Assembly: GCA_038868975.1 (NCBI GenBank)
Contig: JAWCSA010000004.1
Coordinates: 1 to 37,868, forward strand
Reading direction: 5' to 3'
DNA: 37,868 bases
From: Nitrososphaerales archaeon
GTDB lineage: Archaea; Thermoproteota; Nitrososphaeria; Nitrososphaerales; UBA213
The translations under genes were made by a program, and so were the position numbers. The notes under the pieces were generated by a model that ran no database searches, was not told the origin of the DNA, and was given only the letters and a program-made list of their open reading frames with translations. Of the stretch, positions 1 to 37,868 are shown piece after piece (the stretch's first letter is position 1; the number at the start of each line of letters is the position of its first letter).

Positions 1-127
1 TTCCTAAACAGTACTTCCATCTATATCTGAAGGAGATAGAGTTCAGATTCAACAATAGAGAGAAGAATCTCTTCAGATTGATATCAGAGATGCTAGTAAA
101 ATCTGTTCCAAATGTTTAGGTATTACC
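1..127 (+). mobile_element. 3' end of an IS1595-like insertion sequence, left window edge
   Basis: These 127 bases recur exactly, in reverse complement, at the right edge of the window, and identity stops at base 127. They contain the last 38 codons of a transposase gene and then eight bases ending in GGTATTACC, which is therefore the probable outer end of the insertion sequence. The transposase reads rightward, into the window. The length equals a common maximum k-mer size of de Bruijn assemblers, so this is probably where the contig broke at a multicopy IS. No target-site duplication can be recognised because the other end of this copy lies outside the window. Confidence 0.8.
3..119 (+). 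pseudogene. IS1595-family (ISXO2-like) transposase, C-terminal fragment cut by the window edge
   Basis: Frame 3 is open from the window edge to a TAG at 117-119. It encodes 38 residues, including HLYLKEIEFRFNNRE and NLFRLI. This resembles the C-terminal end of the DDE transposases of the IS1595/ISXO2 family, where the chain finishes with a (Y/H)LYL-E-FRFN-R segment followed by a short helix. The catalytic core is not in the window, so the family call rests on this tail alone. The gene is probably whole in the genome and partial here only because the sequence ends. Confidence 0.65.
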
Positions 128-322
128 GGTAGTTAAATCTTTGCCAGTTCAATGTCCCTTAACAGCTCAAGACTAATGTTATCGGCCACTTGTATACAAT
201 TGCTGTCATGGTATGATGACAAGTAATCCTTAGGTATATGCATGGCATCGCCTATGGATTAGGATGTTTTCCCTGCGTATCCTTTCCCAATAATTCGAGG
301 TTGTTGAATAAGATTGCTGAAG
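128..322. other. Spacer between the IS end and the egtB-like gene, no gene seen
   Basis: About 195 bases of unique sequence follow directly after the IS end. No convincing reading frame, RNA gene or terminator was seen on either strand. The egtB-like reading frame ends at 323, so this is its 3' flank. Confidence 0.5.
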
Positions 323-1652
323 CTATAGATCTTTTACGCAACGAAAACCAGCGAATAATATTCTGTCCCGCGGTCTAAAGTAGTTCCTATAGCTGTTCCT
401 TATCTGATTAATCGGCGTTGCAAAACATCCCCCTCGCAGAACCGTCTGATTTATAGCCCACTTGTCCGTATATTCTGCGAACTTTGCTTTAAAACCTGGA
501 TATAACACGTATTCTGAGGATGTCCACTCCCATACGTCACCTATCATCTGATGACATCCATAATAGCTCTTGCCCTTTGGATACGCACCCACCTTTGCCG
601 GTCCCCATGTGTATGATTCCAACAGGTTAGCATGTTTGACAGTGGGCTTTTCATCTCCCCACGGAAAGAGTGTCTTTTTCATCAGATCTTCGTTCCAAGA
701 AGCTACCTTTTCCCACTCCGCTTCGGTCGGTAAACGTTTTCCGGACCAGCGTGCATACGCATCAGCCTCATAGTAACTAACATTAACTACTGGTTCGTCA
801 GGATCAATTTCATGATAACCTTTAAAATCCTTCTTCACCCACCTGTCATCCTCACGAACCCAGTAGAGTGGAGCCTCCCATCCATGTTCTTTCGCCAGAT
901 CCCACCCATCAGCGAGCCAATAACTAAACTCTTCATAGCCATCATCATCAATGAACTTCATAAATTCACCATTGGTAATCGGTGCAATATCTATCTTGAA
1001 TGGTTCGAGGTAAACCTTGTGCTCTGGCAGTTCGTTGTCATAGCAGAAGCCCTTGCCACTATAGCCAAGCTCGTAAATCCCGCCAGGGATCTCTACCATG
1101 CCAGTGGGCTTTTCTTCCTGCCGTGGAGGTTTTTTCACCGTCAAAGGATAGTAATTATCCTCCGGATCAGAGAAACGTTGAAAGTAATGTTGCAAATCAT
1201 AGATCATTAGCTCCTGATGCTGCATCTCGTGCTGGTTTGCAAGCATAATGTCATACTTTAGTTCATCGGTCATATTATTAGATTCAACATGTAGGAAAGA
1301 AAGAATATACTTGTCCATTAACGATCTATAGCGTAAAGTCTCTTTTACTGTTGGTCTTGGAAATCTACCCCTTTCCGGTTTAGGCAATATCTTTTCAAAC
1401 TGCTGGTAATACGAGTTTAGATATTCCAGATTAATATTTCCCTGTATTTATTTTCATTCCATGCTTTTCAAGAACCTTTTGGAAGAACCATGTTGTATGA
1501 GCGAGATGCCAGTTAGGAGGGCTGCCAAAGGCATCGGACTGCATAACAGCATCTTCAATCTTTAGGGGTTTGAATAGGTTCAGCGTCCCTTTTCTTATAC
1601 CGACGAAATCAGCACGCAAACTATCGATACTTTCATGCAGTTTCTGAGCCAT
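323..1652 (-). pseudogene. egtB: EgtB-like sulfoxide synthase (DinB + FGE-sulfatase domains), split by a frameshift
   Basis: EgtB enzymes are non-haem iron proteins that join a thiol to the hercynine side chain with O2 in ergothioneine synthesis; related proteins make ovothiol or selenoneine precursors. The N-terminal piece (1652-1431) carries the first DinB signature WHLAHTTWFF. The C-terminal piece (frame open to 323) carries the second iron-binding signature HEMQHQE, then a formylglycine-enzyme-like domain with RLPTEAEWEKVA, GDVWEWTSSEY, VLRGGCF and FAGFRCVKDL. Between them the family linker NSYYQQFEKILPKPERGRF is intact but in the other frame, so one base lost or two gained near 1430-1440 splits the gene. 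Joined, it is about 440 residues, normal for EgtB. A TATA-like stretch lies at about 1676-1690. No egtD methyltransferase is adjacent. It may be a recent pseudogene or a sequencing error, and the true substrate is uncertain. Confidence 0.75.
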
Positions 1653-1756
1653 TGGGCATTAACAGCTTTCATACAATATAAATTTGCACTCCATCGCTTC
1701 AAAATCATATGTAACCTTACGTCATGAATAGTGCTTCACCAAACATTATTGCAGCA

Positions 1757-2326
1757 TTAGTAAGGCGTTCCCATTTCTCTACGATTCTTGAAGGCTTCAA
1801 TATACCATTCGAACTCGTCAATGAATCTTTTGGCTCTTCTCTCATAGGCCTCGTCCTTTAACTTCCCATCTTCGTCAAAAATTTTCTGCACAGAAGGCAT
1901 CGGAAGTGATGATGGTATTGTGGGAGCACCCAGCTCGGCAAATATCTGTCTAAGATGCTGCGCAGCGTTAACACCCCCGAAGGAGCCTGCAGAATAAGAG
2001 ACTATTGCAGATGGCTTGAAGAAATATTCCTCTAGGAAATAATCCAAGGTGTTCTTCATTGCTGCTGATGTGCTATGATTATATTCAGGAGTGACAGCTA
2101 AATAACCGTCAGCATCAATTATTTTCTGTCTAAGATCCTTCAACTTCTCTGGAGGATTTGGCATCTCTTTATACATCCTGTCAAGAAGAGGCAGATCAAG
2201 CTCCAATGGATCAACGAAAAACACTGTATGATGGCGTTCCGTCAGCTTTGCTTCCATCCAGCGAGCAACTTTAATGCCTTGCCTGTCACGTCTAACTGAG
2301 CCAACGAACAAAGCAATCTTAGCCAT
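1757..2326 (-). CDS. NAD(P)H-dependent FMN reductase, flavodoxin-like fold
   Basis: The 189-residue protein has the features of the NADPH-dependent FMN reductase family (SsuE/ArsH/chromate-reductase type): an N-terminal beta-strand with GSVRRDRQGIKVARW, where the flavin phosphate binds, the central AVTPEYNHSTSAAMKNTLDY loop typical of this family, and YSAGSFGGVNAAQHLR. Such soluble enzymes reduce FMN, quinones or other electrophiles using NAD(P)H. It is transcribed toward the egtB-like gene with a 104-base gap and is divergent from the polyprenyl synthase. The two minus-strand genes could form a redox-defence cluster, but that is inference. The exact substrate cannot be assigned. Confidence 0.85.
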   Translation of the reverse strand: MAKIALFVGSVRRDRQGIKVARWMEAKLTERHHTVFFVDPLELDLPLLDRMYKEMPNPPEKLKDLRQKIIDADGYLAVTPEYNHSTSAAMKNTLDYFLEEYFFKPSAIVSYSAGSFGGVNAAQHLRQIFAELGAPTIPSSLPMPSVQKIFDEDGKLKDEAYERRAKRFIDEFEWYIEAFKNRREMGTPY

Positions 2327-2501
2327 ACTTTTCCCTACCCCGAATACAGCAAGTTGTCCTTAAAAAGCATGAGCAATGGAAGAAAGGGTCATATTCAATG
2401 AGATGTAGCAATACGAAATTATCTATGATATAGTAGAAATTCTATGTAGCAAATTCAAAAAGCATTAATAATATATCGATAGTAGGCTGTGTAAGTGTTG
2501 T

Positions 2502-3344
2502 GTGGTGAATAGAAAAACTGCAGAAGTAAATCCTTTGCAGGCTTCATTTGGCGACCACTTGAACAAGATAGAAGATACGTTATGGGGTGAGCTCAACCTG
2601 TATTCATGGTCTGAATTTTATGTCCCACTGAAATATGCGTGTGAAGGAGGAAAGAGGATCAGGCCCCTGATTCTTGTGCTTGCTGCAGAAAGCGTAGGAA
2701 AATGCGACAGCAACGCTTACCTAGCTGCGTCTGCGATAGAACTTTTGCACACAGAGTCAATAATTCATGATGATATAGTTGACGAGGAAGAGGAACGTAG
2801 GGGCAAAACATCATTTCATGTAAAGTATGGGTATAACATGTCTATACTTACAGCGGATTTTGTTCTTGGGATTATACTTAACATTGCTGCAAAGCTCAAG
2901 GATCCGAGAGTTGCTAATGAGCTTGCTAACGCAGCACTCAAGATGAGTGAAGGCGAAATGCTTGAAGTTGGTCTTTACTCCTCGCAAAACTTGCTCTTTG
3001 ATGATTATGTAAATGTGGTAACCTACAAAACAGCATCACTTTTCGAAGCTTCGTCAAAGATAGGCTGTATCATAGGTGGTGGTGATGAAGAGCAAACAGC
3101 AGCGTTGACGAATTTTGGCAGGTATATAGGAATGGCATACCAGATACATGATGATCTGACGGATTGGAAAAATGAGGAACGGTTGTTTAATATCCTGATG
3201 AATAATAATGAGCAGTCTGAACTGATTAATAAAATGCAATTGTTACTGCGAGATTACACCGACAAGGCTTTAAATGAACTCAGTGTGATTAGCAACAAAT
3301 CTAGGTCAGCTCTAGAAGACATGGTAAATATTACTATGTTCTGA
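2502..3344 (+). CDS. Short polyprenyl diphosphate synthase-like protein
   Basis: This is a trans-prenyltransferase-fold protein. It has GGKRIRPLILVLAAE, the first aspartate-rich motif HDDIVDEEEERRGKTSFH and the second motif YQIHDDLTDW, which hold Mg2+ and the allylic diphosphate. Archaeal members make geranylgeranyl or longer chains for ether lipids and quinones. It has 280 residues, shorter than the usual 320 or so: straight after the second DDxxD it runs into NEERLFNILMNNN, so the usual GK-GxD-EGK-TLP loop, with a lysine that contacts the diphosphate, is missing. It may be a divergent synthase, a subunit of a heteromer, or inactive. Translation starts at tandem GTG codons (2502, 2505), with AT-rich TATA-like sequence near 2465-2478. 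An HD-GNAT gene follows on the same strand after 46 bases. Confidence 0.75.
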   Translation: MVNRKTAEVNPLQASFGDHLNKIEDTLWGELNLYSWSEFYVPLKYACEGGKRIRPLILVLAAESVGKCDSNAYLAASAIELLHTESIIHDDIVDEEEERRGKTSFHVKYGYNMSILTADFVLGIILNIAAKLKDPRVANELANAALKMSEGEMLEVGLYSSQNLLFDDYVNVVTYKTASLFEASSKIGCIIGGGDEEQTAALTNFGRYIGMAYQIHDDLTDWKNEERLFNILMNNNEQSELINKMQLLLRDYTDKALNELSVISNKSRSALEDMVNITMF

Positions 3345-3390
3345 AGATCACGATTTTTATACCAATAAATCACAATAACCGTATACTTGG

Positions 3391-4953
3391 ATGATAGAGA
3401 TGGCATCATCATACCACAAAATTAATGACGACAAGAATAATGAAAAACACATACCCCCAGAGAATCCACTTGCCCGCCCATTGCCTTGGTGGTATGAGTT
3501 TTACAAGAGGATCGTGCTATTTCCCTGGTGGATAAAGTACAACATTGGAGTTGCTGAGGAGGCTGTTTTAAAGGACAAGATAATCGAGCTTGGGACAAAG
3601 ATGGGACTCCAAGACAAATGGCTTAAGCGAATAATAAGGCATGCAGTTTCTGAATTTTCCAAGAAGGGACTGGGAAGTGATTATTATGGATATCACAACA
3701 TAGATCACGAGCTTGAAGCTACCTATTTTACTTTACTTGCTGCCAATGGACAGCAGGGCAGCAATAAATTCAGCCAGAACGATATCAATCATCTCTTCAT
3801 AGCGGCTCTCTTTCATGACTACGACCCGTTGAAGGAATTTGACAAGCCCAACGAGGATTCAGTTGAATGGTTCATTAGAAATGATGAGAAAATAAAAAGG
3901 TTCATTGATGATCTAGGGATAAACATTAACATTGTATTAGCACTGATACATAGAACCGCCTATCCCTTTAAGGGTGAGATAGCAGAGCATGCAAGGGAAA
4001 GGATCAAGGAGCTGTTAACACGCGCTGGAATTCCTGAAAACGATGTTAATACAAGAAAGCACTATGAGGATCTGGGATGGTTCCTGTCAGTTGCGGAACG
4101 AATAGCAGGTTATGCGCTTCAAGACTTTCAGCATTCAAAAGATCTTGCGCGCAGAAATGCCCATGCACTTGGATGGCATCCTTCATTAATTAACGAGGAA
4201 TCGGTCAAGTACTTCAGCGTTTTCAAGGAGGAGAAGGAGATGTTTGAGCGAGTATTGAATGGCGTTCCAGAGGAGTATAGGAAGAGATTCTGGAACAACG
4301 CTGAATCTTTCAAGGAAGCTTGGCTGGAGGAACTGGGATTGAGAAGTTCGATTGAAAGGAAGGAGATTGTTTTGGTACCGGTTGTAGAAAAAATTGGAAG
4401 CGAGCTGGATCCGCATGTAAGAGAGTCTGTCTTTAACCTGTACAGAGAACTTCCTATTCCTATACGTATTGATGAGGAGAAGTTTAGGCGATCTTTGTCT
4501 GACAACAGCACCATCCTAGTCACCCTTAGGCTAAATGATGAATATGGTAGCATTGTGGGTTATGCAAAGGGGGGACCTTTAGAGAGTTACAAACTAAGAC
4601 GAGGAACATATGATGAAAATATGGGCAAGAAGAATACAGCTTACTTGGAAAGCATAAGTATCAAATCTGGCTATTGGGGCGGAACAGGAGGTCACATACT
4701 TCGAATTCAATTTCTCAGGGAAGCAAAAAGACGTGGGTACAGTTATGTTTCAGCTTATGTGCATAGGAACGTGATCATGCACAGGTTCAACAGTGGCGAA
4801 AGCATAGAAATAGTGCAGAAATACGATCCTGACAGACTTGACTACTACAGGGAAGACCTAACCAAACTAAAAGAAGATTTCCCCCTACCCAAGATGGATG
4901 CGGGTATGTTGGAAAGTGATATTGTAGAAAGAGATTTTACAGAAAAAAACTAG
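3391..4953 (+). CDS. HD-domain protein fused to a GNAT-like acetyltransferase domain
   Basis: This 520-residue soluble protein appears to join two enzyme domains. The N-terminal half has metal-dependent HD-phosphohydrolase signatures: YHNIDHELEATYF, then ALFHDYDP (the HD pair), a further histidine in ALIHRTAYPF, and a helical segment around LGWFLSVAERIAGY. The C-terminal part (about residues 340-480) resembles a GNAT acetyltransferase: strands ILVTLRLNDEYGSIVGYAKG and YLESISIKSGYWGGTGGH, a glycine-rich stretch followed by a helix where acetyl-CoA would bind, then GYSYVSAYVHRNVIMHRF. Start ATG 3391 or 3400; a TATA-like TTTTTATACC lies at 3354-3363. The stop codon overlaps that of nuoN on the other strand by three bases (tail to tail). 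Substrates of both domains are unknown. The GNAT call is based on pattern only. Confidence 0.7.
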   Translation: MIEMASSYHKINDDKNNEKHIPPENPLARPLPWWYEFYKRIVLFPWWIKYNIGVAEEAVLKDKIIELGTKMGLQDKWLKRIIRHAVSEFSKKGLGSDYYGYHNIDHELEATYFTLLAANGQQGSNKFSQNDINHLFIAALFHDYDPLKEFDKPNEDSVEWFIRNDEKIKRFIDDLGININIVLALIHRTAYPFKGEIAEHARERIKELLTRAGIPENDVNTRKHYEDLGWFLSVAERIAGYALQDFQHSKDLARRNAHALGWHPSLINEESVKYFSVFKEEKEMFERVLNGVPEEYRKRFWNNAESFKEAWLEELGLRSSIERKEIVLVPVVEKIGSELDPHVRESVFNLYRELPIPIRIDEEKFRRSLSDNSTILVTLRLNDEYGSIVGYAKGGPLESYKLRRGTYDENMGKKNTAYLESISIKSGYWGGTGGHILRIQFLREAKRRGYSYVSAYVHRNVIMHRFNSGESIEIVQKYDPDRLDYYREDLTKLKEDFPLPKMDAGMLESDIVERDFTEKN

Positions 4954-6443
4954 GGTAGGACAGCCACTGAAGGAACTGAAGTCGAGGAGAACTCTATCAG
5001 TGGTGCCGGGTATATGCCAAAGCCTACCATGAATACCAACGCGAATATGAGCACAGCCACTATTATCCTAGGTTCCTTGACCCTCCTCGTCTCTGCAGTT
5101 GGCGATTCTTCGAAATACATCTTCCTTATTACCCATGCATAGTATCCAAGTGACAGGGCGCTTGTCAGTATTCCGGCAATCGCAAGCCCCAAACTCCAGT
5201 TCACAGTTGCACTTGCATCTATTGCGGATGTGAAGAGAATGAACTTGCTCCAAAAGCCATTCAATGGTGGAACGCCTGCAAGCGCAAGTAGCGAAACCGA
5301 CATAACCATTGCTGTTAAGGGCATCCTCTTTCCCAACCCCTTGTAGCTATCAATGCTAGTTGTAGCTAGTGTGATTATGACAGCTGCAGCAGCAATGAAT
5401 GCCGCAGATTTCATCACAGCATGGTTAAGTATGTGAAAAAGTGAACCCTGCATTGCAAATACTGAAAATGGTGCCAGACTCAAACCTATGAGCATATATC
5501 CAGCATGCCCAACACTTGAATATGCTAGCATTCTGGTCATACTCTTCTGTGTTAGTGCTGCTAAATTGCCTATCACCATTGTAAGGATAGCAAGGATGCC
5601 TAGCGTCAAACTCCACTCCAAGTTAAGAGCTACCATGCCAAGTATTATGACCTTAAACGCTGCAGCAAATCCCGCTTTCTTTGTAGCGGCTGCGAGGAAC
5701 GCACTTACGGTGGTGGGCGCACCCTCATAAGCATCAGGAAGCCACATGTGAAACGGCACCAGTGCAAGTTTGAACCCAAACCCTGCTATGAACATGGCAA
5801 GTGCCATCAACGCTATAGGTCTAAGCTCACCTTCTGCCTGCACAAGTCCCTGAAGCATAACAGCGATGTTTGTCGAACCTGTGATACCATATGCCAACGA
5901 TATGCCATAGATGATGATGCCCGACGATAGTGCACCAAAGATGAAATATTTGATAGCAGCTTCGTTTGAAACAAGATCCCTTTTGTGAAATCCTGCCAAT
6001 ACATATGTTGGTATACTCATAAGCTCCCATGCAACAATCAACATAACTAGATCTGTAGAATATGCGAGCAGCACCATTCCCACGCTGGACAATAGTAACA
6101 ATGAATAGTATGGGGCTGGATTGGGGGTCTTTCTCATATACTCTATCGATGATACAGTTACCATGATTGCAACGATCAGCATCGTGATAGCAAAGAATGA
6201 ACCGAACATGTCTTCAGAGAGTACTACATCGTCAAGGAATGCCACAGCTGGTATCTCTTCACCGGCAAACACTCTGAAGATTATAACAAGTATGGATGCG
6301 ATCAATGCGCCGAATGCTATACTACCATAACTCCTGTGGCTGGAGCCACGTTCCTTGCGAAGTGCATCAATTACCGGTATTACAAGACCCACGGTTCCCA
6401 GAATTATAGTTACGAGTATTGGAGTTGAAAGAATGTCTACCAT
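4950..6443 (-). CDS. nuoN: NADH-quinone oxidoreductase-like subunit N
   Basis: This is one of the three antiporter-like proton-pumping subunits of the complex I membrane arm. The 497-residue protein is almost wholly hydrophobic (about 14 helices) and keeps the family core: the central LPDAYEGAPTTVSAFLAAA segment, the LTQKSMTRMLAYSSVGHAGY segment with its pump lysine, and LAGVPPLNGFWSKFILF near the C-terminus. It is the last gene of the nuo operon, starting six bases after nuoL. Its stop overlaps the end of the convergent HD-GNAT gene, so there is no room for a separate terminator. Length and motifs are normal for archaeal NuoN. Confidence 0.95.
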   Translation of the reverse strand: MVDILSTPILVTIILGTVGLVIPVIDALRKERGSSHRSYGSIAFGALIASILVIIFRVFAGEEIPAVAFLDDVVLSEDMFGSFFAITMLIVAIMVTVSSIEYMRKTPNPAPYYSLLLLSSVGMVLLAYSTDLVMLIVAWELMSIPTYVLAGFHKRDLVSNEAAIKYFIFGALSSGIIIYGISLAYGITGSTNIAVMLQGLVQAEGELRPIALMALAMFIAGFGFKLALVPFHMWLPDAYEGAPTTVSAFLAAATKKAGFAAAFKVIILGMVALNLEWSLTLGILAILTMVIGNLAALTQKSMTRMLAYSSVGHAGYMLIGLSLAPFSVFAMQGSLFHILNHAVMKSAAFIAAAAVIITLATTSIDSYKGLGKRMPLTAMVMSVSLLALAGVPPLNGFWSKFILFTSAIDASATVNWSLGLAIAGILTSALSLGYYAWVIRKMYFEESPTAETRRVKEPRIIVAVLIFALVFMVGFGIYPAPLIEFSSTSVPSVAVLP

Positions 6444-6449
6444 TTTCTA

Positions 6450-8531
6450 TCATAGCTCCACAAAAAGAAGGAGGAGAACAAATACAAGACCGACTGCAAA
6501 GGCGTAAACATATGTCTGAGTAACGCCTGTTTGCATGAACCTTGTAACCTTGGACCACCAAGCCATCGCAAACTGAAATGAGGGGTTTATGCCTTCTATT
6601 ACCACACTTTCAAAGTAGCGCCAAATACCCCTAGAAATTATCAACGGACCATATACAAACCCCCAGTAGTAGATGCTGTTAATATACCACCTGTTTTCCA
6701 GAAATCTGAAGATCGCGTACGTGGCTATGTTTGACTTTATGAAATCTGTACTAGTTCTTCTGCCGATGTAGAATATGTACCCAAGGCCGGCGCCTATACC
6801 AAAGGCTACAACAGACGATGCAATAGCAGTTGGATTGAAGCTAACTGCAGCGTGTGACTCTATGCCATATGAATTGTATAGAAATACCGAAAACATGTTG
6901 TGCAAATTCTCCTCAACAAACGGTCCAGCTATGCCTATGGCTATCGTTAGACCTGCAAGTATTCCGAATGGTATCCACATAAGTGCGCTGACCTCGTGTA
7001 TTTTATGACCCTCATGCTCTAACTTTGCCAGATTCTGACTCTTATCTCCAAACAAAGCCATGCCGACCATTCTCATCGTATAGAAAGCTGTCATCACAGC
7101 TGTCAGCACTGCCATCCAATACAATGCTGGAGCAAGCCAGTAATGGGATTCCAGAAGAGCAGCGAATATTGCGTCCTTGCTCCAGAAACCACTGGTTATT
7201 ATTGGAGCCCCTGCAAGTGATAAGGCGGCTGCCATCATAGCAACATAGGTTTTCCGCATGTGTTTCTTCAGACCTCCCATATCATCCATGAACCTGCTGT
7301 GCGCTACGTGTAACAATCCACCAGCTGCCATGAAGAGTGATGCCTTGAACATAGCGTGGCTTGACAGGTGGAACAAACCGGCTGTATAACCTTCTACAAA
7401 CTCTGCTGATAACCCTGCGATACCAAGTGCGAGCATCATGTAACCTATCTGTGAACCTGTAGAATAGGCAAGCACCTTCTTGATCTCCTTATTGACCAGT
7501 GCCTGTGATGCTAGCATGAATGCTGTAATTGCCCCCACCCACGCAACAACTTCAAAGAACTGGGTTGCCGCCAGGGCGGCTACAGCAAAAAACAGCGGCC
7601 CGATCCTAGCTACAAAGAACACACCGGCCTTGACCATCGTTGCAGCATGTATAAGCGCTGAAACGGCTGTTGGGCCTGTCATAGCTTCCAACAGCCACTC
7701 GTGCAACGGGAATTGTGCCGATTTGCCAATTGCACCTCCAAAGAGCAGTACGGCGGCTGGAACAAGCAAGCCTTGTGATGCCATTATCTGTGCCCATGCA
7801 GTATCATGCAACAGTGCTTTATACTCGAAGGTTCCAGCATATGCAAATATCATGAACATACCTGTAAGCATCATCACATCCCCAGCTTTTGTCATCAGGA
7901 ATGCCTTCATACCGGCATGTGATGGAGATGTGTACTGGGCAATTCCAAGTGCATGATGACCTATTCTTCCAACGTAATCCTTTATGCGATCTCTGTGCCA
8001 GAAACCGATAAGTGCATAGGATGCCAGGCCCACACCCTCCCACCCAAAGAAGAGCATGAGCAGGTTATCCGACAATATAATGAGCTGCATGCTACCGATG
8101 AAGAAGTTCATGAAGAACCAGTACCTTGCTAAATTTGGATCGCCCTTCATGTAACCAATACTATAAACCATGATCAGAAATGATATCCATGCAACCAAGT
8201 TGGTCATGATAATGCTAAGTGTGTCAGCAAGTACTCCTGCATTGATGCCTATAACACTGATCCATGGATACTGGTTATGTACCTCTGCACCTGCAAGTGC
8301 AACCGGTATAAGCGTTGAAGCAATGACTGCACTTGCAAGAGAGAACCCGACTGGCGCAATATCCCTTACCCTATCTCCAGCCCTTGCAAACAAAGGTGCC
8401 AGCATAGCACCAACCATGGGCAGAATCCAGATAAGCCACACATTGATCCCAAGATGATCGAAACTTGCCGTTGACGCAGCAGTTTCTTCACCGACCTGTA
8501 TTGCAAAGTAAAGTAACTCGCCCAGACCCAT
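6450..8531 (-). CDS. nuoL: NADH-quinone oxidoreductase-like subunit L
   Basis: This is the distal antiporter-like subunit of complex I, 693 residues. Recognisable segments are FFGWEGVGLASYALIGFW, TKAGDVMMLTGMF, HEWLLEAMTGPTAVSALIHA (channel helices), KKVLAYSTGSQIGYMMLALG and GFWSKDAIFAALLE. The C-terminal part should supply the long lateral helix that clamps the membrane arm, followed by the final transmembrane helix VYAFAVGLVFVLLLLFVEL. It lies between nuoM (5-base gap) and nuoN (6-base gap). Nothing looks truncated. Confidence 0.95.
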   Translation of the reverse strand: MGLGELLYFAIQVGEETAASTASFDHLGINVWLIWILPMVGAMLAPLFARAGDRVRDIAPVGFSLASAVIASTLIPVALAGAEVHNQYPWISVIGINAGVLADTLSIIMTNLVAWISFLIMVYSIGYMKGDPNLARYWFFMNFFIGSMQLIILSDNLLMLFFGWEGVGLASYALIGFWHRDRIKDYVGRIGHHALGIAQYTSPSHAGMKAFLMTKAGDVMMLTGMFMIFAYAGTFEYKALLHDTAWAQIMASQGLLVPAAVLLFGGAIGKSAQFPLHEWLLEAMTGPTAVSALIHAATMVKAGVFFVARIGPLFFAVAALAATQFFEVVAWVGAITAFMLASQALVNKEIKKVLAYSTGSQIGYMMLALGIAGLSAEFVEGYTAGLFHLSSHAMFKASLFMAAGGLLHVAHSRFMDDMGGLKKHMRKTYVAMMAAALSLAGAPIITSGFWSKDAIFAALLESHYWLAPALYWMAVLTAVMTAFYTMRMVGMALFGDKSQNLAKLEHEGHKIHEVSALMWIPFGILAGLTIAIGIAGPFVEENLHNMFSVFLYNSYGIESHAAVSFNPTAIASSVVAFGIGAGLGYIFYIGRRTSTDFIKSNIATYAIFRFLENRWYINSIYYWGFVYGPLIISRGIWRYFESVVIEGINPSFQFAMAWWSKVTRFMQTGVTQTYVYAFAVGLVFVLLLLFVEL

Positions 8532-8535
8532 TTTA

Positions 8536-10080
8536 CTATCTCCCTAGCACGCTCTGCATGAACGGGACTATTGTGCTTGTAAATATGTCAGGGTATATTC
8601 CGATTACTATTGTTAGTACCGCGAGAGCCATCATTGGAGCGGTCATATAGAACGAACCTTCCCTTACCTTCTCCATGCCTTCTGGCATTTTCCCGAAGAA
8701 TATACGCTTTATCATCCAGAGTATGTAAGCAGCCGTAAGAACCGTTGTAGCCATCGCTAGACCAAATATGACGATCCTTGCAAGTGAACCCTCTGCTAGG
8801 GCTGTTTGTAAGGCGCCAAAGAACAACATCCATTCTGCCATGAATCCATTGGTTGGGGGGATGCCCATGATCGCAAGTGCGCCTATCATGCCAGTCACTG
8901 CTGTGATCGGAAGTTTGCCAGCAAGTCCTCCAAGTTTTGAGAAACTCCTGGTTCCAACCTGCATTATCAGTATACCAGCCATCATGAAGAGCAGCGCCTT
9001 CCCTGTTCCGTGGCTAACGTAAAGCATCACAGAACCGGTAAGACCTATTGCGTTCATAGATGCAAATCCAAAAAGGAAATACCCCATCTGGCTTATGCTT
9101 GAGTATGCCAGAAGGCGTTTTACGTCGTCCTGCATCAGAGCCATAGCACCCCCATAGGCCATTGTTATGAACGCCCATATGCTAAGATAGAAGGATGTTT
9201 CTTGGTACATCTCAGGCATAAGCACCATCAACAAACGCATCAGAGCGTAACCGCCTATGCCGATCATAGCGGGTGAGAGCAACGCACTGATAGGTGTTGG
9301 TGCTTCGGCATGAGCGTATGGAAGCCATATGTGTACCAAGAAAATTGCCAGCTTAACTGCCAAGCCTATGATAATAGCCAAGGCTATCCATGGTCTTAGA
9401 TCTGCTGAGATGGCCGATTCAACAATATTTGCCATATCAAAGCTCCCTGCTGAAAGTCCCATCGCAATCAAACCTAAAAGTAAAACAACGGCGCCAACAT
9501 GTGTCCAGAAGAAGAACATCAATGCGATACGCCTCTTGGCGCCGTATCCGTAGAACGCAACGAGGAAGAACGATGGAACAAGCATCAACTCGAAGAATAC
9601 GTAAAACTGAACCAAGTTGGATGCAAGTACGGTTCCAAGCATACCCATTGCAAATACGAGGTATAATGCATAGTAGATGCCAATGTTGTGGTTTATGACT
9701 TGTGCTGGAACCTGTTGCACTTCCATCTTGACGGGAGTACCAGAGGTGCTTTGCATATGATGTTGATATTCCTCCATTATCTTGTGCTGCATGTATGGTC
9801 TGGAATAAAGCACAAGAACCGTTGATAGAATGTATATTATAAGGGCAAACGGACTGGCAAGCCCGTCCATCACAAGACCAAATTCTCCAAGCTGGCTCCA
9901 TGGATAGAATTCAGCATAGTATCCAGAAGAAAAAGGAACGATCAGCATTACTGTCGAATAAAGCATTACCCCAAAGGTGAACCATGTTGCTGGGCCTACG
10001 CCATACCTCCGTCCTATGTAGTAAGCAAGTGGAGATAGCAACAGTGGTATGAATATCGCTTGTAGAAGATAATACACCAT
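8536..10080 (-). CDS. nuoM: NADH-quinone oxidoreductase-like subunit M
   Basis: This is the second antiporter-like pumping subunit, 514 residues and highly hydrophobic. Diagnostic segments are FFELMLVPSFFLVAFYGYGAK, HIWLPYAHAEAPTPISALLS, DVKRLLAYSSISQMGYFLFG, and GIPPTNGFMAEWMLFFGA. A polar, Met/Gln-rich cytoplasmic-type loop at about residues 98-122 (MQHKIMEEYQHHMQ) is longer than in bacterial NuoM. The start codon overlaps the nuoK stop by one base, indicating tight coupling. The order M before L and N matches other thaumarchaeal nuo operons. Confidence 0.95.
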   Translation of the reverse strand: MVYYLLQAIFIPLLLSPLAYYIGRRYGVGPATWFTFGVMLYSTVMLIVPFSSGYYAEFYPWSQLGEFGLVMDGLASPFALIIYILSTVLVLYSRPYMQHKIMEEYQHHMQSTSGTPVKMEVQQVPAQVINHNIGIYYALYLVFAMGMLGTVLASNLVQFYVFFELMLVPSFFLVAFYGYGAKRRIALMFFFWTHVGAVVLLLGLIAMGLSAGSFDMANIVESAISADLRPWIALAIIIGLAVKLAIFLVHIWLPYAHAEAPTPISALLSPAMIGIGGYALMRLLMVLMPEMYQETSFYLSIWAFITMAYGGAMALMQDDVKRLLAYSSISQMGYFLFGFASMNAIGLTGSVMLYVSHGTGKALLFMMAGILIMQVGTRSFSKLGGLAGKLPITAVTGMIGALAIMGIPPTNGFMAEWMLFFGALQTALAEGSLARIVIFGLAMATTVLTAAYILWMIKRIFFGKMPEGMEKVREGSFYMTAPMMALAVLTIVIGIYPDIFTSTIVPFMQSVLGR

Positions 10081-10388
10081 TAACCCTTCATGCTCCTGAA
10101 CTCTTTGACATCTATGTCCTTGTACAGTCTATAGGCAACTATTATTAATGCCAGTCCAACAGCAACTTCCGCAGCTGCTATAGCAATAGAGAATAGTGCA
10201 AGTGTCTGTCCTGTAACATTGGGAACTGCCAGATTTCGTGAAAACGCTACCAAGTTTAGGTTTGCCGCATTTACAATTATTTCAATGGCAAATAACATGC
10301 GTATTGCATTTCTCTTTACAGTTAGGCCATAGATCCCTATTGCGAGTAGAACGGCAGAAACGATAACATAATCAATTATTGCCGTCAC
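10080..10388 (-). CDS. nuoK: NADH-quinone oxidoreductase-like subunit K
   Basis: This is a small membrane-arm subunit, 102 residues with three predicted helices. It keeps the buried glutamates of the family in FAIEIIVNAANLNLVAF and in the third helix (AAAEVAVGLALIIVAYRLY). These acidic residues are part of the proton path of complex I. The reading frame begins with GTG at 10388 and overlaps the end of nuoJ by 17 bases; its stop overlaps the nuoM start. Confidence 0.95.
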   Translation of the reverse strand: MTAIIDYVIVSAVLLAIGIYGLTVKRNAIRMLFAIEIIVNAANLNLVAFSRNLAVPNVTGQTLALFSIAIAAAEVAVGLALIIVAYRLYKDIDVKEFRSMKG

Positions 10389-10884
10389 TTCTGCTGCCCC
10401 CCAGTTCGATCTTCGCTAGTGCCAGCGCACCTATTACGGAACCGGCCAGTGTAAGTGCCATGGCTATAAGAACAGGCGCGTAATACGTTAGCATCTGCTC
10501 GCCTATCTGAGTGAAGGTTACTGTAGTTTCAGGCACCTTCTGTTCCGTCAGACCTGATGCAATGAATATGGCGCCCAACCCAAACATAATTATGAACATT
10601 ATAGTTAGACCCATGACCTTCCTTCGTCCTTCGGGCACGGCCATCCATGCCTCCCTTCTGACAAGCATAATTGTGAATATTACAAGGACAACTACTGCAC
10701 CAACATAAACAGCTACCTGAAACATAGCCACAAAGGTGGCATCAAGCAATACGAAAAAGGCCGCAATACCTAACAATGATATTGCCAAAGCAATTGCACC
10801 GTAAATGATCTCCTTGAACTCTAATGCAACTATAGCTGATGCGACCGTTATGACCGCAACGGTAAGAAAAGCTGGATCAGCCAT
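10372..10884 (-). CDS. nuoJ: NADH-quinone oxidoreductase-like subunit J
   Basis: This is a membrane-arm subunit with five predicted helices, about 170 residues. The conserved core MFQVAVYVGAVVVLVIFTIML contains the tyrosine and glycines of the third helix whose rotation couples quinone reduction to pumping. I chose ATG 10884 (MADPAFL) over a GTG three codons upstream, because the ATG overlaps the nuoI stop by only a few bases, as in the rest of the operon. The C-terminus ends in a short polar tail. Confidence 0.93.
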   Translation of the reverse strand: MADPAFLTVAVITVASAIVALEFKEIIYGAIALAISLLGIAAFFVLLDATFVAMFQVAVYVGAVVVLVIFTIMLVRREAWMAVPEGRRKVMGLTIMFIIMFGLGAIFIASGLTEQKVPETTVTFTQIGEQMLTYYAPVLIAMALTLAGSVIGALALAKIELGGSRSDGNN

Positions 10885-11374
10885 GTGTTGCACCCTGATC
10901 GTCTATCTTTATTTCAACGTTTCCTTCGTAGTCGACCTTGACGGCTAACTGATCCGGTGTGTATATCAAGTGCTCCTTTGTGTACGCTGCAAGCTCATAG
11001 TCATCTGTCATGAAGAGCGCGTAAAAGGGGCATGCGTCCACGCAGAGGCCACAGAAAACACATTTGCCATAGTCTATCTGCGGCATTATGCTCTTCTTGT
11101 TGTGCTTCCATGTCTTGTCAATCTTTACCATGCCTATTGCCTCTGCTATACCTTCGCACGCAATTGCACAGAGCTGACATCCAGTGCACTTGTCATGATA
11201 CAATATATGTCTCCCCTTGTATCCTGCTATACCCACGCCTTCCTTTGGATCGAACTGGTAGCCATCGCCTACGAACTTTAATTTCTGTTCTGGGTATCGA
11301 AGTGTAAATCTCCTAATAACCAAGTGTTTAGTTCCTGACTCGATTGCCTTGAAAATTCCACTTGCTCCACTCAT
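10877..11374 (-). CDS. nuoI: NADH-quinone oxidoreductase-like subunit I, two [4Fe-4S] clusters
   Basis: This is the 8-iron ferredoxin-like subunit on the peripheral arm that passes electrons toward NuoB. Two cluster motifs are visible: C63-x2-C66-x2-C69-x3-C73 (CTGCQLCAIAC) and C105-x2-C108-x2-C111-x3-C115 (CVFCGLCVDACP). The usual proline after the fourth cysteine is present in the second motif only; the first has glutamate (ACEG). The N-terminal FTLRYPEQKLKF segment is typical. The start overlaps the nuoH stop as ATGA. With no NuoEFG in the operon, the electron donor is probably a reduced ferredoxin or another carrier rather than NADH; that is inference from family knowledge. Confidence 0.95.
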   Translation of the reverse strand: MSGASGIFKAIESGTKHLVIRRFTLRYPEQKLKFVGDGYQFDPKEGVGIAGYKGRHILYHDKCTGCQLCAIACEGIAEAIGMVKIDKTWKHNKKSIMPQIDYGKCVFCGLCVDACPFYALFMTDDYELAAYTKEHLIYTPDQLAVKVDYEGNVEIKIDDQGATHG

Positions 11375-12648
11375 CCTCCGATCACTCCGACAGGGTGTAT
11401 AACTCCTGTGTATAAGAGTGCGAGGGCTATAAAGATGTTAATGAAAGCTACAGCAATAAGCTTAGCCCAGCCAGTTCTCAACAGTATATCGATCCTGATC
11501 CTTGGGTTTATGCCCCTTGGCAAAATCATCAGTACAGCAATACCAAATGTTTTCACTGTAAACCAGAAGAAGGCCGTACCCTCTTCTGCTGTAAGCACCA
11601 GCGTATCTCTTATGACCAGATCCGCAGCCACTGGTGGACCCATCCAACCTCCCATGAAAAGAGTTACGAATATGGCTGCAAGCGCATAAAGTTTCATGTA
11701 TGACGCTAACTGTATAAGACCATAGGCCATCCCTGAGTACTCTGTAAGCCATCCTGCAACTATCTCGCTTTCCGCTTCTGGCAGATCGAATGGAACCCTT
11801 TCAAGCTCTGCTAGTGCTGTGATAAAGAACACGAATGCTCCCACAGGTAACAAGAGAATATACCAGTATGTTTGCTGGGCTACAACGATGTTAGAAAGAT
11901 TCAACGTGCCGGAAAGAATAACAACTCCGAGTGCGGAAAGTATGAGAGGGATTTCATAGGAGATCATCTGGTGCAATGCTCTCAAGCCACCAATGAATGG
12001 ATACTTGCTGTTACTGGCCCACGATGCAAGCAATGCTGTAAGTGGGAAGAAGCCCAGTATAGCGAACACAACGAGCAAACCGACGTCTATGTTTGCAACC
12101 ACCCACCCAGGAGCTACGGGTATAACAGATATCAGACCAGCCGCTGCTACTACAAGTACAACCGGCGCAGCCCAGAATATTGGTTTATCTGCACCTGAAG
12201 GTATGATGACCTCCTTTGATATGAGCTTCAGAAGATCTGCAAGCATTTGGAAAAAACCTCCAAAGTTACGGGCCCACCATAGAACCTCTCTGCCTGCATG
12301 ATAGGGTCCGACCCTGAGCTGCATCTTGGCAAGGAATTTGCGCTCAAAAAAGATCACTACTGTTGCAAAGAGAGCGGCAAACGTGAAGCCTGGAAAAACA
12401 GCAACGCGGAAGAACGGCGTCTCCATCGTTGCCCTTAGCAAAGGCATTCCGATGTCGGGATTCACCATCATGCTCAGCAATAGATACGGTGTGATCTCTA
12501 TGCCCTCGATCTGTGGAGCAGGAACGTAGAAGAGTATAATGAAGATTAATGGCAAAATTATCAGAGTGAAGATCATCAGGATCCAGAAGGCGAGCCATAG
12601 AAGGCTCTTTACAAAATCAGTAAAACTAAACTCTGTAACAGTTGCCAC
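11371..12648 (-). CDS. nuoH: NADH-quinone oxidoreductase-like subunit H
   Basis: This is the membrane subunit that forms the quinone-binding chamber with NuoB and NuoD. It has 425 residues and multiple helices. Diagnostic segments are FFERKFLAKMQLRVGPYHAG, LADLLKLISKEVIIPSGADK, LRALHQMISYEIPLILSALG, ELERVPFDLPEAESEIVAGW (conserved acidic loop) and PRIRIDILLRTGWAKLI. An extra hydrophobic N-terminal stretch is present, as in other archaeal NuoH. The GTG start at 12648 overlaps the nuoD stop by one base. Confidence 0.95.
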   Translation of the reverse strand: MATVTEFSFTDFVKSLLWLAFWILMIFTLIILPLIFIILFYVPAPQIEGIEITPYLLLSMMVNPDIGMPLLRATMETPFFRVAVFPGFTFAALFATVVIFFERKFLAKMQLRVGPYHAGREVLWWARNFGGFFQMLADLLKLISKEVIIPSGADKPIFWAAPVVLVVAAAGLISVIPVAPGWVVANIDVGLLVVFAILGFFPLTALLASWASNSKYPFIGGLRALHQMISYEIPLILSALGVVILSGTLNLSNIVVAQQTYWYILLLPVGAFVFFITALAELERVPFDLPEAESEIVAGWLTEYSGMAYGLIQLASYMKLYALAAIFVTLFMGGWMGPPVAADLVIRDTLVLTAEEGTAFFWFTVKTFGIAVLMILPRGINPRIRIDILLRTGWAKLIAVAFINIFIALALLYTGVIHPVGVIGG

Positions 12649-13775
12649 TACCGATCTGCCTCCACCGGCCAGTAGTTCAGACTCCAGTATATTGCAGGCA
12701 TATCTGCGAGCTTTGCACCCTTTAAGAGATGAGGCATGGCAGCTATCTGCCTGAAAGATGGAACGCTTAGCTTCACTCGATAGGGCTTTGGAGTACCGTC
12801 ACTAACCACATAGTATGCAAGTTCTCCCCTACCAGCTTCAACGCGCTTGAACGCTTCGCCACCCGGTCCCCTCGGGTTAGGACCAAGTTTGGTTCTTACT
12901 GGGCCAGAAGGCATCTTTTCTAAACATTGTTTGATAATGTTAATACTTTCATACATTTCCAAGTATGGAACATATGTGCGTGCAAAGGAATCGCCAGTTT
13001 TCATCACATGGACTTTAAAATCAAGCTGATCGTAAATATCGTAGGGCTCTACCTTCCGTATATCATGCTCAACCCCAGAGGCCCTTAGCACTGGTCCAGT
13101 TACACCCAGATTAATGGCATCCTCTGCAGACAACACACCGACACCTTCCGTTCTATCCAAGAACAGCGGGTTCGTGTAGAAGATATCTTTGTACTGATCC
13201 AACCTGTGTTTGAAGTAATCCAACTGCCTTATTGCTTTCTCCTTAAAGGAATCGGGCAGGTCATTCCTCACACCGCCAGGAACAAAATATGCGTGTGTAA
13301 CCCTTGCTCCCGTAGCCATTTCGGCAAGGTCTATTAGCAGTTCCCTGTCACCCATGGGCCACATGAACATTGTCGAATGCCCCAGAAAGATTCCATAGAT
13401 TCCTAACCAGTAAAGTTCGAAGATGCATTTGTTAATCTCTGACATTATGACCCTGATGTATTTAGCTCTCTCCGGAACCTCGATGCTCCCTATTTCTTCA
13501 CATGCGAGGCAGAATGGATAAAGTATGCCGCATGAATCGGCTATCATGGGCCTCTCCAAGTGCGGTATGTTCTGTATCCAGTTCCTATACTCGCACATTT
13601 TCTCCTCTCCCCTATGCACGTACCCAGGATCTGGCTCAGCATCAACTATGATATCGCCATCTACTCTAACAACCAACCTAAAGTGCCCAGAACCGGGATG
13701 CTGAGGCCCCACGCTGATTGTTAGTATCCTACCTTCTTCAGATTCCTCAGCCTGCATTCCTGGAGGCAGTGGCAT
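12648..13775 (-). CDS. nuoD: NADH-quinone oxidoreductase-like subunit D (49-kDa homologue)
   Basis: This peripheral-arm subunit has 375 residues and is related to the large subunit of NiFe hydrogenases; it forms one wall of the quinone site. Family segments seen are GPQHPGSGHFRLVVRVDGD, GYVHRGEEKMCEYRNW, MWPMGDRELLIDLAEMATGAR, LPDSFKEKAI, GVTGPVLRASGVEHDIRK and GRGELAYYVVSDGTPKPYR. The quinone-contacting histidine of the GPQHP motif is kept. It sits four bases downstream of nuoC as a separate gene; in some bacteria nuoC and nuoD are fused. Confidence 0.95.
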   Translation of the reverse strand: MPLPPGMQAEESEEGRILTISVGPQHPGSGHFRLVVRVDGDIIVDAEPDPGYVHRGEEKMCEYRNWIQNIPHLERPMIADSCGILYPFCLACEEIGSIEVPERAKYIRVIMSEINKCIFELYWLGIYGIFLGHSTMFMWPMGDRELLIDLAEMATGARVTHAYFVPGGVRNDLPDSFKEKAIRQLDYFKHRLDQYKDIFYTNPLFLDRTEGVGVLSAEDAINLGVTGPVLRASGVEHDIRKVEPYDIYDQLDFKVHVMKTGDSFARTYVPYLEMYESINIIKQCLEKMPSGPVRTKLGPNPRGPGGEAFKRVEAGRGELAYYVVSDGTPKPYRVKLSVPSFRQIAAMPHLLKGAKLADMPAIYWSLNYWPVEADR

Positions 13776-13779
13776 CAGA

Positions 13780-14334
13780 TCACCTGCCCTTAATGCTAAA
13801 GTCCTTTCTCAAGGGAGGAATGTCAGCCCAATCCTCAGGTAACAGCAATCTTTGCAGCTTCGGATGCCCCTCGAATATTACACCCAGCATCTCAAACGTC
13901 TCCCGCTCATGGTATTCCACGCCCCTATAAACAGGTATCAGCGTAGGAGTCTTTGGATTATCCCTTGGTAATTTAAGGGCGAAGGCAAACACACTAGACC
14001 TGTACTCAGGAACAGTGCAGCAACCAATGTGGTAAATAACCTCTATAACATTATCCTTCGGATAATCTGTGCCAGCAACTGATATGGGATGATCGAACCC
14101 TATTTCGTCTCGTAAGAAACGTGCAAACTCAACCACAACATCCGGCTTGATATCGAACCTTATCCTTCTGGGTTTTGTGTATGCAAGTTTAACCTTATCT
14201 CCAAACTTCGCATCTATTTTATCTATAATATTCTTTTCCAGCGGCGGGATTTCTACCGTAGGTTCTTGCGCCTTTGCTTCCCTCTCCACATCTTTAGATG
14301 GACTTTGTTCAGACTCACCGCCTTGTGAACTCAT
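13780..14334 (-). CDS. nuoC: NADH-quinone oxidoreductase-like subunit C (30-kDa homologue)
   Basis: This is a peripheral-arm scaffold subunit. The C-terminal signature is clear: YHERETFEMLGVIFEGHPKL and LLPEDWADIPPLRKDF. The frame is open upstream to 14415, but I place the start at ATG 14334 (MSSQGGESEQ), because it lies two bases after the nuoB stop (14337), matching the tight spacing of the operon, while the upstream start would overlap nuoB by about 80 bases. The first 40 residues are polar and low in complexity (Ser, Gln, Glu) and are probably disordered. Confidence 0.93.
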   Translation of the reverse strand: MSSQGGESEQSPSKDVEREAKAQEPTVEIPPLEKNIIDKIDAKFGDKVKLAYTKPRRIRFDIKPDVVVEFARFLRDEIGFDHPISVAGTDYPKDNVIEVIYHIGCCTVPEYRSSVFAFALKLPRDNPKTPTLIPVYRGVEYHERETFEMLGVIFEGHPKLQRLLLPEDWADIPPLRKDFSIKGR

Positions 14335-14336
14335 GG

Positions 14337-14858
14337 TTATTTGAACCTTGATCTCTTGATTTTTTCTTGCAGCAACATGCAGCCCTGTATCAGCGTTTCT
14401 GGCCTCGGCGGACACCCCGGAACGTAAACGTCAACAGGTATTATGCCATCAATTCCTGGCAACACGTTGTATGAGTCGAAATATAATCCTCCTGTTATAG
14501 CACATGCGCCCATTGCAATAACATACTTTGGATCGGGCATCTGATCATAGATCATTCGCAGCCTTGGCGCCATCTTTCTCGTCACAGTTCCCTGTACTAC
14601 TACCAAATCACACTGCCTAAGTGAACCAAATGCTTCAATTATGCCGAATCTTTCAACATCATATCTTGGACCTGACGCAGCACCAAATTCTAAACTACAA
14701 CAGGCAGTTTCTAGATGAACTGGCCAAAGTGACCACAGCCTTCCCCAGTTAACAGCATAACCTAACGGCTTATCAAAAGCTCTTACTAGAACATCTTCAA
14801 GTTTTCCCACTAGAACATTAAAGGTCGAGGGATTTACAAGATCTTTTAGCATAGGCAC
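14337..14858 (-). CDS. nuoB: NADH-quinone oxidoreductase-like subunit B, cluster N2
   Basis: This subunit carries the terminal [4Fe-4S] cluster N2, which reduces the quinone. All four ligands are visible: the tandem cysteines C53-C54 (TACCSLEFGAA), C119 (MGACAITGG) and C149 (VPGCPPRPE). It has 173 residues, normal for the family. A 40-base AT-rich gap (14859-14898) separates it from nuoA, the widest gap in this operon. It contains TTTATAATGTATTTA-like sequence, so an internal promoter is possible. Confidence 0.96.
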   Translation of the reverse strand: MPMLKDLVNPSTFNVLVGKLEDVLVRAFDKPLGYAVNWGRLWSLWPVHLETACCSLEFGAASGPRYDVERFGIIEAFGSLRQCDLVVVQGTVTRKMAPRLRMIYDQMPDPKYVIAMGACAITGGLYFDSYNVLPGIDGIIPVDVYVPGCPPRPETLIQGCMLLQEKIKRSRFK

Positions 14859-14898
14859 ACTCCTGTCTTATAGTTTATAATGTATTTAATGATTGTTT

Positions 14899-15327
14899 TC
14901 ACCAAATGTCCTTCCTCCCGGAAAGATACATTGCGTATCCCATAGCTGCAAACAAAACACCAAGGAAGGCTATTATTGGCAGAGTAGCGGTTTGTGGCAG
15001 ACCAAATATAGCCGATCCCCATGCGTAAAGGAAGATTGACATTACATCAAATACTACGAACATTAACACGTATGAATAGTACTGCATCATGAAGTGTGTT
15101 CTACCTTCTCCAGACGGTACTTGTCCACACTCCATAGGTAAAAACTTCACCGGGTTTGTAAACCTTCTCTTTGGGGAGATAAGTCTAGCAATAATAAGCA
15201 TTGGAACGGAACCAATTATACCGAATAAGAGCATCAATAGAAGGGGTTCAAATGCCGCAGACCCGACAAGCTCCTGAGCCAAGGCAAGAAAACCCACCGC
15301 TGCAGGGTATAAAAATTTATCTTGCAA
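14899..15327 (-). CDS. nuoA: NADH-quinone oxidoreductase-like subunit A
   Basis: This is the first gene of the operon: a 142-residue, three-helix membrane subunit. The loop with KFLPMECGQVPSGEGRTHF corresponds to the conserved cysteine-containing E-C-G loop of NuoA/ND3 that sits near the quinone channel, followed by YYSYVLMFVVFDVMSIFLYAW. It is divergent from a small secreted protein gene; the 54-base spacer (15328-15381) must hold both promoters, so transcripts are likely leaderless or nearly so. Confidence 0.94.
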   Translation of the reverse strand: MQDKFLYPAAVGFLALAQELVGSAAFEPLLLMLLFGIIGSVPMLIIARLISPKRRFTNPVKFLPMECGQVPSGEGRTHFMMQYYSYVLMFVVFDVMSIFLYAWGSAIFGLPQTATLPIIAFLGVLFAAMGYAMYLSGRKDIW

Positions 15328-15381
15328 ATATTCACAAAACTATCAACACTTAAATGATGGCAAAAATTTATCGAGAAAAGT

Positions 15382-15738
15382 ATGCATATGCAAGGACTGG
15401 CATTGGTTGCCATTGCTACACTGGTTCTACCGCTGCTGCTTGATCAAGTCGACGCACAGACTGGGAAGTTGGAACGCAGCGTAACTATGAATGTAACCAA
15501 CAAGAAGACCGGAATTACACAATCAAAGGTATGGGATTTGTCGGCGTATACATTTGAAACCAATGTGCCAATAGATGTTCCCAATTTCCAAGTTAGGAAG
15601 ATCAAACAAACTTTCGGCACGGATTCCTTCAGTTTCACGCTACAGACCAAATCTTTTGAGGGTCAATGGTTACATTTCACAATAGAAATACTTGGAACGC
15701 CTCCGGTAGGACGAGGTTTAAGCGTGAAGTTCGTTTAA
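15382..15738 (+). CDS. Small secreted protein of unknown function
   Basis: This is a 118-residue protein with a clear signal peptide (QGLALVAIATLVLPLLL, probable cleavage after VDA). The mature part, about 90 residues, is beta-rich and has no cysteines or recognised motif; the core TFGTDSFSFTLQTKSFEGQW is shared with the decayed gene just downstream. ATG 15388 fits a leaderless start from the TATA-like AAAATTTATC near 15363 better than ATG 15382. It is divergent from nuoA. I do not recognise the family. The signal peptide and the conserved tandem paralog support it as a real gene. Confidence 0.65.
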   Translation: MHMQGLALVAIATLVLPLLLDQVDAQTGKLERSVTMNVTNKKTGITQSKVWDLSAYTFETNVPIDVPNFQVRKIKQTFGTDSFSFTLQTKSFEGQWLHFTIEILGTPPVGRGLSVKFV

Positions 15739-15766
15739 ACATGCAGTATAATACTGAATCTCTCAA

Positions 15767-16069
15767 ATGAATGCCAGTATACTTACTGTGGTGGTGCTTG
15801 CAACTATAATGAGCAGTACAGCACGTGCAAAATGCAAGTACAGATATTGGTGCTCAAAAAGTATGGATGACCATTAAGAATACAAAGAATGATAACTCAG
15901 AAGAGTAGAGTGGTTCTCTGAAAGACATCTTTTTGAAAAGAGCATTGTAGATGCTGATGATGCTAAAGAAAAGAAGGTCAGGCGCATCTTTGGTACAAAC
16001 AAATTTGCTTTGAGATGGCAGACGGAAAAGTATGAGGTCTATTGGTATCACTTGAATTACTATAGGTAG
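15767..16069 (+). pseudogene. Decayed tandem paralog of the upstream small secreted protein
   Basis: Read across three frame segments, this stretch encodes a protein like its upstream neighbour. From ATG 15767 there is a signal peptide (MNASILTVVVLATIMSSTARA). From about 15828, in a second frame, comes GAQKVWMTIKNTKNDNSEE. From about 15911, back in the first frame, comes KKVRRIFGTNKFALRWQTE then KYEVYWYHLNYY to the TAG at 16067-16069. The last part lines up with the TFGTDSFSFTLQT...GQWLHFTIEI segment of the intact gene. Two compensating frameshifts therefore interrupt it. A minus-strand frame over the same bases is not convincing. It is either a genuine relic of a tandem duplication or the product of two sequence errors. 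Confidence 0.65.
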
Positions 16070-16108
16070 AAAAGCGCCACCGCGTACAACAATGTTTATA
16101 GCATTCAT

Positions 16109-17308
16109 CTAATTTTTTATGACCATACCAAAGAGCTGCCTAGCAACTATCTTTGGGTGATGCAATGCAAGCTTTAGCATCATCGACGTGCTGAAATCTG
16201 CTCTGACAAAATCTATAAACTCATCAATACTCATATATCTAATTATTTCGATCTCCTTATCCCATTGCTCGTCCGTAAGACTCAACCATCTGGATTGAAC
16301 CTTTAATGCAGTGGCGATCTTACTCTGAACCTTTGCTTTCCAGATCTCCTCGTAATCTCTTAGCGATTCTTTTGTTGCACCGTATTGCAATGCTTTATTT
16401 GCGATTTCTCCAGCAAGCCTTCCAAATTCAATCGCGTACCTAATTCCTTCCAAGACCAAAGGGTTTGATTGCCCTGCAGAGTCGCCAACTAGAATGAAAC
16501 CATCACTTACGGTATGCTTTCTTGGTCCCTCGTTTGGAATGAACCCATAGTGCATCTCTACAGGTTCTATCCTGCCCATTCTATCCAATGGTTTCAGTCT
16601 GTGTTCCAACATTTTGTTAAGCAGATCAAGCGGCTCCTCCTTGGACTCTGGTCTTCCTATTCCCACTCCTATCCTGACCCTGTTCTTGCTCAAAGGAAAA
16701 ACCCATGCATATCCTGCTGGAGAATACATGCTGCCTACCATGAGTGCCCATGTATCGCTGTTCACATTCTCTGCATAACATTCGTATTCTGCACCCACGC
16801 CGTACCTTTTCCATTCGGCAACAAAACCCATCTTTCTTCCTACAACGCTATTGAAGCCACTGGCATCTATTACCACATCTGCATTTATGTTCAAATCACC
16901 TTTCACTGTATTTACCTTTATGCCGGAAATTCTTCCATCTGTAAGCAAAGCATTAGTAACGTTTGCCTTCACCATTATCTCCGCTCCAACACTGGCAGCC
17001 TCAAATGCTAGATGCTGATACGTACTCCTGACATCCAGTACGCAACATGCTGGTCTGTTACCAAGTATAGTGACATCCTGCGATGGCGAGTAAAACGTAT
17101 AATTCTTTATCGGGTTGTAATGTTCTGCAGTTATTCCGAATTTGCTTATTTCTTCTACCCAACTCACACCGCTGGTTCTTATGTTAAGCCCTATCCCTGC
17201 ATCCTTTTCCAATACAATAACCCTAGAGCCATTTTTAGCAGCCGAGTAAGCCGCAGAGAGTCCTGCTGGGCCAGCTCCAACTATTGCTATATCGTATTTG
17301 CTTTTCAT
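16109..17308 (-). CDS. Geranylgeranyl reductase-family FAD-dependent oxidoreductase
   Basis: This 399-residue flavoprotein belongs to the family that saturates the isoprenoid chains of archaeal ether lipids, or of quinones and chlorophyll elsewhere. It starts with the dinucleotide-binding motif IVGAGPAGLSAAYSA (GxGxxG at residues 11-16) and has YAWVFPLSKNRVRIGVG, the FP motif of the family, and the second FAD motif FILVGDSAGQSNPLVLEGI. It begins two bases after the TldE-like gene and so is the third gene of a minus-strand operon. Archaeal genomes often carry several such reductases, so the exact lipid substrate cannot be assigned. Confidence 0.88.
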   Translation of the reverse strand: MKSKYDIAIVGAGPAGLSAAYSAAKNGSRVIVLEKDAGIGLNIRTSGVSWVEEISKFGITAEHYNPIKNYTFYSPSQDVTILGNRPACCVLDVRSTYQHLAFEAASVGAEIMVKANVTNALLTDGRISGIKVNTVKGDLNINADVVIDASGFNSVVGRKMGFVAEWKRYGVGAEYECYAENVNSDTWALMVGSMYSPAGYAWVFPLSKNRVRIGVGIGRPESKEEPLDLLNKMLEHRLKPLDRMGRIEPVEMHYGFIPNEGPRKHTVSDGFILVGDSAGQSNPLVLEGIRYAIEFGRLAGEIANKALQYGATKESLRDYEEIWKAKVQSKIATALKVQSRWLSLTDEQWDKEIEIIRYMSIDEFIDFVRADFSTSMMLKLALHHPKIVARQLFGMVIKN

Positions 17309-17310
17309 GC

Positions 17311-18645
17311 TCAGCCACCTGTAAAGGAGATGCCCTCCACGCTTATGTATGGAAGGAAGGAGTCGAAGACCTTCTTCTGCTCGTGTGAGATTGCGTAGAT
17401 CTGCTTCAAGGCGCTAAACACATTTCCTGCTACCATCACTTCCTTAATTGGATAGGCTATGCTACCATTTTCAATTAAATGCCCTCCCTTAACAACACCA
17501 GAAAAATCACCGTTAACGGGATTGACATTGCCTGAAAACCTGTTTATCATTACCCCGTTCCTTATCTCGCTTATCATAGAATCCAATCTATTTTTGCTTC
17601 CATCAAAGATCACGTTAGTTGTTCCAACGGAAGGAGGAGAACTTGTGCTACCCGTAGCATTTCCAGTACTCTTGGTCTTACCTTTATTTGCTGTAAACGT
17701 GTTATAGATATATCCCTCTAGTACGCCCTTGTTTATTAGCGCATTTCTTGTATGAGCTACACCCTCGCGATCAAAACTCTCTGCGCCAAGTCCTTCTACA
17801 AAAGTGGCGTCGTCGATCACAGTTAAATTGCTGGATGCGACCTTTTTACCGAGCATTCTGGCAAACTTGCTAGTCCCCTTTTGTACATTATGTGAATTGA
17901 TAGCAAAGACAACCACTTCCTGTATTAATTCATAGACGGCGTTTGGGCTTAACAACATCGTGCCCTTAAGACTCTTTATCTTTCTTGTCCTAAGCGAAGA
18001 TACCACAGATCTAGCGAACTCCTCTGCAGTAGTGACCACATCTATCTTTTTGACCGTATGTGTGCCATCAAACTGAAGATCAAAATTCGACACATTGTTT
18101 CCATCTATTGCCATACCCATAATACTCCATGAAAATACACTGATAGTTTCTTCAAGTTGGATATCGTTTGAGTTGCATAACGCATGTGTCATAACGGATG
18201 AATTGAAGTTTCCGCTGTCAACGCTCACCCTTGGATCATATGATAATGCACTTCCAAGCATCTCTGCTGCATATTTTGCAGCATCTTCTGGCTCAAAGCC
18301 TTCCGCATTTGCATCATAAATCCCTCGTAAGAACCTAACCTTACTCTTCTCTGGTAACACGTTATGCTTATCTCTTGGACTTGTATTTGCAATCTTTACT
18401 GCCTTTGTTACGGTATCAAGAACTTTATCCTTCTCCAGACTATTTACAGATGCAAAACCCAGAGAATTGTTTACAAATACCCTTACTCCTATGCCGCCCT
18501 TCCTATGCGATTTAACTTGTTTAAGATCGCTATTCTCCAGAAAAATCTCTGTTTCTTTATCGTATGTAGCATACACCTCAGCCTCATTTGCGTTCTGCTT
18601 GAGGGCTTCCTTCACAGCATATGAGCAGATCTCCACTAAAGTCAT
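17311..18645 (-). CDS. TldE/PmbA-like subunit of a TldD-TldE-type protease
   Basis: This is the non-catalytic partner of the TldD/TldE heterodimeric metalloprotease, which degrades unfolded peptides and in bacteria also matures peptide antibiotics and processes the CcdA antitoxin. Family features are the N-terminal GIGVRVFVNNSLGFASVNSLE, ALINKGVLEGYIYNTFTANK, SPPSVGTTNVIFD and the C-terminal GVVKGGHLIENGSIAYPIKEVMVAGN. No HExxxH motif is present, as expected for TldE. I set the start at ATG 18645 (MTLVEIC), whose ATGA overlaps the tldD stop, instead of an upstream start that would run into tldD. 444 residues. Confidence 0.88.
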   Translation of the reverse strand: MTLVEICSYAVKEALKQNANEAEVYATYDKETEIFLENSDLKQVKSHRKGGIGVRVFVNNSLGFASVNSLEKDKVLDTVTKAVKIANTSPRDKHNVLPEKSKVRFLRGIYDANAEGFEPEDAAKYAAEMLGSALSYDPRVSVDSGNFNSSVMTHALCNSNDIQLEETISVFSWSIMGMAIDGNNVSNFDLQFDGTHTVKKIDVVTTAEEFARSVVSSLRTRKIKSLKGTMLLSPNAVYELIQEVVVFAINSHNVQKGTSKFARMLGKKVASSNLTVIDDATFVEGLGAESFDREGVAHTRNALINKGVLEGYIYNTFTANKGKTKSTGNATGSTSSPPSVGTTNVIFDGSKNRLDSMISEIRNGVMINRFSGNVNPVNGDFSGVVKGGHLIENGSIAYPIKEVMVAGNVFSALKQIYAISHEQKKVFDSFLPYISVEGISFTGG

Positions 18646-20045
18646 TGCATTCCTCCAACGATTGCAGTACATCGAATATGTGGACCACCACCGTCGACCT
18701 TAATTGGTTGGTATTTGCCACAGTAACCGGTTCCAATATCATACTCAAAATCTTTACCAACAGCATCTACAGTCATCAACACATCGAGTGCACGTCCTGA
18801 TATGCTAGCACCTCTCATGAGATGCTTCACCTCGCCGTTTTCAATTAGATATGCTTCCTGGGAACCGAACATGAACTCACCATTGGCGTCTGCCTGTCCG
18901 TTTCTAGCTCCTTTGAGCAAATATCCATGTCTTGTATCCTTGATGATTTCATCCAAGGAGAATGACCGAGGTTCTATGAAGGTATTGCGCATCCTTATCA
19001 ACGGCTCATTGTCATATTCAAATGCCCTGGCATTGCCTGTTGGTTCTGCAGAAAGCATAGCTGCGGTCTCTCTGTTATGCAGATAAGATTTCATTACGCC
19101 GTCTTCTATAATTACAGTGCGACCAGCAAGGACACCCTCATCATCAACAAAGACGGTTCCAGCTGCGCCGTTCTTGAACTGCGATGGTCCACTATCAACC
19201 AAAGTAACGAGATCGCTTGCCACTTGCTCCCCTATCTTGTCCTTCAGAATCGAACCTGATAGAACGAAATCGGCCTCTGCAGTATGTCCGATCGCCTCAT
19301 GTGAAATTAATCCGACCATTCCAGGATCAAGTATTAGCTGTGTGCGCTCGCCTTTTGGTCGCTTTGCCTTTAGCAACTTTGTGGCTTTCTCTGCAGCCTC
19401 CTTTGAAAGGTCAGTGGCATCTCTGCTATTAAACAGATCGTTCCAACCGCCAGTTATTCCTATACCCTTCGACGCCATGGCGCTGTTGCCAGATTCTCTT
19501 GCTACTGCAGTTACGGAAAATTCTGGTTTTGAATCAAACGATTCAGCTGATGCACCATCAGTATTTACTACCATCTTATGGTCGACAGTTTCCCTGTAAG
19601 TACATGAAGCAGCTTTGATCCTACTAGAATGTCTCCTTGTCTGTTTTTCGGAATCTATAACCAATTTTATCTTCTCTTCAATACTGTGATCATTTAGATT
19701 ACCATTTATTGGGGGTTTGAATGTTCCTACTGCAATATTGGCATCTGCAAGTTTGTCGACCTTGCGCCGTTTGCTTGTCGATATTAAACCAGCAGATGAG
19801 ATAGCATTGCTAATTGAACCGTTAATTGATTCACTTGAAAGCTCACTAGTGCTGCTGAAGCCCCAACAACCGCCCACAAGCACACGTATGCCAATGCCAT
19901 CATTAACCACCGATCGTATCCTATCGAGTTCTCCATTGCTAACTCTGATCTCGTTCAATGTTCGCGTATGATAGCGCAATTCAACGTAGGAGGTGCCCTT
20001 TGCATGATCCAGAAATTTTTTCAACTCATCTATAGAAATATGCAT
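18642..20045 (-). CDS. tldD: TldD-like metalloprotease, catalytic subunit
   Basis: This is the catalytic subunit of the TldD/TldE protease, 467 residues. The zinc motif is HEAIGHTAEAD (H249, E250, H254), followed by DFVLSGSILKDKIGEQVAS. Further family segments are GIGIRVLVGGCWGFSSTSEL near the N-terminus, VDDEGVLAGRTVIIEDGVMKSYLHNRETA, SAEPTGNARAFEYDNEPLIRM and LIENGEVKHLMRGASISG. It is the first gene of the tldD-tldE-reductase operon and overlaps tldE by four bases. The substrate peptide in archaea is unknown. Confidence 0.92.
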   Translation of the reverse strand: MHISIDELKKFLDHAKGTSYVELRYHTRTLNEIRVSNGELDRIRSVVNDGIGIRVLVGGCWGFSSTSELSSESINGSISNAISSAGLISTSKRRKVDKLADANIAVGTFKPPINGNLNDHSIEEKIKLVIDSEKQTRRHSSRIKAASCTYRETVDHKMVVNTDGASAESFDSKPEFSVTAVARESGNSAMASKGIGITGGWNDLFNSRDATDLSKEAAEKATKLLKAKRPKGERTQLILDPGMVGLISHEAIGHTAEADFVLSGSILKDKIGEQVASDLVTLVDSGPSQFKNGAAGTVFVDDEGVLAGRTVIIEDGVMKSYLHNRETAAMLSAEPTGNARAFEYDNEPLIRMRNTFIEPRSFSLDEIIKDTRHGYLLKGARNGQADANGEFMFGSQEAYLIENGEVKHLMRGASISGRALDVLMTVDAVGKDFEYDIGTGYCGKYQPIKVDGGGPHIRCTAIVGGMQ

Positions 20046-20084
20046 AGGTGCTCCTGTATCTTGGCTGTATTTAATCTGAACTAT

Positions 20085-20408
20085 TTAAGAATAAATATGA
20101 AGTTTACCCAGATGGTTTGTGCAACGTTCTGAAATTGCAAGTATTTCATTTCTTCTAATAATCACAAACATTCGCATGATAATTTCTCCAGCATATGCAG
20201 GATCTATAATTGCATGTGACAAACCTTGATATGGCCCATCTGATACTGTACAAATTACTTCAACTTATCAGCAAGGAAACATTGATCATGAAGAATATGA
20301 TATTGTGTTAGCAAAGATCTTGACATAATCTGACATTTCTATACCGAGTGATCTAATTTCGAGATCCCGAAGCTCATCACCTAGTATTTGCGCGTAATCT
20401 TTGTTCAT
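20085..20408 (-). pseudogene. Remnant of an unidentified small gene upstream of tldD
   Basis: Two protein-like segments lie head to tail on the minus strand. The first starts at ATG 20408 and reads MNKDYAQILGDELRDLEIRS through SDYVKIFANTISYSS to a TGA at 20286. The second, in another frame from about 20261 to a TAA at 20085, reads EVICTVSDGPYQGLSHAII, then DPAYAGEIIMRMFVIIRRNE and ILAISERCTNHLG. The composition looks coding, and the first segment resembles the start of small thaumarchaeal regulator-like proteins, but I cannot name the family. It may be one frameshifted gene or two fragments. Confidence 0.35.
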
Positions 20409-20810
20409 GCGAGACCAGAAATTTAGGAAATAGCAATGGTTCTGCATTATACGGAGATGGTAGCGTTTAGCTACTCTATGAACATGGGTGTAAAACTTAT
20501 GCTATGCTATGCAAGATAAGAATTTTTGAGCGAGTACATGCGCATGAAAGTATCAGGGGGGAGGGGTTCGTATATAAAGAAATGAGAAAATACGCATGGA
20601 AGCAAGAAAGGGATAGGTAGAATATGTAGAACATGGCTCAACTGTATTCCTCCTGTTACAGAAAATATTCCACTAATTGCTACAATTCTTCTGTAATGTT
20701 AGATCACGGATTTAGGAAAATCAGTATAGTTAACGGTTTTACCGTTGTTTTCGGCAGTATATGAAGATGAAACAAATAAACTTAATTTATTGATATCTTC
20801 TAGATTATTC
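20409..20810. other. Gene-poor spacer with two G-rich repeat units
   Basis: There is no convincing gene in these 400 bases. Two related units begin with CGCATG at 20541 (CGCATGAAAG followed by a run of G and GTATATAAAG) and 20593 (CGCATGGAAGCAAGAAAGGG). A third related unit is at 33631. Near the right end, the TATA-like CTTAATTTAT at 20781-20790 lies about 25 bases before the ATG of the next gene and is probably its promoter. Confidence 0.5.
20541..20632 (+). repeat. Two tandem G-rich repeat units related to one at 33631
   Basis: Unit one (20541-20585) and unit two (20593-20632) share the frame CGCATG(A/G)AAG, then a purine-rich run with G4-G6, then an AATAT or TATATAAAG tail. They are about 52 bases apart. 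Unit one contains a 13-codon frame (MKVSGGRGSYIKK), but the third repeat matches better at the nucleotide level than at the peptide level. Function unknown; small RNA, protein-binding sites or relics of a mobile element are all possible. Confidence 0.4.
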
Positions 20811-21446
20811 ATGAAAATTGGAATTTTGGGATCAGGGGATGTGGGCCGCAAGTTAGGCGATGGTTTCATAGAACTCAAGCATACCGTCAAAATTGGAACT
20901 CGAGACCCAAGCAAGGTCAAGGAATGGGTTTCTAAACATGGCAACAATGCATCCTCTGGAAGCTTTGCAGAGGCAGCAGAGTTCGGAGAACTGGTCGTAA
21001 TCGCAACCCTATGGGCAGGGACTTCTAACGCTATAAAATTGGCTGATCCCAAGAATTTTGCTGGAAAGGTTGTAATTGATGTCACGAACCCATTGGACTT
21101 TTCCCAAGGATTCCCTCGGCTTTCAGTAGGTCATACTGATTCTGCTGGTGAAACAATCCAGCGGATGTTGCCGCATGCTAGAGTTGTAAAAGCATTCAAT
21201 ATAGTTGGCAATCCACACATGATCAATCCAGATTTTGCTGGTGGTCCCCCTACTATGTTTATTTGTGGAAACGACATTGCGGCAAAAAAGATCGTGGGAG
21301 CAATGCTTACCTCATTCGGCTGGGAAACTATCGATATAGGAGCAATTGAAGGATCGCGCCTCCTCGAACCACTTGCAATGCTTTGGATCACCTACTATTT
21401 CAAAGCTAATAGCGGCAACCATGCCTTCAAGCTGCTAAGGAAGTAA
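20811..21446 (+). CDS. NADPH-dependent F420 reductase-like NAD(P)-binding oxidoreductase
   Basis: This 211-residue Rossmann-fold protein is of the F420:NADP oxidoreductase-like family. The nucleotide-binding motif is at the N-terminus (KIGILGSGDVGRKLGDGF), followed by KIGTRDPSKVKEW, in which the arginine fits the NADP phosphate. Then come LVVIATLWAG, VVIDVTNPLDFSQG and VVKAFNIVGNPHM. Start at ATG 20811, not the upstream start at 20745, because the Rossmann strand begins right there and the TATA-like sequence at 20781-20790 suits a leaderless transcript. It stands alone on the plus strand. Relatives reduce F420 or other flavins, or act as ferric or glyoxylate-type reductases, so the substrate is not certain. 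Confidence 0.82.
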   Translation: MKIGILGSGDVGRKLGDGFIELKHTVKIGTRDPSKVKEWVSKHGNNASSGSFAEAAEFGELVVIATLWAGTSNAIKLADPKNFAGKVVIDVTNPLDFSQGFPRLSVGHTDSAGETIQRMLPHARVVKAFNIVGNPHMINPDFAGGPPTMFICGNDIAAKKIVGAMLTSFGWETIDIGAIEGSRLLEPLAMLWITYYFKANSGNHAFKLLRK

Positions 21447-21588
21447 TTTAGAACCAGCATTGCTGTCATCTGCTAAATCCAGTGAAAAACCTTCAGTTTT
21501 ACGTTTGTGGACCATATGTTACACGTGAAAGTCAAGCAAACATAGAGATACATAACGTATAAATCCTATACAGGCTGCTTGCATGTAA

Positions 21589-21755
21589 ATGAAGACTGAG
21601 GTTTTGTTGGACAGCATTCATGATGACGACATCAGCGTCTCTTTCCTTATTTCATAGGAATCAAGGAATACAGGTTCTTTTCCAAATGGAGCAAAAGAAA
21701 CAAAGAGTACGAATCGGCACAAAAGCGAGTTGAAGACAAACTGGATGAAGAATAA
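21589..21755 (+). pseudogene. Small frameshifted gene of unknown function
   Basis: A TATA-like ATAAATCC near 21560 precedes ATG 21589, which opens MKTEVLLDSIHDDDISVSFL and stops at 21657. In a second frame the sequence continues as IGIKEYRFFSKWSKRNKEYE and SAQKRVEDKLDEE to a TAA at 21755. Joined near 21650 this gives a roughly 55-residue protein with a hydrophobic patch and a highly charged tail. The charged tail looks coding, but no family was recognised. Confidence 0.35.
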
Positions 21756-21921
21756 GATATGCATCTATAGCGATGGAATTGGATGGGCATGAATGAAAAT
21801 GGTTAATATGGTGGAGTGAGGTTGTTTCAGTTATATTTTACTGTAAAATGATGAACCATGTTCAACAAATTTTATATTGAATGTTTCAATATTTCATCGA
21901 ACAACTAGCAGGAGAATTAAT

Positions 21922-22572
21922 TTGGTCAGCAAAATTATGATTCTATATCTTGCTGCAGCCGCTACAACTGCCGTAGCTGGTATGCTGCACTTGATGCTTG
22001 GTCCAAATAACTTAGGATTCAATATGAACTAGGGGATATTGTTTATAGTTGGAGGAATATCTCAGGTGTTCTGGATTATTCCTGTGGTCAGAAAATGGGG
22101 AATTCTATGGTACTCTATTGGTATTGGTGGAACGGCAGTATTCATGGCAATATTCTTCATAACAAGGGTACCCGGCAACCCGATAACTGGAAGAGGCGGT
22201 GGGATGAATACGATGTCCATTGCAGTTGAAGTCTTCCAAGCCGCATTTATCGTATTGGCATCTGCAATAATTGCTTATGAAATGAAAATGAAGAAGCGAT
22301 CTGCTGAAAAGATTGCAAGTGCAGCTACGATGAAGAGCAGGAAACAGATTTCAGTTCTAGCCACGATTGTGATTGCACTCGTTCTAGTAGGATTGTTGCT
22401 GCTTTCAATGGCCGCACCAAGACCAACGGGCGCTCCTCCAGTTTCAGGCGATGCTGCTTCTGGACGGAACGGACAGTCGCAAGGAGAATCAGCTGTCCAA
22501 GTTGTAGCATCCGCAGATTTTAACTACATGCTTACGCCGGATCCGGCCTGGATTAAAGTTGCATGTCGATAG
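21922..22572 (+). pseudogene. Multi-helix membrane protein gene interrupted by an in-frame amber stop
   Basis: A single reading frame runs from TTG 21922 (seven bases after GGAG at 21911-21914) or ATG 21937 to a stop at 22572, broken only by TAG at 22030-22032. Before it come ILYLAAAATTAVAGMLHLML and GPNNLGFNMN; after it come GILFIVGGISQVFWIIPVV and then further helices. The helical hairpin spanning the stop reads as one continuous domain, so a sense codon (for example CAG) has probably mutated to TAG. The rest has helices around AVFMAIFFITRV and EVFQAAFIVLASAIIAYE, a Lys-rich loop, another helix (VLATIVIALVLVGLLLLS) and a Gly/Ser/Pro-rich external tail ending DFNYMLTPDPAWIKVACR. The end could be a truncated cupredoxin-like domain. 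Translation restart at 22039, read-through, or pseudogenisation are all possible. Confidence 0.6.
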
Positions 22573-22779
22573 AGAAGAAGCTTCCTTTGTAGATGCAATG
22601 CCTAACAGTCCTTATTAGATAATGCACGTCGAACGACCCTACAATGAGATCCTGCATCGTGTATTGTCATCATCTTTTACGTTGTGCAGGACTGATTGCA
22701 CTTCTCATGTTAAGAATATTTCTAGAAATCAATCAATTTGAATGTAATGTTCTAATACTGCTTTTACCAATTCATTTTC

Positions 22780-23172
22780 ATGACAAAGGAAAATCAGACG
22801 GACGAGTGGAAAGAAAAACTTACACCAGAGCAGTATTACGTATGTATGTTGAAAGGCACCGAACCTGCCTTTTCTGGAGAGTACTGGAACTGCAAAGAGA
22901 ATGGTGTTTACAGATGCGTATGCTGCGGTAACGAGCTATTAATTTCCGATACAAAGTACGATTCTAACACTGGATGGCCAAGTTTCTGGTCTCCCATCAA
23001 TGAGGATAGCGTGGAGTATGAAATGGATTACAGCTATGGAATGCAGAGGGTTGAGGTTATGTGCGGCAAGTGTGGCGCACATTTGGGCCATGTCTTCGAT
23101 GATGGGCCCAAACCTACAAACAAGCGCTACTGCATTAATTCTGTAGCGTTAAAACTGCATAAAAGCGAATGA
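22780..23172 (+). CDS. msrB: Peptide methionine (R)-S-oxide reductase
   Basis: This enzyme repairs oxidised methionine (R-sulfoxide) in proteins. It has 130 residues, typical of MsrB. Visible features are two CxxC zinc pairs (C46/C49 and C95/C98), the substrate pocket GWPSFW, and the catalytic RYCIN segment with C118. The motif GKCGAHLGHVFDDGPKPT is canonical. ATG 22780 is the natural start. It converges with phoU, with two bases between the stops. No msrA is in the window. Confidence 0.95.
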   Translation: MTKENQTDEWKEKLTPEQYYVCMLKGTEPAFSGEYWNCKENGVYRCVCCGNELLISDTKYDSNTGWPSFWSPINEDSVEYEMDYSYGMQRVEVMCGKCGAHLGHVFDDGPKPTNKRYCINSVALKLHKSE

Positions 23173-23174
23173 TC

Positions 23175-23807
23175 TCACATACTGGATTTTTCTCCGCTCA
23201 CGATATACTTTACTAGATCGCTTATGTACACAGCATGATCCGCTATTCTTTCAAGGTAACGCAGAATAAGCGCCGCTGAAATTGCACATTTGATCTCTAT
23301 CTCTCCTTCAAGAATTCTTTTTATATTCTGCCTATAAAATGAATCAACAATATCATCGGCTTGTCGAAGTTCTTCAGCAACATTCGCATCTCTCTCGTTA
23401 AATGCTTTGATGCTATCACGTATCATCTTCTTCACTTCATCAGCAGTATTAGCAACCATCGAATGGTCACAATCAGAAAGTTTTCCAAACTGATCCCTCA
23501 CCTGTGCTATATCATATGCATACCTGCCAAACCGTGCAAAACCATAAGATATTTCCATACATGCCTTGATGAACCTTAGATCTGCAGCAACAGGTTGATA
23601 TCGTACGAGTAATTCAACAGCAAGATCGCTTACCTCTTCTTGCAACATAATGAGCTCATTGGATTGATTGGATATAGTTGTTACAACATTTTTATCGGAC
23701 AAATATGCTTCAATCGCCACACTCACAGAATTCTCTGAGAGTTCAGCCATGTCCTGCATCAAATTGGTCAGTTTGCTCAGTCCTAGGTCCATTAACCTAC
23801 GTACCAA
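23175..23807 (-). CDS. phoU: PhoU-family phosphate transport regulator
   Basis: This is a helical cytoplasmic protein of 210 residues with two PhoU repeats. Signatures are VSDLAVELLVRYQPVAADLRFIKA and, in the second half, ILRYLERIADHAVYISDLV, the metal-binding E/D-xxxD pattern of the family. PhoU proteins restrain the Pst transporter when phosphate is plentiful. It is the last gene of the pstSCAB-phoU operon, 16 bases after pstB. A second, larger PhoU-domain protein with an AbrB head is encoded divergently at the other end of the operon. Confidence 0.92.
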   Translation of the reverse strand: MVRRLMDLGLSKLTNLMQDMAELSENSVSVAIEAYLSDKNVVTTISNQSNELIMLQEEVSDLAVELLVRYQPVAADLRFIKACMEISYGFARFGRYAYDIAQVRDQFGKLSDCDHSMVANTADEVKKMIRDSIKAFNERDANVAEELRQADDIVDSFYRQNIKRILEGEIEIKCAISAALILRYLERIADHAVYISDLVKYIVSGEKSSM

Positions 23808-23823
23808 AATGTTTTACCACCGA

Positions 23824-24657
23824 TCAACCAAACCTTCCACTTATGTAATCCTCGGTAAGTTTTTCAGTCGGATTCTCAAAGATCTGTTTTGTCGGCCCAA
23901 ATTCAACAAGTTTTCCAAGGTAAATGAATGCCGTGTAATCGGATACCCTTGCGGCTTGTTGCATGTTGTGAGTTACTATTACTATCGTATAATCCTGTTT
24001 CAATCTATCTATCAACTGTTCAATCTTTGCAGTTGATATCGGATCCAATGCGGAGGCAGGTTCATCCATGCACAAAACTTCAGGTTCAGTTGCTAACGCC
24101 CTAGCAATACACAACCTCTGTTGCTGTCCGCCAGAAAGACTTACCCCTGGTCTGTCAAGCTCGTCTTTCACTTCATCCCATAATGCTGCCATCTCAAGAC
24201 ATCGTTTAACAATCGCGTCAAGCGTATGCCTGTTTCGCACACCGTTAAGCTTCATGCCTGCTGCAACATTGTCGTATACGCTCATTGTTGGGAATGGATT
24301 TGGCTTCTGGAAGACCATTCCGATCTTTCTTCTTACTAAAATAGGGTTCACACCATTTTCATAGATATTTAGACCATCCAGCATTAACTTACCACTTGTT
24401 GTAGCTCCATGAATTAATTCATGCAATCTATTGAAGCATCTGATAAGAGTTGTTTTGCCGCAGCCAGAAGGTCCTATTATTGCTGTCACCGAATTAGTCT
24501 TTATCTTCATGCTTATGTCCTTTATAGCCGGTTTTCCACTATAGTATGCGCTAAAGTCTTCCAAGATCAGTTTGTATTTACCCAGAGCTAACTCGGCACT
24601 CAGGCCCTTATCTGGAATAGTCTTGATTGTTATTTTCTCATCTCCTAACAAGTACAA
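23824..24657 (-). CDS. pstB: Phosphate ABC transporter ATP-binding protein
   Basis: This is the ATPase of the high-affinity phosphate importer, 277 residues. Walker A is GPSGCGKTT (62-70), the Q-loop FQKPNPFP, the ABC signature LSGGQQQRL (171-179), Walker [13 protein letters not shown] and the switch histidine in [22 protein letters not shown] and [18 protein letters not shown] are specific to PstB. The first 25 residues precede the ABC fold and overlap the end of pstA by 20 bases, so a slightly later start is possible. Confidence 0.96.
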
Positions 24658-25540
24658 ACAACCTCCTACCAGTTAAAATTCGTACGCCTACATTGAGGCT
24701 TAGTACTATTAATATGAGAATTAATGCCGCACCCCATCCATCCAAGCGCGCGTAATCATACGGCAGTAACGAAAGTCTCCATATCCTTAACGGAAGAGCG
24801 TCCAATGGTTTATCAAATCCTTGGAAAAATAGACTACTTCCAAGGATCGTTAGTATCAAGGGAGCTGTTTCGCCTGCAATTCTTGCAACCGCTAGCATCA
24901 CACCCGTTACTAATCCACCCTTGGCACTAGCCAACAAAACGCTAAATGTTGATCTCCATTGAGGTACCCCTAAGGCAAGAGCCGCTTCTCGTATAGTTTG
25001 AGGTACTAGTTTTAATGCCTCTTCAGTCGTGCGGGCCACTATTGGGAGCATGATTATCGATAAGGCAAATGCTCCTGCCCAGACGGAAAAAGAGCCAATT
25101 ACAAGCACAATAAGCATAAAAGCAAAGATTCCTACGACGATGGATGGAAATTCCGTTAACACATCATTGAAGAATCTTACAGTCTTTGCGAACTTGTTAT
25201 TTCCAAACTCAGAAAGGTAAATACCCATCAACACACCTGCAGGAACTCCAAGTAGCGAGCCTAATCCTATAAGTATTAAGGTGCCTTGAATTGCTGGTGC
25301 TATACCTCCTTCTGCTTCTCCAACAGCGCCAGGTGGTTCTGTTAGGAATGCTAGATCTATCGCAGCTGCCCCATTCTTGAATACTTCAACAAGAATGCTT
25401 CCTAATGGTATTATTGCTATTACCACACAACCAAGGGCAGCTGTTCTGAAGATCTTATCAACAAGTAATCTTTGCTTTAGATTTTTTCCCAGTTCCAGTA
25501 CTCTGGTTGATTTCACCTGCATTATTTCTGTCTCGCTCAT
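24638..25540 (-). CDS. pstA: Phosphate ABC transporter permease
   Basis: This is the second membrane permease of the Pst complex, 300 residues and six predicted helices. The family segments [14 protein letters not shown] and [25 protein letters not shown] are present; the latter is the EAA-type loop that docks on Pst[37 protein letters not shown] is the typical first pair of helices (shown here only as landmarks). It overlaps the pstC stop by four bases. Confidence 0.95.
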
Positions 25541-26532
25541 TCTACACTCCCCTTTGTCTTAACCATTCTTGAAATCATCAGCGTGGCAATCACGTTGATA
25601 GCCATTGCCACGGTGAACAGCACCAACCCGACTCCAATAAGTGCAGCTGGGTGCAAAGAGAACGGATCAGCCTCATTAAACTCATTGGCAATGATACTTG
25701 CCATCGTCTGCCCTGGTTCAAGCAATGAGAACGGTAAGGCCTTTTCACCTACCACATTGCCGATAACCATCGTAACAGCCATAGTTTCTCCTACAGCCCT
25801 TCCCAGACCAAGTATAGTTGCTCCAAAGATACCTGACTTTGCATAGGGAATTACGGCTCGCCTGAACACTTCCCATTTTGTAGCACCAATTGCATACGCA
25901 GCTTCTCTCTGTGCGTTCGGAACTGCCATAAAGACCTCCCTTGAAACAGCAGACACCGTAGGTATGATCATTATTGCCAGTATTACACCTGCTGTAAGAA
26001 CATTAAGACCCAAAGGAGTACCGGAACTGGAAAAGATTGGTATAAATCCTAAATGTGTTGCCAATGGAGCTTCTATGTAGTCCTTCAACCAGAATCTAAG
26101 TACAAAGAGGCCCCAAAGTCCATAAATTACACTTGGGACAGCTGCAAGGAGCTCTACTAAGAAGGAAAGAGTTGTTCGAACATGTTTATGGGCCATCTCC
26201 ACCAAGTACATCGCTATACCAATGCTAACTGGAACACCAAGCACTATTGCAATTGCTGATGTAACCAATGTACCCAGTATGTAAGGAAGCACGCCGTATA
26301 CTTCCCTACCTTGAACCGGATTCCATTCACTACCTATTAAAAAGTCAAAACCAAATCTGCTTAAAGCAGGCTCTGCACCTATTGTTATTTCTATAACCAT
26401 TAGAGCAATAACTAGCAGAAGGTAAGCAGAAGCGCCAGCTGTAATCCACTTGAAGATACCATCAAAATTGAAAAATTTCTTACGCGACTTTACTTCAATA
26501 CTAGGTTTGGCATTGTAAAAAATGTTGATCAT
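25537..26532 (-). CDS. pstC: Phosphate ABC transporter permease
   Basis: This is the first permease of Pst, 331 residues. Landmarks are SEWNPVQGREVYGVLPYILG, AAVPSVIYGLWGLF, the coupling loop VPNAQREAAYAIGATKWEVF and AVGETMAVTMVIGNV. An N-terminal polar stretch precedes the first helix. It lies 14 bases downstream of pstS and overlaps pstA. Confidence 0.95.
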   Translation of the reverse strand: MINIFYNAKPSIEVKSRKKFFNFDGIFKWITAGASAYLLLVIALMVIEITIGAEPALSRFGFDFLIGSEWNPVQGREVYGVLPYILGTLVTSAIAIVLGVPVSIGIAMYLVEMAHKHVRTTLSFLVELLAAVPSVIYGLWGLFVLRFWLKDYIEAPLATHLGFIPIFSSSGTPLGLNVLTAGVILAIMIIPTVSAVSREVFMAVPNAQREAAYAIGATKWEVFRRAVIPYAKSGIFGATILGLGRAVGETMAVTMVIGNVVGEKALPFSLLEPGQTMASIIANEFNEADPFSLHPAALIGVGLVLFTVAMAINVIATLMISRMVKTKGSVE

Positions 26533-26546
26533 ACCAGTTCACTTGC

Positions 26547-28052
26547 CTAGGCTGGTATGTTAAGTGATTTTCCTTGGAATGTTAACTTCCTGATGGCTTC
26601 TTCATTCATCTGTGTTACTTCATCTGGCAATGGCACATAGTGCAGATTTGGAGAATATTGCTGTCCATCATGCACAGCCCACCATAGAAAGTCTATCAAT
26701 GCCTGAGCCTTGTCCTGCGTCATGCCTGGTATGTCACCGAGCTCGTGGTATAGAAGTAGGTATGTAAAACTCGAGATCGGATAAGATCCTTTGCCTGGCG
26801 CATTAACTATACTAACCTTAGACCAATCTTCCCATGGTTTTGGTAGTTTCTGTGCAGCAAATCCTGCAGCGGCCTTCGTTGATTCCAGTGATGGAAGTAC
26901 AAATTCACCTTCTCTGTTCTGTATCGCTGCAACCGACATACCAGTTTGTTCTGCATATGCCAGTTCAACATATCCTACCGAATATTTGGTGCTTCTCACA
27001 ACACCTGCTACTCCCTCATTGCCTGCTGCTCCAACGCCTGTTGGCCACGGAACCGCCTTATCCCTTCCAACCTTCTCCTCCCATTCGTGACTTACAGTAG
27101 ATAGGTAGTCAGTGAATACGTATGTTGTTCCAGAACCATCGGATCTATGTGCAACTATTATATTCTCATCTGGCAAAAGAAGACTAGGATTTAGTGCCGC
27201 TATTCTAACGTCATTCCATTTCCTTATTTTACCCAAAAATATGTCTGCGACAATATCTGGTGTCATCTTCAGTCCAGAACTTATGGGTTTGCCATCCAGT
27301 CCTGGAAGGTTGTATGTAACCGTGACTGCACCTATAGTTTCTGGTATGTGTATCGGATTCTTCAATGTTCTGAATTGTTCTGTGGTCAACGGTGCGTCAG
27401 ACGCGCCAAAGTCAACAGTCTTGGATATGAACTGCTTTACACCTCCGCCGCTTCCTATAGATTGATAATTAACATCGACCATAGGATGTACCTTATTAAA
27501 CTCGGTTCTCCACTTGTCAATGAGCGGAAATGGAAAAGTTGCTCCTGCGCCATTAAGCGTTACCTTGCTGGAAAGTATCGATGGTTTGAATTTTCCACTC
27601 TTTTCTCCTTGCTTCGGTGCAGGCTTTTCAGGTTCCTGTAACGCATTCTTTGACTCCATCATGGTTCCTGCTAGAACCTTGCCACCAGCACCAAGTGCAC
27701 TCCATGCATATGGTGATTCCTTATTGTTAACTATCAGAATCGTTATCATGCTTCTTCCTACTTCGAGCGGTTTACTGCTGCTTAACGTGATAGTATCCTG
27801 GTCTACTCTCTCCCTATCCCAGCCTCTGGCCTTGGCGAATTTTATACCATCATCAAAAGATATCTTGACGGCATAGACAGGCTCATTGCCGTTGTTCTTT
27901 ACTGATAGAAGCGTTACTGTTTTTTTATGCTTCATTGCTACAGAAATATTATCTGTTTGTTGTGCCAGCGCAGGTGCCGCTACCATAGTAACGACCATGC
28001 TTAGAACCAATGCTAGCATCATTCCTCTGAAAATTTCATTTTGTACGGTCAT
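26547..28052 (-). CDS. pstS: Phosphate-binding protein with an extra N-terminal domain
   Basis: This is the secreted, membrane-proximal phosphate receptor of the Pst importer, 501 residues, well above the usual 320-380. A signal peptide (residues 1-30, ending APALAQQ) is followed by a beta-rich domain of about 100 residues (34-135: SVAMKHKKTVTLLSVKNNGN onward), then a Pro/Lys-rich linker (about 137-160). The periplasmic-binding fold starts at 162 with LNGAGATFPFPLIDKW. The phosphate pocket segments YQSIGSGGGVKQFISKTVDF, GASDAPLT and HRSDGSGTTYVFTDYLS are intact. TATA-like CTTATACAC lies at 28073-28080 on this strand, about 25 bases before the ATG, and GATCTATA words lie just upstream. Confidence 0.94.
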   Translation of the reverse strand: MTVQNEIFRGMMLALVLSMVVTMVAAPALAQQTDNISVAMKHKKTVTLLSVKNNGNEPVYAVKISFDDGIKFAKARGWDRERVDQDTITLSSSKPLEVGRSMITILIVNNKESPYAWSALGAGGKVLAGTMMESKNALQEPEKPAPKQGEKSGKFKPSILSSKVTLNGAGATFPFPLIDKWRTEFNKVHPMVDVNYQSIGSGGGVKQFISKTVDFGASDAPLTTEQFRTLKNPIHIPETIGAVTVTYNLPGLDGKPISSGLKMTPDIVADIFLGKIRKWNDVRIAALNPSLLLPDENIIVAHRSDGSGTTYVFTDYLSTVSHEWEEKVGRDKAVPWPTGVGAAGNEGVAGVVRSTKYSVGYVELAYAEQTGMSVAAIQNREGEFVLPSLESTKAAAGFAAQKLPKPWEDWSKVSIVNAPGKGSYPISSFTYLLLYHELGDIPGMTQDKAQALIDFLWWAVHDGQQYSPNLHYVPLPDEVTQMNEEAIRKLTFQGKSLNIPA

Positions 28053-28158
28053 GAGATTTGTTCAAAAATCAGTGTATAAGTGAATAATGCAAGCGAATCA
28101 TATAGTCTTATAGATCAATATAGATCTATATAGAATATGGTCAAAACATGTTTAAAGC
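28053..28158. promoter_or_regulatory. Divergent pstS / AbrB-PhoU promoter with a 14-bp palindrome
   Basis: The spacer contains the perfect palindrome ATATAGATCTATAT at 28118-28131, preceded ten bases away by another TATAGATC (28110-28116 region). On the minus strand this gives GATCTATATT and GATCTATAAG in tandem upstream of the pstS TATA box. On the plus strand the CTATATAG part (28126-28133) sits where the TATA box of the divergent regulator should be, 26-33 bases before its ATG. A bound protein could therefore control both genes. The same GATCTATAT word occurs between the two protease/secreted-protein pairs further right. Confidence 0.6.
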
Positions 28159-29220
28159 ATGTTACACGATGTAGAAACATTGTCTGTATTTGCAGAAAAG
28201 AAAGAGGTAAGGAAAATACAATTTACAGGTAGATCGACCTACATTTTGTCTTTGCCCAAGAAATGGATTGAAGAAATGAACCTTCAACCTGGCGACCCTG
28301 TTACAATAGTCAGACAGATCAATAATTCACTTTTGATCTTACCCAATATAGTAGCGAAATCGTCAAAAACAGGAGAGGCTACAGTTATAGTCACATCCAA
28401 CGAAAGTGGCAACTCGTTGAAAAGAATGATAATCTCCATCTATCTAGCTGGTTACAATGTAATACATGTGAAAAGCAAAGCAGGACGTATATCACCACAG
28501 CATAAGGATGCTATCAGGCAGGTTGTAAGGAGAAACCTTGTTGGAACAGAAATAGTGGCTGATTCTGACTACACCACAATACAGGTTCTAATGAGTTTGC
28601 CAGAATTGTCCATAGGCAGTGCGTTGAGAAGAATGTTTCTTATCGCTTCGACCATGCACAGGGATGCCATCAATGCTCTGAAGGAATTGAATCTAGATCT
28701 TGCCGACGGTGTGATAAAGTCCGATGACGAAGTAGATCGCTTCAGTCTTTATATAATGCGAAATCTGGTTATAGCATCTCAGAATGAGAGAGTGCTCAGA
28801 GAGGTGGGGTTGAAGAACCCTTCAGATTGTCTAAGTTATAGGGTTGCAGTTAAAAGCGTAGAAAGAATTGCCGATCACGCCTCTTCTATCGCGGAAAAGG
28901 TGAAGGAAATAAAGGAAAAGCCAAATGCAAAGCTAATACAAAAGATAACTGATATGAGTAATTACTCATTGTCAGTCTTCGAGGATGCAGTTGAATCTTT
29001 ATTGAGGCGTGATTACGCACTTGCTGATAAGGTTGCAGAGAAAGCAATTAGCATTAGGAATTTGGAACAAGAAACGCTTGCCATATTATCGAGGAGTCAT
29101 GATAATACAGCAGGAAATTACAAATTGATTTTGGAGGATATTAGAAGGGTTGCAGAGTATTCAAGTGATATCGGAGAAGCTGCGATGAACCAAACGATAG
29201 AAGAAGTAATAACAGTTTAA
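28159..29220 (+). CDS. AbrB-domain PhoU-like phosphate regulator
   Basis: This 353-residue protein joins a SpoVT/AbrB DNA-binding head (about 16-62: VRKIQFTGRSTYILSLPKKW then LQPGDPVTIVRQINNSLLIL) to a PhoU-like helical body (about 70-350) with VERIADHASSIAEKVKEIKE and VAEYSSDIGEAAMN, two metal-binding PhoU repeats. Archaea lack the PhoR/PhoB pair, and AbrB-PhoU fusions are the likely phosphate-responsive transcription regulators. It is divergent from pstS and shares its operator region, so autoregulation and control of pst are plausible inferences. Start ATG 28159, with TATA-like CTATATAGAAT at 28126-28136. Confidence 0.85.
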   Translation: MLHDVETLSVFAEKKEVRKIQFTGRSTYILSLPKKWIEEMNLQPGDPVTIVRQINNSLLILPNIVAKSSKTGEATVIVTSNESGNSLKRMIISIYLAGYNVIHVKSKAGRISPQHKDAIRQVVRRNLVGTEIVADSDYTTIQVLMSLPELSIGSALRRMFLIASTMHRDAINALKELNLDLADGVIKSDDEVDRFSLYIMRNLVIASQNERVLREVGLKNPSDCLSYRVAVKSVERIADHASSIAEKVKEIKEKPNAKLIQKITDMSNYSLSVFEDAVESLLRRDYALADKVAEKAISIRNLEQETLAILSRSHDNTAGNYKLILEDIRRVAEYSSDIGEAAMNQTIEEVITV

Positions 29221-29304
29221 TCCATGGTTGATTGCTGACATATGATCTAAATGATAACCATATTTCACATACAATATTGATAAATAATCTATTCACCGTA
29301 TTAG

Positions 29305-29396
29305 ATTGTAACGGGCTACAACGAGTACCCATTAGCATACCTCCAGAAACCCGTTATTCCCGCGACAGTTGTCAGCTCTGTTTTGGAGCTGACACA
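29305..29396 (+). ncRNA. Possible structured RNA or 3' terminator region
   Basis: The 247-base convergent gap after the AbrB-PhoU gene contains a 9-bp perfect hairpin, TGTCAGCTC (29371-29379) and GAGCTGACA (29387-29395), with a 7-base loop. Just upstream, TAACGGG (29309-29315) can pair with CCCGTTA (29351-29357). Both have higher GC content than the AT-rich flanks. This may be a bidirectional terminator of the two convergent genes or a small RNA. There is no long T tract, so the call is tentative. Confidence 0.3.
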
Positions 29397-29467
29397 TATC
29401 TGCATATGATGATTGAATTACTATTTACTTTCATAGTTTTTGTTTCACTGTAGCAATTAACCAATCA

Positions 29468-30067
29468 TCAACGATACAGGCGCTGCAACGTCATTACATC
29501 AAGTTTAGAAATGCTCCTCTGTTCCTCATTCTTTCCTATATACTTGAACATCGGATCAATCGTACCTTCTTCATTTTCATTCGCATGACCAAGACCTATA
29601 GCATGTCCTATTTCATGTAATATAATATTGTAAAACATAGTATCACTCATCTTGTTGAATTCTATCTCCTCTGAATTACGTTCTGCTATATGGACAGGAA
29701 TTGTAATAGATACTTTATTTATGCTGGAACCTGACCAGTCAGCGAGAATATCGCTCTTGGCCAGTACGCCTGCGTTCTCTTCATCAAGATATCTATCAAT
29801 TATCCTGATATGTATATCCCATTTCTGCGTAAAATTAGTGTAGACAATGTACCGAAGCTTTGGGAAACCTTCATGCCACGCATCGAGAGCTTCAATTGTA
29901 TAGTCCGTATATATCTCCTCCTGTGAATTATCAATCCAGACAACGATCTGTTCCTTTCTCCACTTGCATGCACAGTCAAGAAATGCAATATTGGTGGCAT
30001 AACCATACACGTAGAGTGGTATAAGATTAATACATGCAATCGCTATGACCGCGAGCGTTCTAAGCAT
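29468..30067 (-). CDS. Secreted matrixin-like zinc metalloprotease, copy 1
   Basis: This is a 199-residue protein with an N-terminal signal peptide (hydrophobic to about residue 22). It has the metzincin zinc motif LHEIGHAIGLGHANE: H151, H155 and H161 bind zinc and E152 is catalytic. The Met-turn IDPMF (M173) and the C-terminal helix DVMTLQRLYR follow, as in matrixins. A conserved D-C-x-C-K-W near the mature N-terminus (C32, C34) is shared with copy 2 at 34048-34659. It is probably exported or cell-surface bound. It is divergent from a large secreted protein, with a GATCTATAT motif between them, and converges with the AbrB-PhoU gene. Confidence 0.8.
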   Translation of the reverse strand: MLRTLAVIAIACINLIPLYVYGYATNIAFLDCACKWRKEQIVVWIDNSQEEIYTDYTIEALDAWHEGFPKLRYIVYTNFTQKWDIHIRIIDRYLDEENAGVLAKSDILADWSGSSINKVSITIPVHIAERNSEEIEFNKMSDTMFYNIILHEIGHAIGLGHANENEEGTIDPMFKYIGKNEEQRSISKLDVMTLQRLYR

Positions 30068-30223
30068 GGCGCTCTAAACGCATCTGCGGTACATCAGTTA
30101 AGGAACAGGGTTAAATAGGATGAATAAGCAAATTAACAAAAACAAACCGATCTATATCAACTATATAGTGATAGTGATTCATTTTTAGCAAGCTTATTAA
30201 TATACACATATTCACTAAACTCA
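30068..30223. promoter_or_regulatory. Divergent promoter of protease copy 1 and secreted protein, with a GATCTATAT motif
   Basis: GATCTATATC at 30150-30159 is followed immediately by AACTATATAG (30160-30168 region), a ten-base spacing like that of the tandem words at pstS. For the plus-strand gene, TTAATATAC near 30197-30205 sits about 25 bases before ATG 30224 and is the probable TATA box, so the motif lies upstream of it. For the minus-strand protease, CCTATTTAA near 30108-30116 is a possible TATA box. A shared operator is inferred. Confidence 0.5.
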
Positions 30224-31321
30224 ATGAATAAACAAACGACAATGCTGGCTTCAATAGCTGTGGTAAGTGTGGTCGCAACGATGCTTGTGCTATCTGGAGT
30301 TATTACCGCCAACGCTGCTACGAGAGAGAGATCAGCTGTTACCTATACGGTACCTCCGGTCTCTCCTGCAAGTGGAGAGGCCGGAAAGATAATGGTTCAA
30401 ATTGACAGCCCATTCGGTCAGGAAGTTATCAGTTCCTTCAAAGTATTCCAAACAGACAATCTTATGAAGCAAAGCGGCTACTATACATTAAGACTTCAGG
30501 GTCCAGTGGTGGAGGATAAGAGAACGTTGCTACATTGGGTAGCAAATGATCTGGGAAACATGCCTGATGGCCTAGCAGCTGATTCTATAGCTGTAGGGGG
30601 AGGCAAGCCGCAAAAGATGACAAAACCAAAGGAAGGTACTACTGTTACCAAGATCCCGTTGACGGGCAAGGTGGCGGTGCAACTGCTGGAAGGAACGCAG
30701 GACATGTATGCAACTCAAAAGATTCGCAACATTGAATTTTCAGGGTGTCATATAGCCGGATACCACCTGGGTACGCTCGTTGAAGACGAAAAACCATATT
30801 TTAAAGATGGTTTTCAGTACTACGAGGAGGTCGTTTTTGCTTGCACCAGTATAAGAGATCTCAAGAATACTAGCACCGAAAACATAAGGGGAGTATTCGT
30901 CCAGACAGCCATTAACAATGATAACAGGCAGATAACGAATGAAAAGGGTGAGTTGATCATTAGCTCTAGGGAATACAGACAACCTATAGTGCTTGAGAGC
31001 AAGAAAGTAGAGGAATTAAAGAATGTAAAGAAGGAGATAGTAACGAGGTTGGAATTGGACAAAACATACTACAAGATTGGAGACATGGCAGTCTTTAAAG
31101 TTACATTCACTGATGTTGAAGGTAATGCTGTAGATCCTGACACGATAAGAGCTGTGTATGATGGAAAGATGGTAGGGTTAGAGAAGCAAGATGCTGGCGT
31201 ATACACCTTCACTACACCTGGTCTGACTAAGGATCATCACCAACTGATAGTCAGTGTTGATAAAGGCGGGTTCCCCACAGACACCACATACCTGTCGATA
31301 CCAACAAGTCGCATCAGCTAA
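30224..31321 (+). CDS. Large secreted protein with a C-terminal Ig-like domain
   Basis: This 365-residue protein has a strong signal peptide (ASIAVVSVVATMLVLSGVI, cleavage near ANA at about residue 31). The mature N-terminal 240 residues are beta-rich and unrecognised, with two cysteines (in FSGCHIAGYH and VVFACTSIRD) that could form a disulfide. The last 90 residues (from about LELDKTYYKIGDMAVFKVTF to YLSIPTS) look like a bacterial Ig-like or macroglobulin-type beta-sandwich. A central segment encoded by 30560-30653 is duplicated exactly on the minus strand at 33191-33284. It is divergent from protease copy 1 and followed by an IS66 element 40 bases downstream. A cell-surface or matrix role is inferred. 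Confidence 0.75.
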   Translation: MNKQTTMLASIAVVSVVATMLVLSGVITANAATRERSAVTYTVPPVSPASGEAGKIMVQIDSPFGQEVISSFKVFQTDNLMKQSGYYTLRLQGPVVEDKRTLLHWVANDLGNMPDGLAADSIAVGGGKPQKMTKPKEGTTVTKIPLTGKVAVQLLEGTQDMYATQKIRNIEFSGCHIAGYHLGTLVEDEKPYFKDGFQYYEEVVFACTSIRDLKNTSTENIRGVFVQTAINNDNRQITNEKGELIISSREYRQPIVLESKKVEELKNVKKEIVTRLELDKTYYKIGDMAVFKVTFTDVEGNAVDPDTIRAVYDGKMVGLEKQDAGVYTFTTPGLTKDHHQLIVSVDKGGFPTDTTYLSIPTSRIS

Positions 31322-31352
31322 GGAACCCCATTTCTATTTATTTTTTAAAGCT

Positions 31353-32799
31353 ATTACTGAAAAATATATTGTACGTATTTAGGTCCTTCCTGAGAATCGA
31401 AACGATCAGATCGCCCTTCTTGTGATAGTATGATGTGGGCAAGCATAAGCATTGTGAACACTACATCCACGAACACAAAGAGAACATCAGACTCTGGCAC
31501 ATAATACAGCAGATATCTACAGAGAATATCGCACTTAAGAAGAGGCTGCAGTATTACGAGAATCCAAACTCACCACCATCAGCAAACTCGCTGTTATGGA
31601 AGAAGATGAAGAGGGAAAAGAAGGAGAAGAAGAATAAAGATAGCCGTGAACCAAGGAAGCCTGGAAGGAAGAATGGTCATAAGGGAGTATCGCACTCATT
31701 CAAACCAACCCAGACAATTGAACATACGTTGGATAGATGCAACAATTGTGGCTCACCAGATATTACTTTCTCCCATCATGATAATAGAACAATTGTTGAT
31801 ATCCCAGAGCCTGAACCATACACAGTAACACTTCATAAGGTAAGCATCTATAATTGCAATAGGTGTGGCTCAGAGATAAAACCTGTTGTTGGTATTCCAG
31901 AGCAGGGGATGCCTGGGAAGAACCTGTTAGCAATGATATCTTCTCTATGGCATGTAAGGCTAACTATAGGGAAGATACAATCGATGCTAGAAGCTATCTA
32001 TGGATTAAGGTTATCAACAGCAACCATACAGAATGCTCTGCTCAATGTGTCTTCTTCATTACAGAGGTTCGCTGATAGAGTAAGGAGCAATATCAACAGG
32101 TCAAAATGTGCTGGATTTGATGAGTGGGATATCTATAAATGGTAAGAGGGGATGGGTATGGTGTGCAGTATCTGGAAAGAATGCATTCATAACTGTAGAG
32201 AAAAGCAGGGGAGCTGATGTTATAGAGAAATATTTTCATAATTTTCATGGTGTAGCAATAGTTGATGGATGGAAGGCATACAATATTTTTGATGAGCAGC
32301 AGAGGTGCTGGGCCCACATAATCAGGGAAGCAGATACATTAGCATTAAGAACGAAGAGCTCTAAAGCTAAAGAGCTGGCAGAATACATTAGAAATCTCTA
32401 CCATCATGTGAAATCTGAACTGAAGGAGCATCCTCCTCCTGATATCACACTATACAGGAGTGCAAGGATCAAGCTTGGCATCATACTATCCAGAGCAGGA
32501 AGGTGCAGGGATAAGGATGTAAGGAAGTTTGTGGAGAAGGTGAAGAGCGCCAGCAGTAAGCTCTTCACATTCATAATGCATTATATAGACTCAACGAACA
32601 ATGATTGTGAGAGGGTATTGAGGGAAGCGATTATTCATCGCAAGGTAAGAGGACTGTTGAGGAATGGTAAGGGCATGAGTATATTTGGAAATATAATGAC
32701 GGCATTTATGACGTGGAAGCGGAGAGGATTGAACCCATTAGAAGAAATGAAAAAATACTTGTGAACAGGCTAAATACGTACAATATATTTATTACTGAA
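31353..32799 (+). mobile_element. IS66-family insertion sequence with 21-bp inverted ends and target duplication
   Basis: The element spans 31362-32790. Its ends are perfect 21-bp inverted repeats (31362-31382 and 32770-32790), beginning AAATATATTGTACG. Directly outside lies a duplicated ATTACTGAA (31353-31361 and 32791-32799), an 8-9 bp target duplication as expected for IS66 (usually 8). The target DNA to the right continues AAATATATT like the IS end itself, so 19 bases starting TATTACTGAA are directly repeated at 31352-31370 and 32790-32808. It carries a single transposase gene and no tnpA or tnpB accessory genes. Confidence 0.85.
31435..32764 (+). pseudogene. IS66-family transposase, frameshifted at the first catalytic motif
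   Basis: The N-terminal piece (GTG 31435 to 32145) holds a leucine-rich coiled-coil start, a very Lys-rich linker and the zinc-finger pair CNNCGS and CNRCGS typical of IS66 TnpC, then LLAMISSLWHVRLTIGKIQ. It reaches the first catalytic aspartate as GFDE. The chain then continues in the next frame as GISINGKRGWVWCAVSGKNA with VDGWKAYN (second D) and NNDCERVLREAIIHRKVRG (E) to 32764. The frame change is at about 32125, inside the family DET motif: one base remains where a threonine codon is expected, so two bases seem lost. The joined length of about 440 residues is normal. It is probably inactive unless frameshifting restores it. Confidence 0.85.
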
Positions 32800-32816
32800 A
32801 AATATATTATGTTTGA

Positions 32817-32939
32817 TTATGCAAGAACTTTACATTCACATCCAGAACAGACATGGAAGTTCATGCAACACCTACATTCAGTTTCCACACATTCATCCAT
32901 AGAATGGTGTTCGCACATGCCGCAATCACAGTGTGTCAT
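32817..32939 (-). CDS. Small Cys-rich protein, probable metal binder
   Basis: A 40-residue frame from ATG 32939 reads MTHCDCGMCEHHSMDECVET, then ECRCCMNFHVCSGCECKVLA. Ten cysteines are arranged as CxCxxC, C, CxCC, CxxCxC with adjacent histidines, which points to a zinc or iron-binding microprotein. The TATA-like TTATAAAAT lies about 25 bases before this ATG and fits a leaderless start; upstream in-frame ATG codons (with a repeated ATGAAATGACA) are less likely. It ends 18 bases from the IS66 target duplication. The family was not recognised with certainty, but the composition is very unlike a chance frame. Confidence 0.55.
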   Translation of the reverse strand: MTHCDCGMCEHHSMDECVETECRCCMNFHVCSGCECKVLA

Positions 32940-33357
32940 TTCATTATATGTCATTTCATTAATTTTATAACATGATCGTATGTTAAGCCTTGTCAACATG
33001 AATATCGTATGCTATATAGCGCCGACTGGAACTATATTGCTAAAGTAGTTCATATTCACACTCCTTAATAGCACACAATTCCATATGAAATTCACCATGT
33101 AGTCTTTCCCAGACCTTTCTACATGGAATGGGGGCACGTTTCATGGCGGTTATTACACCCCCGAAACGTACCCTATCAAATTAAGATGATTCTTGGTAAC
33201 AGTAGTACCTTCCTTTGGTTTTGTCATCTTTTGCGGCTTGCCTCCCCCTACAGCTATAGAATCAGCTGCTAGGCCATCAGGCATTTTTCTAGGATCTATA
33301 TTGTATAAATGATTCACTTTACACATGCTTTTGTACAATTTGCATATTATAACTCAT
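32940..33357. other. Spacer with inverted gene fragment and hairpins
   Basis: This 418-base stretch contains no long gene. It holds an 8-bp inverted repeat (CCATGTAG at 33095-33102, CTACATGG at 33119-33126), a second pairing ACGTTTC (33137-33143) with GAAACGT (33163-33169) flanked by G5 and C5 runs that could form a pseudoknot, and the 94-bp copy of secreted-protein DNA described separately. GATCTATAT lies at 33293-33301. Confidence 0.5.
33153..33284 (-). pseudogene. Exact 94-bp inverted copy of an internal piece of the secreted-protein gene
   Basis: Bases 33191-33284, read on the minus strand, are identical to 30560-30653 inside the large secreted-protein gene. The match begins exactly at an ATG that is internal in the parent gene and here opens a 43-codon frame (MPDGLAADSIAVGGGKPQKM, then TKPKEGTTVTK in the copied part, then NHLNLIGYVSGV in unique sequence to the TAA at 33153). 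A TATA-like ATTTATACA lies at 33302-33310 on this strand, about 22 bases before the ATG. It may be a dead fragment, a source of a small peptide or RNA, or an amplification or assembly chimera. Perfect identity argues for a recent origin. Confidence 0.6.
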
Positions 33358-33528
33358 ATGCAAAGCATACACAATGCGAGGGTTAAGAAATCAATTAATT
33401 TCAATTTCTGTCCATCCTGCTACTGGTCTGCCACATCTTATAACGCGCCTTTAAGTAAATGCCCGCAGTGCAGTTATAAAACATATAGAAAGAGAATTAA
33501 CTTGGAAATAAGAGAAATATCACTTTAA
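33358..33528 (+). CDS. Small zinc-ribbon protein
   Basis: From ATG 33358 this encodes 56 residues: a basic N-terminus (MQSIHNARVKKSINFNF), then CPSCYWSATSYNAPLSKCPQC, slightly more than one zinc ribbon with two CPxC pairs 15 residues apart, and a basic tail YKTYRKRINLEIREISL. Such small archaeal zinc ribbons often bind nucleic acid, but nothing specific can be assigned. The frame is open further upstream to 33325, but 33358 keeps the basic start compact. A 6-bp hairpin (GCTCTT/AAGAGC, 33560-33579) follows and may be part of its 3' end. Confidence 0.5.
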   Translation: MQSIHNARVKKSINFNFCPSCYWSATSYNAPLSKCPQCSYKTYRKRINLEIREISL

Positions 33529-34047
33529 ATTTGAATCAAATTTCTGGAATGAGTCTAGGGCTCTTCATTTCGAAAGAGCGGTGAAGGTAGAATCAAAAGG
33601 AAATGATGCAAATCATATCCTTAATGCACGCGCATGAAAGCAAGAGAGGGGGATGGGTACAATATAAAGAGCCATAGATAAGAACGGTATATCATTGCTG
33701 ATACAAATACAAATGTTCCATGACAATGCAAGTGCTAACGTGAAATCCTTATCGATCTTTACAATATCATTACATGATTTCATGAGATTCGATGTTCGTA
33801 TAAAAATGATGCCTTGCAGTTTTCCTAAATTCATCTATCTAAAACTAGCTACAATTGTAACCATTTTGTCGCTGAATATTAATGTGAATAGGAAGTTAAT
33901 GTGATTGGGATGATAGTTAAGTTATGCCACTTATATTTGACTATACCCCTAGCAGCGTTCACATATGTGCAAAATTCTTACTGGTGTGAGTATAGAATAA
34001 TTGACATGTATAATGGAATTATATGCATATATTCTTACACTAGAAAA
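33529..34047. other. Gene-poor spacer with a third G-rich repeat unit
   Basis: I see no convincing gene in these 520 bases; short frames on both strands lack motifs and coding bias. The stretch holds the hairpin at 33560-33579 and a repeat unit beginning CGCATGAAAGCAAGAGAGGG at 33631, closely like the units at 20541 and 20593. Confidence 0.45.
33631..33675 (+). repeat. Third copy of the G-rich CGCATGAAAG repeat
   Basis: CGCATGAAAGCAAGAGAGGG followed by GGATGGGTACAATATAAAG matches unit one at 20541 (shared CGCATGAAAG, G-run and ATATAAAG) and unit two at 20593 (shared AAGCAAGA). The three units lie in gene-free DNA about 13 kb apart. The role is unknown. Confidence 0.4.
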
Positions 34048-34659
34048 CTATTCGTACAAACGTTCCAGTGCAAGTACGTCTAATCCTGATACTTCCCTTG
34101 CATTCTCATCTAGATATAATGCGTGATGCATGGGATCGATGGGTTCTTTCTTGTTATCAACAGCATGGCCGAGTCCTAGGGCATGTCCAAATTCGTGCAG
34201 TATCATATTGTAGAACACCGTATCATCAATCTTGCTCATAGAACCATACACGTTTCTATACTGGGTTGGCACATCTATCGTCACCTTTATCAACTCATCA
34301 CTATTAGGTTTCTTGGTATTTGTAGCAAACCCTATTGTTTCCTTTGGTAATCCTATGGCGTTGCCATATGTTTTATGTATTGTTATCACAATATCATAAT
34401 CGCTGGGATGCAGCGTATTAATCTCGTACGAAAGTTTCTCAAAGTTAGTTTCCCATTCACCTATAGCATTAACAACCACTTCTGTATACTTGAATTCCGA
34501 TCTGTTATCTATCCATACAACAAGATCGGACTTATGCCACTTGCATTTACAGTCAGACAATCCTATTTCGCTTGCATACCCATGTGCTACCATTGGATAC
34601 AACAACATTGTTGCAATAGACAATGTTAATGACAGAAAAATAGATTGGCTGTTTAACAT
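34048..34659 (-). CDS. Secreted matrixin-like zinc metalloprotease, copy 2
   Basis: This is a 203-residue paralog of the protease at 29468-30067. It has a signal peptide (SLTLSIATMLLYPMVAHG), the shared near-N-terminal D-C-x-C-K-W (C37, C39) and LVVWIDN, the zinc motif LHEFGHALGLGHAVD (H155, E156, H159, H165), the Met-turn IDPMH (M177) and a C-terminal DVLALERLYE. The two proteins are clearly related along their length but well diverged, so the duplication is old. It is divergent from a 178-residue secreted protein with a GATCTATAT motif between, repeating the layout of copy 1. Confidence 0.8.
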   Translation of the reverse strand: MLNSQSIFLSLTLSIATMLLYPMVAHGYASEIGLSDCKCKWHKSDLVVWIDNRSEFKYTEVVVNAIGEWETNFEKLSYEINTLHPSDYDIVITIHKTYGNAIGLPKETIGFATNTKKPNSDELIKVTIDVPTQYRNVYGSMSKIDDTVFYNMILHEFGHALGLGHAVDNKKEPIDPMHHALYLDENAREVSGLDVLALERLYE

Positions 34660-34778
34660 TAACTCTTATGCAAACAGTTGCTATAAGAATATTCTGCTTA
34701 AAGTTAAAAGTGGAATGATTTAGTTAATATGATCTATATAGAATAAGCTCAAATACATTGATAAAATGACTATCTCCA
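34660..34778. promoter_or_regulatory. Divergent promoter of protease copy 2 and secreted protein, with a GATCTATAT motif
   Basis: AATATGATCTATATAGAATA at 34727-34746 matches the pst spacer (28117-28136) except for one missing base, and the following GCTCAAATAC resembles GGTCAAAAC there. It lies 38-50 bases before ATG 34779 and about 70 bases before the protease ATG. A TATA-like CTTATAGC near 34683-34690 suits the minus-strand gene. A shared regulator with pst is inferred. Confidence 0.55.
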
Positions 34779-35315
34779 ATGAATTCAATTTCGAATAGTT
34801 CATGGAAATTTGCCGTAGCTGCATTTGCATTTCTAAACCTTCTGCTAATAATCCCGGCAAATAGTTTTGCGATAAAGGACAAACTTGATTCTACTGTAGG
34901 AAATACTTTGGTGATAGATGGTAGAGGCCCATCTACTCATTCTTCCACTACAATATTCACGTTCATGGCTAGCGGGCTGTGCTCGAAGACAACAGAACAG
35001 TGTATGGAGATCAACGGAAAGGGAAAAGTTCGCTTTAACGATGAACTAAGGGCAAGTGGGCAGTTCATCAAATATAAGGAGGGAGGACAATTCAGGGCAC
35101 CTTCATACTATACTTGGCAAGCAACAGAGTTGGTAAATGCGAATGCGATACACGTGCATTTCAAAGCAGTTACTGGCCTTGGTAACATAAATATCGCATT
35201 GACGGAGGGCAAAGAACCAACTTCGGGACTGGTATGCATCTGGGGCAATCTTGAGGGTTTACTTGGGCCTAATGAGGTTCTGTGCACTAATAAAGTTGTC
35301 ATATACATCACATAA
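34779..35315 (+). CDS. Secreted protein of unknown function
   Basis: This is a 178-residue protein with a signal peptide (FAVAAFAFLNLLLIIPANSF, cleavage near residue 31). The mature part is beta-rich, with four cysteines (GLCSKTTEQCMEI, GLVCIWG and EVLCTNKV) that could form two disulfides outside the cell. I do not recognise the family. It has no clear similarity to the 365-residue secreted protein that occupies the matching place next to protease copy 1, although the arrangement is the same. It could be a substrate, inhibitor or partner of the neighbouring protease; that is inference from position only. Confidence 0.65.
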   Translation: MNSISNSSWKFAVAAFAFLNLLLIIPANSFAIKDKLDSTVGNTLVIDGRGPSTHSSTTIFTFMASGLCSKTTEQCMEINGKGKVRFNDELRASGQFIKYKEGGQFRAPSYYTWQATELVNANAIHVHFKAVTGLGNINIALTEGKEPTSGLVCIWGNLEGLLGPNEVLCTNKVVIYIT

Positions 35316-35353
35316 GCTAGAGGCATTTCTAAGTTTTTAATGCATAACACGAA

Positions 35354-35659
35354 CTAGCAGCAACAAGAATCGTTGCACATGAAAACGATCTTCTTACTTG
35401 CGGATTCTATATCAGAGATCAGACGAGACACCTCTTTGTTGGAAATAGTATACATAGTCTTCTTACCACTTTCTCTTGCTTTGATGATACCACAGTTTCT
35501 TAATGCGCGAAGGTGGTGTGAGATTAATGGCTGATCTTTCTTTAACTTTGTTACAAGGTCATTCACAGATAGTTCCTTATCCTTGATCAATCCCAATATA
35601 TGTAGTCTAGTCTCGTCGCTTATACACTTCAACAATGTGAGTTCATTCATATCAATCAA
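35354..35659 (-). CDS. arsR: ArsR-family metalloregulatory repressor with a C-terminal Cys cluster
   Basis: This is a winged-helix ArsR/SmtB repressor of 101 residues. The DNA-binding part is KCISDETRLHILGLI, ELSVNDLVTKLKKDQPLISH and HLRALRNCGIIKARESGKKT. The classic arsenic site in the third helix (ELCVCDL) is absent: here it is ELSVNDL. Instead the last residues are CNDSCCC, so arsenite probably binds at this C-terminal cluster, together with C84-region residues of the partner subunit; relatives with C-terminal sites are known. Start TTG 35659 or ATG 35650. The TATA-like TATATAAAAC at 35677-35686 fits the TTG. It is divergent from arsC. Confidence 0.85.
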   Translation of the reverse strand: MIDMNELTLLKCISDETRLHILGLIKDKELSVNDLVTKLKKDQPLISHHLRALRNCGIIKARESGKKTMYTISNKEVSRLISDIESASKKIVFMCNDSCCC

Positions 35660-35692
35660 GATTTATATAAATCCAGTTTTATATATACCTTC
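35660..35692. promoter_or_regulatory. Divergent ars promoter with ArsR-operator-like palindrome
   Basis: The perfect 14-bp palindrome GATTTATATAAATC occupies 35660-35673. Its centre, ATTTATATAA (35661-35670), is placed 23-32 bases before the arsC ATG, where the TATA box belongs. The TATA-like sequence for arsR on the minus strand lies at 35677-35686. A repressor bound to the palindrome would block TBP on arsC and sit at the arsR start, a compact autoregulatory switch. Confidence 0.6.
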
Positions 35693-36100
35693 ATGTCGAA
35701 GATGGTCCTTTTTTTATGTGTTCAGAATGCTGCAAGAAGCCAGATGGCAGAGGGATTCTTCAGAAAATATGCTAGAAATATACGATGTATGAGTGCTGGA
35801 ACTTTACCGGCGGACAAGGTAAATCCTAACGCCGTGACTGTTATGAAAGAAGTTGGCATAGATATTAGTGCTAGTCAACCAAAGGTTGTTAGCAATGAAA
35901 TGCTGCAGCATTCAACAATAATCATCAACATGGGATGTATGGAGAACAACTTTTGTCCATCAGTGCTCTTGAAGGACAAGATTCTGGAGGATTGGGATAT
36001 AGAAGATCCTGCAGGTAAGTCAATAGAGAAGGTGAGAGAAATTAGAGATCAGATAGAAACCAAAGTGGTGAACTTGATACGGCAACTATCAGGAAATTGA
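35693..36100 (+). CDS. arsC: Thioredoxin-type arsenate reductase
   Basis: This enzyme reduces arsenate to arsenite using the low-molecular-weight tyrosine phosphatase fold. It has 135 residues. The P-loop is CVQNAARSQMAEG (C9, CX5R-S). The two relay cysteines of the pI258-type family are present in the right places (C82 and C88 in GCMENNFCPS), and the general acid loop is DWDIEDPAGKS. It is leaderless or nearly so from the palindrome-TATA promoter, and its stop overlaps the start of the aquaporin gene. Confidence 0.93.
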   Translation: MSKMVLFLCVQNAARSQMAEGFFRKYARNIRCMSAGTLPADKVNPNAVTVMKEVGIDISASQPKVVSNEMLQHSTIIINMGCMENNFCPSVLLKDKILEDWDIEDPAGKSIEKVREIRDQIETKVVNLIRQLSGN

Positions 36101-36765
36101 GCATATTTAAGGTTAGCACTAACCAAAAAACGTTTGTGGCAGAACTTCTCGGCACTTTTATCGTTGTTGTTTCTGCTACAGGATCGATCGTATTTGATGC
36201 AAAAATGAATGGAGCGCTGGGAATTCCATTTATAGCATTCACTCCTTTTATTGGCGTAGCAGTAGGCGTGTATGCATTTGCAAAAATATCAATGGCACAC
36301 TTCAACCCTGCTGTAAGTGTAGGTTTTTTGATTACAAGACATATTACACCTAAAATTTTATTGTATTACTTGGGTGCCGAGATTACCGGTGCCTTGCTAG
36401 GTAGTTTGTTTGTAAGACATTCCATTGGAAATTTGGCTAATCTTGGTGCAAATTATCCAAACTACTCATTTTCGATCCCAATCATATTTGCGATTGAAAT
36501 GCTTGCAACTGCGCTTCTAATGGCCGTTATTCTACTGGTTGTTCGTACTAAGGGGTTGCGCGGCCTCAGCGGACTTGCTATAGGAGGTATAGTTGGATTG
36601 GACATCTTCTTCCTGTCCTTTATTTCTGGAGCATCCATGAACCCTGCACGATCTTTAGCACCAGCACTTCTATCCGGTGTAATTGATGATCTGTGGCTAT
36701 ACTGGTCTGCCACTTTTGTTGGCGCATCCATCGTGGCATTTATCTATACAAGCAAATTCCATTAG
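36097..36765 (+). CDS. Aquaporin / glycerol-facilitator family channel, probable arsenite exit
   Basis: This is a 222-residue MIP-family channel with six predicted helices and both half-helix signatures: HFNPAVS (NPA at 70-72) and SMNPARS (NPA at 182-184), plus FVAELLGTFIVVV at the N-terminus. The arginine after the second NPA is kept. Start is TTG at 36097, overlapping the arsC TGA, so the two genes are translationally coupled. An arsC-aquaporin pair was described in Sinorhizobium (AqpS), where arsenite leaves the cell by the channel instead of a pump. Here no ArsB or Acr3 pump is adjacent, so the same role is inferred. Water or glycerol transport remains possible. Confidence 0.9.
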   Translation: MSIFKVSTNQKTFVAELLGTFIVVVSATGSIVFDAKMNGALGIPFIAFTPFIGVAVGVYAFAKISMAHFNPAVSVGFLITRHITPKILLYYLGAEITGALLGSLFVRHSIGNLANLGANYPNYSFSIPIIFAIEMLATALLMAVILLVVRTKGLRGLSGLAIGGIVGLDIFFLSFISGASMNPARSLAPALLSGVIDDLWLYWSATFVGASIVAFIYTSKFH

Positions 36766-36819
36766 TAATACAAATGTTGCATATTCGCTAAAATTAAATG
36801 CCTATTTTCTATAATAACA

Positions 36820-36945
36820 GTGTTGCAAATAAGATGTGCTGACTGTGGATGCTTCCAAGAGGAATGCAAGAATGTAAAGGCAGGTTTGAACGATAAATGC
36901 CCCAACTGCAAATATGATCAATGCTGCTGTCTGTTTGATGATTGA
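36820..36945 (+). CDS. Cys-rich microprotein with zinc-ribbon-like pairs
   Basis: A 41-codon frame from GTG 36820 (or TTG 36823) to TGA 36945 reads VLQIRCADCGCFQEECKNVK, then AGLNDKCPNCKYDQCCCLFD. The cysteines are CxxCxC, C, CPxC and CCC, which would hold one or two metal ions. AT-rich AAATTAAAT at 36790-36799 is a plausible TATA box about 25 bases upstream. It overlaps weaker minus-strand frames that lack such a pattern. It lies between the ars genes and the Rieske gene on the same strand, with no evident operon link. Function unknown. Confidence 0.6.
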   Translation: MLQIRCADCGCFQEECKNVKAGLNDKCPNCKYDQCCCLFDD

Positions 36946-37094
36946 ACAAAATTCTAGCTGGTTGTTTGCAGGTTTGGAGGTCATTTTGATTATGTAAGAA
37001 GTTATGGATAAACATGCAACCAAATGCACAATTTCATTTACCGAAAACCTATCCAAAAATGACATTTATTAAACGGATCGCACATATACACACC

Positions 37095-37712
37095 ATGGGC
37101 AAAGACGAACGGTCAGAAGCCCAAGGAAAGGAAGTTATTTCGCGACGTGACTTTCTAAAACTTCTCGCCGCTGCAGGTACTATAGCTTCCTTTACTCCAT
37201 TCATTGACTGGGGGAGATTTATGCCAAACCCTACTGGCTCAAAGGCAGAACGGGCCAAAGTAATTCTTCCCGCCGGTACACAGGTTAATGTAAAGACATT
37301 TCCAGTAAATCATGCTGAAGCAATAGTATACCCAGTAACAGGCGACAGCGTTCTCGACAAAGAACCATTCAGGCTCTGGCAGCTGGTACGCTTGCCATCG
37401 GAGTTTGGGGGAGACAAAGATGACATCTCTGCGTTTCGTGCATACAGCAACGTATGTTTGCATCTATGGTGCTTATGGATGTATTGGCCCGACGAAAAGA
37501 AGAAGCGTGGTGAATGTCCATGTCATGCTTCTGTTTATGACATGAGGACAGGAAAGGCAATAGCTGGTCCAGCTTCATTTCAATCGCCACCATCAAACGT
37601 GTTACCACGACTTGATCTGGAGATCGACGAGGACGGATTTCTATGGATATTACCTCCAAAATGGGATCCCAGAGCGAATGGCATAATAGGCTATGGCAGA
37701 TACCTAGCCTAG
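37095..37712 (+). CDS. Tat-exported Rieske [2Fe-2S] protein
   Basis: This is a 205-residue respiratory Rieske protein. The Tat motif SRRDFLKLLAAAGTIASFTP (16-35) exports it folded and leaves it anchored. The cluster ligands are C121 and H123 (CLHLWC) and C141 and H144 (CPCHASVY); C126 and C143 can form the usual disulfide. The family glycine of box 1 (CxHxGC) is replaced by tryptophan. Start is ATG 37095: it fits the Tat peptide and the TATA-like sequence at about 37062-37070. It would normally work with cytochrome b in a bc1-like complex, but the IS follows only 29 bases after the stop, so any partner gene downstream is out of view. Confidence 0.9.
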   Translation: MGKDERSEAQGKEVISRRDFLKLLAAAGTIASFTPFIDWGRFMPNPTGSKAERAKVILPAGTQVNVKTFPVNHAEAIVYPVTGDSVLDKEPFRLWQLVRLPSEFGGDKDDISAFRAYSNVCLHLWCLWMYWPDEKKKRGECPCHASVYDMRTGKAIAGPASFQSPPSNVLPRLDLEIDEDGFLWILPPKWDPRANGIIGYGRYLA

Positions 37713-37730
37713 CCTAGCCTAACCTACCTA
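37696..37730. repeat. CCTAG-type short tandem repeat at the Rieske stop codon
   Basis: The last codons and the stop of the Rieske gene lie in four near-identical five-base units (CCTAG, CCTAG, CCTAG, CCTAA) followed by CCTACCTAG. Slippage here could move the stop codon. It separates the gene from the IS end at 37742. Confidence 0.6.
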
Positions 37731-37741
37731 GCTATTTCTTT

Positions 37742-37868
37742 GGTAATACCTAAACATTTGGAACAGATTTTACTAGCATCTCTGATATCAATCTGAAGAG
37801 ATTCTTCTCTCTATTGTTGAATCTGAACTCTATCTCCTTCAGATATAGATGGAAGTACTGTTTAGGAA
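37742..37868 (-). mobile_element. 3' end of the same IS1595-like insertion sequence, right window edge
   Basis: This is the exact reverse complement of bases 1-127, so a second copy of the same IS bounds the window with its transposase also pointing inward (frame 37866 to 37750 on the minus strand, same 38-residue tail). The outer end of the element is GGTAATACC. Flanking bases differ from those at the left edge. Confidence 0.8.
37750..37866 (-). pseudogene. IS1595-family transposase, C-terminal fragment cut by the window edge
   Basis: This encodes the same 38 C-terminal residues as the fragment at 3-119, with 100% identity over the shared 127 bases. The rest of the gene lies beyond the window. 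Confidence 0.65.

Follow-up and report, generated by a model that had tools for sequence, protein, structure and literature searches.

A palindromic element shared by the pst-phoU promoter and two secreted-protease modules is a candidate phosphate operator in a Nitrososphaerales archaeon

The intergenic region between pstS and a gene encoding an AbrB-PhoU protein in this Nitrososphaerales genome carries a candidate operator array with the 8-bp palindrome CTATATAG as its core, and the same element lies between the divergent genes of two modules, each encoding a secreted zinc protease and a secreted partner protein (Table 1). The palindrome, often arrayed at ∼10/21-bp spacing, is the informative unit. 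On sequence comparison, we consider it likely that the element is a Pho operator that AbrB-PhoU probably binds and that controls pst-phoU, pit-phoU2 and the two protease-partner modules. Because the element of the phosphate-uptake promoter is also found before the gene pairs of both modules, the secreted proteins that they encode are probably regulated in common with phosphate uptake. A link between the pst promoter and the protease modules had been proposed in a sequence-only reading of this DNA, through a shared 9-base word; this proposal is partly supported: its essence is correct, but the operator unit is another one and one of its sites is false.

The element in the pst-phoU region and at the protease modules

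In the window (the whole stretch of 37,868 nucleotides analyzed), the 9-base word GATCTATAT occurs at 28118-28126 (minus strand) and 28123-28131 (plus strand), 30149-30157, 33293-33301 and 34731-34739, with no further copies, as had been read from the sequence save for two coordinates that were off by one. The five strand-specific matches at these four places compare with an expectation of 0.68 (S.D. 0.87; 0 of 100 shuffles reached five), and the genomic rate predicts 0.96 places; at that rate, the Poisson probability of four places, 0.017, is only modest. Genome-wide, ∼46 copies were found versus 16 for the reversed control, and approximately half of 30 copies inspected were located in coding DNA. 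Given this number of copies, often within coding DNA, the word alone is weak evidence, and it was rejected as the shared operator that it had been taken for.

The copy at 33293 was discarded as an operator because it lies at the end of an inverted duplicate and gene starts are absent nearby. The duplicate comprises 106 nt of partner-1 coding DNA (96% identity; 30548-30653 and 33191-33296), and an IS66 insertion adjoins the second copy. What had been counted as one of the shared sites is thus duplicate debris.

The palindrome CTATATAG is found in the window at 28126, 30161 and 34734, in the pst, protease-1 and protease-2 intergenic regions, respectively. For three occurrences in the 381 bp that these three regions comprise, a Poisson probability of ∼8e-7 was obtained, a figure that uses a rough intergenic rate and reflects a post hoc choice. 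The pst and module 2 sites (from 28123 and 34731) align over 23 bases without gaps and are identical at 21 of them. The protease-1 site combines an ideal core with weak flanks (flank score 1.2).

A scan with a position weight matrix, as the sequence-only reading had suggested, was performed over 278 kb (the window plus ∼240 kb more of this genome), using a matrix trained only on AbrB-PhoU promoters of other genomes. The highest score was that of the pst site (22.2), followed by the sites at 34731 (21.0) and 30161 (15.7); the next match scored 15.3. When the individual intergenic regions were shuffled, the observed score was reached in 0 of 5000 trials for pst, 0 of 5000 for protease 2 and 15 of 5000 for protease 1. 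Both the matrix ranks and the shuffles therefore place the pst-type element at the two protease modules beyond chance.

The two proteases are 40-43% identical to each other, and both resemble matrixin (M10) metalloproteases in having the HExxHxxGxxH motif and a Peptidase_M10 match (36.7 and 27.7 bits versus a Pfam cut-off of 24); unlike the usual matrixins, they are short, secreted and archaeal, and their genes diverge from partner genes beside a pst locus. No CTATATAG-type site was found at the third matrixin of this genome or at distant matrixins in relatives. Among the relatives searched, close homologues of the proteases or of partner 2 were absent, those of the proteases being confined to this genome. 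For partner 2, the only match was a weak one in the same genome, and no relation to the pst-linked secreted family described below was found.

Table 1. Coordinates of genes, promoter elements and candidate operators in the window
Feature	Position	Strand	Remarks
Short PhoU	23175-23807	-	Pfam search
pstB	23824-24657	-	Gene order and matches to syntenic pst loci
pstA	24638-25540	-	Gene order and matches to syntenic pst loci
pstC	25537-26532	-	Pfam search
pstS, phosphate-binding protein	26547-28052	-	PBP_like_2, 1.7e-40
Predicted pstS TATA box ACTTATACACT	28071-28081	-	∼25 nt before pstS ATG; from sequence
Candidate pst-phoU operator array	28101-28133		Between pstS and phoU; TATAG units at 28101, 28109, 28119 and 28129
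Palindrome ATATAGATCTATAT	28118-28131		Inside the pst-phoU array
Core CTATATAG of the pst-phoU array	28126-28133		Top matrix match, 22.2
Predicted phoU TATA box ATGTTTAAAG	28148-28157	+	ATGTTTA block conserved in promoter alignment
AbrB-PhoU regulator (predicted)	28159-29220	+	Start possibly TTG 28180
Protease 1, matrixin-like secreted zinc protease	29468-30067	-	HEIGHAIGLGH; Peptidase_M10, 4.9e-9; divergent from partner 1
Candidate module 1 operator GATCTATATcaaCTATATAG	30149-30168		Core 30161-30168; matrix 15.7
Partner 1, secreted protein	30224-31321	+	Residues 63-211 related to pst-linked secreted family
GATCTATAT copy, not an operator	33293-33301	+	Edge of inverted duplicate; matrix 13.1, broken core
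Protease 2, matrixin-like secreted zinc protease	34048-34659	-	HEFGHALGLGH; Peptidase_M10, 2.9e-6
Candidate module 2 operator GATCTATATAGAATAAGCTCAAA	34731-34753		Core CTATATAG 34734-34741; matrix 21.0
Partner 2, small secreted protein	34779-35315	+	No family

Occurrence of the element in other genomes

Analysis of relatives revealed CTATATAG in 17 of 25 AbrB-PhoU promoters versus 20 of 199 remaining genes at these loci (Fisher 6e-10); on inspection of their translations, most of the 20 proved to be pstS, pstC or pstB, or to adjoin the same intergenic region as phoU. In a second set, drawn from named contigs of other genomes, the palindrome preceded AbrB-PhoU at 59 of 74 non-redundant loci of Nitrososphaeria and a few Bathyarchaeota and Hadarchaea, and 15 were without it. 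The element is accordingly enriched before phosphate-transport genes, as is expected of a Pho regulon operator. The longer sequence GATCTATATAGARTA gave 20 matches in 300 genomes of the order versus 5 for the control, and 4 of the 18 matches outside this genome were directly upstream of AbrB-PhoU.

TATAG units recur most often 9-10 and 19-21 bp apart, as would befit proteins that occupy the same side of the DNA. In G042/L196 and relatives, the array is arranged as at the pst-phoU locus studied here, and in G042, although AbrB-PhoU is only 54% identical, AATATAGATCTATATAGAATA is kept exactly. As a general signature, the exact arrangement CTATATAG-N13-CTATATAG was rejected; among 121 genomes, it was found only at the phoU2-type promoter of G042 and at one site in G086.

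The element also accompanies a family of secreted proteins; in Nitrosopumilaceae-like genomes, their genes separate phoU from pstS and mostly carry CTATATAG. Of 30 loci retrieved for this family, 18 had the palindrome (16 of 28 distinct genes); its position was mostly between -82 and -92, and it was present at pst loci as well as elsewhere. In three genomes (L334, L339 and L340), the pst locus has three sites, of which one precedes the secreted gene and another precedes pstS; in four others (L333 and L335-L337), the secreted gene has a site and no pst operon was present within the 11-14 kb fetched. Partner 1 is distantly related to this family through residues 63-211 (hhalign probability 94%, E 1.5e-7), which retain the family columns C-x-I-x2-Y and GF...F-x-C, so that a secreted relative of partner 1 occurs at the pst locus elsewhere too. 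The C-terminal domain of partner 1 is common to other proteins of this genome; a single-sequence structure model of partner 1 (pLDDT 39) was too poor for use. This type of family link supports partner 1, unlike partner 2 or the proteases.

The candidate regulator and alternative explanations

Pfam analysis of the AbrB-PhoU protein identified an N-terminal MazE/AbrB domain (PF04014, 1.8e-10) and a PhoU domain (2.8e-22), and the structure model comprised an AbrB-like N terminus and a PhoU bundle that matched the PhoU structures 1t8b and 1t72 in the Protein Data Bank. The protein thus has both the AbrB-type DNA-binding domain and the PhoU domain that characterize an AbrB-PhoU regulator. Its start may be TTG 28180, because orthologues begin there and the position of the TATA-like box implies this codon; the box would lie ∼27 nt before TTG 28180 and ∼15-25 nt downstream of the operator. 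Elsewhere in this genome, a second AbrB-PhoU gene (phoU2, in the pit operon) is one of the genomic CTATATAG places, the pit operon promoter carries the related site GATCTATATATTTCCTATAGACCCTATAGAATA, and a third AbrB-PhoU gene has no CTATATAG. Covariation of AbrB residues with loss of the box (FTGRSTY versus FSGKSSY in five boxless loci) was set aside as confounded by ancestry.

The proposed mechanism is as follows. Divergently transcribed genes flank the arrays of CTATATAG, and at phoU the predicted TATA box follows the array closely. AbrB-PhoU would most likely contact the array with its AbrB-like domain and read the state of phosphate or of the transporter with its PhoU domain, such that AbrB-PhoU on the array could control both divergent promoters. 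The position of the operator upstream of the TATA box suits activation and suggests induction upon starvation.

It is unlikely, if still worth weighing, that the phosphate operator is bound by another transcription factor and that AbrB-PhoU is only a sensor or a mere target. The proposal that AbrB-PhoU is the binder derives from adjacency and co-occurrence, and some genes that carry the element lie far from AbrB-PhoU. Nevertheless, the AbrB-PhoU gene is the usual neighbor of the element from Nitrososphaeria to Hadarchaea and Bathyarchaeota, a pattern partly expected given that the search used AbrB-PhoU; the protein carries a predicted DNA-binding domain, and haloarchaeal PhoU proteins are described as pho-box binders (PMC6560208).

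We consider it improbable that CTATATAG is merely a strong TATA box with no operator function. AT-rich palindromes do resemble TATA boxes, which counts against the operator reading, as do the weak flanks of the protease-1 site and the absence of CTATATAG from one matrixin and one AbrB-PhoU gene of this genome, from distant matrixins and from some relatives; the composition of CTATATAG is like that of archaeal TATA boxes, and before some starts it lies at TATA distance (∼28-30 nt). In many orthologues, however, it is located between -57 and -92, and a distinct conserved TATA-like box (CTTTAATTATA or ATGTTTA) lies closer to the gene; the presence of such a separate box downstream at phoU indicates that the element is not merely a TATA box. 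Moreover, it is paired at 10/21-bp spacing, it is rare at non-phosphate genes of the same loci, and its 33 places in the 1.8 Mb of this genome do not exceed the 43 of its reversed control. Equally improbable is that the 34731 site is a recent, unselected copy of the phoU promoter carried passively by local rearrangement, as its 21 of 23 ungapped identities and the nearby IS66 element and 106-nt duplicate might suggest, since the similarity to the pst site fades beyond the operator and promoter-proximal bases, the protease-1 site fits the foreign matrix despite its different sequence, and a copied operator would in any case put module 2 under the same control.

Relation to known systems and significance

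As in the bacterial Pho regulon (PhoR-PhoB, Pho box), pst, phoU and secreted nutrient-scavenging proteins would here be tied to phosphate supply. Unlike in the bacterial system, PhoU itself forms a fusion with an AbrB-like DNA-binding domain, which hints at a one-component route, and the box is a palindrome, whereas the PhoB box is a direct repeat. Members of the AbrB/MazE/SpoVT family have AT-rich targets; the AbrB-PhoU protein resembles them in the PF04014 match of its N terminus and differs in the fusion of this domain to a middle α/β domain and a PhoU bundle.

For Halobacterium salinarum, PMC6560208, citing Furtwangler et al. (2010), describes PhoU-type regulators and pho-boxes before pst operons that are needed for upregulation. 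The system proposed here is similar in pairing archaeal PhoU-type regulators with short promoter boxes before pst operons, a likeness at the level of that description. It differs in belonging to another phylum and in the addition of secreted proteins and proteases. The kind of system, an archaeal PhoU with boxes, is thus known; the sequence, taxonomic reach and predicted targets appear new by the literature searched, and a full-text literature search found no description of a CTATATAG phosphate box.

The wider proposal, which we regard as evenly poised, is that AbrB-PhoU could be a one-component phosphate regulator binding CTATATAG arrays, within an ancient archaeal Pho regulon of Nitrososphaeria, Hadarchaea and Bathyarchaeota that would include the conserved secreted family and, in this lineage, matrixins for scavenging or surface remodeling. 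The proteases themselves may serve to release nutrients or to remodel the surface.

Ammonia-oxidizing archaea of the Nitrososphaeria are abundant in soil and sea. Phosphorus shapes the distribution of ammonia-oxidizing archaea (PMC7490402). A searchable box would turn the regulon into a list for scanning across hundreds of genomes; it names a candidate regulator and may offer a first handle on secreted proteins without known function.

AbrB-PhoU promoters and secreted proteins

The 8-bp palindrome CTATATAG, core of the proposed phosphate operator, is absent from the promoters of five AbrB-PhoU genes (loci L217, L218, L219, L221 and L236), which instead have in common CAAG-rich sequences followed by ATATAT. 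In the AbrB domains of the same five loci, FSGKSSY takes the place of FTGRSTY. Nitrosopumilaceae-like genomes encode an unnamed family of pst-linked secreted proteins (L303-L332); a domain in which C-x-I-x2-Y and GF...F-x-C are conserved is repeated in them one to three times; two members compared with Pfam and NCBIfam gave no match. Partner 1, the secreted protein encoded at 30224-31321, has a C-terminal domain (residues 270-360) that this genome and genome G001 also encode in several further proteins (L095-L106).

Genes and repeats around the protease modules

The genes adjoining the protease modules include one for a low-molecular-weight phosphatase family protein, perhaps of the arsenate-reductase type. 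Downstream of partner 1 lies an IS66-family element with a split transposase. Few genes surround the nearby inverted duplicate of partner-1 coding DNA, which is a sign of local rearrangement next to this element.

Coordinates of features near the protease modules
Feature	Position	Description
IS66-family element	31352-32808	inverted ends, flanking direct repeat, transposase frames
Inverted ends	31362-31382/32770-32790	21 nt
Direct repeat	31353-31361/32791-32799	ATTACTGAA
Transposase	31435-32145 + 32108-32764	two overlapping frames
Inverted duplicate	33191-33296	copy of 30548-30653; 106 nt, 96%
Adjoining genes	35354-36765	ArsR regulator, low-molecular-weight phosphatase family protein, MIP channel
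Palindrome	35649-35684	22 nt; at ArsR gene start and gap before next gene
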